The notes under the pieces are model-generated. The model did not search any database. It was not told the origin of the DNA and saw only the letters and a program-made list of their open reading frames with translations. The translations under genes were made by a program, and so were the position numbers. This document shows positions 1 through 64,000 of a stretch of DNA of 64,000 nucleotides, in pieces. The stretch lies in assembly GCF_026340655.1 (NCBI RefSeq), contig NZ_JAPEOZ010000001.1, positions 2,108,001 through 2,172,000 on the forward strand, written 5' to 3'. Source of the stretch: Streptomyces sp. NBC_01275 (lineage in GTDB: Bacteria > Actinomycetota > Actinomycetes > Streptomycetales > Streptomycetaceae). The first letter of the stretch is position 1. Each line of letters starts with the position of its first letter.

Positions 1-190
1 CGGCGATCCCGCCTTCCGAGCGACCTCCCGCGTCCGGTCGCTGACCCCGGAGCTGTCCAAGGGGCTCGAGTTCGACCTGGTCGTCCTCGTCGACCCGGAG
101 GCGTTCGGCACGGGCGTCGAAGGAGCGGTCGACCGCTATGTCGCGATGACCCGGGCCACCCGGCAACTCGTCGTCCTCACGAGTTCCTGA
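1..190 (+). CDS. UvrD/HelR-like superfamily 1 helicase, C-terminal fragment
   Basis: Only the last 62 codons lie in the window. The frame opens at the left edge and ends with TGA at 188-190. The fragment carries KGLEFDLVVLVDPE followed by VAMTRAT and a hydrophobic tail. These are the late motifs (V and VI region) of UvrD/Rep-type ATP-dependent DNA translocases and of the HelD/HelR proteins that act on RNA polymerase in Actinobacteria. The very short end after the TRAT motif fits a HelR/HelD-like protein, but the missing N-terminus is needed to tell these apart. It converges on dapD with a shared hairpin terminator between them. Confidence 0.75.
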   Translation, partial: GDPAFRATSRVRSLTPELSKGLEFDLVVLVDPEAFGTGVEGAVDRYVAMTRATRQLVVLTSS

Positions 191-227
191 CGAAGCACCC
201 TGCCGCGGGCGGGGGCAGGGCGCTTCG
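191..227. terminator. Bidirectional terminator between helicase and dapD
   Basis: A 14-base arm at 191-204 pairs with 214-227, with one A/C mismatch and a 9-base loop. It begins directly after the helicase stop codon and lies 43 bp downstream of the dapD stop on the other strand, so it can serve both converging genes. Confidence 0.7.
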
Positions 228-270
228 GGGGTGGCGGGGGCCAGGGGTGAGGGGCGGGGAGCGCCTGGTG

Positions 271-1260
271 TCAGTTGTGGCTGTGCAGGATCTCGTTCAG
301 GCCGCCCCAGACCGCGTTGTTCGGGCGGGCCTCCACCGTGCCGGTGACCGAGTTGCGGCGGAAGAGGATGTTCGAGGCGCCGGAGAGTTCGCGGGCCTTG
401 ACGATCTGGCCGTCCGGCATGGTGACGCGGGTGCCCGCCGTGACGTACAGGCCGGCCTCGACCACGCACTCGTCGCCGAGGGCGATGCCCACGCCCGCCT
501 CGGCGCCGATGAGGCAGCGCTCGCCGATGGAGATGATCACGTTGCCGCCGCCGGAGAGCGTGCCCATCGTGGACGCGCCGCCGCCGATGTCCGAGCCGTC
601 GCCGACGATGACGCCGGCCGAGATGCGGCCCTCGACCATCGAGGTGCCCAGCGTGCCCGCGTTGAAGTTGACGAAGCCCTCGTGCATGACCGTCGTGCCC
701 TCGGCGAGGTGCGCGCCCAGGCGGACGCGGTCGGCGTCGGCGATGCGGACGCCCTTGGGTGCCACGTAGTCCGTCATGCGGGGGAACTTGTCGAGGGAGG
801 TCACCTGGAGGTGCAGGCCCTCGGCGCGGGCGTTCAGACGGACCTGCTCGACGTCGTCGACGGCGACCGGGCCGAGGGAGGTCCAGGCGACGTTCGCGAG
901 GTGGGCGAACATGCCGTCCAGGCTCTGGCCGTGCGGCTTGACCAGGCGGTGGGAGAGGAGGTGCAGCCGGAGGTAGACGTCGTGTGCGTCGAGCGGCTTG
1001 TCGTCGAGGGCGGCGATGACCGTGCGGACCGCGACCACCTCGACGCCGCGGCGGGCGTCCTGACCGATCGCCTTCGCGGCGCCCTCGCCGAGCAGCTCCA
1101 CGGCTTTCTCGGCGGACAGGCGCTCGGTGCCGGACGGGCCGGGCTCGGGGGAGAGCTCGGGGGCGGGGAACCAGGTGTCGAGAACAGTGCCGTCGGCGGC
1201 GATGGTGGCGAGGCCGGCGGCCACCGCGCCGGTGGTGCGAGGAGCAGTCGTGTCGGTCAT
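271..1260 (-). CDS. dapD: 2,3,4,5-tetrahydropyridine-2,6-dicarboxylate N-succinyltransferase
   Basis: 329 residues. DapD transfers succinyl from succinyl-CoA to tetrahydrodipicolinate in the succinylase branch of lysine and meso-diaminopimelate synthesis, in the cytoplasm. The C-terminal half (about 170-290) has the Gly/Ile/Val-rich hexapeptide repeats of a left-handed beta-helix acyltransferase, for example [11 protein letters not shown] and [18 protein letters not shown]. The N-terminal domain and length match the longer actinobacterial DapD class. ATG at 1258-1260 has no Shine-Dalgarno sequence, but TAGGTT lies 6 bases upstream, suggesting a leaderless mRNA. It is a single gene, converging on the helicase and separated from TetR upstream by a repeat-rich gap. 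Confidence 0.95.
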
Positions 1261-1266
1261 GAGGGC

Positions 1267-1272
1267 AACCTA
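1267..1272 (-). promoter_or_regulatory. Candidate -10 box of leaderless dapD
   Basis: TAGGTT on the minus strand ends 6 bases before the dapD ATG, which would place the transcription start at the A of ATG. No purine-rich ribosome-binding site is present. Two GGTTTCGCA direct repeats with a 12-bp period (1359-1367 and 1371-1379) lie about 100 bp further upstream and might be regulator sites. Confidence 0.5.
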
Positions 1273-1399
1273 ACCGGAGGCGGGGTGCGGAGGCTAACCA
1301 GCGGGGTTGTGTCTCAGGTGGCGGGCCGTCGGGGTCGGGTGCGCGCCGTCTCACAAGGGGTTTCGCAAGCGGTTTCGCAGGCTCTTTCGTCGTGGGTCG

Positions 1400-1513
1400 G
1401 GGCCGTGGCGGTACGTCGAGTCCGCCGCGTGTCGGACGTACTGCTGCCTGCTGCCACAGTTGAACTTGGCAGTGACGAGCTAAGCGGCGGACTGCGACGT
1501 ACCGCCACGGCCC
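1400..1513. repeat. 114-bp element with 29-bp inverted terminal arms
   Basis: The arm at 1400-1428 is the reverse complement of 1484-1513 over 29 bases, broken only by one extra G in the right arm. The 55-base centre contains a second small palindrome (CTGCCA at 1451-1456 with TGGCAG at 1467-1472, and AGTT/AACT inside it). The element fills most of the 319-bp gap between the TetR gene and dapD. It could be a MITE-like mobile remnant, a long-loop terminator for the TetR/SMR transcript, or a structured RNA. I see no clear target-site duplication. Confidence 0.7.
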
Positions 1514-1579
1514 GCTCCCGTCGTCCTGCGGCCGTCCCGCCGTCGAGGGCCACGGTGGAGGCTGTGGTCGGTCCCACGG

Positions 1580-2125
1580 TCAGTGGGGTGTGGGGATGAG
1601 TCTGGCCAGGGTCTGTCGTGTGTACGTCTCGTCGTACGGGGTGTCCGTCAGGAGGGTCTGGAGGCAGATGCCGTCCATCAGGGCTGCCAGGGCCCGGGCG
1701 GTGACGGGGTCCGTGTGGGCGGACAGCAGGTCGGTCACGTCCTCGGTCCACTCGGCGGCCACCGGGCGCAGTGCCGGGCGGCGCAGGGCGGCCAGATAGA
1801 GCTCGTACTCGAGTTCCACGCCGGTGCGGTCGCCGGACAGCCAGTCGGCGAGGAGGGCCGCCAGTTCGGCGGGCAGGTCCGGATGGGGGGCGCGGAGGCC
1901 CTCGCGTGCGGCCACGGCCTTGGCGAAGCCCTCGTTTGCCTGGCGCAGGGCGGCGATCATCAGGTCGTCGAGGGTTTTGAAGTGGTACGTCGTGGAGCCG
2001 AGCGGGACGTCCGCCTCGGCCGCGACCGAACGGTGGGTCAGCCCGGCCAGGCCCTTCTTGCCTACGACGCGGATCGCCGCGTCGATGATCCGCTGGCGGC
2101 GCTCGGGGTCGTGGCGGCGGGGCAT
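1580..2125 (-). CDS. TetR-family transcriptional repressor, probably of the adjacent SMR pump
   Basis: 181 residues. The N-terminal TetR DNA-binding domain has its helix-turn-helix at about residues 30-49 (GLTHRSVAAEADVPLGSTTY), preceded by the usual RRQRIIDAAIRVVGKKG helix. The C-terminal ligand-binding part is divergent. ATG at 2123-2125 overlaps the TGA of the SMR gene as ATGA, so the two are translationally coupled and co-transcribed. The natural model is a drug-responsive repressor acting on the palindrome at the SMR start. A longer open frame exists upstream, but it runs inside the SMR gene and is not needed for the TetR fold. Confidence 0.9.
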   Translation of the reverse strand: MPRRHDPERRQRIIDAAIRVVGKKGLAGLTHRSVAAEADVPLGSTTYHFKTLDDLMIAALRQANEGFAKAVAAREGLRAPHPDLPAELAALLADWLSGDRTGVELEYELYLAALRRPALRPVAAEWTEDVTDLLSAHTDPVTARALAALMDGICLQTLLTDTPYDETYTRQTLARLIPTPH

Positions 2126-2445
2126 CAGTGCGCGCCTCCCAGGTTCAGCACCACTACTCCGCCGACTATCAGCACGATCCCGGCGACCTTGGTGAGGGTC
2201 AGGGCCTCGCCGAAGAGCGCGAGCCCCAGAACGGCGATGGTCGCGGTGCCCACGCCGGACCAGATCGCGTAGGCGGTGCCGATGCCCACGGACTTCAGGG
2301 TCTGGGCCAGGAGGAGGAAGGAGATCACGTAGCCGATGGCCGTCAGGACCGTGGGCAAGAGCTTGCTGAAGCCCTCGCTGTACTTCATGGCGGTCGTCGC
2401 GGCCACCTCGGCGGCGATGGCTCCGGCGAGCGTCAGGTATCCCAT
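2125..2445 (-). CDS. Small multidrug resistance (SMR, EmrE/QacE-type) efflux protein
   Basis: 106 residues in four hydrophobic helices, the typical SMR length. The conserved membrane-embedded glutamate of helix 1, used for proton/drug exchange, is Glu13 in GAIAAEVAATTAMKYSEGF. The AIWSGVGT motif of helix 3 is also present. SMR proteins export lipophilic cations as antiparallel dimers. I chose the ATG at 2443-2445 because SMR proteins begin about two residues before the first helix. An ATG 24 bases upstream (2467-2469) would add an unusual leader. There is no ribosome-binding site. A palindrome abuts the start codon and contains a TACGCT box, consistent with a repressed leaderless transcript. 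Confidence 0.92.
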   Translation of the reverse strand: MGYLTLAGAIAAEVAATTAMKYSEGFSKLLPTVLTAIGYVISFLLLAQTLKSVGIGTAYAIWSGVGTATIAVLGLALFGEALTLTKVAGIVLIVGGVVVLNLGGAH

Positions 2446-2461
2446 GTGTACTAGCGTACAC
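2446..2461 (-). promoter_or_regulatory. Candidate TetR operator overlapping the SMR promoter
   Basis: GTGTAC at 2446-2451 and GTACAC at 2456-2461 form a perfect 6+6 inverted repeat with a 4-base spacer. It touches the SMR ATG. The minus-strand box TACGCT (2453-2458), 7 bases from the ATG, lies within it, so repressor binding would block a leaderless promoter. Confidence 0.6.
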
Positions 2462-2732
2462 AACGACATCGCCCGATACGTACGGGTGTGCGTGGCGGGG
2501 GTGGGGTTGCGTGCTGAATGCCTGTTCGGCGGGCGCTCAACACCGCCTCATGGAGGCCGATCTGATGCCATGTCAGATTTTGGGGCGGCCGCGGGAGTGC
2601 GAAAGTGTTATCGAAACCGCTCTCTGAAACGGCTGCTCGTGGGTCACACGGTCCACTAGTGTTTCACCGTTCATACACACCGGGCCATCGCAGCCGCGGC
2701 CGCCTCAAGAGGTGCCGCTGGAGGAACAGCGC

Positions 2733-3614
2733 ATGCCAGACAACAAGTCCCGGCCTCCCCAGGAAGAACCCTGGGAGAACGGCTGGGCACCCGACACCTC
2801 CCGGGCTCCCGGAACACGACGCCTCTGGCTGGCCGGTGCTCTCGCCGTGGCCACCATCGTGGCGTGCGTGACCGCGATCGCCGTGAACGACAAGGCTTCC
2901 GACAAGAAGGACGAGAACTCGGAAGCGCGTCAGGGGCAGACCAAGTCGGACGAGACCTCGGGGGGCGGGCTCATCTCCTTCGCCACGCCCTCCGCCGGCA
3001 GCACCTCGTCATCGACGTCGTCGTCGACGGCCAAGGCGACGGCGACAGCGACTGGGGGCGGGGAGAGCGCCTCGCCGTCCGCGGGCGGCAGTGCCTCGTC
3101 GTCTCCCGCCGCGGGTGGCGGCGCCACGCCGCACACCTCGGCCGAGGCCTCCGCCTCGCCGACCAGGAAGCCGGCCGACCCCAAGCCGCCGACCAGCTAC
3201 GAGCGGTCGGTACGGTCGGTCAACTACCCGGACCGTTACTGGCACGTCAGCGACGGCGTCGTGAAGCTCGACCCGGTCCGCGGCTCGGAGTCCCGTGAGG
3301 ACTCCACCTTCACCGTGGTCAAGGGTCTGGCCGACAGCTCCTGTTACTCCTTCAAGACGGCCGACGGCACCTATCTGCGTCACCGCAACTTCGTGCTGCG
3401 CGCCGAACGCAACGACGGCTCGACCCTGTTCCAGAAGGACGCCACCTTCTGCTCCCGCGCCTCCTCGTACTCCGGTGCGGTCATGCTGGAGTCGGTGAAC
3501 TACCCGGGTCGCTACCTGCGTCACAAGAACTTCCAGCTCCGGCTGGACTCGTACCAGAACAGCGACCTCTACCGTGCGGACGCGTCGTTCCGCGTGGTGG
3601 ACGCACTGTCCTGA
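2733..3614 (+). CDS. Membrane-anchored AbfB (CBM42) arabinose-binding domain protein
   Basis: 293 residues. A cytoplasmic Pro/Glu-rich start is followed by one transmembrane segment (about 30-47) and a long Ser/Thr/Ala/Gly linker (about 60-145). The last 140 residues resemble the alpha-L-arabinofuranosidase B domain, a beta-trefoil that binds arabinofuranose side chains. Recurrent motifs are NYPDRYWHV, TYLRHRNF and NYPGRYLRHKNF. No catalytic domain is visible, so this is probably a surface sugar-binding protein. ATG at 2733 has GGAGG 8 bases upstream. A TAGTGT box at 2657-2662 in the 270-bp upstream gap may be its -10 element. Confidence 0.85.
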   Translation: MPDNKSRPPQEEPWENGWAPDTSRAPGTRRLWLAGALAVATIVACVTAIAVNDKASDKKDENSEARQGQTKSDETSGGGLISFATPSAGSTSSSTSSSTAKATATATGGGESASPSAGGSASSSPAAGGGATPHTSAEASASPTRKPADPKPPTSYERSVRSVNYPDRYWHVSDGVVKLDPVRGSESREDSTFTVVKGLADSSCYSFKTADGTYLRHRNFVLRAERNDGSTLFQKDATFCSRASSYSGAVMLESVNYPGRYLRHKNFQLRLDSYQNSDLYRADASFRVVDALS

Positions 3615-3621
3615 ACCGCAT

Positions 3622-3668
3622 ACACAGGAGAGCGGCGGCACCTGTCGGGTGCCGCCGCTCTCCTGTGT
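3622..3668. terminator. Strong bidirectional terminator
   Basis: A perfect 21-bp stem pairs 3622-3642 with 3648-3668 around a 5-base loop. It sits between the AbfB gene and the end of the suf operon and can terminate both. Confidence 0.9.
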
Positions 3669-3701
3669 TCGCTTGCGGGTCTTCAGACGTCTCAGACGGT
3701 C

Positions 3702-4034
3702 TCAGACGTTGAAGCCCAGCGCCCTCAGCTGCTCGCGTCCGTCGTCCGTGATCTTGTCCGGACCCCACGGCGGCATCCAGACCCAGTTGATGCGCAGCTC
3801 GTTGACGAGACCGTCCGTGGCGGACTTGGCCTGGTCCTCGATGACGTCCGTCAGCGGGCAGGCCGCCGAGGTCAGCGTCATGTCGATCGTCGCGATGTTC
3901 GCGTCGTCGATGTGAATGCCGTAGATCAGACCGAGGTTGACGACGTCGATGCCCAACTCGGGGTCGACCACGTCGTACAGCGCCTCGCGGAGTTCTTCCT
4001 CCGAGGCCGGCTTCATCTCAACGGTCTCGCTCAT
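3702..4034 (-). CDS. sufT: SufT-like metal-sulfur cluster assembly factor (MIP18/DUF59)
   Basis: 110 residues. The DUF59 hallmarks are visible: DVVDPELGIDVVNLGLIY near residue 22 and a TSAACPLTDVIEDQ segment with the conserved Cys59. SufT-type proteins help mature Fe-S proteins, acting as an assembly or transfer factor rather than a scaffold. This is the last gene of the suf operon. Its ATG (4032-4034) overlaps the sufU TGA as ATGA, and a strong terminator follows. Some annotations call this family PaaD-like because phenylacetate PaaD shares the domain. The suf context makes the Fe-S role much more likely. Confidence 0.9.
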   Translation of the reverse strand: MSETVEMKPASEEELREALYDVVDPELGIDVVNLGLIYGIHIDDANIATIDMTLTSAACPLTDVIEDQAKSATDGLVNELRINWVWMPPWGPDKITDDGREQLRALGFNV

Positions 4035-4498
4035 GCCGTCTTCCTTTCGGCGTCGGCTCCGCCCAGGGCCTGGGCCGTCGCGTCCTTCCACGCCATCCAG
4101 CTGAGGAGGGCGCACTTGACCCGGGCCGGGTACTTGGAGACGCCGGCGAACGCGACCGCGTCCTCCAGCACCTCCTCCATCGCGTCGTCGGGCTCGATCT
4201 TTCCCTTGGACTGCATCAGCTCCAGGAACGTCTCCTGGATCTTCTGCGCCTCGGCGAGGTCCTTGCCGACGAGGAGGTCGTTCAGCACGGAGGCCGAGGC
4301 CTGGCTGATCGAGCAGCCCTGGCCCTCGTACGAGACGTCCTCGATCTTCGTGCCGTCGTACTTCACGCGCAGGGTGATCTCGTCGCCGCACGTGGGGTTC
4401 ACATGGTGCACCTCGGCGTCGCCGTCCCGAAGACCACGCCCGTGCGGGTGCTTGTAGTGGTCCAGGATGACTTCCTGGTACATGGAATCCAGCTTCAC
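4031..4498 (-). CDS. sufU: SufU, zinc-dependent sulfur transfer protein / Fe-S assembly protein
   Basis: 155 residues. The three conserved cysteines are Cys37 (NPTCGDE), Cys62 (GQGCSIS) and Cys129 (RVKCALL), with Asp39 next to the first. In Gram-positive SufU these bind zinc and accept persulfide sulfur from SufS. The insertion between the second and third cysteine is typical of SufU rather than IscU. ATG at 4496-4498 lies 16 bp downstream of sufS. Its stop overlaps the next start as ATGA. The likely role is to take sulfur from SufS and pass it to SufBCD. Confidence 0.93.
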   Translation of the reverse strand: MKLDSMYQEVILDHYKHPHGRGLRDGDAEVHHVNPTCGDEITLRVKYDGTKIEDVSYEGQGCSISQASASVLNDLLVGKDLAEAQKIQETFLELMQSKGKIEPDDAMEEVLEDAVAFAGVSKYPARVKCALLSWMAWKDATAQALGGADAERKTA

Positions 4499-4514
4499 GG
4501 TTTCAGTACACCCC

Positions 4515-5771
4515 TCACCCGAAGAAGTTCCGTACGTGCTCCAGGCCGTCGACCAGTGCGTCGATCTCGGCCGGTGTGGAGTACAGATAGAACGACGCTC
4601 GCGTGGTCGCGGGAATTCCGTAGCGCAGGCAGACCGGGCGGGCGCAGTGGTGGCCGACCCGGACCGCGATGCCCTGCTCGTCGAGGACCTGGCCCACGTC
4701 GTGCGGGTGGATGTCGCCGAGCGTGAAGGAGATCGCCGCGCCTCGGTCCTCGGCCGTGGCCGGGCCGATGATCCGCAGGTCGGGGACCTGGGTCAGGCGC
4801 TGCACCGCGTACTCGGTGAGCGCGTGCTCATGGGCGAGGATCTTGTCCATGCCGATCGCCGACAGGTAGTCGATCGCCGCGCCCAGGCCTACCGCCTGGG
4901 CGATCGGCGGGGTGCCCGCCTCGAACTTGTGGGGCGCCGGGGCGTACGTCGACGAGTGCATCGACACCGTCTCGATCATCTCGCCGCCGCCCAGGAAGGG
5001 GGGGAGGTCCTCGAGCAGCTCCTGGCGGCCCCAGAGGACGCCGATGCCGGTCGGGCCGCACATCTTGTGGCCGGTGAAGGCCACGAAGTCGGCCTGGAGG
5101 GCCTGGACGTCGAGGGGCATGTGGGGCGCCGCCTGCGAGGCGTCGATGCAGACCAGGGCGCCGACCTCCTGGGCGCGGCGCACTATCGCCTCGACCGGGT
5201 TCACGGTGCCGAGGATGTTCGACACCAGCACGAAGGAGACGATCTTCGTCTTCTCGGTGATGATCTCGTCGATGTTGGAGAGGTCGAGGCGGCCGTCGTC
5301 GGTGAGGCCGAACCACTTCAGCTTCGCGCCCGTGCGCTGCGACAGCAGCTGCCACGGCACGATGTTGGAGTGGTGCTCCATCTCCGTGATGACGATCTCG
5401 GTCTCGCGGTCCACCCGGTAGGGCTCGTCGGCCCAGCCGAGCATGTTCGCCACGAGGTTGAGGGACTCCGAGGCGTTCTTGGTGAAGATCACCTCGTCGC
5501 GGCTGGGAGCGTTGACGAACGCGGCGACCTTGTCGCGCGCGCCCTCGTACAGTGCCGTGGCCTCCTCGGCGAGCACATGCACACCGCGGTGGACGTTGGC
5601 GTTGTAGCGCTCGTAGTACTCGTTCAGGGCGTCCAGCACCTGGCGCGGCTTCTGCGAGGTCGCCGCGTTGTCCAGGTACACGAGCTTCCTGCCGTCGTGG
5701 ATCACACGGTCCAGGATGGGGAAGTCCTTGCGGATCGCCTCAGTGTCGAGGAGGCCCGGCAGCTGTGTCAC
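4515..5771 (-). CDS. sufS: Cysteine desulfurase SufS
   Basis: 418 residues. A class V PLP aminotransferase fold that removes sulfur from L-cysteine to form an enzyme persulfide. The PLP lysine is Lys236 in AFTGHKMCGPTG, and the persulfide cysteine is Cys376 in RVGHHCARPVC. The preceding RxGHHC context is the short-loop, type II desulfurase form. EMEHHSNIVPW is also typical. The start is GTG at 5769-5771 and overlaps the sufC TGA as GTGA, so translation is coupled. It works with SufU immediately downstream. Confidence 0.95.
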   Translation of the reverse strand: MTQLPGLLDTEAIRKDFPILDRVIHDGRKLVYLDNAATSQKPRQVLDALNEYYERYNANVHRGVHVLAEEATALYEGARDKVAAFVNAPSRDEVIFTKNASESLNLVANMLGWADEPYRVDRETEIVITEMEHHSNIVPWQLLSQRTGAKLKWFGLTDDGRLDLSNIDEIITEKTKIVSFVLVSNILGTVNPVEAIVRRAQEVGALVCIDASQAAPHMPLDVQALQADFVAFTGHKMCGPTGIGVLWGRQELLEDLPPFLGGGEMIETVSMHSSTYAPAPHKFEAGTPPIAQAVGLGAAIDYLSAIGMDKILAHEHALTEYAVQRLTQVPDLRIIGPATAEDRGAAISFTLGDIHPHDVGQVLDEQGIAVRVGHHCARPVCLRYGIPATTRASFYLYSTPAEIDALVDGLEHVRNFFG

Positions 5772-6532
5772 GCGGATGCGCCACCCTTCGTGTAGACCTC
5801 GTAGCCCTCGTTCTCCAGCTTGTCGGCGAGCTCGGCGCCGCCGGACTCGACGATCCGGCCGCCGGAGAAGACATGGACGTGGTCGGGCTTGATGTAGCGC
5901 AGGATGCGCGTGTAGTGCGTGATCAGCAGGGTGCCGACCTCGCCGGTCTCGCGGACGCGGTTGACGCCCTCGGAGACGATGCGAAGGGCGTCGACGTCCA
6001 GACCGGAGTCGGTCTCGTCGAGGATCGCGACCTTCGGGCGGAGCAGCTCCAGCTGAAGGATCTCGTGGCGCTTCTTCTCACCGCCGGAGAAGCCCTCGTT
6101 GACGTTGCGCTCGGCGAAGGCGGGGTCCATGTTGAGGCGCTCCATGGCCTCGCGGACCTCCTTCACCCAGGTGCGCAGCTTGGGGGCCTCGCCGCGGATG
6201 GCGGTGGCGGAGGTGCGCAGGAAGTTGGAGACCGAGACGCCGGGCACCTCGACCGGGTACTGCATCGCCAGGAACAGGCCCGCGCGGGCGCGCTCGTCGA
6301 CGGACATCTCCAGGACGTCCTCGCCGTCGAGGGTGACGGTGCCGCCGGTGATCGTGTACTTCGGGTGACCGGCGAGCGAGTAGGCGAGGGTCGACTTGCC
6401 GGAGCCGTTGGGGCCCATGATGGCGTGCGTCTCGCCCTGCTTCACGGTCAGGTCGACGCCCTTGAGGATCTCCTTCGTGGCGTTGTCGGCCTCGACGGTG
6501 ACGTGCAGGTCGTGGATTTCAAGCGTTGCCAT
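5768..6532 (-). CDS. sufC: Fe-S assembly ATPase SufC
   Basis: 254 residues. A soluble ABC-type ATPase that drives the SufB-SufD scaffold. Walker A GPNGSGKST is at 40-48, the signature SGGEKKR at 149-155, and Walker B VAILDETDSGLD near 168-179. The SGGEKKR signature with DETDSGLD is characteristic of SufC rather than transporter ATPases, and no membrane partner is present. ATG at 6530-6532 begins 7 bp after the Rieske gene. The stop overlaps sufS as GTGA. Confidence 0.96.
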   Translation of the reverse strand: MATLEIHDLHVTVEADNATKEILKGVDLTVKQGETHAIMGPNGSGKSTLAYSLAGHPKYTITGGTVTLDGEDVLEMSVDERARAGLFLAMQYPVEVPGVSVSNFLRTSATAIRGEAPKLRTWVKEVREAMERLNMDPAFAERNVNEGFSGGEKKRHEILQLELLRPKVAILDETDSGLDVDALRIVSEGVNRVRETGEVGTLLITHYTRILRYIKPDHVHVFSGGRIVESGGAELADKLENEGYEVYTKGGASA

Positions 6533-6539
6533 GGGTGCC

Positions 6540-6860
6540 TCAGGACTCCTGGGTGAGGGAGACGAGCACGTCGTCCCCTTCGATCTTTACGGGGTATACG
6601 GGGACGGGGCGCGTCGCGGGAAGGCCGGACGGCTTGCCGGTGCGGAGGTCGAACGAGGAGCCGTGCAGCCAGCACTCGATCTGGCAGTCCTCGACCTCGC
6701 CCTCGGAGAGCGAGACGTTCGCGTGGGAGCAGATGTCGTGGATGGCGAACACCTCTCCCTCGGTCCGCACGACCGAGACCGGCGTGCCGTCGAGTTCCAC
6801 CCGCTTGGGGGTGTCCTCCTCCAGCTCGCTCAGCCCGCAGACGCGAAGGAAGGCAGTCAT
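6540..6860 (-). CDS. Rieske-type [2Fe-2S] ferredoxin encoded in the suf operon
   Basis: 106 residues. The Rieske ligands are Cys44-x-His46 (DICSHANVS) and Cys63-x2-His66 (IECWLHGSSF), the non-heme oxygenase-ferredoxin type. It has no transmembrane anchor and no oxygenase domain, so it is a small soluble electron carrier. It also resembles the NirD-like Rieske ferredoxins. It lies between sufD and sufC, overlapping sufD as ATGA, which suggests electron supply for cluster assembly or a role as an early client. That role is inferred from position only. Cys59 lies near the second ligand pair and is not a standard ligand. Confidence 0.9.
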   Translation of the reverse strand: MTAFLRVCGLSELEEDTPKRVELDGTPVSVVRTEGEVFAIHDICSHANVSLSEGEVEDCQIECWLHGSSFDLRTGKPSGLPATRPVPVYPVKIEGDDVLVSLTQES

Positions 6861-8044
6861 CAGAGCGACGCCTCCAGCTCCTCGTCGATCTTCTCGAGCA
6901 GTCGCGCCTGGATGTCGTCGACGCCGATCTGCTGGACAAGCTCGGCGAAGAAGCCGCGGACCACCAGGCGGCGGGCCTCGTCGGCCGGGATGCCTCGGGC
7001 CATCAGATAGAAGAGCTGCTCGTCGTCGAAGCGGCCGGTCGCGGAGGCGTGGCCGGCGCCGACGATCTCGCCGGTCTCGATCTCCAGGTTGGGCACGGAG
7101 TCGACCCGGGCGCCGTCGGTCAGCACCAGGTTGCGGTTCATCTCGTAGGTGTCGGTGCCCTCGGCCGTGGCCTCGATGAGCACGTCGCCGATCCAGACGG
7201 CGTGCGCGCCCTCGCCCTGGAGGGCGCCCTTGTACACGGCGTTGGACTTGCAGTGCGGGACGTTGTGGTCGACCAGGAGGCGGTGCTCCTGGTGCTGGCC
7301 GGCGTCCGTGAAGTACAGGCCGAACAGCTCGGCCTCGCCGCCGGTGCCCGCGTAGGCGACCCGCGGGTGGAGACGTACGACGTCGCCGCCGAAGGTGACC
7401 ACGAAGGACTTGAAGGTGGCGTCGCGGCCGATCAGCGCGTTGTGCTGGCCGACGTGGACGGCCTTGTCGTCCCAGTCCTGGACGGAGACGACGGTCAGCT
7501 TGGCGCCGTCGCCGAGGAGGTAGTCGACGTTGGCGGCGAGCACCGCGTCACCGGTGTGGTCGATGACGACGACGGCCTCGGCGAAGGCTCCCAGCTCGAC
7601 GACCTGGTGGCCGTAGGCGACCCCGCCCTGGCCGTGCACGGAGATCCGGATCGGCTCGGTGAGGACCGTCTCCTTGGGGACGGTGATCACGCCGGCCTTC
7701 TCGAACGCCGAGTACGCCTGGGCGGCGACGCGGTCCACGGGGGTGCCCGCCCTGCCCAGGCGCGCGTCGTCGCGGCCCACGGTCTCGACGGTGACGCCCT
7801 CGGGGGCCTGGACGTCCACCTTCACGCCCTGGCCGGTGGCGACCGCGGTGCCGTCGTGCAGCCCGCGCAGGCGCTCCAGCGGGGTGAACCGCCACTCCTC
7901 CTCGCGGCCGTGGGGGACGGGGAAGTCCGCCACGTCGAAGGAGGGGGGCGCGCTCATGCGCGTGGCGACGGTCGACTCAGCGGCCACCGCGATCGATCCG
8001 GCGGTGGTGGAGGAGCCCACCGTGGAGTTCTGAGCCTCAGCCAT
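6860..8044 (-). CDS. sufD: Fe-S cluster assembly protein SufD
   Basis: 394 residues. SufD pairs with SufB to form the scaffold on which SufC acts. The C-terminal domain carries the SufBD right-handed beta-helix and the ending GHASATGRFDDEQLFYLMAR, followed by ADEARRLVVRGFFAELV, which is diagnostic of the family. The N-terminal helical part includes REEEWRFTPLERLRGLHDG, as in SufD proteins. ATG is at 8042-8044. A 56-bp gap to sufB is the largest in the operon. Its stop overlaps the Rieske start. Confidence 0.94.
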   Translation of the reverse strand: MAEAQNSTVGSSTTAGSIAVAAESTVATRMSAPPSFDVADFPVPHGREEEWRFTPLERLRGLHDGTAVATGQGVKVDVQAPEGVTVETVGRDDARLGRAGTPVDRVAAQAYSAFEKAGVITVPKETVLTEPIRISVHGQGGVAYGHQVVELGAFAEAVVVIDHTGDAVLAANVDYLLGDGAKLTVVSVQDWDDKAVHVGQHNALIGRDATFKSFVVTFGGDVVRLHPRVAYAGTGGEAELFGLYFTDAGQHQEHRLLVDHNVPHCKSNAVYKGALQGEGAHAVWIGDVLIEATAEGTDTYEMNRNLVLTDGARVDSVPNLEIETGEIVGAGHASATGRFDDEQLFYLMARGIPADEARRLVVRGFFAELVQQIGVDDIQARLLEKIDEELEASL

Positions 8045-8100
8045 GGCTGTCGTAGTGCTCGCTTTCTGAAGTCAAGATGTGTGCTGGCCGGAGGGCGGGG

Positions 8101-9525
8101 TCAGCCGACCGCGCCTTCCATCTGCAGCTCGATCAGCCGGTTGAGCTCGAGGGCGTACTCCATGGGGAGTTCCTTCGCGATGGGCTCGACGAAGCCGCGC
8201 ACGATCATCGCCATCGCCTCGAACTCGGTCATGCCCCGGCTCATCAGGTAGAAGAGCTGGTCGTCGCTGACCTTGGAGACGGTGGCCTCGTGGCCCATGG
8301 ACACGTCGTCCTCGCGGACGTCCACGTAGGGGTAGGTGTCGGAGCGGGAGATGGTGTCGACGAGCAGCGCGTCGCACAGCACGTTGGACTTGGAGCCGTG
8401 GGCGCCTTCGCCGATCTCGACGAGACCGCGGTAGGAGGTGCGGCCGCCGCCGCGCGCGACGGACTTCGAGACGATGTTCGACGACGTGTTCGGCGCCATG
8501 TGGACCATCTTGGAGCCGGCGTCCTGGTGCTGGCCCTCGCCCGCGAAGGCGATGGAGAGGGTCTCGCCCTTGGCGTGCTCGCCCATCAGGTAGACGGCCG
8601 GGTACTTCATCGTCACCTTGGAGCCGATGTTGCCGTCGATCCACTCCATGGTCGCGCCCTCGTACGCCACGGCGCGCTTGGTGACCAGGTTGTAGACGTT
8701 GTTCGACCAGTTCTGGATGGTCGTGTAGCGGCAGCGGGCGTTCTTCTTGACGATGATCTCGACGACCGCGCTGTGCAGCGAGTCCGACTTGTAGATCGGG
8801 GCCGTACAGCCCTCGACGTAGTGCACGTAGGCGCCCTCGTCGACGATGATCAGGGTCCGCTCGAACTGGCCCATGTTCTCCGTGTTGATGCGGAAGTAGG
8901 CCTGGAGCGGGATCTCGACGTGCACGCCCTTCGGCACGTAGATGAAGGAGCCGCCGGACCACACGGCCGTGTTCAGCGACGCGAACTTGTTGTCGCCGAC
9001 CGGGATGACGGTGCCGAAGTACTCCTTGAAGAGCTCCGGGTGCTCCTTCAGCGCGGTGTCGGTGTCGAGGAAGATGACGCCCTGCTCCTCCAGGTCCTCA
9101 CGGATCTGGTGGTAGACGACCTCGGACTCGTACTGGGCCGCGACGCCCGCGACGAGGCGCTGCTTCTCCGCCTCGGGGATGCCGAGCTTGTCGTACGTGT
9201 TCTTGATGTCCTCGGGCAGGTCCTCCCAGGACTCCGCCTGCTTCTCGGTGGAGCGCACGAAGTACTTGATGTTGTCGAAGTCGATGCCGGAGAGGTCGGA
9301 ACCCCAGTTCGGCATGGGCTTCTTCTCGAAGAGGCGCAGGCCCTTGAGGCGGAGCTTGGTCATCCACTCCGGCTCGGACTTCTTGCCGGAGATGTCGCGG
9401 ACGACGTCCTCGTTGATGCCTCGCTTGGCAGAGGCACCAGCCACGTCGGAGTCGGCCCAGCCGTATTCGTAGTTGCCCAGACCCTCGAGCTCGGGGTGGG
9501 CAGTCTCCTCGATGGGGAGCGTCAT
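8101..9525 (-). CDS. sufB: Fe-S cluster assembly protein SufB
   Basis: 474 residues, the normal SufB length. It is the main scaffold subunit of SufBCD. Family landmarks include [20 protein letters not shown] near the N-terminus, [19 protein letters not shown] in the middle, and [20 protein letters not shown] near the C-terminus. The Cys in CRYTTIQNW, within the beta-helix, matches the conserved region used for cluster assembly. ATG at 9523-9525 is preceded by GGGAGGAA. It overlaps the sufR stop as ATGA, which ties expression to the autoregulated sufR transcript. Confidence 0.96.
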
Positions 9526-10235
9526 GCGGGGTTCCTCCCGGCGGTGCTTGCAGATGCGTGATGGGTGGTCTTGGGGATGAACGTGGTGCATACGCCGTCG
9601 CCGTGGGCGATGGTGGCCAGCCGCTGGACATGCGTGCCGAGCAGCTGGGAGAAGATCTCGGTCTCCGCCTCGCACAGTTGCGGGAACTGCTCGGCGACAT
9701 GGGCGACCGGGCAGTGGTGCTGGCAGAGCTGTTCACCGACCGGTGCGCTGCGCGCCGTAGCAGCGTACCCGTCCGCGCTCAAGGCCTTGGCCAGGGCTTC
9801 CGTGCGGTTCTCGGGGGCGGCGGCCTCGACGGACTTGCGGTAGGCGGCGGCCTGGGCGGCCATCCGGGAACGCGCGAAGGCCACGACGGCCTCGTCCCCG
9901 CCCTCGCGCGCCGCGATCCAGCGCAGCGCGTCCACGGCGAGCTTGTCGTAGGACTGGTCGAAGGCGTCCCGGCCGCAGTCGGTCAGGGCGAACACCTTGG
10001 CGGGCCGGCCGCGCGTGCGCGCTCCGTAGACCCGCTGCTCACGTGCTTCCACGACGTCGTCGGCGGCGAGCGCGTCGAGATGGCGGCGCACGGCGGCCTG
10101 GGTCAGGCCCAGCCGGCCCGCGAGGTCGGCCACGGTGGAGGGGCCGTGGTCCAGGATGGAGCGCGCGACACGGTTGCGGGTGGACCGCTCACCGGTCGCG
10201 AGTTCCTCCTGCGGAGCCTCGCCAACGTTTTTCAC
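9522..10235 (-). CDS. sufR: SufR, [4Fe-4S]-sensing repressor of the suf operon
   Basis: 237 residues from the GTG at 10233-10235. A winged helix at about 33-75 ([19 protein letters not shown]) is followed by a coiled domain and three cysteines, Cys171-x3-Cys175-x12-Cys188, in [10 protein letters not shown] and QLCEAE. These are the cluster ligands of SufR proteins. Holo-SufR is known in Streptomyces as a repressor of its own suf operon. Apo-SufR under iron limitation or oxidative stress releases it. The frame stays open to a GTG at 10305-10307, but the homologous part begins at [10 protein letters not shown], and the shorter start abuts the operator. It is the first gene of the operon and is coupled to sufB. 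Confidence 0.9.
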
Positions 10236-10248
10236 AACGCCATTGTTG
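10235..10248 (-). promoter_or_regulatory. SufR operator CAAC-N6-GTTG
   Basis: CAAC at 10235-10238 and GTTG at 10245-10248 are separated by six bases, directly upstream of the sufR start. This matches the CAAC-N6-GTTG palindrome that I recall as the SufR binding site reported in Streptomyces avermitilis, so autoregulation is likely. Confidence 0.75.
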
Positions 10249-10307
10249 CGTAATTCCTCAGACGCAGGCAAGCCGCGTCCGGACGGGTGGACGGTGCCCT
10301 GCGTCAC

Positions 10308-10321
10308 TTAGGCATACCTAA
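10308..10321. promoter_or_regulatory. Iron-box-like palindrome (DmdR/IdeR type)
   Basis: TTAGG at 10308-10312 and CCTAA at 10317-10321 are separated by CATA. This resembles the right-hand 14 bases of the 19-bp iron box used by DmdR/IdeR/DtxR regulators (TTAGGCTAACCTAA form). The left five bases of a full 19-mer match poorly. It lies about 70 bp upstream of sufR and 75 bp upstream of the divergent acetyltransferase gene. Confidence 0.5.
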
Positions 10322-10343
10322 TCTGACCTGCGGAAACGATCTT

Positions 10344-10357
10344 TGATCGATCGATCA
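10344..10357. promoter_or_regulatory. 14-bp perfect palindrome upstream of the acetyltransferase gene
   Basis: TGATCGATCGATCA is a perfect palindrome centred about 45 bp before the start of the AAC(3)-family gene. It could be an operator. It may also be a chance run of GATC units. Confidence 0.35.
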
Positions 10358-10396
10358 GGTGGCAGCGCCGACCCCTTTCCGGGACACTCCACAACC

Positions 10397-11209
10397 ATGC
10401 CCACACCCCCTCCGACCGGCCCTCTTGTCACCCGGGACACCGTCGCCGCGCAGCTGCGCGAGCTGGGCGTGCGACCCGGTGAGATCCTCCTCGCGCACTC
10501 CTCGCTCAGCTCACTCGGCTGGGTGTGCGGCGGGGCCGTCGCGGTCGTCCAGGGACTTCTCGACGCGCTCGGCCCGGACGGCACGCTGGTCGTCCCCACC
10601 CAGTCCGGCGACCTCTCCGACCCCGCCGCCTGGGGAAACCCTCCGGTGCCCCGGGAGTGGTGGGCGCCGATCCGGGCCTCCATGCCCGCCTACGACCCCC
10701 TCGTCACGCCCTCGCGCGGGGTCGGCGTCCTCCCGGAGACCGTCCGCACCTGGCCCGGCGCCCTGCGCTCCGCTCATCCGCAGACCTCCTTCGCCGCCCT
10801 CGGCCCGCGCGCGGCCGAGGTCGTCGACGGCCACGCACCCGACTGCCGGCTCGGCGAGCGCAGCCCGCTGGCCCGGCTGGAAGCCCTCCACGCGCGCGTG
10901 CTGCTGCTCGGCGCGGGCTACGACACGTGCACGAGCTTCCATCTCGCCGAGTACCGGATCCCCTCGCCGCTGGCCGAGGTCGGCCGGCCGGGCCCCGACG
11001 GCTGGGAGACGGTGACCGAGGTGGCCGTCTCCTCGGACCGCTTCGACGAGCTGGGCCACGACTTCGAACGGGACCGTCCCGTCGTACGCGGGAAGGTGGG
11101 CGCGGCGGACGTGCGGCTGTTCCCGGTGGCGGACGCCGTGGCGTACGCGGCGCGGTGGCTGGCGGTGCACCGGCCCCGTGAGGAGGAGTTCCTGTACCCC
11201 CCGGTCTGA
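10397..11209 (+). CDS. AAC(3)-family aminoglycoside N-acetyltransferase
   Basis: 270 residues. It matches the antibiotic N-acetyltransferase family that uses acetyl-CoA to acetylate the 3-amino group of aminoglycosides. Visible landmarks are [16 protein letters not shown] near the N-terminus, [13 protein letters not shown], the stretch [32 protein letters not shown] and [22 protein letters not shown] at 10397 has only a weak ribosome-binding site, and an in-frame ATG at 10343 would add 18 residues inside the promoter region. It is a lone gene divergent from sufR and not part of a visible antibiotic cluster. Its natural substrate may not be a drug, since chromosomal Streptomyces copies are often silent. 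Confidence 0.88.
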
Positions 11210-11226
11210 GGCCGGGTTCGGCTACC

Positions 11227-11232
11227 TAGACT
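11227..11232 (+). promoter_or_regulatory. Candidate -10 box of the ABC exporter operon
   Basis: TAGACT ends 8 bases before the ATG at 11241, with no clear Shine-Dalgarno sequence in between, so the message may be leaderless or nearly so. Confidence 0.4.
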
Positions 11233-11240
11233 CTGGGACC

Positions 11241-12164
11241 ATGCGAAGTGAGCCCGTGGTCCAGGTCCAGGCCCTGGTGAAGCGGTACGGCACGAAGACC
11301 GCGGTGGACGGCCTAGACCTGGTGGCCAAGACGGGCGTCACGGCCGTGCTCGGCCCCAACGGAGCGGGCAAGACGACCACGGTCGAGACCTGCGAGGGGT
11401 ACCGGAAGCCGGACTCCGGCACGGTGCGCGTCCTGGGCCTCGACCCGGTCCGGCAGTCCGCGGACCTGCGTCCGCGCATCGGCGTGATGCTCCAGTCCGG
11501 CGGGGTCTACTCGGGCGCGCGGGCCGACGAGATGCTCCGCCACGTCGCCAAGCTGCACGCCCACCCGCTGGACGTGGACGCGCTGATCGAGCGGCTGGGG
11601 CTGGGCGGCTGCGGCCGCACGACGTACCGCAGGCTCTCCGGCGGCCAGCAGCAGCGGCTCGCGCTGGCGATGGCCGTCGTGGGGCGTCCGGAACTGGTGT
11701 TCCTGGACGAGCCGACGGCCGGACTCGACCCGCAGGCCCGCCGCGCCGCCTGGGACCTGGTCCGGGATCTGCGCGCCGACGGCGTCTCGGTCATCCTGAC
11801 CACCCACTACATGGACGAGGCCGAGCAGCTCGCCGACGACGTCGCGATCATCGACGCCGGCCGGGTCATCGCCCAGGGCTCCCCCGAGGAGCTGTGCCGC
11901 GGCGGCGCCGAGAACACCCTGCGCTTCACCGGCCGCCCCGGGCTCGACGTGAGCTCCCTGCTCAAGGCCCTGCCCGCCGACAGCTCCGCCGCCGAGCTGA
12001 CCCCGGGCTCCTACCGGGTCATGGGCAAGGTCGACCCGCAGCTGCTGGCGACGGTCACGTCGTGGTGCGCGCAGCACGGGGTGATGCCGGACCGGATCTC
12101 GGTCGAACGGCACACCCTGGAGGACGTCTTCCTGGAGCTGACCGGCAAGGAGCTGCGCTCATGA
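11241..12164 (+). CDS. ABC-2 type exporter, ATP-binding subunit
   Basis: 307 residues. Walker A GPNGAGKTT is at 38-46, the signature LSGGQQQR at about 132-139, and Walker B LVFLDEPTAGLD near 152-163, followed by the H-loop ILTTHYMDEAEQL. The C-terminal 80 residues form the extra domain of the DrrA/CcmA-like exporter ATPases. It energises the membrane subunit 88 bp downstream. Its last 35 bp, including the stop, are duplicated 92 bp downstream. The junction that would normally couple it directly to the permease therefore now couples it to a 31-codon cistron. The substrate cannot be told from the sequence. Confidence 0.93.
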   Translation: MRSEPVVQVQALVKRYGTKTAVDGLDLVAKTGVTAVLGPNGAGKTTTVETCEGYRKPDSGTVRVLGLDPVRQSADLRPRIGVMLQSGGVYSGARADEMLRHVAKLHAHPLDVDALIERLGLGGCGRTTYRRLSGGQQQRLALAMAVVGRPELVFLDEPTAGLDPQARRAAWDLVRDLRADGVSVILTTHYMDEAEQLADDVAIIDAGRVIAQGSPEELCRGGAENTLRFTGRPGLDVSSLLKALPADSSAAELTPGSYRVMGKVDPQLLATVTSWCAQHGVMPDRISVERHTLEDVFLELTGKELRS

Positions 12165-12257
12165 CTTCCGTCGACACGGACCTCTGCTGGGGGTCCGGGG
12201 GTCGCCCCCCGGGAAGACACAGCCTGGAGCTGACCGGCAAGGAGCTGCGCTCATGAC
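12131..12257 (+). repeat. 35-bp direct repeat with 92-bp offset at the ABC gene junction
   Basis: Bases 12131-12165 and 12223-12257 are identical. Each copy holds the end of the ATPase gene (codons for LELTGKELRS), its stop and an ATGAC junction. The 57 bases between (12166-12222) contain a G-rich then C-rich stretch that can fold on itself and resembles a short dispersed GC hairpin common in Streptomyces genomes. Confidence 0.95.
12161..12256 (+). CDS. 31-residue duplicate-derived cistron between ATPase and permease
   Basis: ATG at 12161 overlaps the ATPase stop as ATGA. The frame runs 31 codons and ends in LELTGKELRS, the same ten residues that end the ATPase, with a TGA that overlaps the permease ATG as ATGA. 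Because the insertion is 92 bp, the minus-one frame step at the first overlap is exactly compensated. The product (MTSVDTDLCWGSGG at its N-terminus) has no recognisable domain. It may serve only as a translational bridge. The geometry is certain, but whether it makes a functional peptide is unknown. Confidence 0.55.
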   Translation: MTSVDTDLCWGSGGRPPGRHSLELTGKELRS

Positions 12258-13044
12258 CACTTCCCCCTCCGCCTCCGCGGGCACCGGCGCCTACGCGCCC
12301 AGGCCCGGGGCCGCCCCCCTCCCCCGCATGATCGCGGCGCAGGCGGTGCTGGAGACGAAGATGCTGCTGCGCAACGGCGAGCAGCTGCTGCTCACCGTCG
12401 TGATCCCGACGCTGCTGCTGGTGCTGTTCAGCAGCGTGGACGTCGTCGACACGGGCGCGGGCGAGGCCGTGGACTTCCTCGCCCCGGGCATCCTCGCGCT
12501 CGCCGTGATGTCGACGGCGTTCACCGGTCAGGCCATCGCGACGGGCTTCGAGCGCCGGTACGGCGTCCTGAAGCGCCTCGCCTCCTCTCCGCTCCCCCGC
12601 TGGGGGCTGATGACGGCGAAGACGCTGTCGGTCCTGGTCACCGAGGTCCTCCAGGTGATCCTCCTGACGGCGATCGCCTTCGCGCTCGGCTGGTCGCCGC
12701 ACGGCAACCCGGTCGCCGTGCTGCTGCTCCTCGTCCTCGGCACGGCCGCCTTCTCGGGGCTCGGTCTGCTGATGGCGGGCACCCTGAAGGCGGAGGCGAC
12801 CCTGGCCGCCGCCAACCTGGTCTTCCTGCTGCTGCTGGTGGCCGGCGGGGTCATCGTCCCGCTGGACAAGTTCCCGCCCGCCGCCCAGGACGTGCTCGGC
12901 CTGCTGCCGATCTCCGCCCTCTCCGACGGCCTGCGGGACGTCCTCCAGCACGGCGCCGGCCTGCCCTGGGGCGACCTGGGGATTCTGGCCGTCTGGGCGG
13001 TCGTGGGGCTGGCGGCGGCGGGACGGTTCTTCCGCTGGGAGTGA
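12253..13044 (+). CDS. ABC-2 type exporter, membrane permease
   Basis: 263 residues with six predicted hydrophobic segments, the usual ABC-2 permease topology. Family features are RNGEQLLLTVVIPTLLLVLF at the first helix, the TGFERRYGVLKRLASSPLPR cytosolic loop (the conserved E/R-rich coupling segment), and VAGGVIVPLDKFP before the last helices. It pairs with the ATPase encoded upstream. The ATG at 12253 sits in the second copy of the 35-bp repeat. The ribosome-binding site, within GGCAAGGAG, is duplicated along with it. Confidence 0.93.
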   Translation: MTTSPSASAGTGAYAPRPGAAPLPRMIAAQAVLETKMLLRNGEQLLLTVVIPTLLLVLFSSVDVVDTGAGEAVDFLAPGILALAVMSTAFTGQAIATGFERRYGVLKRLASSPLPRWGLMTAKTLSVLVTEVLQVILLTAIAFALGWSPHGNPVAVLLLLVLGTAAFSGLGLLMAGTLKAEATLAAANLVFLLLLVAGGVIVPLDKFPPAAQDVLGLLPISALSDGLRDVLQHGAGLPWGDLGILAVWAVVGLAAAGRFFRWE

Positions 13045-13147
13045 CGCGCGAGCGCCCCGTCGGCCGTGAGGCTCGTTTCAGCCCCTGGGGAACCTGTCGG
13101 CATACGCCGTGTGAGTGACGTTCGTACGGAGTGGGAAGAGACGCCCC

Positions 13148-15307
13148 GTGTACGAGTCCGCGGATTCCTCGAGTGTGCGTGCTCTGCAACCCCTCCTGCA
13201 CGACGTGGTGATCTGCGTCGCGGCCCCGGCCTTCGCCGCCTCGCCCCGGGACGGCCAGCTCCGGGGCGAGCGGGCGGAGGGCTTCTACGGCCATGACCGC
13301 AGGCTGCTGCACACGGCCCGGCTGCTGATCGACCGCCGTGAGCCGGAGCCCATCGGCGTGCAGCCGCTCGGCCCCGACCAGGTGCGGTTCACCTCGGTGC
13401 ACCGCTACCCCGAGGACAGCACCGACGACCCCACCGTGATCATCGAGCGGGTGCGCACCGCCGGTGCGGGCGAGAGCGTCCTGCTGCGCAACGTCGGCAT
13501 CGTCTCCCGGCTCCTGCACGTCGAGCTGACGCTGGCGACCGACCTGGCCGACATCGCCGACGTCAAGCGGGGCCGGACCGGACCGGCCGTACCGTGTACC
13601 GCCGCAAGGGGCGGCGACGCGGGCGCCGGCACGGGGGCGGACACGAGTGCCGGGACCGGGGCCCGCGGGCTGGTCTGGGAGACGTCGTCCGGCCGGGCGG
13701 AGGTCCGTGCGGTGGAGCCGGAGGGGTCGCCGCCCCTGATCGCCGACGGGCCGCGGGGCGGCGCCTTCAGCTGGCCCCGACTGCGCTTACGTCCCGGGGA
13801 GAGCCGGCTGCTCCGGCTGACCGTGGACGGCGGCGCGACGCCCGCCCCGCCCGGGCATCCGGGCGCTCCGGGCGCGGAGGTCCCGTGGAGCGAGCCCGTC
13901 GTGCGCGGCGACCATCGGCTGGTCGCCCTGGTCCGGCGCGGGCTGAGCGATCTGCGCGCGCTGCGGCTGGCCGACCCCGAGCGCACCGGGCCCGACGGAC
14001 CCGAGGACCAGTTCATCGCGGCGGGCTGCCCCTGGTACCTGGCCCTGTTCGGCCGGGACTCGATCTGGTCGGCCCGGATGATGCTGCCGCTGGGCACGGA
14101 TCTGGCCCGCGGCACCCTGTGGGCCCTGGCCCGCCGCCAGGGCACGGCCCACGACGACGTCCGCGAGGAGGCCCCGGGCCGCATCCTGCACGAACTGCGC
14201 CCGGCCGACGCCGAGCACGGCCACGGGCTGCGGCTGCCCTCGCGCTACTACGGCTCGGTCGACGCGACCCCGCTGTTCGTGACCCTGCTGGTGGAGACCT
14301 GGCACTGGGGGCTCCCGGACGCAGACGTGGACGCGCTGCTGCCGTACGCGGAGGCCGCGATGGAGTGGGTGCTGGAGACGAGCGCCGGGGACGAGGACGG
14401 TCTGCTGCGCTACTACCCGCGGCCGGGCGGGCTGCGCCACCAGTCCTGGAAGGACAGCGAGGACGCGGTGCGGGACGCGGCGGGCCGCCGCATCGAGCCG
14501 CCGCTGGCCCTGTGCGAGGTGCAGGGGTACGCGTACCAGGCGGCGACCGGGCTGGCCGAGCTGCTCGGCTCCCGCGGCCGCGCGGACCGCAAGGAGCAGC
14601 TGCTGCTGTGGGCGGAGGGCCTGCGCAAACGCTTCCGGGACGCTTTCTGGCTGCCGTCGCCGGACGGCCCGGCCCCGCGGTACGTGGCCATCGCGGTCGG
14701 CCGGGGTCTCGATCCGGTCAGCGGACCGGCGTCCAACATGGGCCAGCTGCTGTCCACCGGCATCCTCGACGCGGACGGCTGCCGGGACGTGGCGGCCTGG
14801 CTGGCCTGCGCCGAGCTGAACTCCGGCTGGGGGCTGCGCAGTCGCTCGGCGGCGCTGCCCGGCTTCAACCCGATGAGCTACCACGGCGGTTCGGTCTGGA
14901 CGCACGACACGGCGATCGCCGTCCAGGGCCTGTGCGCGGCCGGCCAGGACAGGGAGGCGGGCCTGCTGGCCGACGGGCTGCTGGACGCGGCCGCCCACTT
15001 CGGCTACCGGATGCCGGAGTTGTACGGCGGGGACGCGCGCACGCAGGACTCGCCCGCGCCGCTCGCCTACCCGGCGGCCTGCCGGCCGCAGGGCTGGTCG
15101 GCGGCGTCCGGGGTGGCCGTGCTGTCGGCGCTGCTGGGCCTGCGGCCGGACGCGGGACGACGGGTGCTCCAGGTGCGCCCGACGCCGTTCGGGCCGCTGA
15201 AGGCGTCGGGTCTGCGGCTGGCCGGGCGGGAGTTCTCCGTGCGGGTGGACGGGCAGGGCCGGGCCAAGGTGTCCGACCTGCCGCCCGGCTGGGTCACGGA
15301 CGGCTGA
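13148..15307 (+). CDS. Glycogen-debranching-like amylo-alpha-1,6-glucosidase
   Basis: About 719 residues. The N-terminal third has the beta-rich glycogen-debranching N-terminal domain (GFYGHDRRLLHTARLLIDRRE). The C-terminal part is an (alpha/alpha)6 glycoside hydrolase of the amylo-alpha-1,6-glucosidase type, with WYLALFGRDSIWSARMMLPL, LRHQSWKDSEDAV, ALCEVQGYAYQA and MSYHGGSVWTHDTAIA. Asp/Glu in GRDSIW and CEVQGY are candidate active-site residues. The substrate is probably an alpha-glucan or oligosaccharide. A GTG at 13148 with GGGAAGAG upstream is preferred. A GTG at 13115 is also in frame. It converges on a glycosyltransferase gene. Confidence 0.85.
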   Translation: MYESADSSSVRALQPLLHDVVICVAAPAFAASPRDGQLRGERAEGFYGHDRRLLHTARLLIDRREPEPIGVQPLGPDQVRFTSVHRYPEDSTDDPTVIIERVRTAGAGESVLLRNVGIVSRLLHVELTLATDLADIADVKRGRTGPAVPCTAARGGDAGAGTGADTSAGTGARGLVWETSSGRAEVRAVEPEGSPPLIADGPRGGAFSWPRLRLRPGESRLLRLTVDGGATPAPPGHPGAPGAEVPWSEPVVRGDHRLVALVRRGLSDLRALRLADPERTGPDGPEDQFIAAGCPWYLALFGRDSIWSARMMLPLGTDLARGTLWALARRQGTAHDDVREEAPGRILHELRPADAEHGHGLRLPSRYYGSVDATPLFVTLLVETWHWGLPDADVDALLPYAEAAMEWVLETSAGDEDGLLRYYPRPGGLRHQSWKDSEDAVRDAAGRRIEPPLALCEVQGYAYQAATGLAELLGSRGRADRKEQLLLWAEGLRKRFRDAFWLPSPDGPAPRYVAIAVGRGLDPVSGPASNMGQLLSTGILDADGCRDVAAWLACAELNSGWGLRSRSAALPGFNPMSYHGGSVWTHDTAIAVQGLCAAGQDREAGLLADGLLDAAAHFGYRMPELYGGDARTQDSPAPLAYPAACRPQGWSAASGVAVLSALLGLRPDAGRRVLQVRPTPFGPLKASGLRLAGREFSVRVDGQGRAKVSDLPPGWVTDG

Positions 15308-15317
15308 ACTCCACCTG

Positions 15318-16508
15318 TTAGAGCCCGAGTTGCTCGCGGTACACGTCGAGCATGGGCTCCAGATAGAACCGCTCCAGGTCGAAGTGGTTCACCACGTGCT
15401 CACGTGCGCGCAGGCCCACCGCCCGGGCGAGCTCCGGGTCGTCGAGCAGCAGCGCGATGCGGTCCGCCAGCTTGGTCACATTGCGGTCGGGCACCAGGAA
15501 GCCGATCTCGCCGTCCTCCTCGACGCCCTCGTCCAGTCCGCCCATCCGGGTGACGACGACCGGGCGCGCCGCGCACATCGCCTCCAGCGGCGCGAGCCCC
15601 ATGGGCTCCTCGAACATCGACGGATAAACCACTACGGAAGCCCTTTCGTACAGCTTCCGCATATGATCCACACCGGCCTCCGCGAATTCGACGACACCGT
15701 CCTTGACTTTCAGATCCTTCAGCAATTTTTGCAATTCGCCATAGAACCCGATCGTTTCACCATGGAAATCGACCGTGTTCTCGGTGCCCGTCCGCATGAG
15801 CACCAGACGGGGCGTCACCCGGGGGCTCAGACCGTGCTCGATGACGTGGTGCACGGCCCTGATCGCCAGTTCGGCCCCCTTGTCCGGGATCAGCCGCGCC
15901 GGGAGCAGCACCATGCCGGGTTCCTGCACCCCGCTGACGGGCACGTCGACGTAGGCCGCCGTGTCGATGCCCAGGTAGCGGCGCTCGACCTCGAAGCCGA
16001 GCTGTCTGGTGCACGCCTCGCTGAGGAAGTCGGAGACGGCGAAGTGCAGATGCCAGTCGCGGCAGGCCTCGGCCGCCGGATTCGACTCCTCCTGCCAGAT
16101 GCTGTGATAGGTGTGCACGAGCCGTAGCCCCAGCTCCTCCCGCAGCTCGGCCAGCGCCCGGGCCGGGCCGGCGGAGAAGTGGTGCAGGTTGTGGCCATGG
16201 ACGATCCGGATCCCCCGGGCGGCGAGCAACTCCCCGAACCACTGGCCGAGTTCGGGCTCGTCCGGCGACCGCGTCCCGTCCGCGGCCAGGTCCAGCCCCG
16301 AGTGCCGCTCGATGGCGATCGTGCCCGCGCCCGCCGCCCCGGACCGGACCGGCGGCGCCGACAGCGACGGCGTCGTCGGCTCGGGCGTCCCGGTGAAGAC
16401 CGTCACGTCCACCCCGTGGGCCGCGAGCAGCCGCGAGAAATGCCACAGATGGGTTTCTACTCCGCCGACGCACGGGGTAAAGGACCAGTGCACCAGTCCC
16501 ACATGCAT
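15318..16508 (-). CDS. GT4-type glycosyltransferase
   Basis: 396 residues from ATG 16506-16508. The fold is GT-B. The N-terminal domain opens with GLVHWSFTPCVGGVETHLW, a donor-domain start like MshA-type retaining transferases. The C-terminal nucleotide-sugar site has VVVYPSMFEEPMGLAPLEAM with the usual E-x7-E pair. The substrate is unknown. A GTG at 16578-16580 with GGAGG four bases upstream is a competing start and would add 24 residues of a DEESV-like repeat. That segment has poor third-position GC, so I favour the ATG. It converges on the debranching-like gene 10 bp away, and joint alpha-glucan or trehalose-related work is possible. Confidence 0.85.
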   Translation of the reverse strand: MHVGLVHWSFTPCVGGVETHLWHFSRLLAAHGVDVTVFTGTPEPTTPSLSAPPVRSGAAGAGTIAIERHSGLDLAADGTRSPDEPELGQWFGELLAARGIRIVHGHNLHHFSAGPARALAELREELGLRLVHTYHSIWQEESNPAAEACRDWHLHFAVSDFLSEACTRQLGFEVERRYLGIDTAAYVDVPVSGVQEPGMVLLPARLIPDKGAELAIRAVHHVIEHGLSPRVTPRLVLMRTGTENTVDFHGETIGFYGELQKLLKDLKVKDGVVEFAEAGVDHMRKLYERASVVVYPSMFEEPMGLAPLEAMCAARPVVVTRMGGLDEGVEEDGEIGFLVPDRNVTKLADRIALLLDDPELARAVGLRAREHVVNHFDLERFYLEPMLDVYREQLGL

Positions 16509-16525
16509 TCGCTGATCTTTCGACC

Positions 16526-16585
16526 GTTCGTGCAGTGACTCTTCATGCACTGACTCTTCGTCCACCGACTGTTCGTCCACGCCGC
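16526..16585 (-). repeat. 15-bp tandem repeat upstream of the glycosyltransferase
   Basis: Four consecutive 15-base units (16526-16540, 16541-16555, 16556-16570, 16571-16585) share the pattern CTTCGTCCACCGACT with 2-5 changes each. The last unit is partial. The length keeps reading frame. The region is either leader DNA or an extra N-terminus of the glycosyltransferase. Confidence 0.8.
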
Positions 16586-16696
16586 CTCCGAAGGGAGAAT
16601 CCGAGGTGCGCAGACTTCGGAACGCATTCTGCCGCACGTATATGGAAGACGGAGTATGGCCCCCCGACAATGGGGGGTTCAACCGGGGGAGCCGCC

Positions 16697-19495
16697 ATGG
16701 GAGCGTCATCCAGGACCAGTAGAAACACCCGAAACGCGCGAAACGCACGAGACAGCCGAGACATACGAGACGCCCGCGACGCCCGCGACAGGAAGCTGCG
16801 CATCGGGCTGTACACCGCGACGACCGGCTCGGCCGCCGTCCTGCCGATCGTCGCGGACCACGCCGACGGGGCCGCGCTGTGGGCCGTGGTCGGCGTCACG
16901 GGAGTGCTCGCCGCGCTGTCCGCCTTCTTCACCCGGCACGCGGTGACGCGCACGGCGCCGTCGTCCGACGAGGGCGCGGAGCGCCCGTACATCCCGCTCC
17001 CGCCGCACAACCTCCCCTCCCTCTCCCGCTACTTCACCGGCCGGGACAGCGAACTCGCGCGCATCGAGGAGATGTTGGACGCCGACGCCCAGCCGGGAAC
17101 CGTCCGGCGCATCGTCGTCATCCACGGGATGGGCGGCGCCGGGAAGACCCAGCTGGCCCTGGCCCACGCCCGTACCCACGCGCAGGCGGACACCTCCACG
17201 CTCACCTGGTGGCTGCCCGCCACCAGCACCGAGCGGCTGCGCGACCGGCTCCTCGAACTCGCCGCCATCCTGGGCCTGCCCGCCCACGAGAGCGAGCACG
17301 TGGTCCTGCGCCGTCTGTGGGGCTGGCTGCGCGACAACCCGGGCTGGCTCCTGGTGTACGACAACGTCCAGCGGGACGCCGACGACAGCGAGCCCACGGC
17401 CGACCCCCCGCAGGGGCTCCAGCAGTTCCTGCCGTCGGACCAGTGCGAGGGCACCATCCTGATCACCACCCGCACCGGCCACGGCTGGGACGAACTCACC
17501 GACGACCGGCTGGAGTTGCTCGGACTCGCCCCCGAGGAGGGCAGGACCTTCCTGCGCAACCGCATCGACGGCCCGCCCGCGCCCGCCGCGTCCCTCGACG
17601 CCCTCGGCCGGCAGCTGGGCTGGCTCCCCCTCGACCTGGAGACGGCCGGCGCCTACATCGAGCGGGAGGGCATCAGCGTCGAGGAGTACCTGGGACAGCT
17701 GCCCGAGCACACCTCCACCAACGGCTTCGAGACGTTCCAGCTGTCCCTGGAGAAGATCTCGCGCGAGGCCCCGGAGGCCGAGGACCTGCTGCGCCTGTGC
17801 TCCTACCTGGCCTCCGAGGACGTACCGCACGCCACGCTCGCCGAGCACCGCGCCGCGCTGCCCGAGCCGCTGCGGCGGGCCATGGGCGACGACCGGGTCT
17901 TCCGCCTCATGGTCCGCGAGCTCGTCCGGCACTCCCTGCTCATCGTGACCGGCGACACCCGCGAAGGCTCGCTGACCTTCGGGGTGCACCCGCGGGTACG
18001 GCAGTTCGTCCGCAGCCGGATGGACGGGACGTCCCGCGTGCAGTGGTCCCAGGCAGCGGTGCGGCTGGTCGAGGCCGCCTTCCCGGCCCGGCCGGAGCAG
18101 CCCGAGACGCGCAGCGCCTGCGAACGGCTGATGCCCCACGCGGACGCCGTGATCACCGAGGTGTCCTGGACGTCGGACGAGCCGGCCGCGAACGCCAAGT
18201 CCCGGATGGCGCTGATCGAACTGCTCCACCGCGTCGGCGTCTACCAGGAACAGCGCTGCAACTGGACGCGCGCCCTCACCCACTTCCAGTGGGAGGCGGA
18301 ACTGCGGCAGGACTCCGGCGACCCCGACGGCGAGGACCCCCTCGGCCGGATCACCGCCCAGCTCGCGGTGGCCCGCCAGCACTACCTCCTCGCCCATCTC
18401 GACGAGGCCCACGAGGAATGCCTCAAGGCTCTCGAGCAGTGCCGCAGCCACACCGGCGACGGTCCGGCCTTCGTGGAGCTGGAGGCCCTGTGCCACCGCC
18501 AGTACGGGGGCGTCCTGCGCGAGAAGATCCTCTTCGACGAGGCCCTGGACGCGGTCCGCGAGGCCATCCGGATCTACGAGAGCCAGGAGCCGGGCTGGGA
18601 GAGCCTGGAGTGGGCCGTCGCCGAGCAGGAGATCGGCATGATCCACCGCAACGCGGGCCGGCTCTCCCTCGCCCTGGAGTCCTACGCCCACGCCGAGGCC
18701 CGTATCCCGCAGCACGGCAGCCAGGTACCGGCCCGGCATGTGCTGTTCCGGGCGATGCTGCGGTGGGACGTCGGCATCGTCGCGCAGGACCGCGGCGACC
18801 TGGCCACCGCCGAGACCATGCTGGCGGACGCCCTCGCCGTGTTCCGGGAGCATCGCGGTCTCGAGGACTTCGAGACCTCGCAGGTCGCCAAGTTCCTCGC
18901 GGACGTCCGGCGCCGGCAGGCCGAGGACCTGCGCGAGCGGGCCCGGGCCACCTGGCACCCGCTGCGCCGTCGCGAGCTGCGCCGGCAGGGCCAGGAGAAG
19001 CTGCGCTCCGCCGCCGACCTGCTGGAGCCCGTGCTCGACCTGCACCTCAACCGCAGCGAGGCCGAGCCCCACAAGTACGCGGCCTGTCTCAACAAGATGG
19101 GCTCCCTGCAGGCCGCCCAGGGGCGCACGGTGGAGGCCCTGGAGACCCTCGACCGGGCCCACCGCATCTACACGCAGAAGTACGGCAGCGACCACCACTA
19201 CCGTGCGAAGACCCTGTCCCGGCTCGGCCCCGTCCTGCTCGTCGCGGGCGACCGGGCCACCGCGGAGCTGGTGCTGCGCGAGGCCGAGCGGATCTTCCGC
19301 GCCCGCCTCGGCGACCACCACCCCTCGCTGGTCGCGGTCTACGAACGGCTGACCGAGTGCACCGACGACCCGGCCGAGGCCGCGGACCTCCGGGCCCGGG
19401 CCCAGCGGATCAAGGAGTCCCTGTGGCTCGGCGGCCCGCCCTGGACGGACCCGCCGGCCCTGCCCCTGTCCCCGGTCGGGACCGGACCCTCGTGA
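16697..19495 (+). CDS. Membrane-anchored STAND ATPase with NB-ARC and TPR domains
   Basis: 932 residues. Residues 9-32 are eight (Arg-Asn/Asp-x) tripeptides, followed by two hydrophobic segments (about 34-54 and 58-78) that look like a membrane hairpin. FTGRDSEL at 113-120 leads into an NB-ARC domain: P-loop GMGGAGKT at 144-151, Walker B LLVYDNV at 218-224, sensor GTILITTR at 252-259, and GxP-like GWLPLDLETAGAY. A winged-helix region follows, then TPR-like helical repeats from about 520 to 900. STAND proteins are ligand-gated switches that oligomerise. No SARP, TIR or nuclease domain is present. ATG at 16697 has GGGGGA 6 bases upstream. Confidence 0.88.
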   Translation: MGASSRTSRNTRNARNARDSRDIRDARDARDRKLRIGLYTATTGSAAVLPIVADHADGAALWAVVGVTGVLAALSAFFTRHAVTRTAPSSDEGAERPYIPLPPHNLPSLSRYFTGRDSELARIEEMLDADAQPGTVRRIVVIHGMGGAGKTQLALAHARTHAQADTSTLTWWLPATSTERLRDRLLELAAILGLPAHESEHVVLRRLWGWLRDNPGWLLVYDNVQRDADDSEPTADPPQGLQQFLPSDQCEGTILITTRTGHGWDELTDDRLELLGLAPEEGRTFLRNRIDGPPAPAASLDALGRQLGWLPLDLETAGAYIEREGISVEEYLGQLPEHTSTNGFETFQLSLEKISREAPEAEDLLRLCSYLASEDVPHATLAEHRAALPEPLRRAMGDDRVFRLMVRELVRHSLLIVTGDTREGSLTFGVHPRVRQFVRSRMDGTSRVQWSQAAVRLVEAAFPARPEQPETRSACERLMPHADAVITEVSWTSDEPAANAKSRMALIELLHRVGVYQEQRCNWTRALTHFQWEAELRQDSGDPDGEDPLGRITAQLAVARQHYLLAHLDEAHEECLKALEQCRSHTGDGPAFVELEALCHRQYGGVLREKILFDEALDAVREAIRIYESQEPGWESLEWAVAEQEIGMIHRNAGRLSLALESYAHAEARIPQHGSQVPARHVLFRAMLRWDVGIVAQDRGDLATAETMLADALAVFREHRGLEDFETSQVAKFLADVRRRQAEDLRERARATWHPLRRRELRRQGQEKLRSAADLLEPVLDLHLNRSEAEPHKYAACLNKMGSLQAAQGRTVEALETLDRAHRIYTQKYGSDHHYRAKTLSRLGPVLLVAGDRATAELVLREAERIFRARLGDHHPSLVAVYERLTECTDDPAEAADLRARAQRIKESLWLGGPPWTDPPALPLSPVGTGPS
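16721..16792 (+). repeat. 9-bp coding tandem repeat in the STAND gene
   Basis: Eight consecutive 9-base units of the form CGAGACGCC / CGAAACGCA encode RNT RNA RNA RDS RDI RDA RDA RDR. Base changes are mostly in the third codon or in the last triplet, so the dipeptide Arg-Asn/Asp is preserved. Confidence 0.85.
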
Positions 19496-19516
19496 AAGCG
19501 TGCACAAGCGGCCGCC

Positions 19517-19522
19517 TACGAT
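19517..19522 (+). promoter_or_regulatory. Candidate -10 box of leaderless ctaA
   Basis: TACGAT ends 6 bases before the ctaA GTG at 19529, and no Shine-Dalgarno sequence is visible. Confidence 0.5.
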
Positions 19523-19528
19523 GGGCAC

Positions 19529-20530
19529 GTGCCAAACGTGACCCGCGCCGACGCCGTAGCGGCCGTGCGCAACCCCCTCGCCTTCATCGCCGCCCGCTGG
19601 ACCCCCGCCTCCCGGACGGTCGAGCGGGCCGCCCTGTCCGCGCTCGTGATGTCGGTGGTCATCGTGGTCACCGGCGGCGCCGTCCGGCTCACGGGCTCGG
19701 GCCTGGGCTGCCCGACCTGGCCCAAGTGCACCGCCGACTCGCTCACCGCCACCAGCGCGATGGGCTTCCACGGCGCCATCGAGTTCGGCAACCGCATGCT
19801 GACGTACGTGCTGTGCGCGGCGGTCGGCTGGGCGATCATCGCCGCGCGCTCCGAGAAGCCCCGCCGCCGGAGCCTGACCCGGCTGGGCTGGGCGCAGTTC
19901 TGGCTGGTGATGAACAACGCGATCCTGGGCGGCGTCGTGGTGCTCGTCGGCCTCAACCCGTACACGGTCGCGGCGCACTTCCTGCTCGCCTCGGCGCTCA
20001 TCGCCGTCGCCGTGCTGATGTGGCAGCGCGCCCGGGAGGGCGACGGGGCGCCCCGGCCGCTGGTCGGCGGGGCCGTGCAGCAGCTGGTGTGGTTCCTGGT
20101 CGCCGCCTCGGCGCTGCTGATCGCCGTCGGCACGGTGGTCACCGGCGCGGGCCCGCACGCGGGCGACTCCAGCGAGGTCGAGCGGATGCCGCTGGACTGG
20201 GAGACCGTCGCCAAGCTGCACGCCGTGCTCGCCTGGATCGTGGTGACGCTGACCTTCGCCCTGTGGTTCGTCCTCAAGGCGGTCGACGCCCCGAAGGACC
20301 CCCTGCACCGCACCCGGGAGCTGTTCCTGGTGCTGCTCGCGCAGGGCGTCATCGGCTACGTCCAGTACTTCACCAACCTCCCCGAGGTCCTGGTGGGCCT
20401 GCACATGCTCGGCTCCGGGCTGGTGTGGATCGCGGTGCTGCGCGTCCTGCTGGCGCTGCGTGAGCGCGCCCGCACGACGATCGACCTCCCGGGCCCGGCG
20501 ACCGAGGCGACGGTGGGCTCCCGCGCCTGA
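19529..20530 (+). CDS. ctaA: Heme A synthase CtaA (Cox15 type)
   Basis: 333 residues with eight hydrophobic segments. It oxidises the C8 methyl of heme O to formyl, giving heme A for cytochrome aa3 oxidase. Typical segments are VIVVTGGAVRLTGSGLGCPTWP, MGFHGAIEFGNRMLTYVL with the heme-binding His, VVTGAGPHAGD, WETVAKLHAVLAW and LPEVLVGLHMLGSGLVW. The conserved Cys is in the CPTWPKC segment. The start is GTG at 19529. It functions with CtaB, encoded on the other strand 2.7 kb away. A heptamer repeat follows the stop codon immediately. Confidence 0.94.
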   Translation: MPNVTRADAVAAVRNPLAFIAARWTPASRTVERAALSALVMSVVIVVTGGAVRLTGSGLGCPTWPKCTADSLTATSAMGFHGAIEFGNRMLTYVLCAAVGWAIIAARSEKPRRRSLTRLGWAQFWLVMNNAILGGVVVLVGLNPYTVAAHFLLASALIAVAVLMWQRAREGDGAPRPLVGGAVQQLVWFLVAASALLIAVGTVVTGAGPHAGDSSEVERMPLDWETVAKLHAVLAWIVVTLTFALWFVLKAVDAPKDPLHRTRELFLVLLAQGVIGYVQYFTNLPEVLVGLHMLGSGLVWIAVLRVLLALRERARTTIDLPGPATEATVGSRA

Positions 20531-20603
20531 GCAGGCAGCAGGCAGCAGGCAGCAGGCAGCAGGCAGCAGGCAGCAGGCAGCAGGCAGCAGGCAGCAGGCA
20601 GCA
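20531..20603. repeat. Heptanucleotide tandem repeat, 10.4 copies
   Basis: The unit GCAGGCA repeats exactly from the base after the ctaA stop to 20603, with no mismatch, in the 96-bp gap between the converging ctaA and amidohydrolase genes. Perfect arrays of this kind change copy number by replication slippage. It is non-coding for both neighbours. Confidence 0.97.
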
Positions 20604-20626
20604 CAGCCGTAGACCCGGCGGACTCC

Positions 20627-21733
20627 TCAGTCCAGCGCGTACACCCTGCGCGCGTTGCCCGCCGCGATGAGGCCCGCGACGCGTTGCGCGTCCGTGAGGG
20701 ACCACGCTCCCTCCGCTACCCAGGCGCCCAGGACCCGGCTCAGGGCCTCGCGGAACAGGCGGGCGCCCACGACGTGGAGTTCGGGCAGCCGTTGGGCCCC
20801 GGTGGAGAAGAGGATCTTGCCGAAGGGGGCCAGTTCCAGGATCTCCGCGAGAATCGTCGCGGCCCGGGCGCCGGTGCGTACGAGCGCGGCGCCGGAGTCG
20901 GCGTAGACGTGCGGGAAGACGCCGGCGAGGTGGGCGGCGTGGCGATGGTAGGGGTAGCCGTGCAGCAGGACGAGGTCCGTGCCGAGGCCGGCCGTGGCCC
21001 GGACGAAGTCGGTGAGCAGCACGGGGTCGGTGCGGTCGATGCGCAGGCCCGGCTCCCCCAGCCCCGCGTGCAGCTGAAGGGGCAGCCCCGAGGCGACGGC
21101 GATCCACAGCAGGTGTCGTAGCAGCACGGGATCGCTCAGCTGGCCGCCGACCGGGCGGGCGGCCAGCCAGCGGCCCGCCGCGCCCCGCACCTCGCCGGGA
21201 CCGGGCGGCTCGGGCGCGAGCGCGAGGCCGTGCCGGACGCCCGCGACGGAGGTGAAGGCCACGGCGTTCGCGGCGGCCCCGTGGACCGACTCGGCGAGGT
21301 TGGCCAGGAAGGACTCGACGGTGCCGGAGGTGTCGGCGACCTGTTCGGCGAGGAGTTCCAGGCGCACGATCTCGCGGGCCTCGGCGGCGCCCGCGGAGGC
21401 CAGCTCCCCGGGTCCGGTGAGATCGCCGGGCAGCCCGGTGTCGACGAGATACGTCGTGATGCCGCTGCCGCGCAGCAGCCGGCGGCCCGTCTCCAGTACG
21501 CCGAGTTCACGACGCCGGGCGAGATAGCGGGCGGGCGGACAGTGCGCTTCCAGGCCGAGCAGCGGGGGGCACCAACGGCGTACCGCGAACCCGGTCTGGG
21601 TGTCGAAGAGGGTCGTGCCGGGGGCGGGCGGGCCCTCGGTGCGCGCCAGCTGGGCCTCGAACGTGCCGAGGCCCAGTTCCGTTCTCAGGACGCCGTGGCA
21701 GTACTGGTCCACCAAGGACGGTGTTTCGATCAT
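20627..21733 (-). CDS. Amidohydrolase-family protein (FluG N-terminal-like)
   Basis: 368 residues. A TIM-barrel metal-dependent hydrolase of the amidohydrolase 2 group. Landmarks are LVDQYCHGVL near the N-terminus, GLPLQLHAGLGE, DLVLLHGYPYHRHAAHLAGVFPHVYAD, and KILFSTGAQRLPELHVVGA near the C-terminus. The last two segments resemble the hydrolase domain fused to glutamine synthetase in FluG, and stand-alone copies near gamma-glutamyl amine genes. No glutamine synthetase gene is nearby, so the substrate is unknown. ATG is at 21731-21733, and upstream lies a short gap before a small unrelated gene. Confidence 0.82.
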   Translation of the reverse strand: MIETPSLVDQYCHGVLRTELGLGTFEAQLARTEGPPAPGTTLFDTQTGFAVRRWCPPLLGLEAHCPPARYLARRRELGVLETGRRLLRGSGITTYLVDTGLPGDLTGPGELASAGAAEAREIVRLELLAEQVADTSGTVESFLANLAESVHGAAANAVAFTSVAGVRHGLALAPEPPGPGEVRGAAGRWLAARPVGGQLSDPVLLRHLLWIAVASGLPLQLHAGLGEPGLRIDRTDPVLLTDFVRATAGLGTDLVLLHGYPYHRHAAHLAGVFPHVYADSGAALVRTGARAATILAEILELAPFGKILFSTGAQRLPELHVVGARLFREALSRVLGAWVAEGAWSLTDAQRVAGLIAAGNARRVYALD

Positions 21734-21825
21734 CCGGAACTCCCCGGTACTGGACCTCGTACTCCTGAGGTCCTAACGGGTGAACCGGGTGTCAGGTGTT
21801 GCTGATCGGCCTTTCTCGGCCGTTC

Positions 21826-22182
21826 TCAGCTGTTCTTCGGGCCGCCGACCTGGATCCCGGCCATGCGCGTCCACTCGTACGGCCCTGTCGTCACCTTCGC
21901 CGCGAACTCGCCGTCGAAGGACTCGTGGACCGTGACCCCGGCCTTCGCCACGGCCTGCTCGGCGATCTCGACGGAGGGGGCCACGAGGTCGCCCCAGCCG
22001 CCGTCCTCACCGACGAGGACGATCCGGGCGCCGCGCTCGCCGATGTACGCGACCTGGCTCTCGGCTCCGCCGTGCTCCTTGGCGAAGGCGCCGATCTGCC
22101 GGGCGAGCCGGGCCGCCTTGCGCTCGGTCTTCGCGGCCTGCTTGGCGTCGGCGGTCTCGTCAACCTGCTTGGTGTCTGCCAT
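21826..22182 (-). CDS. Conserved hypothetical protein, 118 residues
   Basis: 118 residues with no recognised domain. The first 35 residues are rich in Lys/Ala/Asp/Glu and probably helical (DAKQAAKTERKAARLARQIG). The rest looks like a small alpha/beta fold (ESQVAYIGERGARIVLVGED and GWGDLVAPSVEIAEQAV). There is no signal peptide or membrane segment. A TAGCAT box lies 7 bases before the ATG and no ribosome-binding site is present, so the mRNA is probably leaderless. Codon use is that of a normal Streptomyces gene. The function is unknown. Confidence 0.75.
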   Translation of the reverse strand: MADTKQVDETADAKQAAKTERKAARLARQIGAFAKEHGGAESQVAYIGERGARIVLVGEDGGWGDLVAPSVEIAEQAVAKAGVTVHESFDGEFAAKVTTGPYEWTRMAGIQVGGPKNS

Positions 22183-22189
22183 GGTCAGG

Positions 22190-22195
22190 ATGCTA
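22190..22195 (-). promoter_or_regulatory. Candidate -10 box, leaderless 118-residue gene
   Basis: TAGCAT on the minus strand is separated from the ATG at 22182 by 7 bases. No Shine-Dalgarno sequence is present. Confidence 0.5.
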
Positions 22196-22216
22196 CCGAC
22201 GGGTAGATCGAACGGC

Positions 22217-22258
22217 GACGGCCGGGGTGCGTGGCCTTGACCACGTGCCCCGGCCGTC
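22217..22258 (-). terminator. Terminator downstream of ctaB
   Basis: An 18-bp stem (22217-22234 with 22241-22258, two G-T wobbles, 6-base loop) starts 33 bp after the ctaB stop. Confidence 0.85.
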
Positions 22259-22290
22259 AGGCCGTACAGCTCCCCGAAGAGGAGAGGGCG

Positions 22291-23238
22291 CTAGCGCAGG
22301 AAGGGGTCCACCGCGACCGCGACGAACAGCAGCGAGACGTAGGTGATGGACCAGTGGAACAGCCGCATCTCCTTCAGCTTGGTGCCCGTCGCCTCCGACT
22401 TCGCACGGCCGTTCAGGGCGTGCGCCTCCCACAGCCACCAGCCGCCGGCCGTCAGCGCGACCGTGGTGTAGAACCAGCCGGTGTAGCCCAGCGGGGTGAG
22501 CAGCAGCGAGACGCCGACCATCACCCAGCTGTAGAGGACGATCTGCTTGGCGACGGTCTTGTTGGAGGCGACGACCGGCAGCATCGGCACGCCCACGCGC
22601 GCGTAGTCCTCCCTGACCTTCATGGACAGCGGCCAGTAGTGCGGCGGCGTCCAGAAGAACATGACGAGGAAGAGGACGACCGGCGCCCAGGACAGCGAGT
22701 TCGTGACGGCCGACCAGCCGATCAGGACCGGCATGCAGCCGGCGATGCCGCCCCAGACGATGTTCTGCGAGGTACGGCGCTTGAGGATCATCGTGTAGAC
22801 GACGACATAGAAGAGGAGTGCGCCGAGGGCGAGCCAGGCCGACAGCCAGTTGACGGTCAGACCGAACAGCAGTGTGGAGACCGCCGCAAGGGTGATGCCG
22901 AAGGCGAGACATTCACGCGGGCTGACCATGCCGGTGACCAGCGGGCGCTGCGAGGTGCGGTCCATGAGCGCGTCGATGTCGCGGTCGATGTACATGTTCA
23001 GGGCGTTGGCGCCGCCCGCGGAGAGGTAGCCGCCGAGGCAGGTCAGCAGCACCAGGCCGAGATCCGGCACACCCTGCCGGGCCAGGAACATCACCGGAAC
23101 GGTGGTGATCAGCAGCAGCTCGATGATCCGCGGCTTGGTCAGCGCCACGAATGCCTTGACCCGGGCCCCGAGCGGCCGCCGGATCGGGCTCTGGCTCGTC
23201 CCGATCATCCCTACTGGACGGGATTCAACGGCCGTCAC
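22291..23238 (-). CDS. ctaB: Protoheme IX farnesyltransferase (heme O synthase) CtaB
   Basis: 315 residues. A UbiA-family prenyltransferase that attaches farnesyl to heme B to make heme O, the substrate of CtaA. About nine hydrophobic segments are present. The first aspartate-rich motif [18 protein letters not shown] binds Mg-diphosphate. [19 protein letters not shown] and [14 protein letters not shown] are also family signatures. I chose GTG at 23236-23238 because AGGGG precedes it by five bases. Another GTG two codons upstream is possible. It is divergent from tkt and separated from it by a 461-bp gap. Confidence 0.95.
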
Positions 23239-23699
23239 GCACACCCCTGACAGAGACTCCCAGCAAGCCTCCCCATGTGAATGCGGGGTAAAGGCTCGCG
23301 CGTACCACGCCACTGTAGACGTTGCCCATACCCCGATCTTCGCGGGGGTGGGGTCGTGTTGGGAGGGGCCGCTGATCGACCGCTCATCAGCCGCGCGTCG
23401 GCCCCTCATCGTCCGCGGAAGGGTTCGCTCGTGATCCGCTGCAGGGCTCGCTCATCATCCGTACGGAGGCTCGATTGAGCAGTCAGATGAGCGGCTCCGT
23501 ATTCATGTGCCGAATGCGATTCGAGCCAGTCGGGAGGCGGATCCCTGCAAGGCCCGGCAGTCTGGAATGACTCGAAAAAACGCACGTCCCTACGGGGGTA
23601 GGCTCGACAGCGGCCGGTGGGTTTCCAGTGCACCGGCAGCCGGTGGGCGCGCGCCCAGATGACCGGTATTCGACATGTGGAGAGGAGCCCTGACCCAGG
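23239..23699. other. Divergent ctaB-tkt intergenic region
   Basis: 461 bp without a gene. Both neighbours start here, so two promoters must lie in it. Several loosely similar copies of GCTCATCATCCG/GCTCGTGATCCG occur at about 23370-23500. A TAGGCT sequence near 23600, after an A-rich stretch, is a possible tkt -10 box. I see no RNA gene. Confidence 0.3.
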
Positions 23700-25787
23700 G
23701 TGAGCACCAAGCCGACCACCACAGACCTCGAGTGGACCGAGCTGGACCAGCGGGCCGTCGACACCGCCCGCGTCCTGGCCGCCGACGCCGTACAGAAGGT
23801 CGGCAACGGCCATCCCGGCACGGCGATGAGCCTGGCGCCCGCCGCATACACCCTCTTCCAGAAGGTGATGCGGCACGACCCGGCGGACGCCGACTGGGTC
23901 GGCCGCGACCGCTTCGTGCTGTCCGCGGGCCACTCGTCCCTGACCCTCTACACCCAGCTGTACCTGGCCGGCTTCGGCCTGGAGCTGGACGACCTGAAGT
24001 CGTTCCGCACGTGGGGCTCGAAGACCCCGGGTCACCCGGAGTACGGCCACACCACGGGCGTCGAGACGACGACCGGCCCGCTGGGCCAGGGTGTCGCCAA
24101 CGCCGTCGGCATGGCGATGGCCGCCCGCTACGAGCGCGGACTGTTCGACCCGGACGCCCCCGTCGGCGAGTCGCCGTTCGACCACTTCATCTTCGCCATC
24201 GCCGGTGACGGCTGCCTCCAGGAGGGCATCTCCGCCGAGGCATCCTCGCTGGCCGGCCACCAGAAGCTGGGCAACCTGGTCCTGCTGTGGGACGACAACC
24301 ACATCTCGATCGAGGGCGACACCGAGACGGCCGTCTCCGAAGACGTCGCCAAGCGCTACGAGGCGTACGGCTGGCATGTGCAGCGCGTCGCCCCGAAGCC
24401 GGACGGCGACCTGGACCCGCACGCGATCTACAACGCGGTCCAGGCGGCGAAGCAGGTCACGGACAAGCCGTCGTTCATCGCGATGCGCTCGATCATCGCC
24501 TGGCCCGCCCCGAACGCGCAGAACACCGAGGCCGCGCACGGCTCGGCGCTCGGCGACGACGAGGTCGCGGCCACCAAGCGCGTCCTCGGCTTCGACCCGG
24601 AGCAGTCCTTCGAGGTGGCCGACGAGGTCCTCGCCCACACCCGGCAGGCCCTGGAGCGCGGCGCGCAGGCGAAGGCCGAGTGGGAGAAGTCCTTCCAGCT
24701 GTGGCGCGACGACAACGCCGAGCGCGCGGCCGAGTTCGACCGCATCGCCGCGGGCGAGCTGCCGACCGGCTGGGAGGAGAAGATCCCGGTCTTCGAGACC
24801 GGCAAGGGCGTCGCCACGCGTGCCGCGTCCGGCAAGGTGCTCCAGGCGCTCGGCGCGGTCATCCCCGAGCTGTGGGGCGGCTCCGCCGACCTCGCGGGCT
24901 CGAACAACACGACGATCGACAAGACGTCGTCGTTCCTCCCGGCGGACAACCCGCTGCCGGAGGCGAACCCGTACGGCCGCACGATCCACTTCGGCATCCG
25001 CGAGCACTCCATGGCCGCGGAGATGAACGGCATCACGCTGCACGGCAACACCCGCGTCTACGGCGGCACGTTCCTCGTGTTCTCCGACTACATGCGCAAC
25101 GCGGTACGCCTGTCGGCGCTGATGCACGTGCCGGTGACGTACGTGTGGACGCACGACTCCATCGGCCTCGGCGAGGACGGCCCGACGCACCAGCCGGTCG
25201 AGCACCTCGCGTCGCTGCGCGCCATCCCGGGCCTGAACGTGGTCCGCCCGGCCGACGCCAACGAGACGGCCATCGCCTGGCGCGAGATCCAGAAGCGCTG
25301 GACGAAGGAGTTCGGCAAGGGCGCCCCGCACGGTCTGGCGCTGACCCGCCAGGGCGTGCCGACGTACGAGTCCAACGAGGACACCGTGCGCGGCGGTTAC
25401 GTGCTGTTCGAGGCCTCCACGGGGACGCCGGAGGCGATCCTGATCGCGACCGGTTCCGAGGTGCACGTCGCCGTCGAGGCGCGCGAGCGGCTGGAAGCCG
25501 ACGGCGTGCCCACGCGCGTGGTGTCCATGCCGTGCGTGGAGTGGTTCGAGGAGCAGGACCAGGGGTACCGGGACAGCGTCCTGCCGCCGTCCGTCCGGGC
25601 GCGGGTGTCGGTCGAGGCCGGTATCGGTCTGACGTGGCACAAGTACGTCGGGGACGCCGGTCGCATCGTTTCCCTGGAGCACTTCGGTGCTTCGGCCGAC
25701 GGCAAGGTCCTCTTCCAGGAGTACGGCTTCACTGCCGAGAACGTGGCTTCGCAGGCGCGGGAATCGCTCGCCGCCGCCCAGCGCTGA
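23700..25787 (+). CDS. tkt: Transketolase
   Basis: 695 residues. A thiamine-diphosphate enzyme that transfers two-carbon units between pentose-phosphate and glycolytic sugars. The N-terminal TPP domain has [30 protein letters not shown] and the GDGCLQEG metal/TPP motif. The pyrimidine domain has [19 protein letters not shown] and [20 protein letters not shown]. The start is GTG at 23700. The purine-rich GGAGAGGAG lies 13 bases upstream, rather far. It is the first gene of a collinear tkt-tal-zwf-opcA-pgl operon. Streptomyces often carries a second copy of this operon elsewhere. Confidence 0.95.
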
Positions 25788-25821
25788 CGCTCACATACGA
25801 CACGTAGGAGATGCATTTTCC

Positions 25822-26940
25822 ATGACAGACGCACTCAAGCGCCTCTCCGAGGAAGGCGTCGCGATCTGGCTGGACGACCTGTCGCGCAAGCGGATCACGT
25901 CCGGCAACCTCGCCGAGCTGATCGACCAGCAGCACGTCGTGGGCGTCACCACCAACCCGTCGATCTTCCAGAAGGCGATCAGCGGCGGCGACGGCTACGA
26001 GCAGCAGGTCACCGACCTCGCCGCCCGTAAGGTCACCGTCGACGAGGCCATCCGCATGATCACGACGGCGGACGTCCGGGACGCCGCCGACATCCTGCGC
26101 CCGGTCTACGACGCCACCGGCGGCCAGGACGGCCGGGTGTCGATCGAGGTCGACCCGCGCCTGGCGCACGAGACGACGGCGACGATCGCCGAGGCCAAGC
26201 AGCTGGCCTGGCTGGTCGACCGCCCCAACACGCTGATCAAGATCCCGGCCACCAAGGCGGGTCTGCCGGCGATCACCGAGGTCATCGGCAACGGCATCAG
26301 CGTCAACGTCACGCTGATCTTCTCGCTGGAGCGCTACCGCGAGGTCATGGAGGCCTACCTGGCGGGTCTGGAGAAGGCGCAGGCCAAGGGCCTGGACCTG
26401 TCCCTGATCCACTCGGTGGCGTCCTTCTTCGTGTCCCGCGTGGACACCGAGATCGACAAGCGCCTCGACGCGCTGGGCACCACCGAGGCCAAGGCGGCGC
26501 GCGGCAAGGCCGCCCTCGCCAACGCCCGGCTGGCCTACCAGGCGTACGAGGAAGTGTTCTCGAACGGCCGCTGGGCCGCACTGGAGAGCGCGGGCGCGAA
26601 CAAGCAGCGTCCGCTGTGGGCCTCCACCGGCGTGAAGGACCCGGCGTACAAGGACACCCTGTACGTCGACGACCTGGTGGCGCCGAACACGGTGAACACC
26701 ATGCCGGAGGCGACCCTGGCCGCCACCGAGGACCACGGGCAGATCACCGGCAACACCATCGCCGGCACCTACGAGCAGGCCCGCGCCGACCTCGACGCCG
26801 TGGAGAAGCTCGGGATCTCCTACGACGACGTGGTCCAGCTGCTCGAGGACGAGGGCGTCGAGAAGTTCGCGGCCTCCTGGAACGACCTGCTCAAGTCGAC
26901 CGAGGCGGAGCTGGAGCGCCTCGCCCCCTCGGAGGGCTGA
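25822..26940 (+). CDS. tal: Transaldolase
   Basis: 372 residues, the longer actinobacterial TalB-like form. It exchanges dihydroxyacetone units between sedoheptulose 7-phosphate and glyceraldehyde 3-phosphate. The Schiff-base lysine is Lys140 in [25 protein letters not shown] near residue 41 and [19 protein letters not shown] are family motifs. ATG at 25822 is preceded by GTAGGAG. It begins 34 bp after tkt, and its last codons supply the ribosome-binding site for zwf. Confidence 0.95.
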
Positions 26941-26944
26941 TCAC

Positions 26945-28483
26945 TTGTCGCCTTTCACCGGTGCCGGAGCGAATCCGCTCCGTGACCCCGCCGACCGACG
27001 GCTCCCGCGTATCGCGGGGCCGTCGGGCCTGGTCATCTTCGGCGTCACGGGCGATTTGTCCCGTAAGAAGCTCATGCCCGCCGTGTACGACCTCGCCAAC
27101 CGGGGTCTGCTGCCGCCGGGCTTCTCCCTGGTCGGGTTCGCCCGCCGCGAGTGGCAGCACGAGGACTTCGCACAGGAGGTCCACGACGCCGTCAAGGAGC
27201 ACGCCCGCACGCCCTTCCGCGAGGAGGTCTGGCAGCAGCTCATCCAGGGCATGCGCTTCGTGCAGGGCACGTTCGACGACGACGACGCCTTCGAGCGCCT
27301 GCGCGCCACGATCGAGGAGCTCGACAAGGCGCAGGGCACGGGCGGCAACTTCGCCTTCTACCTGTCCGTGCCGCCGCGCTCCTTCCCGGTCGTCATCCAA
27401 CAGCTGAAGAAGCACGGGCTGGCCGACCAGAAGAACGGCTCCTGGCGGCGCGCGGTCATCGAGAAGCCCTTCGGTCACAACCTGAAGTCGGCGGAGGACC
27501 TGAACAAGGTCGTCCACGAGGTCTTCGGCTCGGACCAGGTCTTCCGCATCGACCACTACCTGGGCAAGGAGACCGTCCAGAACATCCTGGCGCTGCGCTT
27601 CGCCAACACCATGTTCGAGCCGATCTGGAACCGGTCCTTCGTGGACCATGTGCAGATCACGATGGCCGAGGACATCGGCATCGGCGGCCGCGCGGGGTAC
27701 TACGACGGCATCGGCGCCGCCCGAGACGTCATCCAGAACCACCTGCTCCAGCTGATGGCCCTCACGGCCATGGAGGAGCCCGCCTCCTTCGACGCGGACG
27801 CGCTGGCCGCGGAGAAGACCAAGGTGCTCGGCGCCGTCCGGCTGCCGAAGGACCTGGGCCGCGACACCGTGCGCGGCCAGTACGCGGCCGGGTGGCAGGG
27901 CGGCGAGAAGGCCGTCGGCTACCTCGAGGAAGAAGGCATCGACCCCAAGTCGAAGACCGACACCTACGCGGCGATCAAGGTGGGCGTCGACAACCGCCGC
28001 TGGGCGGGCGTCCCGTTCTATCTGCGCACCGGCAAGCGGCTCGGCCGCCGCGTCACCGAGATCGCGGTCGTCTTCCAGCGGGCCCCGCACTCCCCCTTCG
28101 ACTCCACGGCCACCGAGGAGCTCGGCGCGAACGCGATCGTCATCCGCGTCCAGCCCGACGAGGGCATCACCGTCCGCTTCGGCTCCAAGGTGCCCGGCAC
28201 CTCCATGGAGATCCGGGACGTGTCCATGGACTTCGCCTACGGCGAGTCGTTCACGGAGTCCTCGCCCGAGGCGTACGAGCGGCTGATCCTGGACGTGCTG
28301 CTCGGCGACTCCAACCTCTTCCCCCGCACGGAGGAGGTCGAGCTGTCCTGGAAGATCCTCGACCCGATCGAGCAGTACTGGGACAAGCACGGCAAGCCCG
28401 CGCAGTACCCGTCGGGCACGTGGGGGCCCGTCGAGGCCGACGAAATGCTCGAGCGAGACGGACGGAGCTGGCGCCGGCCATGA
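26945..28483 (+). CDS. zwf: Glucose-6-phosphate 1-dehydrogenase
   Basis: 512 residues. It oxidises glucose 6-phosphate to 6-phosphogluconolactone with NADP. The nucleotide-binding motif is IFGVTGDLSRKKLMPA (about 31-46), and the active-site signature is RIDHYLGKE with its His and Lys. EKPFGHNL and YYDGIGAARDVIQNHLLQL are also typical. The start is a rare TTG at 26945, supported by GGAGGG located eight bases upstream inside the end of tal. The stop overlaps opcA as ATGA. Confidence 0.95.
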   Translation: MSPFTGAGANPLRDPADRRLPRIAGPSGLVIFGVTGDLSRKKLMPAVYDLANRGLLPPGFSLVGFARREWQHEDFAQEVHDAVKEHARTPFREEVWQQLIQGMRFVQGTFDDDDAFERLRATIEELDKAQGTGGNFAFYLSVPPRSFPVVIQQLKKHGLADQKNGSWRRAVIEKPFGHNLKSAEDLNKVVHEVFGSDQVFRIDHYLGKETVQNILALRFANTMFEPIWNRSFVDHVQITMAEDIGIGGRAGYYDGIGAARDVIQNHLLQLMALTAMEEPASFDADALAAEKTKVLGAVRLPKDLGRDTVRGQYAAGWQGGEKAVGYLEEEGIDPKSKTDTYAAIKVGVDNRRWAGVPFYLRTGKRLGRRVTEIAVVFQRAPHSPFDSTATEELGANAIVIRVQPDEGITVRFGSKVPGTSMEIRDVSMDFAYGESFTESSPEAYERLILDVLLGDSNLFPRTEEVELSWKILDPIEQYWDKHGKPAQYPSGTWGPVEADEMLERDGRSWRRP

Positions 28484-29661
28484 AGACAGACCTCACGGAC
28501 ACCACTGCCAGCAAGATCAACAAGGCGTTGGTGCAGGGCCGCCGTGCGATAGGCACGCCCGCCGTCGGCATGGTGCTCACCCTCGTCGTCGTCACGGACG
28601 AGGAGAACGCCTACGACGCCCTGAAGGCCGCAAACGACGCGTCGCGCGAGCACCCCTCGCGCACGCTCGTGGTGATCAAGCGCGTCTCGCGCTCCCCCCG
28701 GGGCCGCACCCAGTCCCGCCTCGACGCCGAGGTGCGGCTGGGCGCGGACGCGGGCAGCGGCGAGACGGTGATCCTCCGGCTGTACGGCGAGGTGTCCGAC
28801 CACGCCCAGTCCGTCGTGCTGCCGCTGCTGCTGCCGGACGCGCCGGTGGTGGTCTGGTGGTCGGTGGACGCCCCGCGCGACCCGGCGGGCGACCCGCTGG
28901 GCGCCCTGGGCCAGCGCCGGGTCACCGACAGCTACGCGGCGGAGAAGCCGGTCCACGAACTGCGGGCCCGCGCCGAGAGCTACGAACCGGGCGACACCGA
29001 CCTCGCATGGGCCCGGATCACCCCGTGGCGTTCGATGCTGGCCGCCGCCCTCGACCAGGTCAGCTCGGAGATCGTCTCCGCCGAGGTGGCGGGCGAGGAG
29101 TCCAACCCGAGCGTCGAGCTGCTCGCCATGTGGCTGGCCGACCGGCTCCATGTGCACGTCCGGCGGGCGATCTCCGCCGGTCCGGGTCTGACCCAGGTGC
29201 GGATGGAGACCACCGGCGGCCCGATCACGCTGCACCGGTCGGACGGCGCGATGGCCACGCTGGCCCTGCCGGGCCAGCCGGACCGGGCGGTGGCGCTCAA
29301 GCGTCGCGAGACGTCCGAGCTGCTCGCGGAGGAGCTGCGCAGGCTCGACCCGGACGACACGTTCGCGTCCGCGCTGCGGTTCGGCGTGGACCGGCTGGGC
29401 GGGATCGCCTCGGCCGCGGAGCGGGTCGAGGCGGCGGCCGGTCAGCCGACGCCCGCCCTTCCGGTCCGCACGGTGCCGGAGCCCGAGACTGCGTCTGCGT
29501 CTGCATCTGTGTCTGAGGGTGCGTCTGTGTCTGCGGACGAGACGCCCGCAGGCAAGGCGTCCGCGTCGGCTCCGTCGGCCGCCGCCGGGTCGGACCGCTC
29601 CGACGCCGACCGGCCGACGCCGGCGCAGATGCCCCCGGTCAGGAAAGCGGATCAGCAGTGA
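28480..29661 (+). CDS. opcA: OpcA, glucose-6-phosphate dehydrogenase assembly protein
   Basis: 393 residues. OpcA activates or assembles G6PDH in cyanobacteria and Actinobacteria. Core features are NEENAYDALKAANDASREHP-like text near residue 45, VVVWWSVDAP, and ITPWRSMLAAALDQ. ATG at 28480 overlaps the zwf stop as ATGA. About 75 C-terminal residues beyond the conserved core are low complexity, rich in Ser, Ala, Glu and Pro. They are encoded partly by a 6-bp repeat at about 29491-29538. The GTG of pgl overlaps its stop as GTGA. Confidence 0.93.
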   Translation: MKTDLTDTTASKINKALVQGRRAIGTPAVGMVLTLVVVTDEENAYDALKAANDASREHPSRTLVVIKRVSRSPRGRTQSRLDAEVRLGADAGSGETVILRLYGEVSDHAQSVVLPLLLPDAPVVVWWSVDAPRDPAGDPLGALGQRRVTDSYAAEKPVHELRARAESYEPGDTDLAWARITPWRSMLAAALDQVSSEIVSAEVAGEESNPSVELLAMWLADRLHVHVRRAISAGPGLTQVRMETTGGPITLHRSDGAMATLALPGQPDRAVALKRRETSELLAEELRRLDPDDTFASALRFGVDRLGGIASAAERVEAAAGQPTPALPVRTVPEPETASASASVSEGASVSADETPAGKASASAPSAAAGSDRSDADRPTPAQMPPVRKADQQ

Positions 29662-30440
29662 GCACTCCCCAACTGGTCGTGCACCGCGACAAGGAGCTGA
29701 TGGCGCAGGCCGCCGCGGCCCGCCTCATCACGAAGATCGTGGACGCGCAGGCCTCCCGGGGCCATGCGTCCGTGGTCCTCACCGGCGGCCGCAACGGCAA
29801 CGGCCTGCTGGCCGCCCTGGCGGCCGCGCCCGCCCGGGACGCCGTCGACTGGGCCCGGCTCGACCTGTGGTGGGGCGACGAGCGCTTCCTGCCGGAGGGC
29901 GATCCGGAGCGCAATGTCACGCAGGCCCGCGAGGCCCTGCTGGACTCCGTGCCCGTGGACCCCAAGCGCGTGCACGCCATGCCCGCGTCCGACGGTCCGT
30001 ACGGCGCCGACGTGGAGGCGGCCGCGGAGGCGTACGCCGAGGAGCTGGCCCTCGCGGCCGGCCCCGAGAACCATGGCTCCGTGCCCACCTTCGACGTCCT
30101 GATGCTGGGCGTCGGCCCGGACACCCATGTGGCCTCGCTCTTCCCGGAGCTGCCGGCCGTGCGGGAGACCGAGCGCACGGTGGTCGGCGTCCACGGCGCG
30201 CCCAAGCCTCCGCCGACCCGGGTCACCCTCACGCTTCCGGCGATCCGGGCGGCCCGTGAGGTGTGGCTGCTGGCGGCCGGCGAGGACAAGGCGCAGGCCG
30301 CGGCGATCGCCCTGTCCGGCGCGGGCGAGATCCAGGCCCCGGCGGCGGGCGCCCGCGGTCGCGCCCGCACGCTGTGGCTCCTGGACACGGCGGCGGCCTC
30401 CCAGCTCCCCAGGGCGCTGTACCCGCCGGCCTCTCCCTGA
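29658..30440 (+). CDS. pgl: 6-phosphogluconolactonase
   Basis: 260 residues, DevB/Pgl type. It hydrolyses 6-phosphogluconolactone, the next step after Zwf. Visible motifs are SVVLTGGRNGNGLLAAL, DLWWGDERFLPEGDPERN and VLMLGVGPDTHVASLFP (the lactonase/isomerase-type signatures). VTLTLPAIRAAREVWLLAAG near the C-terminus is also typical. The GTG at 29658 overlaps opcA. It is the last gene of the operon, followed by a hairpin terminator whose right arm is the coding end of the opposing gene. Confidence 0.95.
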   Translation: MSTPQLVVHRDKELMAQAAAARLITKIVDAQASRGHASVVLTGGRNGNGLLAALAAAPARDAVDWARLDLWWGDERFLPEGDPERNVTQAREALLDSVPVDPKRVHAMPASDGPYGADVEAAAEAYAEELALAAGPENHGSVPTFDVLMLGVGPDTHVASLFPELPAVRETERTVVGVHGAPKPPPTRVTLTLPAIRAAREVWLLAAGEDKAQAAAIALSGAGEIQAPAAGARGRARTLWLLDTAAASQLPRALYPPASP

Positions 30441-30456
30441 CGCCCTGAGCCCCGCA

Positions 30457-30491
30457 CAGAACCCGTACGGTCAACCGCCGTACGGGTTCTG
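30457..30491. terminator. Terminator shared with the coding end of the opposing gene
   Basis: A perfect 14-bp stem (30457-30470 with 30478-30491, 7-base loop). The stop codon of the minus-strand membrane-protein gene (30471-30473) lies in the loop, and its last codons (NPYGG) form the right arm. It lies 17 bp after the pgl stop. Confidence 0.85.
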
Positions 30492-31385
30492 CCCGTTGTG
30501 GGGGCTGTTCGAGCCGTAGGTGTGCGGACCGTAGGGGTTGTACGGCCCGTAGGGGTTCTGCGGCGGCGGGGCGTACGGCGGGTAGGGCGGGCCCTGCTGG
30601 AACGGGTTGCCCTGCGGAACCGGACCGCCCTGCGTGGGGACGGGCGGCAGGGTCGCCGGGTGGGCGGTGAGCCGGATGCCGTACCGCCGCTTGAGGCGGC
30701 GCATCTCCAGCAGGGAGATCGCCGTGACCGTGACCGGTGCGCCCAGGATGAAGACGACGCCCATCGTGAGGCTCAGGCCGTGCAGGTCGCCCGTGACGAG
30801 GTCGGGGACGGCCATCAGCCAGGTCGTCACCGTGGCGAGCAGCGGGGGCAGACAGCGGTGCACGGCGGCGGTGCCGAAGAAGTTCCCGGTGAGCTTGAAG
30901 GCGCCCGCCAGCACGAAGAGGACCATCCAGAGCCCCACGAAGCCGACCAGGAGCGTGGAGAGCATCCCGAACGCGCCGGACAGCCTCAGAAGCAGCACGG
31001 TCGCGAAGACCGAGCCGACGAGAAGCAGCAGCAGTTTCAGCGAGTTGACGAGCGGCGCCTTCAGCTGCCGCACGGTGCCGGTGCGCCGCCAGACGAAGAG
31101 CATCGCGGCGACGGTCAGCGGGGTGAGGAAGAACAGGACGACGGAGGCGGTCGCCGCGTTGCCCAGGACCTCGTCGAAGTCGAACCCGCCCTCGACGTAG
31201 GTGTAGACGCCGAGAGCGGCGAACGCCCCGGCGATGACCCGGACGCGCTTGAGCGTCTCCACCGTCGGGTCGAGCGCTTCCGGTATCCACGTGGGGTGGA
31301 ACACCGCGCGCGCCACGTGATGGGGTTTCAGAAAGGAGCGGGCGGTCAGCGTGCCGCCGGTCCAACTCCTGTGTGCACTGCTCAC
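30471..31385 (-). CDS. Multi-pass membrane protein with Pro/Tyr/Asn/Gly-rich tail
   Basis: 304 residues. Six or so hydrophobic segments lie between about 50 and 235 (for example VIAGAFAALGVYTYV, VVLFFLTPLTVAAMLFVW, LLLLLVGSVFATVLLLRL). A 60-residue cytosolic-looking tail follows, rich in Pro, Tyr, Asn and Gly (NPYGPYNPYGP repeats). The N-terminus FLKPHHVARAVFHPTWIPE resembles a Yip1/DUF-type conserved Streptomyces family, but I cannot assign a function. The GTG at 31383-31385 has GGGGGAG six bases upstream. It converges on pgl. Confidence 0.8.
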   Translation of the reverse strand: MSSAHRSWTGGTLTARSFLKPHHVARAVFHPTWIPEALDPTVETLKRVRVIAGAFAALGVYTYVEGGFDFDEVLGNAATASVVLFFLTPLTVAAMLFVWRRTGTVRQLKAPLVNSLKLLLLLVGSVFATVLLLRLSGAFGMLSTLLVGFVGLWMVLFVLAGAFKLTGNFFGTAAVHRCLPPLLATVTTWLMAVPDLVTGDLHGLSLTMGVVFILGAPVTVTAISLLEMRRLKRRYGIRLTAHPATLPPVPTQGGPVPQGNPFQQGPPYPPYAPPPQNPYGPYNPYGPHTYGSNSPHNGQNPYGG

Positions 31386-31545
31386 CTTGGGCTCCCCCGA
31401 GCGGTCGGGCTCATGATCGCCGGGGAGTCTACGGGAAGCGGACGGCGACGCGCCGCCCGCTTCCGGCATCCGATGGCCACCTGTTACCGGCTCGGCCGGC
31501 TTGCGGTCGCCGACCGGGACGGTCGACCGGGGCTGTCGGCTGGGG

Positions 31546-33195
31546 CTACCGGCCGCGCAGCTCCCGGTACTTGGCGACCAGGGCCTTGGTGGAGGCATCC
31601 AGGCCGGGCACGTCCGCGCCTTCGGTGAGGGCGGGTTCGACGCGCTTGGCGAGGACCTTGCCCAGTTCCACGCCCCACTGGTCGAAGGAGTCGATGTTCC
31701 AGACCGCGCCCTGGACGAACACCTTGTGCTCGTAGAGGGCGATGAGCTGGCCGAGGACCGACGGGGTCAGCTCGCGCGCCAGGATCGTGGTCGTGGGGTG
31801 GTCGCCCTTGAACGTCTTGTGCGGCACCAACTCCTCTGCCACGCCCTCCGCGCGCACCTCGTCCGGCGTCTTGCCGAAGGCCAGCGCCTGGGTCTGGGCG
31901 AAGAAGTTGGCCATCAACAGGTCGTGCTGCGCCTTGAGTTCGTCGCTCAGCTCGGCGACCGGCTCGGCGAAGCCGATGAAGTCGGCCGGGATCAGCTTCG
32001 TGCCCTGGTGGATCAACTGGTAGTAGGCGTGCTGGCCGTTGGTGCCCGGGGTGCCCCAGACGATCGGGCCGGTCTGCCAGTCGACCTCCCGCCCGTCCCG
32101 GCCGACGTACTTGCCGTTGGACTCCATGTCCAACTGCTGGAGGTAGGCGGCGAACTTGGACAGGTAGTGGCTGTAGGGCAGCACCGCGTGCGACTGGGCG
32201 TCGTGGAAGTTGCCGTACCAGATGCCCAGCAGGCCGAGCAGCAGCGGGACGTTGGACTCGGCGGGCGCGGTGCGGAAGTGCTCGTCGACGAGGTGGAAGC
32301 CGTCGAGCATCTCGCGGAAGCGGTCCGGGCCGACGGCGATCATCAGCGACAGGCCGATCGCGGAGTCGTAGGAGTAGCGGCCGCCGACCCAGTCCCAGAA
32401 CTCGAACATGTTGGCCGTGTCGATGCCGAAGTCGGCGACCTTCTCGGCGTTGGTCGACAGTGCCACGAAGTGCTTGGCCACGGCCGTGTCGTCGCTGAGC
32501 GCGTCCAGCAGCCAGGTGCGGGCCGAGGTGGCGTTGGTGATCGTCTCGATGGTGGTGAACGTCTTGGAGGCGATGACGAACAGCGTCTCGGCCGGGTCGA
32601 GGTCCCGGGTCGCCTCGTGCAGGTCGGCGCCGTCGACGTTGGACACGAAGCGGACCGTGAGGTCGCGGTCGGTGTAGCTGCGCAGCACCTCGTAGGCCAT
32701 GGCCGGGCCGAGGTCGGAGCCGCCGATGCCGATGTTGACCACGGTGCGGATGCGTCGGCCGGTGTGGCCGGTCCAGGCGCCGGAGCGGACGCGGCCGGCG
32801 AAGTCGGCCATCTTGTCGAGGACGGCGTGGACGGCCGGGACCACGTTCTCCCCGTCGACCTCGATCACCGCGTCGCGCGGGGCGCGCAGGGCCGTGTGCA
32901 GGACGGCGCGGTCCTCGGTGGTGTTGATCTTCTCGCCGCGGAACATGGCGTCCCGCAGGCCGAACACGTCGGTGGCCGCGGCCAGCTCGCGCAGGAGCCG
33001 CAGCGTCTCGTCGTTGACGAGGTGCTTGGAGTAGTCGATGTGCAGGTCGCCGACCTGCAGGGTGTACCCGCTGCCGCGCCCGGGGTCGGCGGCGAACAGC
33101 TCTCGCAGCCGCATCTCGCCGAGTTCCTCGTGGTGCTTGGCCAGAGCGGTCCACTCGGGCGTCTGGTTGAGCCTCGTACGGCCGTCTGCGTTCAT
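31546..33195 (-). CDS. pgi: Glucose-6-phosphate isomerase
   Basis: 549 residues. It interconverts glucose 6-phosphate and fructose 6-phosphate, linking glycolysis with the pentose-phosphate operon next door. Family signatures are [38 protein letters not shown] and [16 protein letters not shown]. The catalytic Glu is in [18 protein letters not shown], which also carries the active-site His. ATG at 33193-33195 was chosen over an upstream open frame, because [14 protein letters not shown] is the usual start region. Upstream lie an AT-rich palindrome and a purine-rich tandem repeat. Confidence 0.95.
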
Positions 33196-33262
33196 GTCGG
33201 ACTTCAGCCTTCTTTCGTGCCTGTCCCAGCTACGTACCTTGCCCCGCTGCCGCTCCCAACCT

Positions 33263-33274
33263 AATTGATCAATT
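33263..33274. promoter_or_regulatory. 12-bp AT-rich palindrome upstream of pgi
   Basis: AATTGATCAATT is a perfect palindrome 68 bp before the pgi start, conspicuous in such GC-rich DNA. It is a reasonable operator candidate. A TAGGTT box lies next to it on the minus strand. Confidence 0.4.
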
Positions 33275-33323
33275 GAGCGGCGGCGCACCTACAGGTACGT
33301 CCGGCTGACGCGTTGGTGTCAGC

Positions 33324-33403
33324 ACGGCGAGAAGACAGCACAGTGAAGAGGCAGCACGGTGAAGAGGCAGCACAGTGAGGAGACAGGACGGCGAGAAGAC
33401 AGC
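33324..33403. repeat. 16-bp purine-rich tandem repeat, 5 copies
   Basis: Five adjoining 16-base units (33324, 33340, 33356, 33372, 33388) follow the pattern ACGGTGAAGAGGCAGC with 1-5 changes. Two more degenerate units may follow up to about 33435. The plus strand is strongly purine-biased. It lies between the RbpA-paralogue stop and the pgi promoter. Confidence 0.85.
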
Positions 33404-33491
33404 CCGGAGAGAGACGGGGCAGGGAAGGAGATGCCGGAGAAAGGCATCAGGTCCGGCGGACATCTCTCGATATCCGGCCGGACCCCGGTTC

Positions 33492-33827
33492 CTAGATCTC
33501 GCCCCGCAGTTTGGCGAGCGCCTCGGCGAGGATCGCCTCGCCGTCCGCGTCGCTGCGTCGCTCCCGCACATAGGCGAGGTGCGTCTTGTAGGGCTCGGTG
33601 CGCGGCGGGTCCGGGGGGTTGTCCCGGTCCTGCCCGGCGGGAAAGCCGCAGCGCGGGCAGTCCCAGGTCTCGGGAACCTGCGCGTCGCTGGCGAAGCTGG
33701 GCACCGTCTCGTGTCCGTTGGAGCACCAGAAGGAGATGCGCAGACGCGGCGCGGACTCGCCCCGCTCGGCCTCGCCCATCGGCCCCGCCCCGACCCGGCT
33801 TCCTCGGATCGCGTTGCCACTTGCCAC
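33492..33827 (-). CDS. RbpA-family RNA polymerase-binding protein (paralogue)
   Basis: 111 residues. It matches RbpA, an actinobacterial factor that binds RNA polymerase and the housekeeping sigma factor. The N-terminal basic tail is followed by a zinc-ribbon-like core with Cys35, His39, Cys57 and Cys60 (FWCSNGHE and WDCPRCG). The C-terminal sigma-interaction helix region is KTHLAYVRERRSDADGEAIL. The core is shorter and more divergent than classic RbpA (no long AVEYACEKGHRFE segment), so it is probably the second paralogue. The GTG at 33825-33827 has GGGAG nine bases upstream. It is a single gene. Confidence 0.88.
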   Translation of the reverse strand: MASGNAIRGSRVGAGPMGEAERGESAPRLRISFWCSNGHETVPSFASDAQVPETWDCPRCGFPAGQDRDNPPDPPRTEPYKTHLAYVRERRSDADGEAILAEALAKLRGEI

Positions 33828-33954
33828 GGTCGTAACTCCCTGCGTAATGGTGCCGCAAAGCGAGTCGGCGTTTCGCTTCGCTGCGAGCGCCTCAGTCTAC
33901 GTAAGGCCCAACGCGCGTCCAGTGATGGGAGTTACAGCCCCCGCACCTAGACGC

Positions 33955-34004
33955 AAGCCCCATGATAGGCCGCGCTCAGCTGCGCGTACCGAACATGGGG
34001 CCTT
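33955..34004 (-). terminator. Hairpin downstream of secG
   Basis: CCCCATG at 33958-33964 pairs with CATGGGG at 33994-34000, and GCGC pairs form an inner stem. AAG/CTT extends the base past a bulge. It starts 35 bp after the secG stop and probably ends the pgk-tpiA-secG transcript. Confidence 0.55.
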
Positions 34005-34038
34005 ACGTGCGGAATGTGCGTTGCCTGTGCGAGTCTGA

Positions 34039-34275
34039 TCAGCTGTTCGTCTTCATCACGATGCCGAGGACGATGATGCACGCGAACCACAGGAAACCGA
34101 TCACCACGGTGATGCGGTCGAGGTTGCGCTCGGCGACCGAGGAGCCGCCGACGGACGACTGCATGCCGCCACCGAACATGTCGGAGAGGCCGCCGCCCTT
34201 TCCCTTGTGCATCAGCACCAGCAGCATCAGCAGCAGGCTGAAGACGATCAGGGCGATCGAGAACCCCAAAACCAC
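34039..34275 (-). CDS. secG: Preprotein translocase subunit SecG
   Basis: 78 residues, two transmembrane helices (about 2-23 and 55-74). The loop between them carries MHKGKGGGLSDMFGGGMQSS, diagnostic of SecG, the small SecYEG subunit that aids protein export. The start is GTG at 34273-34275, giving VVLGFSIALIVF. GAGGAAG lies about ten bases upstream. It follows tpiA by 143 bp and is probably co-transcribed. SecG next to tpiA is the usual actinobacterial arrangement. Confidence 0.95.
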   Translation of the reverse strand: MVLGFSIALIVFSLLLMLLVLMHKGKGGGLSDMFGGGMQSSVGGSSVAERNLDRITVVIGFLWFACIIVLGIVMKTNS

Positions 34276-34418
34276 GGCTGGACCAACTTCCTCGGATACG
34301 GATTTACGACGATGACGATAGGGACAACCACGACGGGGGCACGGCGTGACCGCCATGCCCCCGCAAGGGTACGACGGATCGCCGCCAGGGCATACTCACA
34401 GCCCGGCTCTCCGCCGGA

Positions 34419-35195
<777 letters not shown>

Positions 35196-35201
35196 GCGGG
35201 G

Positions 35202-36413
35202 TCAGTCCTCCAGTGCGGCGAGGCCGGGGAGCGTCTTGCCCTCGAGGTATTCGAGGGAGGCGCCGCCGCCGGTCGAGATGTGGCCGAATGCGTTCTCGTC
35301 GAAGCCCAGGAGGCGGACGGCCGCGGCGGAGTCGCCGCCGCCGACGACCGTGAAGGCCGGGGAGTCGAGGAGTGCCTGGGCGACCGCCTTGGTGCCCTCG
35401 GCGTAGTCGGGGTGCTCGAAGACGCCCATGGGGCCGTTCCAGAAGACGGTGGCCGCGTCGGCGAGCTTCGAGGCGTACAGCTTGCGGGACTCCGGACCGA
35501 TGTCCAGACCCATCTGGTCGGCGGGGATGGCGTCCGCGGCGACGGTGGTCGGGTGGGACGGGGCCTTGGTCTTCAGGTCCGGGAACCGGTCCGCGACCAC
35601 GACGTCGACGGGGACGAGCAGCTCGACGCCGTTCTTCTCGGCGCGCTCGACGTACTCGGCGACGGCGGGCAGCTGGTCGTCCTGGACCAGGGAGGCGCCG
35701 ATCTCGTACCCCTTCGCCTTGAGGAAGGTGAAGGCCATGCCGCCGCCGATGAGGATGCGGTCGGCCTTGCCGAGCAGCTGGTCGATGACGGCGAGCTTGT
35801 CGGAGACCTTGGAGCCGCCGAGGGCGACGACGTAGGGCCGCTGGACGTCCTCGGTGAGCTTCTTCAGGACGCCGACCTCGGTGGCGATGAGGTAGCCGGC
35901 GTAGTGCGGCAGGCGCGCCGGCAGGTCGTACACGGAGGCGTGCTTGCGGTGCACCGCGCCGAAGCCGTCGCCGACGTAGACGTCCGCCAGGGCGGCGAGC
36001 TGGTCGGCGAACTCGCCGCGCTCGACGTCGTCCTTGGCGGTCTCGCCGGCGTTGAAGCGCAGGTTCTCGATGACCGCGACCTGGCCGGGCTCGAGGCCGT
36101 TCACCGCGTCGTGGGCGGCGGGGCCGACGGTGTCCTGGGCGAACGCGACGGGCGCGCCGAGGAGTTCGGCGAGGCGCTCGGCGGGCTGCAGCAGGGAGAA
36201 GGCCGGGTCCGGGGCGCCCTGGGGACGGCCCAGGTGCGAGGCGACGACGACCTTGGCGTCCGCGTCGACGAGGGCCTTGATCGTGGGCAGTACGGCGCGG
36301 ATGCGGCCGTCGTCGGTGATGACGCCGTCGGCCAGCGGCACGTTGAGGTCGGCGCGGACGAAGACCCGCTTGCCGGCCACGCCTTCGGCGAGAAGTTCGT
36401 CGATCGTCTTCAT
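35202..36413 (-). CDS. pgk: Phosphoglycerate kinase
   Basis: 403 residues. It makes ATP from 1,3-bisphosphoglycerate. Family motifs are KRVFVRADLNVPL at the N-terminus, VVVASHLGRPQG, DGFGAVHRKHASVYDLP, YVVALGGSKVSDKL, and FWNGPMGVFEHPDYAEGTKA, followed by VVGGGDSAAAVR. ATG at 36411-36413 is preceded by TAGGAG at good spacing. It starts the pgk-tpiA-secG unit, separated from gap by a strong terminator. Confidence 0.97.
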   Translation of the reverse strand: MKTIDELLAEGVAGKRVFVRADLNVPLADGVITDDGRIRAVLPTIKALVDADAKVVVASHLGRPQGAPDPAFSLLQPAERLAELLGAPVAFAQDTVGPAAHDAVNGLEPGQVAVIENLRFNAGETAKDDVERGEFADQLAALADVYVGDGFGAVHRKHASVYDLPARLPHYAGYLIATEVGVLKKLTEDVQRPYVVALGGSKVSDKLAVIDQLLGKADRILIGGGMAFTFLKAKGYEIGASLVQDDQLPAVAEYVERAEKNGVELLVPVDVVVADRFPDLKTKAPSHPTTVAADAIPADQMGLDIGPESRKLYASKLADAATVFWNGPMGVFEHPDYAEGTKAVAQALLDSPAFTVVGGGDSAAAVRLLGFDENAFGHISTGGGASLEYLEGKTLPGLAALED

Positions 36414-36469
36414 GAATGGGCTCCTAGGAAGGCTCTTCGGATCCGGGAGGGCGGATCGATCGTTACGTG

Positions 36470-36515
36470 GCACAGGGCCCGGACAGCGCGGCTCTGCGCT
36501 GCCCGGGCCCTGTGC
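36470..36515 (-). terminator. Terminator downstream of gap
   Basis: A 20-bp stem (36470-36489 with 36496-36515, one mismatch, 6-base loop) begins 27 bp after the gap stop. It lies upstream of pgk, so gap is likely its own transcript, although read-through cannot be excluded. Confidence 0.85.
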
Positions 36516-36541
36516 TCACATCGAGGTGCCTGCTCCGGGAC

Positions 36542-37595
<1,054 letters not shown>

Positions 37596-37680
37596 AGCTG
37601 TATTTGGGATGTCCCCGACCAACCCCGACCCTACCTCTCCGAGGCGTCCTGGGTGACATCGAGTCGCCCCATACACGGCA

Positions 37681-37718
37681 GGGCGGTCCGTACCCGCCAG
37701 TAGGGGTACGGACCGCCC
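37681..37718 (-). terminator. Terminator downstream of the M14 carboxypeptidase
   Basis: A perfect 15-bp stem (37681-37695 with 37704-37718, 8-base loop) lies 86 bp after the carboxypeptidase stop and upstream of the gap promoter region. Confidence 0.85.
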
Positions 37719-37803
37719 GGGCCTGACGGCCCGATCACTCGATTCGGTCACGATGCGTCACGCGTTGTCGACCTCCGCGTGTCACACGCGTGTCGGTCGT
37801 ATG

Positions 37804-40758
37804 TCACCCGTCAAGTGAGGCGAGCGCCTTTCCGATGAGCGCGATGCGGTCGGCCGCCGCGGTGACGTGCTCCAGGCCGAAGCCGAGCAGCACGGTGTCG
37901 TCGGTGGTGACCGCGCCATAGGTCTGGAACAGCGTTCCCGTGCGGGTCCAGTCCTTCAGGACGGCCGGGCTGCCCGCGGGCGGTCCGGCGACCTTCCAGG
38001 CGCCGAGCGACGTCTCGAAGCCCTCGGTCTCGGTGGCGGCGCCGCCGACGACCAGCGAGGCGTCGTCGGCGAGGACGCCGTGGCCGCCGCTGCCGGGGTC
38101 GGTGACGTAGGCGATCGAGACCTCGACGTTCTTGCCGGCGTACGCGCTCAGGTCGAAGGTCGTCTGCTGCCAGCCGCTGGAGGCGCCGGTGAGGGCGTTC
38201 CAGGAGCCGGTGGAGCCGGTCGCGGTGCAGTCGTTCGACCCGAGGGTGAGGTAGTGCTTCAGCCACGGGTGCTCGCCGATGTAGAAGCCGCCGCCGCACT
38301 CCGCGGGCACGGCGGTGCTGGTGGCGCCGCCCGCCTCGGGGAGCGTGGTCCAGTCGTCGGCGCCCACGGTGTGGATCTCGACGATGGCGTTGTCGTAGCC
38401 GGGCTCGGTGTCCCACAGCAGCCGGGTGCTCAGCGCCGGCTTGTCGGCCGCGCCGACACCGCTGAGGTCGATGGTGCGGGTGAGGCGCTTGTAGGCGTCG
38501 TCGGTGTGGACGGCGGCGGCCATGTACGAGCCCGCGTAGGGGCCGTACGGGTTGACCGTGCCGGCGAACTGTCCGGCGCCCGCGCTCGCGAACTGCGGAT
38601 ACGTGGCGGCGGGCAGCTCGTCCGAGGTGACGCCGTAGGTGCCGGCCCGGTCCAGCGGGTTGCCGGTCGCCGCGCCGAGGGCCCCGCCGGCGCCGGCGAG
38701 TGCGCCGGAGCCCGTGAAGCCGGTGGCGCCGGGGGTCGACGTACGGGAGTAGGCGCCGAGGTAGTACTGGCTGAAGTCGTTCGACGGGGTGCCGTCGCCG
38801 AGGTCGACGTTGCCGCCGGCCAGTTCGCCCGCCTCGATCAGCTTGCCGCCCTCGTTGAGGAAGGCGCGCAGTTGGAGCTGGGTCGGGTTGCCGGGGACGC
38901 TCGCGCCCGTGTAGTGGACGACCGTGCCGAAGTGGTCCAGCACGCCGAGCGCGTCGGGCGCGCCCTGGGTGGCGACGTCCCAGACGAGCGCCTTGCGGCC
39001 GTTGGCCTTCAGCGCGTCGACGTAGGTCTGCGCCTGCGTGGCGGCCGCGCCCTCCTCGGCGACGACGAGGGTGTCGGCCTTGGGGCGTGCGGCGATCGTG
39101 TAGGTGAAGTGCGAGCTGGAGACCTTCTTGCCGGCCTTGGTCTTGCCGGTGAACCACACCTCGACCTTGTCGCCCGGTGCGCCGTCCCGCACCTTGGCCC
39201 GGTACTCGTCGAAGTAGAGGTTGTCGTGCCCGCCGTAGGTCTCGCCGCCCTTCCAGGCCTTCAGCGCCTGGTCGTGGGTACGGCCGCCGTTGACGCGGTA
39301 CTTGAGCTCCTTGTCGCGGATCGCCTTCCGTACGACGACGGAGACCTGCTGGTCCGCGCCGCGCGAGTACGACGTGGTGAACGGCGCCGGGGTGAAGTCG
39401 GCGGACTTCAGGCCGACCGAGGACGACGGCGTGTCGGGGTGGGCGGCGCTCTCGGCGACCGAGAGCGCGAACGGGATGTTCTTGACGAACTCGTCCTGGA
39501 TCAGCTTCTCGTCGTCCGGGAAGTTGAAGACCGACTGGCAGTCCGAGGCGTTCCACTGGTCGCCGGGGTCGATGTTCGACGCGGTCTGGCAGGTCGACAT
39601 CTCCGGGGTGAACATCGCCGTGCCGTTGACGTTCGCCGCGTGCCCGTCGGCCTCGCCGTTGGTGGTGTACAGCTCCGAGGAGACCTGCGGGTGGTAGCCC
39701 GGGATCGCGGAGTTGTCGGGGGTGCCGGCGAGCGCCTTGTAGAGGACGTCGTCGGGCGTGTCGGTGGCCACCTGCCAGCCGACGCCGTAGAGGAGCAGCT
39801 CGGCGGCGGAGTGGTAGTTGATGCCGAACGTGAAGCCGATCCGCTTCTCGAAGGCGTCGAGCGCCTTGGTCTCGGGCTCGGAGCCGGGGCTCGCGCCGCG
39901 GTAGGTCTGGCTGGTGGGGTTAGGGGACGAACCCTCGTCGTCGTAGCCCCACTTGTAGGCGAAGTTGCGGTTGAGGTCGACGCCGTCGCCGGTGGAGATC
40001 GCGCCGTCGCCGTTGACGTCCCGCAGGTTCTTGCGCCACAGGCGGTTGTCGGTGTCCGCGAAGGTGTAGTCGTAGCCGTCGGGGTTGGCCGACAGGACGA
40101 ACCACAGCTCGCTGGAGTCGACGATCTTCTTGATGCGCTGATCGGTCTTGTAGTGGTCCAGGTAGTAGTGCATCAGCCGGCGGGTCATCTCCGGGGTGAT
40201 CCACTCGCGCGCGTGCTGGTTGGACATGTACAGGACCGAGGGCTTGGAGCCGTCCTTGGACTTCTTCGCGTTCTTGGTCAGTTTGAGCGCGAGGATGTCC
40301 TGGCCGTCGACCGTCTTGCCGATGGAGACGACCTTGGTGAGGCCCGGGTTCTCCTGGCCGGTGCGGAGGATCTCCTCCTTCAGCCCGCCGCTGCCGCTGT
40401 ACGGGCGGAAGACGCCGTCGGCCGCGGCCTCCACGCGATTCTCGGCTTTGGCCGAAAGAGTGTGCTCGGTGAGCTCGACGCCCTGCTTCTCGAGCTTCTT
40501 CGCCTGATCGTCGGTGAGATAGACCTCGACGGCAGCGGTGCCCTTCTCGGGCGCCTGCTCGCTGAGTTCGTGGCCGTCCTGGCCGGCGGCCAGCAGCAGC
40601 GGGATCTGCTGCTTGGTGACGTCGGCACGGAAGACCTTGACCTCGTCCGTGTCGGGCTTCGGTGAACTTCCGGGCTGTGCCTGGGCGATGGGTGCGAGCG
40701 CCGCTCCACCGAGCAACAGCGCGCCGACAGCGAGGATCGATCTCGCTCTGCGTCTCAT
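37804..40758 (-). CDS. Secreted zinc carboxypeptidase (M14) with C-terminal accessory domains
   Basis: 984 residues. A signal peptide spans 1 to about 28 (RRRARSILAVGALLLGG and an AQA cleavage site). The M14 catalytic domain lies at about 120-480. Zinc ligands are His182 and Glu185 (NQHAREWITPE), and a later His in GINYHSAAELLLYG. The catalytic Glu is in GTAMFTPEMST. SANPDGYDYTF and GVDLNRNF are substrate-binding signatures. The remaining 500 residues include an immune-inhibitor-A-like beta-sandwich (YDNAIVEIHTVG, VSIAYVTDPGSGG). It probably degrades extracellular peptides. ATG at 40756-40758 follows a G-rich ribosome-binding site. Confidence 0.93.
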   Translation of the reverse strand: MRRRARSILAVGALLLGGAALAPIAQAQPGSSPKPDTDEVKVFRADVTKQQIPLLLAAGQDGHELSEQAPEKGTAAVEVYLTDDQAKKLEKQGVELTEHTLSAKAENRVEAAADGVFRPYSGSGGLKEEILRTGQENPGLTKVVSIGKTVDGQDILALKLTKNAKKSKDGSKPSVLYMSNQHAREWITPEMTRRLMHYYLDHYKTDQRIKKIVDSSELWFVLSANPDGYDYTFADTDNRLWRKNLRDVNGDGAISTGDGVDLNRNFAYKWGYDDEGSSPNPTSQTYRGASPGSEPETKALDAFEKRIGFTFGINYHSAAELLLYGVGWQVATDTPDDVLYKALAGTPDNSAIPGYHPQVSSELYTTNGEADGHAANVNGTAMFTPEMSTCQTASNIDPGDQWNASDCQSVFNFPDDEKLIQDEFVKNIPFALSVAESAAHPDTPSSSVGLKSADFTPAPFTTSYSRGADQQVSVVVRKAIRDKELKYRVNGGRTHDQALKAWKGGETYGGHDNLYFDEYRAKVRDGAPGDKVEVWFTGKTKAGKKVSSSHFTYTIAARPKADTLVVAEEGAAATQAQTYVDALKANGRKALVWDVATQGAPDALGVLDHFGTVVHYTGASVPGNPTQLQLRAFLNEGGKLIEAGELAGGNVDLGDGTPSNDFSQYYLGAYSRTSTPGATGFTGSGALAGAGGALGAATGNPLDRAGTYGVTSDELPAATYPQFASAGAGQFAGTVNPYGPYAGSYMAAAVHTDDAYKRLTRTIDLSGVGAADKPALSTRLLWDTEPGYDNAIVEIHTVGADDWTTLPEAGGATSTAVPAECGGGFYIGEHPWLKHYLTLGSNDCTATGSTGSWNALTGASSGWQQTTFDLSAYAGKNVEVSIAYVTDPGSGGHGVLADDASLVVGGAATETEGFETSLGAWKVAGPPAGSPAVLKDWTRTGTLFQTYGAVTTDDTVLLGFGLEHVTAAADRIALIGKALASLDG

Positions 40759-40849
40759 GAACCCCCCTAGCGTGTGTCCGCCACAGCAGCGAACTCTGCC
40801 AGGCTCATGACAGTTCATGATCCAGTCAAGAGCATCTCAAAGCCAGACA

Positions 40850-40891
40850 AACGCCGGTGGCATCGCCCAAACGGGCCATGCCACCGGCGTT
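40850..40891 (-). terminator. Terminator downstream of whiA
   Basis: A 14-bp perfect stem (40850-40863 with 40878-40891) has an inner GCCC/GGGC stem in the loop. It begins 24 bp after the whiA stop and ends the uvrC-rapZ-yvcK-whiA operon. Confidence 0.9.
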
Positions 40892-40914
40892 CTGAAGGAG
40901 GGTCAGCGGCGCGA

Positions 40915-41904
40915 TCAGCCGACCAGGTTGTCGGCGAGGTCCTCGGAGAGGTTGGCGTCCGTGCCCGCGATGCCCAGGTCGGAGGCCCGCTTGTCGGCCA
41001 TCGCCAGCAGCCGGCGGATACGTCCGGCCACCGCGTCCTTGGTCAGCGGCGGGTCGGCGAGCGCGCCGAGCTCTTCCAGGGACGCCTGCTTGTGGTCCAT
41101 GCGCAGCCGGCCGGCGGCCGCGAGGTGCTCGGGGACCTCGTCGCCGAGGATCTCCAGGGCCCGCTGGACCCGGGCTCCGGCGGCGACGGCCGCACGGGCC
41201 GAGCGGCGCAGGTTGGCGTCGTCGAAGTTGGCGAGGCGGTTGGCCGTGGCGCGCACCTCGCGGCGCATCCGGCGCTCCTCCCAGGCCAGTACCGACTCAT
41301 GGGCGCCCAGCCGGGTCAGCAGCGCGCCGATCGCGTCGCCGTCGCGGACGACGACCCGGTCGACTCCGCGCACCTCGCGGGCCTTCGCGGCGATCGACAG
41401 CCGGCGGGCGGCGCCGACCAGCGCGAGCGCGGCCTCCGGGCCCGGACAGGTCACCTCGAGGGAGGAGGAGCGGCCGGGCTCGGTGAGCGAGCCGTGCGCG
41501 AGGAAGGCCCCGCGCCAGGCCGCCTCCGCGTCACAGGTCGCCCCGGAGACCACCTGCGGGGGCAGTCCCCTGATCGGCCGGCCGCGGCCGTCCACCAGTC
41601 CCGTCTGCCGGGCCAGCTGGTCGCCGCCGGCGACCACCCGCACGACGTACCGCGAGCCGCGGCGCAGACCGCCCGGCGCCATCACGATCAGTTCCGAGCT
41701 GTGGCCGAAGATCTCCAGGATGTCCCGCTTGAGCCGGCGGGCCGCCATCGCCGTGTCCAACTCCGCCTCGATCACGATCCGCCCGCTCACCAGGTGGAGG
41801 CCGCCGGCGAACCGCAGGACGGCCGAGACCTCCGCCTTTCTGCAGCAGGTCCGGGTGACGGGGAGCCGGGAGATCTCGTCCTTCACCGCTGCCGTCATCG
41901 CCAT
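40915..41904 (-). CDS. whiA: Sporulation regulator WhiA
   Basis: 329 residues. WhiA works with WhiB to control the switch to sporulation septation in aerial hyphae. The N-terminal part is a degenerate LAGLIDADG homing-endonuclease fold ([22 protein letters not shown]). The C-terminal part holds the helix-turn-helix ([25 protein letters not shown], shown here in two overlapping pieces). The ATG at 41902-41904 with AAGGA upstream is preferred. A second ATG at 41896-41898 overlaps the yvcK stop as ATGA. Sequence is very close to the S. coelicolor protein as I remember it. Confidence 0.97.
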
Positions 41905-42962
41905 GGGCCGATCCTTCCATGCATCCGAAAAATACGGTCGTACGCGGCGGCCAGCAGCTCCGGATCATGCCGCGGAGTACCGTCGGGCCGGGCCACCGGG
42001 GCCAGCTCGACCGCGGCGCCGAACCGTTTGGCGGCGTCGGTCAGGGAGTCGCGGTCGGGCACGGCCGCCTCGTCGGCCAGCACCACGTCCAGGGCGAGTT
42101 TAGGGGCGTGTCGTCCCAAAACCTCCAAATGACGCTGCGGGGAGAAGCCATCGGTTTCTCCGGGCTGCGGCGCGAGGTTCAGCGAGAGTACCCGGCGGGC
42201 CTTCGTCTCGGTGAGCGCGTCGAGCAGTTCCGGCACCAGCAGATGCGGGATGACCGAGGAGAACCAGGAACCGGGCCCGAGCACCACCCAGTCCGCGTCC
42301 AGGACGGCGGCGACGGCCTCCGGGACGGCGGGCGGGTCGTGCGGCACGACGTGCACGGACTGCACCTCGCCGGGCGTCAGCGCCACGGTCGCCTGCCCCC
42401 GTACGGTGTCCACGTCCTCCGGCCGCTCCGGATCGTGCCCCTTGACCAGAGCCTGGAGCTCCAGCGGCACGGCGGACATGGGCAGCACGCGCCCGTGCGC
42501 GCCCAGCAGCTTGCCGACCAGGTCCAGGGCCTGGACATGGTCGCCGAGCTGCTCCCACAGGGCGACGATCAGCAGATTGCCGACCGCGTGGCCGTTGATC
42601 TCGCCCTGCGACTGGAAACGGTGCTGGATGACGCGGGCCCAGGTCTGGCCCCAGTCGTCGTCGCCGCAGAGCGCGGCCAGCGCCTTGCGCAGATCGCCGG
42701 GCGGCAGCACACCCAGCTCGTCGCGCAGCCGCCCGCTGGAGCCGCCGTCGTCGGCCACCGTGACCACGCCGGTGAGGTCGCCGGTGATCCGGCGCAGCGC
42801 GGTGAGCGAGGCGGACAGGCCCATGCCGCCGCCGAGGGCGACGACCTTGGGCTGGGTGCCGCGGCGGCGCGGTTTGCCGCCCCGGGCCTCGACCGGCCGA
42901 CCCTGGCGCCCCTCGGGCGCCACCCTGCGCAGCCGGCCGAGCCGCGGAGTACGTCCTGTCAT
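41895..42962 (-). CDS. yvcK: YvcK/CofD-family gluconeogenesis factor
   Basis: 355 residues. YvcK proteins bind UDP-sugars and affect cell shape and growth on gluconeogenic carbon. The fold is CofD-like. The nucleotide motif is [58 protein letters not shown] and [16 protein letters not shown] are diagnostic. ATG at 42960-42962 overlaps the rapZ stop as ATGA. It is not a true CofD, since no F420 genes lie nearby. It sits between rapZ and whiA, as in other Gram-positives. Confidence 0.94.
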
Positions 42963-44086
42963 TCCCGTCCCATGTCCCGGTGTACGACCACCGTCTCCAC
43001 GCCCTCGGCCGCGAGGCGCGCGGCGAGCTTCTCCGAGGTGGCCACCGAGCGGTGCTTGCCGCCCGTGCAGCCGACCGCGATGGTCACATAACGCTTGCCC
43101 TCCCGGCGGTAGCCCGCGGCAACCAGCTGGAGGAGCTCCGTGTAGCGGTCGAGGAACTCCTTCGCGCCGGGCTGGTTGAGGACGTACGCCGAGACCTCCT
43201 CGTTGAGGCCGGTGAAGGGGCGCAGCTCCGGGACCCAGTGCGGGTTGGGCAGGAAGCGCATGTCCACGACCAGGTCGGCGTCGACCGGGAGGCCGTACTT
43301 GAAGCCGAAGGACATGACGGTGGCCCGCAGCTCGGGCTCCTCCTCGCCGGCGAACTGGGCGTCCATCTTGGCGCGCAGCTCGTGCACGTTGAGGCTGGAG
43401 GTGTCGATCACCAGGTCGGCGTCGCCACGCAGCTCGCGCAGCAGCTCGCGCTCGGCGGCGATGCCGTCGACGATCCGGCCGTCGCCCTGGAGGGGGTGCG
43501 GGCGGCGCACCGACTCGAAGCGGCGCACCAGGGCGTCGTCGGAGGACTCCAGGAAGACGATCCGCCGGGTGACGTTCCTCGACTCGAGGTCGGCGAGGGA
43601 CTCGCGGAGGTTGTCGAAGAACCGCCGGCCGCGGACGTCGACGACGACCGCGATCCGCGCCACGTTGCCCTGGGAACGGGCGCCCAGCTCCACCATGGTG
43701 GGGATCAGGGCGGGCGGGAGGTTGTCCACGACGAACCAGCCGAGGTCCTCCAGACACTTGGCCGCCGTCGAGCGACCGGCCCCGGACATGCCGGAGATAA
43801 TCACCAGCTCGGGGATGGCCGCCTCGGGGATCCCTGGCGGCGTGACGTCCGTACTCACCTGTGCTCCGTCTTCCTGGCGCGCTTCTTGCTGGGGGCTGTC
43901 GTGGGGTGCGTCCTGCGGGAGGCTCGCGTCGTGCGCGGGGCCTGCCTGGGATGCGTCGTGCGGGGGGCCTGCCTGGAGGGCGTCCTGCGGGACGGCATCC
44001 TCGCCGGTCTCCCTGGGCGCTTCCTGGGGCGCCGCTGTGGGCGCCTGATCTCGCTCGGGTGTGGGGTGTGCGTCGTGCTCGCTCAT
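42959..44086 (-). CDS. rapZ: RapZ-family nucleotide-binding protein (RNase adapter)
   Basis: 375 residues. The P-loop GMSGAGRST is at 99-107. [29 protein letters not shown] and the C-terminal [20 protein letters not shown] are RapZ/YvcJ signatures. In E. coli the homologue guides RNase E, but the Streptomyces role is unproven. The first 95 residues are disordered and contain tandem nonapeptides QAGPPHDAS and QAGPAHDAS (38-55), encoded by a 27-bp repeat at about 43926-43979. ATG at 44084-44086 overlaps the uvrC stop as ATGA. Confidence 0.94.
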
Positions 44087-46137
44087 GTCTCCTGCCCCCG
44101 TCGTTCTTCCGGGGCTCCCGCGGTGACGGGTTCCCCGGGGGAGCCCGCCGTCGTGTCGGGCTCCTCCTCTTCAATGATCTCTCCCGTCGCCGTGTTCACG
44201 GAGGGGGCCGGCGGCGCCGCCTGGGCGAGGGTCGCTGCGATGGTCTCGGCCGTCTTGCGACCTATGCCCGGAACCTCGCAGATCTGGTCGATCGTCGCGG
44301 AACGCAGTTTCTTCACCGAGCCGAAGTGCTTGATCAGCGCCTGCTTGCGCGTCTCGCCGAGGCCCGGCACCTCGTCCAGCGGACCGGAGCGGAAGCGCTT
44401 GGCGCGCTTGGCGCGCTGGTAGGTGATCGCGAAGCGGTGGGCCTCATCACGGACGCGCTGGAGCAGATAGAGGCCCTCGCTGGAGCGGGGCAGGACGACC
44501 GGGTCGTCGTCGCCCGGCAGCCAGACCTCCTCCAGGCGCTTGGCGAGACCGCATACGGCGATGTCGTCGATGCCGAGCTCGTCCAGCGCCCGCTTGGCCG
44601 CCGCCACCTGCGGCTGTCCGCCGTCGACGACGACCAGCTGAGGCGGATAGGCGAAGCGCCGGGGACGGCCGTCGTCGTCCTTGAGGCCTGGGCCGAGGTC
44701 GCCGTCCGGCTCCTCGTCCGCCCACTCCCCTGTCCGCTCCTTCTCGGCGAGGTAGCGCCGGAAGCGGCGGGTGATCACCTCGTGCATGGAGCGGACGTCG
44801 TCCTGGCCCTCGAAGCCCTTGATCTGGAAGCGGCGGTACTCGCTCTTGCGCTGCAGACCGTCCTCGAAGACGACCATGGAGGCCACCACGTCGTCGCCCT
44901 GGAGGTGGGAGACGTCGTAGCACTCGATCCGGAGCGGGGCGCTGTCCAGGTCGAGGGCGTCGGCGATCTCCTCCAGGGCACGCGAGCGCGTGGTCAGATC
45001 GGAGGCGCGCTTGGTCTTGTGCAGGACGAGCGCCTGCTGGGCGTTGCGCTCGACGGTCTCCATGAGGGCCCGCTTGTCGCCGCGCTGCGGGATGCGCAGC
45101 GAGACGCCCGAGCCGCGCCGCACGGTCAGCCACTCCTGCACCGGCCCGACGGGATCGGGCAGCGCCGGGACCAGGACCTCCTTGGGGACGGCGTCCCCGG
45201 TCTCCTCGCCGTACAGCTGCTGGAGGGCGTGCTCGACGAGGGCGCCGGTGGTGACGTCCTCGACCTTGTCGGTCACCCAGCCGCGCTGGCCGCGCACGCG
45301 TCCGCCGCGGACGTGGAAGATCTGGACGGCCGCCTCCAGCTCGTCCTCGGCGACCGCGATCAGATCGGCGTCGGTGGCGTCCGCGAGCACGACCGCGTTC
45401 TTCTCCATGGCCTTCTTCAGGGCCTCGATGTCGTCGCGCAGCCGGGCGGCCCGCTCGTACGCCATCTCCTCGGCCGCCTCCGTCATCTGCTTCTCCAGCC
45501 GGCGGAGGTAGGCGCCGGTGCGGCCGGCCATGAAGTCGCAGAACTCGTCCGCCAGTTCCCCGTGCTCCTCGGCGGAGACCCGGCCGACACAGGGCGCCGA
45601 GCACTTGCCGATGTAGCCGAGCAGACAGGGCCTGCCGGTGCGGGCGGCGTTCTTGAAGACGCCGGCGGAGCAGGTGCGCACCGGGAAGACGCGCAGCATG
45701 AGGTCGACGGTGTCGCGGATCGCCCACGCGTGCGCGTACGGCCCGAAGTAGCGGACGCCCTTCTTCTTGTGGCCGCGCATCACCTGCACGCGCGGGAACT
45801 CCTCGCTCATCGTCACCGCGAGGTACGGGTAGCTCTTGTCGTCGCGGTACTTGACGTTGAACCGGGGGTCGTACTCCTTGATCCAGGAGTACTCCAGCTG
45901 CAGCGCCTCGACCTCCGTGGACACCACCGTCCACTCCACCGACGCGGCCGTGGTGACCATCGTGCGCGTGCGCGGGTGGAGTCCTGCCAGGTCCTGGAAG
46001 TAGTTCGCCAGGCGCTGGCGCAGGCTCTTCGCCTTTCCGACGTAGATCACCCGGCGGTGCTCGTCGCGGAACCTGTACACCCCGGGAGAGTCCGGGATCT
46101 GTCCCGGCTTGGGGCGGTAACTGGAGGGGTCGGCCAT
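44083..46137 (-). CDS. uvrC: Excinuclease ABC subunit C
   Basis: 684 residues. UvrC makes both incisions in nucleotide excision repair. The GIY-YIG nuclease is at the N-terminus ([20 protein letters not shown]), and the UvrB-binding UVR motif is at about residue 210-235 ([19 protein letters not shown]). The RNase H-like domain includes [20 protein letters not shown], and helix-hairpin-helix motifs end the protein ([17 protein letters not shown]). TAGGGT lies 7 bases before the ATG with no ribosome-binding site, so the operon message is probably leaderless. Confidence 0.97.
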
Positions 46138-46443
46138 GTCTCACACCCTACTGGCGCGCAGTGACAGTCAGGCGGGCCTGTGGACAACACCGGACGGCGG
46201 GGCCGAGGCGGCAGCGGCCGGATCCGCGCCGCCCGGGCGAGGCCCGGACACCTGCCAGACGCACGTGTCACTCGGGCATCAGGTGTTGTCGGGGCTTGGT
46301 CAACACGCTTCAATGCGGGGGAACTCGGGGCCCTGAAGGACGCCCTACGGATGTGAAGGAGCCCCTGCGTCACCGGGGACGCCCCGACCGCCCACGCGAA
46401 CGGTCCGACCAGCCGTCGCGAGCATTCACAGAGAGGCCCCTGC
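46138..46443. other. Divergent uvrC / HTH-gene intergenic region
   Basis: 306 bp without a gene. It contains the uvrC promoter box at its left end. An inverted repeat GTGTTG (46283-46288) with CAACAC (46301-46306), spacer 12, lies 138 bp before the HTH gene. A further CAACAC half-site lies near 46186. These may be sites for the HTH protein. Nothing else stands out. Confidence 0.3.
46145..46150 (-). promoter_or_regulatory. Candidate -10 box of leaderless uvrC operon
   Basis: TAGGGT on the minus strand is 7 bases from the uvrC ATG at 46137. No Shine-Dalgarno sequence is present. Confidence 0.5.
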
Positions 46444-47418
46444 ATGCCGCACGCCACACAGCACGCGGACGTCGCCGACGACGTCGTCGCCGCGGAACTG
46501 GACACGGTCCTGCGGGGCGGCCCGTTCCATGTCGCGCTGCGTGCCGCGATCGCCGCCCGGGGACTGCCCTTGCAGCGAGTCCAGCACCACCTGTCACGCC
46601 ACGGGGTGAAGGTCGGCGTCACGAGCCTGAGTTACTGGCAGCAGGGCGCCCGGCGCCCGCAGCGCCCCGAGTCGCTGCGGGCCGTCCGCGCGCTGGAGGA
46701 GATCCTGCATCTGCCGGAGGAGTCCCTGATCCGGCTGCTCGCGAACGCCGACGACAGCGACGGCCCCGCCGGTATCGGCCAGGGACGGCCCGCGGGCCGT
46801 TCGTACCGCTCCCTCCTGGCGGCCTCCGACATCCTCGAACAGCTGCTCGCCGAACTGGAGTGTCCTCCCGACGACGGGCTGCACACCCTGGGTCACCACG
46901 AGCGGGTGTGCATCGGGGCGCGCCGGGAACTCCTGGGGCGCGAGTCGCAGCACATCGTGCGCGCCCACCGCGACGGCGTCGACCGCTTCGTGGCCGTCCA
47001 CCACGGCGACCCCGGGTGCGCGCCGGAGCGGATGACCCTCCAGGCCCTGGAGAACTGCCGCGCGGGCCGCATCCGCCGCCACCACGACACCGGCGTCCTG
47101 GTGGCCGAGCTCCTCTTCGACACCCGGCTGCGGGCCGGCGACACGTTCCTGTTCCGGTACGCCGTCGAGGACGGCACCGCCGAGGCGTCCCGCGAGTACG
47201 TCCGCGGCTTCGGCGCGGCGGGCGGCCAGTACGCCCTGCAGATCCGCTTCGACGAGAACGCGCTGCCCGTGCGCTGCCACCGGTTCACCCAGCACTCCCC
47301 GGCGGCCCCGCGCGGCGGCCGCCAGGAGTTGCCGCTCAGCGACCGCCACCGCTCGGTCCACCTCGTCGAGCCACGGGTCCGGTCGGGCATGGTGGGCATC
47401 GGATGGGACTGGGAGTGA
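46444..47418 (+). CDS. Conserved HTH-containing regulator-like protein
   Basis: 324 residues. The N-terminal 80 residues look like an XRE-type helix-turn-helix (PLQRVQHHLSRHGVKVGVTS followed by LSYWQQGARRPQRPESLRAV). A short disordered link follows, then a 200-residue alpha/beta domain of unknown type (VCIGARRELLGRESQHIVRA, MVGIGWDWE at the end). No membrane segment is present. ATG at 46444 is preceded by GAGAGGCCCCTGC. I cannot name a ligand or target. It may be a self-acting transcription regulator conserved in Streptomyces. Confidence 0.75.
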   Translation: MPHATQHADVADDVVAAELDTVLRGGPFHVALRAAIAARGLPLQRVQHHLSRHGVKVGVTSLSYWQQGARRPQRPESLRAVRALEEILHLPEESLIRLLANADDSDGPAGIGQGRPAGRSYRSLLAASDILEQLLAELECPPDDGLHTLGHHERVCIGARRELLGRESQHIVRAHRDGVDRFVAVHHGDPGCAPERMTLQALENCRAGRIRRHHDTGVLVAELLFDTRLRAGDTFLFRYAVEDGTAEASREYVRGFGAAGGQYALQIRFDENALPVRCHRFTQHSPAAPRGGRQELPLSDRHRSVHLVEPRVRSGMVGIGWDWE

Positions 47419-47754
47419 CAGAGAGCGGCAGGGAGTGACGGCGGGCGGAGGGGCAGGGCGGGGCGAGCGGACCGGACGGACCGGACGGACCGGACGGACA
47501 CGCAAACGGTCCGTTCAAAGGCGATGGCTGCCCGTTTGAGGGCGAGAGCCGACCGAAACAGCCCGCACAGCCGGAACGACGTGAGCCGGCCCCCGACTCC
47601 CAGCAGAGTAGGCAGCGAGGCAGAGTAGGCGGATCCATCAGCACGGCCTGATCAGCCCCGGTCAGACCTGATCAGACCCGCCTGAACCATCCGCACCACC
47701 TGCACTGCCCGAACTGTTCGAGCTGTTCGAGCTGTCCGAGAGAGGAACCGACTC
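47419..47754. other. Repeat-rich region upstream of the PfkB kinase gene
   Basis: 336 bp without a gene. It holds a 9-bp tandem repeat GGACCGGAC (47469-47499), an inverted pair CAAACGG/CCGTTTG (47503-47509, 47532-47538), a direct repeat GCAGAGTAGGC (47603-47613, 47620-47630), and two CTGATCAG palindromes exactly 20 bp apart (47648-47655, 47668-47675). The last pair is the best operator candidate. Confidence 0.6.
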
Positions 47755-48666
47755 GTGATCGTCGTCGCCGGTGAGGCCCTGATCGACCTGGTACCGCAGG
47801 GCGCAGGCGCCCTCGCCGCTCTCCGGCCGGCGCTCGGCGGCGGGCCCTACAACACGGCCGTCGCCCTCAGTCGCCTCGGCACCGCCACGGCCTTCTGCTC
47901 CCGCACCTCATATGACGCCTTCGGCGAGGCGCTGCTGGACAGACTGCGGGAATCGGGCGTGGACGTCTCCGCGGTGCAGCGCGGCCCGGAGCCGACCACC
48001 CTCGCGGTCGCCACCCTCGACGCCCAGGGCTCGGCCGCCTACTCCTTCTACGTCGACGGCACCGCCGACCGGCTGTTCGCCGCCCCCTCCGCGCTGCCCC
48101 CGAAGACGCGCGCGGTGTCCTTCGGCACCTGCTCGCTGGTCCTGGAGCCCGGTGCGAGCGCGTACGAGGAGCTGCTGCGGACCGCGGCGGCGCAGGGCCT
48201 GTTCACCGCGCTCGACCCGAACATCCGGCCCGGGCTGATCCCCGACGCCGAGGCCTACCGGGCCCGTTTCAAGAGCTGGCTGCCCTCGGTGACCCTGCTC
48301 AAGCTCTCCGAGGAGGACGCCCGGTGGCTGGGCGGCACCCCGCACGAGTGGCTGTCCGCCGGTCCCTCGGCCGTCGTGATCACGCAGGGCGGCGACGGAC
48401 TGACGGCCTTCACCCGGGACGGCGCCGTGCATCCGGTGCCGGGCGAGAAGGTCGACGTCGTGGACACGATCGGCGCCGGGGACACCGTGAACGCGGCCCT
48501 GCTGCACGGCCTCGCGGTGCGGGACGCCCTGTCGCCGACGGCGCTCGCGAGCCTGGACGCCGACGGCTGGCGGCAACTCCTGCGGTACGCGGCGCGCGCC
48601 GCGGCGATCACCTGCTCCCGGGCGGGCGCGGAACCGCCGTACGGCTATGAACTCGGCGTCTTCTAG
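47755..48666 (+). CDS. PfkB-family carbohydrate kinase (fructokinase-like)
   Basis: 303 residues. A ribokinase-fold sugar kinase. GEALIDLVPQG and GGGPYNTAVALSRLG form the N-terminal sugar site. The C-terminal signature DTIGAGDTVNAALLHG has the catalytic Asp and anion hole. TALDPNIRPGLI precedes the ATP lid. Fructokinases are the closest family, but ribokinase or another sugar cannot be excluded. The start is GTG at 47755 with AGAGGA nine bases upstream. It is a lone gene downstream of the repeat-rich region, without a transporter. Confidence 0.88.
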   Translation: MIVVAGEALIDLVPQGAGALAALRPALGGGPYNTAVALSRLGTATAFCSRTSYDAFGEALLDRLRESGVDVSAVQRGPEPTTLAVATLDAQGSAAYSFYVDGTADRLFAAPSALPPKTRAVSFGTCSLVLEPGASAYEELLRTAAAQGLFTALDPNIRPGLIPDAEAYRARFKSWLPSVTLLKLSEEDARWLGGTPHEWLSAGPSAVVITQGGDGLTAFTRDGAVHPVPGEKVDVVDTIGAGDTVNAALLHGLAVRDALSPTALASLDADGWRQLLRYAARAAAITCSRAGAEPPYGYELGVF

Positions 48667-48707
48667 CGGCTGTTGAGGCACCAGGGGGCGCGTGGGGGAT
48701 GCCCCGG

Positions 48708-49562
48708 TCAGCCGCTCACCGCGCGCAGTGCCCCCGGTGTGCGCCCGTTGAGGTGGTCCAGCGCCAGGGCGGTGGCCTCGTCGGCGGGGAGGTGGACCAG
48801 GAGGCGCTGCCCCTCCTCCGGAAGGGACAGCGTCTCGTACGACAGGCGCAGCCGGCCCGCCTCCGGATGGTCGACGGTGTCGGTGCCCCACCGGGCCGGC
48901 AAGGTCGGCGGCGCGGCCAGCCGCTCGGTGAACGGCGCGCCCGCGGTGACCGTCAGCTCGTCGGCCAGCGCGGCGATGTTCGGGTCGTGCAGGGAGGCCT
49001 CGTGTCTCAGGTGGGCGATCTGCTCGTCGGCTAGGCGGTCCCAGCCGGGGTACACGGACCGGGCCCGCTCGTCGGTGAACAGATACCTGATGACATTGGG
49101 CGTACGGCCGTCGAGCAGGCCGAGCGGGCGGGCGAGCCGCTCATAGCCCGTCGTGTACGCCACGATGTCGCCGACCCAGTTGAGTAGAACCGCCGGGGTC
49201 GGCTCCAGGCGGTCGAGCAGGGCTCGCACGGTGGGACGCACCGTCCGGGCCGGCGGGGCGGCCGAGGTGCACAGCACCCTGTCGACGCCGCCCTCCTTGG
49301 CGAGGCGGCGCAGCAGGATCCGGTCGGGCACGCGCAGGCGCAGCGCGTCGCCGAGGGCGCCGAGCACCTGGGGCGAGGGGTTGCGGTCACGGCCCTGTTC
49401 CAGACGGGTGAGGTACTCGACGCTGACGCCGGCGAGCGTGGCCAGCTCGGCGCGGCGCAGTCCGGGGGTGCGACGCCGGGGGGCCGTGGGCAGCCCCACT
49501 TCAGCCGGGGTGACGGCTTCGCGGCGCGTGCGCAGGAAGGCGCCCAGCTCGTTGTCCCTCAT
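48708..49562 (-). CDS. XRE-family regulator with MmyB-like ligand-binding domain
   Basis: 284 residues. The N-terminal helix-turn-helix (LRTRREAVTPAEVGLP and AELATLAGVSVEYLTRLEQG) is followed by the MmyB-like domain (LLNWVGDIVAYTTGYERLAR, NVIRYLFTDERARSVYPGW, ELTVTAGAPFTERL). This family usually represses an adjacent gene and binds a fatty-acid-like or small hydrophobic ligand. It is divergent from yceI, with a 101-bp gap that carries a 7+7 inverted repeat. ATG at 49560-49562. Confidence 0.92.
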   Translation of the reverse strand: MRDNELGAFLRTRREAVTPAEVGLPTAPRRRTPGLRRAELATLAGVSVEYLTRLEQGRDRNPSPQVLGALGDALRLRVPDRILLRRLAKEGGVDRVLCTSAAPPARTVRPTVRALLDRLEPTPAVLLNWVGDIVAYTTGYERLARPLGLLDGRTPNVIRYLFTDERARSVYPGWDRLADEQIAHLRHEASLHDPNIAALADELTVTAGAPFTERLAAPPTLPARWGTDTVDHPEAGRLRLSYETLSLPEEGQRLLVHLPADEATALALDHLNGRTPGALRAVSG

Positions 49563-49593
49563 GCGTCGAACGTACAACGGGCGGGGTGCCCGG

Positions 49594-49618
49594 AGGGTGG
49601 CCCTCTCACTACCACCCT
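49594..49618. promoter_or_regulatory. Candidate operator between XRE regulator and YceI gene
   Basis: AGGGTGG at 49594-49600 and CCACCCT at 49612-49618 form an inverted repeat with an 11-base spacer in the divergent promoter region. Confidence 0.5.
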
Positions 49619-49663
49619 TGGCGCGGTCTCCCTCCCGTCCGCCGGTGCGCGGAGGGTGGGGAC

Positions 49664-50248
49664 ATGACTCGGGACATGACTCAGGACAACGCATCGCACA
49701 CGCTGACCGTCACCGCCCTGCCGCTGTCTTCCGGCGACTGGGAGTTCGACCCGCTGCACTCGGCGGTCAACTTCGCCGTCCGCCACCTCGGGATCGCCAA
49801 GGTGCGCGGCCGTTTCACGGAGGTGAAGGCCGAGCTGTACGTCGGCGGGACGGCCGACGACGTGCGGGTGAGCGCCGAGATCGCCCTGGCCTCCATCGAC
49901 ACGGGCAACGCCGACCGGGACGCGCACACCCGCGCGGCCGACCTGCTGGACGTGGAGAAGCGACCGACGATGGCCTTCCGCTCGACGCGCGTCTTCGGGG
50001 CGGGCGAGGACTGGACGATGGAAGGGGACCTGACCATCGGGGACGTGACCCGTCCGGTGGCGCTCGCCGTCGACTTCGGCGGGGTGGTGGACTCCCCTGT
50101 GGATCAGAGGAAGCGCGCCGGTTTCGAGGCGACGGGTGAGATCCGGCGCAGCGACTTCGGGCTGGACTTCGGCGCCGGTTTCCTGGGTGATGTTGTCAAG
50201 GTTCAGCTGGACATGCAGTTCGTCGAACCGCAGGGCCAGGGCGGCTGA
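49664..50248 (+). CDS. YceI-family lipocalin-like isoprenoid-binding protein
   Basis: 194 residues. YceI proteins form an extended beta-barrel that binds polyisoprenoids such as ubiquinone or menaquinone. Signatures are WEFDPLHSAVNFAVRHLGIAKVRGRF and DVTRPVALAVDFGG, with GFEATGEIRRSDFGLDF near the end. No signal peptide is visible, so this copy is probably cytoplasmic. ATG at 49664 has GGAGG eight bases upstream. An in-frame ATG at 49679 is possible. It is probably controlled by the divergent XRE regulator. Confidence 0.92.
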   Translation: MTRDMTQDNASHTLTVTALPLSSGDWEFDPLHSAVNFAVRHLGIAKVRGRFTEVKAELYVGGTADDVRVSAEIALASIDTGNADRDAHTRAADLLDVEKRPTMAFRSTRVFGAGEDWTMEGDLTIGDVTRPVALAVDFGGVVDSPVDQRKRAGFEATGEIRRSDFGLDFGAGFLGDVVKVQLDMQFVEPQGQGG

Positions 50249-50260
50249 GAGGACAACGGA

Positions 50261-50293
50261 CGGCGCCCCGCGGGGAGTTCCCACGGGGCGCCG
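50261..50293. terminator. Bidirectional terminator between yceI and uvrA
   Basis: A 10-bp stem (50261-50270 with 50284-50293) extends inward after one mismatch. It is followed by T-rich sequence on the plus strand. It serves two converging genes. Confidence 0.75.
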
Positions 50294-50308
50294 AACTTTC
50301 GTATCTTT

Positions 50309-50335
50309 CGTCAGGCCTTGCGGCCGATGTCCTCG

Positions 50336-50348
<13 letters not shown>
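50309..50348. repeat. 15-bp direct repeat duplicating the uvrA stop region
   Basis: CGTCAGGCCTTGCGG occurs at 50309-50323 and 50334-50348, 25 bp apart. On the minus strand each copy reads Arg-Lys-Ala-stop followed by CG. The second copy is the end of uvrA, and the first lies just downstream. Confidence 0.9.
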
Positions 50349-53383
<3,035 letters not shown>

Positions 53384-53593
53384 GCCGGTCCGCACCTTTC
53401 TTGAGAGTGGTGACAGGGGCGGGGCCCCCGTCTTCCTCAGACTAGGGGGAGCCACTGACAACGCCGGTCGGGATTCACCGGTTCACAACAATCCCCGGCC
53501 TTCCAGCATGCCCGACGCCGCCATCGACCATATAGCACGCACATTCGATTTATGGCCTCGATCGACCACCTTCACCCGAAGGGGTGGCGGGTC

Positions 53594-53599
53594 TAGGGT
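53594..53599 (+). promoter_or_regulatory. Candidate -10 box, leaderless DinB-like gene
   Basis: TAGGGT ends 7 bases before the ATG at 53607. No ribosome-binding site is visible. Confidence 0.5.
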
Positions 53600-53606
53600 C
53601 AGCACC

Positions 53607-54293
53607 ATGACTGATCATGCTCGTGACCTGGTGTCCGTACATGGCGCGACCGAACGACTGCTCACCGCGGTCGCCGGACTGGACAACGCGTCGGTGGCCG
53701 AGCCGTCACTCCTGCCCGGCTGGAGCCGCGGTCACGTCCTCGCACACCTCGCCCGTAACGCGGACGCCCTGGTGAACGTCCTGCAGGGCCGTCCCATGTA
53801 CGTCGACGCCACCGCGCGGGACGCCGACATCGAGCGGGACGCCCCGCGTCCGCTGGACGTCCAGCTCACGGACGTACGACAGAGCGCGGCCCGGTTCCAG
53901 GAGACGGGCGCCGCGCCCGCGGACTGGTCGCGCACGGTGGAGCTGCGCAACGGGGTCGTCGACTCGGCGGCCCGGGTGCCCTTCCGGCGGTGGGTGGAGG
54001 TCGAGCTGCACCATGTGGACCTCGGCATCGGCTACGGGCTGGAGGATCTGCCGGCGGAGTTCACCGAACGGGAGATCGACTTCCTCGCGGAGCGGTTCGC
54101 CGGGCGCCCCGACGTGCCGCCGACGCGTCTGACGGACGGCACGCGCGTGTGGCAGACGGGCCGCAAGGCCGACGGGCCCGAGGCGACCGTCACCGGGCCG
54201 GGCGCCGACCTCCTGGGCTGGCTGGCGGGTCGCCGTGACGGATCCGGTCTGACGGTCGACGGCGGTCCCCTCCCGGCCCTTCCGCCGCTATAG
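53607..54293 (+). CDS. Maleylpyruvate isomerase-family mycothiol-dependent enzyme
   Basis: 228 residues. The DinB-like four-helix metal-binding fold has the typical LLPGWSRGHVLAHLARNADAL, with His ligands at HVLAH, and later RWVEVELHHVDLGIGY giving further His ligands. It ends with a short MDMPI C-terminal domain (VTGPGADLLGWLAGR). In Actinobacteria this family uses mycothiol as cofactor or acts as a thiol transferase. Substrate unknown. It is 9 bp upstream of the metallo-hydrolase gene, so the two are linked. Confidence 0.88.
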   Translation: MTDHARDLVSVHGATERLLTAVAGLDNASVAEPSLLPGWSRGHVLAHLARNADALVNVLQGRPMYVDATARDADIERDAPRPLDVQLTDVRQSAARFQETGAAPADWSRTVELRNGVVDSAARVPFRRWVEVELHHVDLGIGYGLEDLPAEFTEREIDFLAERFAGRPDVPPTRLTDGTRVWQTGRKADGPEATVTGPGADLLGWLAGRRDGSGLTVDGGPLPALPPL

Positions 54294-54296
54294 GCT
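54291..54296 (+). promoter_or_regulatory. Candidate -10 box overlapping the upstream stop codon
   Basis: TAGGCT starts with the stop codon of the DinB-like gene and ends 6 bases before the ATG at 54303. The second gene may therefore have its own leaderless promoter in addition to read-through. Confidence 0.45.
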
Positions 54297-54302
54297 GCCG
54301 TC

Positions 54303-54959
54303 ATGACGTACAGCGGAGAGGTGACGGTCGGCGGCCCGGCGGACGTGCACGAGCTCAAGGACCTGATGATCACCAAGATCGCGGTCGGCCCGATGAACAA
54401 CAACGCCTATCTGCTGCGCTGCCGTGCCACGGACGAGCAGTTGCTGATCGACGCGGCCAACGACGCCGAGGCGCTGCTCGGCACGATCGGCGACGACGGC
54501 ATCGCGTCCGTCGTCACCACCCATCGGCACGGCGACCACTGGCAGGCGCTCGCCGAGGTGGTGGCGGCCACACGCGCGCGTACGTACGCCGGCCGGCACG
54601 ACGCCGAGGGCATCCCCGTGCCGACCGACGTCCTGGTCGACGACGGCGACGTCATCCGCGTGGGGAACGTGACGCTCACCGCCCGCCACCTGGTCGGGCA
54701 CACGCCGGGCTCCATCGCGCTCGTCTACGACGACCCGCACGGGCATCCCCATGTCTTCACGGGCGACTGCCTCTTCCCCGGCGGCGTGGGCAACACCCGC
54801 AAGGACCCTGAGGCCTTCGCCAGCCTGATCCACGACGTCGAGACGAAGATCTTCGACGTGCTGCCGGACGAGACCTGGGTCTATCCCGGGCACGGAGACG
54901 ACACCACGCTGGGCGCGCAGCGGCCGCACCTTCCGGAGTGGCACGCACGCGGGTGGTGA
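54303..54959 (+). CDS. Metallo-beta-lactamase-fold hydrolase (glyoxalase II-like)
   Basis: 218 residues. The zinc motif is H-x-H-x-D-H in VVTTHRHGDHWQAL. Further ligands lie in VGHTPGSIAL, FTGDCLFPGGVG and VYPGHGDDTTLG. Length and motif order match glyoxalase II or persulfide-hydrolase-like proteins that act on thiol adducts. In Actinobacteria the thiol is probably mycothiol, consistent with the neighbour upstream. ATG at 54303. A GC-rich hairpin follows the stop. Confidence 0.9.
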   Translation: MTYSGEVTVGGPADVHELKDLMITKIAVGPMNNNAYLLRCRATDEQLLIDAANDAEALLGTIGDDGIASVVTTHRHGDHWQALAEVVAATRARTYAGRHDAEGIPVPTDVLVDDGDVIRVGNVTLTARHLVGHTPGSIALVYDDPHGHPHVFTGDCLFPGGVGNTRKDPEAFASLIHDVETKIFDVLPDETWVYPGHGDDTTLGAQRPHLPEWHARGW

Positions 54960-54976
54960 GTTCTCCGCAGATCTGA

Positions 54977-55024
54977 GGGGCGCGTTCCGCATGCGCGGGG
55001 CGCGCTTTTCCGTGCACGCGCCCC
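54977..55024 (+). terminator. GC-rich hairpin downstream of the metallo-hydrolase gene
   Basis: GGGGCGCG at 54997-55004 pairs with CGCGCCCC at 55017-55024. An earlier GGGGCGCG at 54977-54984 could pair with the same right arm. It starts 18 bp after the stop. The rest of the 320-bp gap to 55279 holds the promoter of the next operon but no gene that I can see. Confidence 0.55.
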
Positions 55025-55279
55025 GTGTGAATGGTGTGCACGCACCGATGCCCCGCGCGCACTCCCGGCGCACGTGGCCCCGCGGTCAACTGGTGGCAGC
55101 CCCGCGCGGGATCACGGCTCCGGCGCGGAATGGGCCGCCGGCCTTCGATCCCCGCCCTCGGCCGGCGGCCCAGGCGTACTTCTCGGGCCTGTTCACAAGA
55201 ACGCAACACCCGTTCCCATTATGCGGACAAGTAATGGCGTGACCTGGACAAACAGGGATTTCGCTGCCACTCTCCCGCC

Positions 55280-56164
55280 ATGCACCTTGCGCCTCGTGTC
55301 CTGCGCCGCGTCGTCTCCGGCGCCACCGTAGCCCTCCTCGCGACCGCCGTCGGCTGTGCTCCGCAGCCGGAGGACAACGCGGCCTCCACGCCATCCGGTT
55401 CGACCGCGAGCACCTGTGCCAAGGGCAAACTGGCCACCAAGACCTCCGGCAAGCTGACCATCGCCACCGACGAGCCCGCGTACGAGCCGTGGTTCAAGGA
55501 CGACAAGCCGGCCAACGGCGAGGGCTTCGAGTCGGCGGTGGCGTACGCCGTCGCGCAGCAGCTCGGTTACGACAAGAGCGCCGTGGTCTGGCAGAGCGTG
55601 CCGTTCAACAAGGCGTTCGCGCCGGGTGAGAAGACCTTCGACTTCGACGTCAACCAGGTGTCGATCAGCGCCGAGCGCAAGAAGGCCGTCGACTTCTCGT
55701 CCGGCTACTACGACGTGCGTCAGGCCGTCATCGCGCTGAAGGACTCGAAGGCCGCCAAGGCGACGAGCATCGCCGACCTCAAGGGTCTCAAGCTGGGCGC
55801 CCAGGTCGGCACGACCAGCCTCGACTACATCGACGACGTGGTGAAGCCCACGCAGCAGGCCGCCGTCTACGCCAAGAACGACCAGGCCAAGTCCGCGCTG
55901 AAGAACGGCCAGGTCGACGCCATCGTCGTCGACCTGCCGACCGCCTTCTACATCACCGCCGCCGAGGTGACGGACGCGAAGATCGTCGGCCAGTTCGAGA
56001 ACCAGGCCGGTACGCCGGAGCAGTTCGGGCTCGTGCTCGACAAGGGCAGCGCGCTCACCTCGTGCGTGACGGACGCCGTGGACGCCCTCCGCAAGGACGG
56101 CACCCTGGCGAAGATCGAGCAGCAGTGGCTCTCCGACGCCGTCGACGCCCCGGTGCTCAAGTGA
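55280..56164 (+). CDS. Extracellular solute-binding lipoprotein, family 3 (amino acids)
   Basis: 294 residues. A lipoprotein signal ends in the lipobox ATAVGC at about 21-26, so the mature protein is tethered by lipid. The family-3 fold follows: KLTIATDEPAYEPWFKDDKP, GFESAVAYAVAQQLGY, FDFDVNQVSISAERKKAVDFS and LKGLKLGAQVGTTS. This type binds polar amino acids and delivers them to an ABC importer. ATG at 55280, with only a weak ribosome-binding site. Its TGA overlaps the GTG of the permease gene as GTGA. Confidence 0.93.
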   Translation: MHLAPRVLRRVVSGATVALLATAVGCAPQPEDNAASTPSGSTASTCAKGKLATKTSGKLTIATDEPAYEPWFKDDKPANGEGFESAVAYAVAQQLGYDKSAVVWQSVPFNKAFAPGEKTFDFDVNQVSISAERKKAVDFSSGYYDVRQAVIALKDSKAAKATSIADLKGLKLGAQVGTTSLDYIDDVVKPTQQAAVYAKNDQAKSALKNGQVDAIVVDLPTAFYITAAEVTDAKIVGQFENQAGTPEQFGLVLDKGSALTSCVTDAVDALRKDGTLAKIEQQWLSDAVDAPVLK

Positions 56165-57123
56165 CGTTCACCAAGGAGGGGTCCGGCCAGGAAGGCGCGG
56201 ACGACCGGGCGGACGACAAGGCGGACGACGAGGGTGGCATGTCCGGGTCCGGGGGCCGCGAGGCCGCTCCCGGCGACGGCTACGCGCCCTCGCGGCGGCG
56301 GCTGGAGCGCGAGCGCTACAAGCGCACCCGTGCCCGCCGCGCCACCGCGATCGCCGCGCTGTCGACCCTGGTCACCGGCGTCGTCCTCTACCTGACAGTC
56401 GTCGGTGCGCCCGGCTGGCCGCGCACCAGGGAGACGTTCTTCAACGGGCAGTACGCGCGCGAGGCGTTCCCCAAGGTCCTGGAAGGGCTGTGGCTGAACG
56501 TCCGGCTGCTGCTGATCTGCGGCGTCGCCGTGCTGGTCCTGGGCATGCTCATCGCCATCGCCCGGACGCTGCGCGGCCCGGTGTTCTTCCCGCTGCGGTT
56601 CCTGGCCGCCGCGTACACGGACTTCTTCCGCGGGCTGCCGCTGATCATCAACCTGATGATCGTGGTCCTGGGCGTCCCGGCGCTGCGCCTGCAGGGCGTG
56701 ACCGTCGACCCGGTGCTCCTGGGCGGTACGGCGCTGACGCTGACGTACTCGGCATACGTCGCCGAGGTGTTCCGCGCCGGCATCGAGTCCGTGCACCCCT
56801 CGCAGCGTGCTGCGGCCCGCTCGCTGGGCCTGTCCAACCGGCAGGCGCTGCGTCACGTGGTGCTCCCCCAGGCCGTGCGCCGCCAGGTGCCGCCCCTGTT
56901 GAACGATCTGGTGTCGCTTCAGAAGGACACCGGTCTCGTCTCGATCGGCGGCGCGATCGACGCCGTACGGGCCGCGGACATCATCGTGGGCCGCAGCCTC
57001 AACTACACGCCGTACATCGTGGCGGGGCTCGTCTTCGTGGCGCTGACCATCCCGATGACCCGCTTCACGGACTGGGTGACGGCCCGGATGGACCGTCAGC
57101 GGGCCCAAGGAGGAACGACATGA
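56161..57123 (+). CDS. Amino-acid ABC transporter permease
   Basis: 320 residues from GTG 56161. A charged 55-residue cytosolic N-terminus (rich in Asp and Lys, then Arg) precedes about five to six transmembrane segments. The His/Glu-type permease signature and EAA loop are AAARSLGLSNRQALRHVVLP. A RGLPLIINLMIVVLG segment matches polar amino-acid permeases. The GTG overlaps the binding-protein stop as GTGA. An ATG at 56239 (giving MSGSGG) with GAGGG upstream is a realistic alternative. The stop overlaps the next ATG as ATGA. Confidence 0.92.
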   Translation: MTFTKEGSGQEGADDRADDKADDEGGMSGSGGREAAPGDGYAPSRRRLERERYKRTRARRATAIAALSTLVTGVVLYLTVVGAPGWPRTRETFFNGQYAREAFPKVLEGLWLNVRLLLICGVAVLVLGMLIAIARTLRGPVFFPLRFLAAAYTDFFRGLPLIINLMIVVLGVPALRLQGVTVDPVLLGGTALTLTYSAYVAEVFRAGIESVHPSQRAAARSLGLSNRQALRHVVLPQAVRRQVPPLLNDLVSLQKDTGLVSIGGAIDAVRAADIIVGRSLNYTPYIVAGLVFVALTIPMTRFTDWVTARMDRQRAQGGTT

Positions 57124-57872
57124 GCGACGGCCCGGTGCTGCGGATGGAGTCCGTCCGCAAGACCTTCGGCGGCTCCGTCGTCCTGCGGGACGTCGATCTG
57201 GAGGTCGCCCCGCACACGGTGACCGCGCTGATCGGCGCGTCGGGCTCCGGCAAGTCCACGCTGCTGCGCTGCGCCAACCTGCTGGAGGACATCGACGACG
57301 GCGCGATCTGGCTGGACGGCGAGGAGATCACCGACCCGCGTGCCGACCAGGACGCGGTACGGCGCCGGATCGGCGTGGTCTTCCAGGCGTACAACCTGTT
57401 CCCGCACATGACGGTGCTGGAGAACATCACGCTCGCCCCGCGCCGTGTGCACGGCGTCGCCCGTGCGGAGGCCGAGGAACGCGCCAGGGAGCTCCTGGAG
57501 CGGCTCGGGCTCGGCGGCAGGGCGGGCGAGTACCCCGACCGGCTCAGCGGCGGTCAGCAGCAGCGGGTCGCCATCGTGCGCGCCCTTGCCGTACGCCCCC
57601 GGCTGCTGCTGCTCGACGAGATCACCGCGGCCCTCGATCCGGAGCTGGTGGGCGAGGTCCTGAACGTCGTGCGCGACCTGAAGGGCGACGGCATGACCAT
57701 GGTGCTCGCCACGCACGAGATGGGCTTCGCCCGCGAGGTCGCCGACCAGGTTTGTTTTCTGGACGGAGGCGTCGTGCTGGAGCGCGGCACCGCCGAGCAG
57801 ATCTTCGGCGACCCGCAGCAGGAGCGCACGCAGCGCTTCCTGCGGCGGATCGTGGAGGCGGGCCGCCTTTGA
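57120..57872 (+). CDS. Amino-acid ABC transporter ATP-binding protein
   Basis: 250 residues. Walker A GASGSGKST is at about 37-45, the Q-loop in VVFQAYNLFPHMTVLEN, signature LSGGQQQRVAI, and Walker B LLLLDEITAALDPELVGEVL. The H-loop is VLATHEMGFAREVADQV. It is the GlnQ/HisP type that drives polar amino-acid import. In this copy DEITAALD replaces the usual DEPTSALD. ATG at 57120 overlaps the permease stop, and AAGGAGG lies seven bases upstream. It completes the three-gene import operon. Confidence 0.95.
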   Translation: MSDGPVLRMESVRKTFGGSVVLRDVDLEVAPHTVTALIGASGSGKSTLLRCANLLEDIDDGAIWLDGEEITDPRADQDAVRRRIGVVFQAYNLFPHMTVLENITLAPRRVHGVARAEAEERARELLERLGLGGRAGEYPDRLSGGQQQRVAIVRALAVRPRLLLLDEITAALDPELVGEVLNVVRDLKGDGMTMVLATHEMGFAREVADQVCFLDGGVVLERGTAEQIFGDPQQERTQRFLRRIVEAGRL

Positions 57873-57933
57873 GAGGACCGGCAACGGATCCTGTGGAGGC
57901 TTCGGTAAGGGGCGTAAGCCTGGAGGTCGGTGC

Positions 57934-58407
57934 TTACGTGGCGGCCTTGCCCGCCCCCGCCAGTGCGGCGACCCGTTCCACGCCGAACAGGTATCCCTGC
58001 ACTCCGCAGCCCGCGATGACGCCGTCGGCGCGCAGCGAGACGTACGAGTGGTGCCGGAACGACTCGCGCTGGTGGATGTTGGAGATGTGGACCTCCAGGA
58101 CGGGCAGGCCGTCGCAGGTGTTGAGCGCGTCCAGAATCGCGACCGACGTGTGCGAGTAGGCGCCCGGGTTGATCACGATGCCGCAGTGGTTCAGCCGCGC
58201 CTCGTGGATCCAGTCGACCAGTTCGCCCTCGTGGTTGGACTGCCGGAAGTCGACCGTGCCGCCGTGCGCGGCCGCCGCCTTCACGCACATCGCCTCGACG
58301 TCGGCGAGCGTGTCGGACCCGTAGATCTCCGGCTGACGCTGGCCCAGGAGGTTCAGGTTGGGGCCGTTCAGGATCATGATCGGGGCGTTGGCCAGGGTGC
58401 GGGGCAC
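57934..58407 (-). CDS. aroQ: Type II 3-dehydroquinate dehydratase
   Basis: 157 residues, the dodecameric type II enzyme of the shikimate pathway. It converts 3-dehydroquinate to 3-dehydroshikimate. Active-site regions are [17 protein letters not shown] (Arg and Tyr), [17 protein letters not shown], and [18 protein letters not shown] with the catalytic His. The start is GTG at 58405-58407 with GGAGG four bases upstream. It converges on the ABC ATPase gene and is divergent from the S66 peptidase gene. Confidence 0.95.
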
Positions 58408-58493
58408 GGTTCCTCCGGTCCGTTCGGGGGCGGCCCGTCGGGGACCGCCGCTCGGACCGGTTTATCACGGTGAAACCGCAGGGCAGCAGCCCG

Positions 58494-58499
58494 TACCCT
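58494..58499 (+). promoter_or_regulatory. Candidate -10 box, leaderless S66 peptidase gene
   Basis: TACCCT ends 6 bases before the ATG at 58506. No ribosome-binding site is visible. Confidence 0.45.
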
Positions 58500-58505
58500 C
58501 CCGGC

Positions 58506-59552
58506 ATGACCACGCCCGCCTATCCGCCCAAGCCCTCGCCCGGCGACCGCATAGCCGTCGTCTCCCCGTCCTCCGGCCTGCCCGCGCTCTTCCCGCGCCC
58601 CTACGAACTGGGCCTGCGTCGGCTGCGCGAGGAGTACGGCCTGGAACCGGTCGAGTACCCGACGACCCGCAGAATGGGCGCGACGCCGCAGGAGCGTGCG
58701 GACGACCTCCACGCCGCGTTCGCCGACCCGGACGTCAAGGCGGTCATCGCGACGATCGGCGGCGACGACCAGATCACCGTGCTGCCGCTGCTGGACCGGG
58801 AGTTGCTGCGCGCCAACCCCAAGCCGTTCTTCGGAACGAGCGACAACAGCAACCTGCTCGCGTTCCTGTACAACACCGGGATCGTCGGCTATCACGGCGC
58901 GAGCGTCATGTGCGAGCTCGGACGGCCCGTGGCCATGGCCCAGTCGACCGCCGACTCGCTGCGGGCCGCGCTCTTCACCTCGGGCGCGTACGAACTGCGG
59001 CCCGCCGGGCACTGGAACGACGTCGACCGCGACTGGGCCGACCCGGCGACCTTCGAGGCGGCCCCGGATACCCGGCCCGCCACCGGTTGGAGCTGGCTCA
59101 ACGCCGACCGCGTGGTGGAGGGCCGCAGTTGGGGCGGCAACCTGGAGATCCTCTCGTGGCTGCTGATGGCCGACCGCGAGATCGCACACGATCTGTCCGT
59201 GTACGACGGCGGCGTGCTGTTCCTGGAGACCTCGGAGGAGCTGCCCGGCGCCACGGAGGTCTTCCGGATCCTGCGCAGCATGGGCGAACGCGGTCTGCTG
59301 CGGCGCTTCCCGGCACTGCTGATGGCCCGCGCCAAGACCTGGTCCTTCGAGCACCCCAACAGCCCGGAGCAGGGCGCTCGGTACGCCGCCGAGCAGCGCG
59401 AGGCGGTGCAGCGCGCGCTACAGGCCTACGCCCCCGACACGCTGGCCGTCTTCGACGTGGACTTCGGCCACACGGACCCCCCATACGTCGTCCCGTACGG
59501 GGGCACGGTCCGCGTCGACGGTCCCGCGCGGCGTATCACCGTGACCTACTGA
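58506..59552 (+). CDS. S66 peptidase, LD-carboxypeptidase / MccF-like
   Basis: 348 residues. Family S66 cleaves the L,D bond of murein tetrapeptides (LdcA) or the acyl-amide of processed microcin C (MccF). The catalytic Ser lies in FFGTSDNSNLLAFLYN. The signature SWGGNLEILSWLL is typical, and Glu/His follow near LFLETSEE and DFGHTDPPYVVPYG. The insertion pattern and the start PGDRIAVVSPSSG fit the MccF-like branch. The open frame extends upstream to a non-canonical start at 58470, but a TACCCT box at 58494 favours the ATG at 58506. Confidence 0.88.
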   Translation: MTTPAYPPKPSPGDRIAVVSPSSGLPALFPRPYELGLRRLREEYGLEPVEYPTTRRMGATPQERADDLHAAFADPDVKAVIATIGGDDQITVLPLLDRELLRANPKPFFGTSDNSNLLAFLYNTGIVGYHGASVMCELGRPVAMAQSTADSLRAALFTSGAYELRPAGHWNDVDRDWADPATFEAAPDTRPATGWSWLNADRVVEGRSWGGNLEILSWLLMADREIAHDLSVYDGGVLFLETSEELPGATEVFRILRSMGERGLLRRFPALLMARAKTWSFEHPNSPEQGARYAAEQREAVQRALQAYAPDTLAVFDVDFGHTDPPYVVPYGGTVRVDGPARRITVTY

Positions 59553-59614
59553 GGCCCGGCGAAGCCCGCTGAGGCCCCTTGCGGCGGGCCGCGCTCCCGC
59601 GCGCCCCCGTAACT

Positions 59615-59627
59615 CACGGTCACCGTG
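59615..59627. promoter_or_regulatory. 13-bp palindrome before the MFS gene
   Basis: CACGGT at 59615-59620 and ACCGTG at 59622-59627 are separated by one base, 15 bp before the MFS start. This is an operator candidate only. Confidence 0.35.
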
Positions 59628-59642
59628 GGTAGTTGACGCGGC

Positions 59643-60947
59643 ATGCACGACGTACGCACCGTAAGGGCGCCCTCCATGCCGCGGCTCGCGGCCGCCTCGC
59701 TCGCCGGGACGGCCATCGAGTTCTACGACTTCTTCGTCTACGGGACCGCGGCCGCGCTGATCCTGGGGCCGCTGTTCTTCCCGACGTTCTCGCCGCTGGC
59801 GGGGACCCTGGCCGCGTTCGCGACGTTCGGCGTGGGCTTCGTCGCGCGGCCGCTGGGATCGGTGCTGTTCGGGCACATCGGGGACCGGCACGGACGCCGG
59901 CCGGTCCTGGTCGTCTCCCTGCTGGTGACCGGCGCCTCGACGGTCGCGGTCGGCTGCGTGCCGACGTACGACAGGATCGGTGTGGCCGCGCCCCTGCTCC
60001 TGCTCGTCCTGCGGTTTCTGCAGGGGTTGGGGCTCGGCGGGGAGTGGGGCGGGGCGGTACTGCTCACCGCCGAGCACGCGCCCGCCGAACGGCGCGGGCT
60101 GTGGTCGAGTTTTCCGCAGGTCGGACCCGCGGTGGGGTTCGTGCTCGCCAACGGGGTGGTGCTGGTGCTGTCGGCGACGCTGACCGAGGCGCAGTTCGCT
60201 CAGTGGGGGTGGCGGGTGCCGTTCTGGGCGGCCGGGATCCTCGCCGTGCTCGGGCTGTGGCTCAGGTCGTCGCTCCCGGAGAGCCCCCGGTTCCTGGAGA
60301 TCGACGACCGCGCGCGCGTGCCGCTCGCCGAGGTCGCGCGCGACCACTGGCGGCTGGTCCTGCTGACCGCCGGCGCGCTCTCCGTCGGCTACGCGATCTT
60401 CTACGCCGTGACGACCTGGTCCCTGGCGTACGGGACGGAGCGGCTCGGGGTGAGCCGTACCGTCATGCTGACCTGCATCATGGCGGCCGTGGTGGTGAAG
60501 GGCTCGCTGACGCCGCTGGCGGCGATGCTCGGCGACCGTTTCGGCCGGCGCCCGCTGTGTCTCGTCGGATGCGCGGCGGCCGCGCTGTGGATGTTCCCGA
60601 TGGTGGCGCTCCTGGCGACCGGTGCTCCGCTGCCGATGTTCCTCGGTTTCCTTGGCGCGCTGGTCGCCTTCGTGACGATGTTCGCCGTGATCGCGGCGTA
60701 TCTGCCGGAGCTGTACGAGCCGCGCGTGCGCTGCACCGGGGCGGCGGTCGGCTACAACCTCGGCGGTGTCCTCGGGGGCGCGCTCACGCCGATCGTGGCG
60801 ACGGCCCTCGCGGAGCGCTCGGGGCGTGTCCCGTGGGGGGTGGGCGCGTATCTGACGGGGATCGCGCTGCTCAGCCTGGGCTGCTTCGCGCTGCTGCCGG
60901 AGACGCGGCCGGCGCCGGTGGCCACGGCTCAGCCCGCTATGGATTGA
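59643..60947 (+). CDS. MFS metabolite:H+ symporter (MHS family)
   Basis: 434 residues with about 12 transmembrane segments. The N-terminal GTAIEFYDFFVYGTAAALI and FGHIGDRHGRRPVLVVSLLV are characteristic of the MHS branch (proline/betaine, shikimate, citrate symporters). LGLGGEWGGAVLLTAEHAP is a second family signature. The substrate cannot be fixed, but shikimate or quinate is worth considering because aroQ is 1.2 kb away. ATG at 59643 lacks a clear ribosome-binding site. Its last 11 bases overlap the convergent antiporter gene. Confidence 0.92.
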   Translation: MHDVRTVRAPSMPRLAAASLAGTAIEFYDFFVYGTAAALILGPLFFPTFSPLAGTLAAFATFGVGFVARPLGSVLFGHIGDRHGRRPVLVVSLLVTGASTVAVGCVPTYDRIGVAAPLLLLVLRFLQGLGLGGEWGGAVLLTAEHAPAERRGLWSSFPQVGPAVGFVLANGVVLVLSATLTEAQFAQWGWRVPFWAAGILAVLGLWLRSSLPESPRFLEIDDRARVPLAEVARDHWRLVLLTAGALSVGYAIFYAVTTWSLAYGTERLGVSRTVMLTCIMAAVVVKGSLTPLAAMLGDRFGRRPLCLVGCAAAALWMFPMVALLATGAPLPMFLGFLGALVAFVTMFAVIAAYLPELYEPRVRCTGAAVGYNLGGVLGGALTPIVATALAERSGRVPWGVGAYLTGIALLSLGCFALLPETRPAPVATAQPAMD

Positions 60948-62037
60948 TCGCCAGCTCCAGATACGCCGCGAACAGCACGAGATGCACGCCGCCCTGCAAC
61001 GGCGTCGCCCGGCCCGGCACCACCGTCAGCGAGCTCACCACGACGGTCAGCGCGAGCAGCACCATGTGGGTGGCGCCGAGACCGAGGACGAGCGGTCCGG
61101 AGAGCCAGACGGAGGCGAGGGCGACCGCCGGGATGGTCAGGCCGATGCTGGCCATCGCCGAGCCGAGCGCGAGGTTGAGGCTGGTCTGCACCCGGTCGCG
61201 GCGGGCGGAGCGCAGCGCGGCGATCGTCTCGGGGAGCAGCACGAGCAGCGCGATGATCACACCGACGACGGCAGGGTGCAGGCCGGCCGCCTCGACTCCG
61301 GACTCGATCGTGGGCGAGACCCCCTTGGCGAGTCCCACCACGCCGATCAGGGCCACTCCGAGCAGCCCGAGGCTGATCAGGGCGGTCCGGGAGGCGGGCG
61401 CGTCGGCGTGGTCGTCCGCGGTGATCACGTCGCCCTGCCGGGTGATCGGCAGGAAGTAGTCGCGGTGCCGGATGGTCTGGGTCGCCACGAACAGGCCGTA
61501 CAGAATGAGCGAGGACAGTGCGGCGAAGGTGAGCTGGACGGTGGAGAACTCCGGGCCCGGTTTGCTGGTGGTGAAGGTCGGCAGGACCAGGCTGAGCGTG
61601 GCGAGGGTCGCGACGGTCGCGAGCGCGGCGCCGGTGCCCTCGGGGTTGAAGATCGCCGTGCCGTGGCGCAGGGAGGCGACCAGGAGGCTCAGGCCGACGA
61701 TGCCGTTGCAGGTGATCATCACGGCCGCGAAGACCGTGTCCCTGGCCAGCGTCGAGCTCTTGTCGCCGCCGTCCGCCATCAGGGTGACGATCAGGGCGAC
61801 CTCGATGATCGTCACGGCGACCGCTAAGACGAGGGAGCCGAAGGGCTCGCCGACCCGGTGGGCGACGACCTCGGCGTGGTGCACGGCGGCCAGGACGGCT
61901 CCGGCGAGGACCACGGTCACCAGCGCGACGACCGCCGCGGGCAGGTCGCGGCCCCAGGTCAGGGCCAGCAGGACGATCGCGAGCACCGGCACGAGGGACG
62001 TCCACCGGCTTGTGAGCGACCTGAGCCGAGCGATCAT
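60937..62037 (-). CDS. Calcium/proton antiporter (ChaA-type)
   Basis: 366 residues with about 11 hydrophobic segments in two repeats. Motif one is LVLAVAVTIIEVALIVTLM followed by DTVFAAVMITCNGIVGLSLL. Motif two is ALLVLLPETIAALRSARR and SLNLALGSAMASIGLTIPA. These are the two Glu-containing alpha-repeats of the CaCA superfamily; length and order match ChaA/CAX. It exports Ca2+ or Na+ in exchange for protons. ATG at 62035-62037. The gene converges on, and overlaps by 11 bp, the MFS gene. Confidence 0.9.
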   Translation of the reverse strand: MIARLRSLTSRWTSLVPVLAIVLLALTWGRDLPAAVVALVTVVLAGAVLAAVHHAEVVAHRVGEPFGSLVLAVAVTIIEVALIVTLMADGGDKSSTLARDTVFAAVMITCNGIVGLSLLVASLRHGTAIFNPEGTGAALATVATLATLSLVLPTFTTSKPGPEFSTVQLTFAALSSLILYGLFVATQTIRHRDYFLPITRQGDVITADDHADAPASRTALISLGLLGVALIGVVGLAKGVSPTIESGVEAAGLHPAVVGVIIALLVLLPETIAALRSARRDRVQTSLNLALGSAMASIGLTIPAVALASVWLSGPLVLGLGATHMVLLALTVVVSSLTVVPGRATPLQGGVHLVLFAAYLELAINP

Positions 62038-62091
62038 GGAGCCGATCGTCGCAGAGCCGCAGGGGCTTCGCATTCCGGCCTCGTACGAGCG

Positions 62092-62125
62092 GCAGGGGGC
62101 CCGGCGTCGGGCGCGGGCCCCCTGC
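62092..62125 (-). terminator. Terminator downstream of the ABM-like gene
   Basis: A perfect 12-bp stem (62092-62103 with 62114-62125, 10-base loop) begins 14 bp after the stop of the 104-residue gene. Confidence 0.85.
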
Positions 62126-62138
62126 ACGCCCGGCGTGG

Positions 62139-62453
62139 TTACGTGAAGTCGGCCGTGTCCTCGACGTCGCAGTCGGTGAAGGTCGGGGGCTTGGTGCAGA
62201 GCGCGGCCATCTGTTGCGCGAACTTGCTCGTCTCCGGGGCTTCGCTGTTGCGCATGGCGGTCTCGTGGGACTCGAACTCGATCACCACGAGGTAGCGGTT
62301 CGGCTGATTCCTGTCCTTGAGGACGAGGCGGCGCGCGGGGCCGTCGGCACTGTCCTTGAGGCCCTGCTCCCCTGCCTCGGCCAAGGCCCGCATCTCGTCG
62401 ATGCGGTCGGTCTCGAACTCGACGATCTGTACGAACCGCTGCGGTGTGCCCAT
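62139..62453 (-). CDS. Small dimeric alpha/beta-barrel (ABM-like) protein
   Basis: 104 residues. RFVQIVEFETDRIDEMRALA, the RRLVLKDRNQPNRYLVVIEF core and FESHETAMRNSEAPETSKFA match the ferredoxin-like dimeric alpha/beta-barrel fold of antibiotic-biosynthesis monooxygenase-type proteins. Many such proteins have no proven catalysis. ATG at 62451-62453 has GGAGG four bases upstream. It lies between terC and the antiporter gene, each with its own terminator, so it is monocistronic. Confidence 0.8.
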   Translation of the reverse strand: MGTPQRFVQIVEFETDRIDEMRALAEAGEQGLKDSADGPARRLVLKDRNQPNRYLVVIEFESHETAMRNSEAPETSKFAQQMAALCTKPPTFTDCDVEDTADFT

Positions 62454-62511
62454 GGTGCCTCCACCCGGATCCGGCGTCCCCGGGTGGAAACGCCCGGTGT
62501 CCAACGAAGCA

Positions 62512-62552
62512 CCGGGAGCGGTGGTCGGCAATTCACCGCGCACCGCTCCCGG
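62512..62552 (-). terminator. Terminator downstream of terC
   Basis: A perfect 12-bp stem (62512-62523 with 62541-62552, 17-base loop) begins 28 bp after the terC stop. Confidence 0.85.
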
Positions 62553-62579
62553 GGGTGGTTGTTCCTACGTCGTCCGTGG

Positions 62580-63581
62580 TCAGGCCTCGATGCTGTCCTT
62601 CGGAGCGCCTTCGCTCGCCGACTGCGCCGCCTCGGCCGCCGCCTGCTTCTTGGACGCCCACAGGCTGGTGATCGTGGTGACGATCAGGACGGCGCAGATC
62701 ACGCCGAGGGAGACCGGGATGCTGATCTCGGGGACATGGACCCCGGACTCGTGCATCGCGTGCAGCACCAGCTTCACGCCGATGAAGCCCAGGATGATCG
62801 ACAGGCCGTAGCTGAGGTGGACCAGCTTCCTCAGCAGACCGCCGATGAGGAAGTACAGCTGCCGGAGGCCCATGAGGGCGAACGCGTTGGCCGTGAAGAC
62901 GATGTACGGGTCCTGCGTGAGGCCGAAGATCGCGGGGATGGAGTCGAGGGCGAAGAGCACGTCGGTGGTGCCGATCGCGAGCATGACGACCAGCATCGGG
63001 GTCATGACCCGCTTGCCGTTCTGCTCGATCCACAGCTTGGTGCCGTGGTAGCGGTCGGCGACACCGAAGCGGCGCTCTGCCGCCTTGAGCAGCTTGTTCT
63101 CCTCGAACTCCTCGTCCTCGTCGTCGGCCCGGGCCTCCTGGATGAGCTTCCAGGCGGTCCAGATCAGGAACGCGCCGAAGAGGTAGAAGACCCATGCGAA
63201 GCTGGCGAGGATCGCGGCGCCCGCGGCGATGAAGATTGCCCGCAGGACCAGGGCTATGAGGACGCCGACGAGCAGGACCCGCTGCTGGTACTGCGACGGG
63301 ACCGCGAACTTCGCCATGATCAGGACGAAGACGAAGAGATTGTCGACGCTGAGCGACTTCTCGGTGATGAAGCCGGCGAAGAACTCTCCGCCCGCCTCAC
63401 CGCTGCCGAAGACGAGCAGCCCGAGCCCGAAGAGCCCGGCGAGGGCGATCCAGACGACGGTCCAGATGCCGGCTTCCTTGATCGACACGTCGTGCGGCTT
63501 ACGGCCGATGAAGAAATCGACCGCGATGAGGGCGGCAAGGCCCACGATGGTGAGGACCCATAGGGTCACGGAAACATTCAC
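62580..63581 (-). CDS. TerC-family integral membrane protein, probable manganese exporter
   Basis: 333 residues, seven to nine hydrophobic segments. EKSLSVDNLFVFVLIMAKF and LAIGTTDVLFALDSIPAIFG are the two Asp-containing motifs of the TerC/Alx family, and ANAFALMGLRQLYFLIGGLL is typical. Alx/MeeF-type TerC proteins export Mn2+ and load Mn into secreted enzymes. A charged loop (DDEDEEFEENK) lies in the middle. The GTG at 63579-63581 has GGAGG four bases upstream. That site is complementary to the 3' strand of the upstream riboswitch, so translation is probably controlled by manganese. Confidence 0.93.
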   Translation of the reverse strand: MNVSVTLWVLTIVGLAALIAVDFFIGRKPHDVSIKEAGIWTVVWIALAGLFGLGLLVFGSGEAGGEFFAGFITEKSLSVDNLFVFVLIMAKFAVPSQYQQRVLLVGVLIALVLRAIFIAAGAAILASFAWVFYLFGAFLIWTAWKLIQEARADDEDEEFEENKLLKAAERRFGVADRYHGTKLWIEQNGKRVMTPMLVVMLAIGTTDVLFALDSIPAIFGLTQDPYIVFTANAFALMGLRQLYFLIGGLLRKLVHLSYGLSIILGFIGVKLVLHAMHESGVHVPEISIPVSLGVICAVLIVTTITSLWASKKQAAAEAAQSASEGAPKDSIEA

Positions 63582-63585
63582 TGCG

Positions 63586-63757
63586 CCTCCGGCAGTACGT
63601 AACGGCAAGTGACCAGCGTCGTCGCGCTGCCGGAGGTCTCTTCCACCCCGGGCCCCGGCGCGCGGGAAGCGCGTGGAGCCACACGGGCCGACGCCCCGGG
63701 ATCAGGCCTGATCCGTATTGACGGGTACGCCGCACAGACAGGGAGTACTCCCCTCCG
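63586..63757 (-). promoter_or_regulatory. yybP-ykoY manganese riboswitch with ribosome-binding-site switch
   Basis: On the minus strand P1 pairs CGGAGG (63757-63752) with CCTCCG (63636-63631). The core holds the conserved GGGGAGTAC (63753-63745), GTCAATACG (63722-63714) and AGACCTCCG (63639-63631), matching the Mn2+-sensing yybP-ykoY class as I know it. The 3' P1 strand CCTCCGGCAG (63636-63627) is also perfectly complementary over 10 bases to CTGCCGGAGG (63595-63586), which contains the terC ribosome-binding site. P1 and the sequestering helix exclude each other, so Mn2+ should free the site and turn translation on. Confidence 0.88.
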
Positions 63758-63765
63758 TACGAATG

Positions 63766-63795
63766 ACAGTACCCCAATCACCAAGGAAAGGTAAA
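63766..63795 (-). promoter_or_regulatory. Promoter of the terC riboswitch transcript
   Basis: On the minus strand a TTTACC -35 (63795-63790) and a TACTGT -10 (63771-63766) are 18 bases apart. The start would fall just before the riboswitch P1. The CTTTACC motif recurs nearby at 63856-63850 and in TTTTACC near 63806, which may mark regulator sites. Confidence 0.6.
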
Positions 63796-63869
63796 GCGAT
63801 TGGTAAAAGAAAGACCAAACTTGCAGGTCAGATGGCTTTACGTGTGCTTGGTAAAGTCGTTGGCGTGGG

Positions 63870-64000
63870 TCACTGGGGCCAGGAGCGGCGGGCCGCGGCG
63901 ACCTGGGCGAGGACCTGCTGGAGCACCTCGCTGCCGGGCGGCACGAGCGACGGCTCGTACGTCCAGGCGTGCCCCACCCACGGGTCGGCAAGGTGGTCGT
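63870..64000 (-). CDS. Unknown protein, C-terminal fragment
   Basis: A minus-strand frame is open from the right edge (64000) to TGA at 63870-63872 and encodes at least 43 residues. Visible text includes DHLADPWVGHAWTYEP and ends LAQVAAARRSWPQ. Third positions are GC-rich, as in real genes here. Nothing recognisable is seen, so I give no function. It would be the gene upstream of terC, separated by the terC promoter and a 75-bp AT-richer stretch. Confidence 0.55.
   Translation of the reverse strand, partial: DHLADPWVGHAWTYEPSLVPPGSEVLQQVLAQVAAARRSWPQ

Follow-up and report, generated by a model that had tools for sequence, protein, structure and literature searches.

The minus strand of the window, a stretch of 64,000 nucleotides of Streptomyces sp. 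NBC_01275 DNA, carries a terC gene preceded by a structured leader. The TerC protein belongs to the NCBIfam family TIGR03718, R_switched_Alx, with a score of 385.5 bits at a cut-off of 246.4. Downstream of terC, with one small open frame between, lies a gene of the Na/Ca exchanger family (60937-62127, minus strand), while an ATG near the terC start (63577-63575, minus strand) is out of the terC frame. The leader at 63757-63586 (minus strand) contains, as read from the sequence, every part of the core of the yybP-ykoY Mn2+ aptamer; this element is directly followed by the metal-homeostasis gene terC (PF03741, TIGR03718). Sequence comparison identified the L1/L3 metal-binding core and the helices P1.1, P1.2, P3.1, P3.2 and P4, together with a promoter that runs up to P1.1 and a second, alternative stem in which the 3' P1 strand joins the Shine-Dalgarno (SD) segment. 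The features and the evidence for each are:

63790..63795 (-): promoter -35 element TTTACC; read directly
63766..63771 (-): promoter -10 element TACTGT; read directly, the promoter having the form TTTACC-N18-TACTGT
63752..63757 (-): P1.1 5' strand CGGAGG, a copy of the SD segment; covaries across Actinomycetia (helix 1)
63746..63751 (-): L1 5' side GGAGUA; invariant in 90 of 90 aligned matches
63742..63744 (-): P1.2 5' strand UCC, with 63745 opposite 63641 as C.A; covaries across Actinomycetia (helix 2)
63722..63732 (-): P3.1 5' strand; covariation (helices 3 and 4)
63715..63721 (-): L3, UCAAUAC, with A63719 as counterpart of the Mn2+-binding adenosine; C and A present in all 90 aligned matches
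63699..63714 (-): P3.2 hairpin; covariation (helix 5)
63689..63698 (-): P3.1 3' strand; covariation
63646..63687 (-): P4 with an insert of variable length; covariation (helix 6)
63642..63644 (-): P1.2 3' strand GGA; covariation
63637..63640 (-): L1 3' side GAGA; AGA in 89 of 90 (the remaining row is truncated), the first G in 85 of 90
63631..63636 (-): P1.1 3' strand CCUCCG; read directly, covariation
63627..63636 (-): switch strand CCUCCGGCAG, the P1.1 3' strand plus four bases; exact complement of 63595-63586, covaries outside Streptomyces
63586..63595 (-): SD segment CUGCCGGAGG; read directly, SD GGAGG at 63590-63586
63579..63581 (-): terC start codon GTG; in frame with the TerC reading frame, four bases past the SD
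62580..63581 (-): terC, TerC/Alx-family metal homeostasis membrane protein; Pfam PF03741, E 1.4e-52

The elements follow each other in the order CGGAGG (P1.1), GGAGUA (L1), UCC (P1.2), P3.1, the L3 bulge UCAAUAC and the P3.2 hairpin, and then the 3' strand of P3.1, P4, GGA (P1.2), GAGA (L1) and CCUCCG (P1.1). The three core sequences that an earlier note on this DNA had placed in order were found again on the minus strand (GGGGAGTAC at 63753-63745, GTCAATACG at 63722-63714 and AGACCTCCG at 63639-63631), as was the P1 helix it had claimed, in which CGGAGG (63757-63752) pairs with CCUCCG (63636-63631) as P1.1. All 53 intact Streptomyces leaders have a sequence of the form TTTAC[C/T/A]-N17/18-TANNNT directly before P1, and from the position of this promoter the transcript is expected to begin no more than a few bases from P1. 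The palindrome GGGAGUACUCCC (63752-63741) forms a local hairpin in the ligand-free fold of the energy model; no claim is made for this hairpin, because P1.2 alone can account for the conserved UCC.

A scan with the Rfam model RF00080, which the earlier note had proposed, gave no match in the window at the gathering threshold of 45 bits and none in 63400-63900 at E up to 10. Over the whole 10.4-Mb genome three weak matches were obtained, all away from the terC leader. Of the 81 Streptomyces terC leaders fetched, 20 others (two of them eroded) were scanned, and the model was silent at the element in each, again at E up to 10. The leaders of mntP and alx of E. coli K-12, whose response to Mn2+ has been described (PMC9603457), served as controls: mntP reaches 41.6 bits, under the cut-off of 45, and alx gives no match at E up to 10. 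RF00080 scored above its cut-off in two of 14 control genomes, and matched in ten of 345 Actinomycetia genomes, none of them above the cut-off. As alx is missed and mntP falls below the threshold, the miss at the terC leader carries little weight; the model fails known members and therefore does not separate members from non-members. Membership by RF00080 was thus rejected as a test, since the E. coli controls fail it too. The RF00080 consensus (Rfam 15) leaves the P1 5' strand unpaired.

The distribution of the element within the genus was analysed in 61 genomes, that of the window and 60 others, and terC is present in all of them. The 81 fetched leaders comprise 61 taken as orthologues (the best match per genome) and 20 paralogues, without two short terC fragments of genome G049. 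The full element was identified in 53 of the 61 orthologue leaders by a pattern requiring CCTCCGG and CCGGAGG; a looser first-pass pattern selected 48 leaders, with CCGGAGG in all 48. Judged by eye, the element is eroded in five of the 61 (L060, L064, L065, L067 and L070) and missing in three (L048, L050 and L066), and the three motifs occur together in none of the 20 paralogue leaders. A covariance model, R1, was built from Streptomyces terC leaders only, namely 52 of the 53 (alignment A2, one duplicate dropped). At E up to 1 it finds none of the eight eroded or missing leaders, and in the eight of the 20 paralogue leaders that were scanned the only one listed is L057, at 0.58. Among the terC leaders of named records (the best 80 of a longer list, 79 titled Streptomyces and one Actinobacteria bacterium, some perhaps from the same genomes as the 61), R1 matches 79.

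The named-record leader lacking an R1 match (L249) consists of the promoter followed directly by the SD; the promoter and SD are kept and the aptamer is lost there as well as in L048, L050, L066, L060, L064, L065, L067 and L070. Two of these leaders, L060 and L064, retain a CCUCCGGC...GCCGGAGG hairpin, by which terC is predicted to be held down. For the second terC paralogue, four leaders (L057, L051, L062 and L071) contain stretches like GGGTGGAAGAGACC, exact in L057, which are perhaps the remnant of a lost riboswitch.

Beyond the genus, R1 matches (E up to 0.01) were obtained in 199 of the 345 Actinomycetia genomes, its own genus included, and in 70 of 126 genera; the R1 and RF00080 searches of these genomes used stricter filters, by which some weak matches were lost. 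Eight of the ten weak RF00080 loci are also matched by R1, at the same place and on the same strand. R1 further matches the E. coli alx leader from end to end (41.6 bits, E 1.1e-8) and gives no match to E. coli mntP. Through its matches to alx and to the RF00080 loci the element is tied to the known Mn2+ riboswitch by a model, beyond motif resemblance. From the listed, better-scoring R1 matches 80 non-Streptomyces loci were fetched, and a TerC relative lies downstream in 73 of them. Alignment A3, fitted to R1, contains 90 matches, 82 from these 80 loci and eight from RF00080 loci. In A3, 96.4% of the paired cells hold pairs, 22 of 28 pairs show compensatory change (4 of 500 shuffles as high), and both the 513 compensatory cells and the covariation score (0.595 vs 0.197 in shuffles) were reached in none of 500 shuffles. 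The covariation supports P1, P1.2, P3.1, P3.2 and P4; the helices were also examined within Streptomyces, where P1 is invariant.

The presumed ligand-binding core is fixed throughout A3, with GGAGUA of L1 and the C and A of L3 present in 90 of 90 matches. In published crystal structures, Mn2+ is bound by N7 of a single L3 adenosine that is invariable (L. lactis UCA41AUUC, X. oryzae ACA48UACU), and the 3' strand of L1/P1 in X. oryzae starts with GAGACC (PMC6754395). The window leader shares UCA63719 with the L3 adenosine of L. lactis yoaB and X. oryzae yebN, and GAGACC with yebN. However, yebN and yoaB are described as four-way junctions with a P2 helix, for which transcriptional switching is discussed, whereas the terC leader lacks P2 and its platform is an SD pairing. 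A linker of 4-9 nt replaces P2 in 89 of the 90 A3 matches (a P2-less model favours such matches) and one of 4-14 nt in the 52 Streptomyces leaders. E. coli alx (NC_000913.3) resembles the terC leader in the end-to-end R1 alignment, which is likewise P2-less with a short linker in its place, and in GGGGAGUA, CGUCAUUACG and GAGACCU; its protein is a TerC/Alx protein, 37% identical to that of the window. It differs in a lower GC content and in the sequences of its stems, and the comparison covers the aptamer. Because a three-way-junction member has been described in S. pneumoniae (PMC9495176) and alx aligns in the same way, P2 was not taken as defining the class, and the terC element is regarded as a form of the known class and not as a new one. 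The aptamer class named in the earlier note is thus supported by the invariant core, by helix covariation across the class and by the R1 match on alx.

The same note had also proposed that P1 and sequestration of the SD exclude each other, on the grounds of a perfect 10-base complementarity. The complementarity itself is exact, CCTCCGGCAG (63636-63627) being the reverse complement of CTGCCGGAGG (63595-63586), but only six of the ten bases belong to P1.1, and GCAG lies beyond it. When the 44-base stretch downstream was shuffled with its dinucleotides kept, a run of ten complementary bases arose once in 20,000 shuffles. The mutual exclusion holds, since CCUCCG (63636-63631) is shared by P1.1 and the SD stem. 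Within Streptomyces the SD stem has 7-10 consecutive Watson-Crick pairs, with ten in 25 of 53 leaders, that of the window included. P1.1 and SD-stem pairs 1-7 never vary in these 53 leaders; pair 9 is A.C or A.A in 16 and pair 10 is G.A or C.C in 19, and the broken pairs 9 and 10 are uncompensated. The genus therefore lends no covariation for the switch, and a test inside Streptomyces alone was rejected because P1.1 and the first seven SD-stem pairs are invariant. The covariation between 63627-63636 and 63586-63595 that the note had looked to in orthologues is accordingly absent from Streptomyces but present in the wider class.

Outside Streptomyces the start codon was placed by the best in-frame SD in 71 of the 73 TerC loci (L135 and L137 were dropped). 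The 3' P1 strand, extended by six bases, was then matched against a stretch of at most 20 bases whose end lies two bases ahead of the start. In own pairs the longest Watson-Crick run averaged 6.59 vs 4.98 in swapped pairs and 3.73 in shuffled windows (n=71), and the own-pair mean was reached in 0 of 5000 partner permutations, a statistic that ignores kinship. With one locus per distinct P1 8-mer, the means were 5.61 vs 3.94 for swapped pairs (0 of 5000, n=23, kinship again ignored). Runs of seven or more occur in 44 of 71 loci vs 15.5 expected; that the remaining loci have shorter runs counts against the switch model. Examples of joint change are CCUCGAAC with GUUCGAGG (L133), CCUUCGGCAGC with GCUGCCGAAGG (L169), CCUCCAGC with GCUGGAGG (L146) and CCUCCGAC with GUCGGAGG (L164), and a further P1 variant, CCUUCGGC, stands opposite GCCGAAGG. 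The SD-exchange model, an inference when the note was written, gains support from this: outside Streptomyces, changes in the 3' P1 strand are accompanied by changes in the SD segment. The two helices are mutually exclusive and covary outside Streptomyces, without covariation inside the genus, a pattern pointing to a translational, SD-sequestering platform; comparative sequence data lend support to this mode of switching.

Energy calculations are consistent with a switch that would be off by default. In all 53 Streptomyces leaders the fold with the SD stem lies below that with P1 enforced, by 2.0 to 16.8 kcal/mol, and in 51 of 53 it is the free optimum. In the window, the energy of the aptamer fold exceeds that of the freely folded leader by about 13 kcal/mol, and that of the aptamer stretch folded freely on its own by about 5 kcal/mol, in a model that includes neither metal nor tertiary contacts.

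A Mn2+ riboswitch of this class might instead act chiefly at the level of transcription, by way of Rho or a distal terminator, with the SD complementarity as a by-product of an SD-like P1. Other members of the class do act on transcription (PMC6754395), a P1 of sequence CGGAGG in itself imposes part of the match between CCUCC and GGAGG, and conservation of the pairs beyond P1 is not strict within Streptomyces. Against this, the 31 bases downstream of the aptamer that separate the two switch strands contain no T-run, and the P1 variants CCUCGAAC and CCUUCGGC face GUUCGAGG and GCCGAAGG. The bases beyond P1 also speak against it; the four that follow CCUCCG lie outside both P1 and the SD core. 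They were compared in 42 loci with CCUCCG outside Streptomyces, anchored on CGGAG in the leader, which is absent from four, leaving 38 usable. The next four bases form 1.74 consecutive Watson-Crick pairs with their own partner vs 1.22 with swapped partners, reached in 1 of 10,000 permutations (n=38, kinship ignored); when G-U pairs were counted as well, 332 of 10,000 permutations matched or exceeded the consecutive count and 29 the total count. The effect beyond P1 on own-partner pairing is modest, and a switch acting mainly on transcription is considered improbable.

A conserved yybP-ykoY fold could also answer another cation or an additional signal, such as Ca2+ or pH. The S. pneumoniae mgtA member binds Ca2+ (PMC9495176), mntP and alx of E. 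coli respond to alkaline pH as well (PMC9603457), the Na/Ca exchanger-family gene lies downstream of terC, and two weak RF00080 matches precede genes of that family. However, all 90 matches have the adenosine responsible for Mn2+ selectivity, and this explanation is regarded as very improbable. A chance resemblance, that is, three short motifs and a complementary decamer in GC-rich DNA, would agree with the silence of RF00080 in the window but is ruled out for practical purposes by the intact element in 53 of 61 Streptomyces terC leaders, the R1 matches in 79 of 80 named-record leaders and 199 of 345 class genomes, the strong covariation and the single 10-base run among 20,000 shuffles.

The terC leader is thus, with high probability on comparative grounds, a P2-less, alx-type yybP-ykoY Mn2+ riboswitch by which the translation of terC is switched on. 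Both its ligand and its switching direction would be those of the class, from which they are carried over. At low Mn2+ the SD would be held in a stem with the 3' P1 strand, leading to poor translation of terC. At high Mn2+ the docked L1 and L3 would bind the ion and stabilise P1.1, which would capture CCUCCG and free the SD, allowing terC to be translated. A broader proposition, about which confidence is evenly divided, is that the terC leaders found across Actinomycetia belong to a single inherited branch of P2-less (alx-type) Mn2+ riboswitches to which the current Rfam model is blind, alx included. Switching in this branch would involve the exchange of three strands, with the P1 5' strand serving as an internal SD copy, so that P1, its complement and the SD must co-evolve. 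Some Streptomyces would have lost the aptamer and kept the promoter and SD; terC would then be open at all times or, in leaders that retain the SD hairpin, held down.

Several components of this scheme have been previously described. Translational Mn2+ switching is in print for E. coli mntP (PMC9603457), the link of yybP-ykoY to terC for Vibrio (PMC13274385), and riboswitches of the class in actinobacteria (PMC8164766); the motif was found in more than 75% of the taxonomic groups surveyed in PMC3766115. In C. glutamicum a yybP-ykoY leader upstream of terC (cg2157) was reported with 49.13 bits under an older Rfam model (PMC3890552); the published description places the same element class before the same gene in another actinobacterium. 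The S. pneumoniae mgtA Mn2+ riboswitch, in contrast to the terC leader, is described as controlling an ATPase transporter and activating transcription. For Streptomyces, the 22 cis-regulatory elements that an Rfam survey reports for S. lividans TK24 do not include RF00080 (PMC8079986, Table 3), and the main text of a survey of S. avermitilis names neither yybP nor terC (PMC8780764). A literature search with little reach into subscription journals found no published report of a Streptomyces terC riboswitch. The leader is a new member of a known Mn2+ riboswitch class, widespread in Actinomycetia and apparently under-annotated. If this is true, most streptomycetes and many other Actinomycetia use an RNA to place terC under the control of manganese. 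Annotation with Rfam will probably overlook the terC element, and RF00080 surveys may undercount Mn2+ riboswitches, alx and mntP of E. coli both being under the cut-off. The variable P1/SD pairs provide ready material for compensatory-mutation tests.

The searches also revealed elements before other genes. A weak RF00080 match together with an R1 match precedes a gene for a GDT1-type divalent cation antiporter at L119, L120 and L123, and the same arrangement was recognized from reading the frame at L117 and L121; L120 belongs to a genome of the window's own genus. The weak RF00080 matches at L115 and L116 precede genes of the Na/Ca exchanger family. In one actinobacterial genus (g67), R1 elements at L131, L136, L149, L159 and L163 precede a gene for a protein of about 290 residues, in which no Pfam family was found in the four proteins scanned (L131, L136, L149 and L159) and no NCBIfam family in the three scanned; the gene is a candidate manganese-related gene. 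Finally, L167 carries two divergent R1 elements, at 1301-1403 (-) and 1492-1601 (+), 88 bases apart, one of which precedes terC and the other a short open frame of 34 codons.
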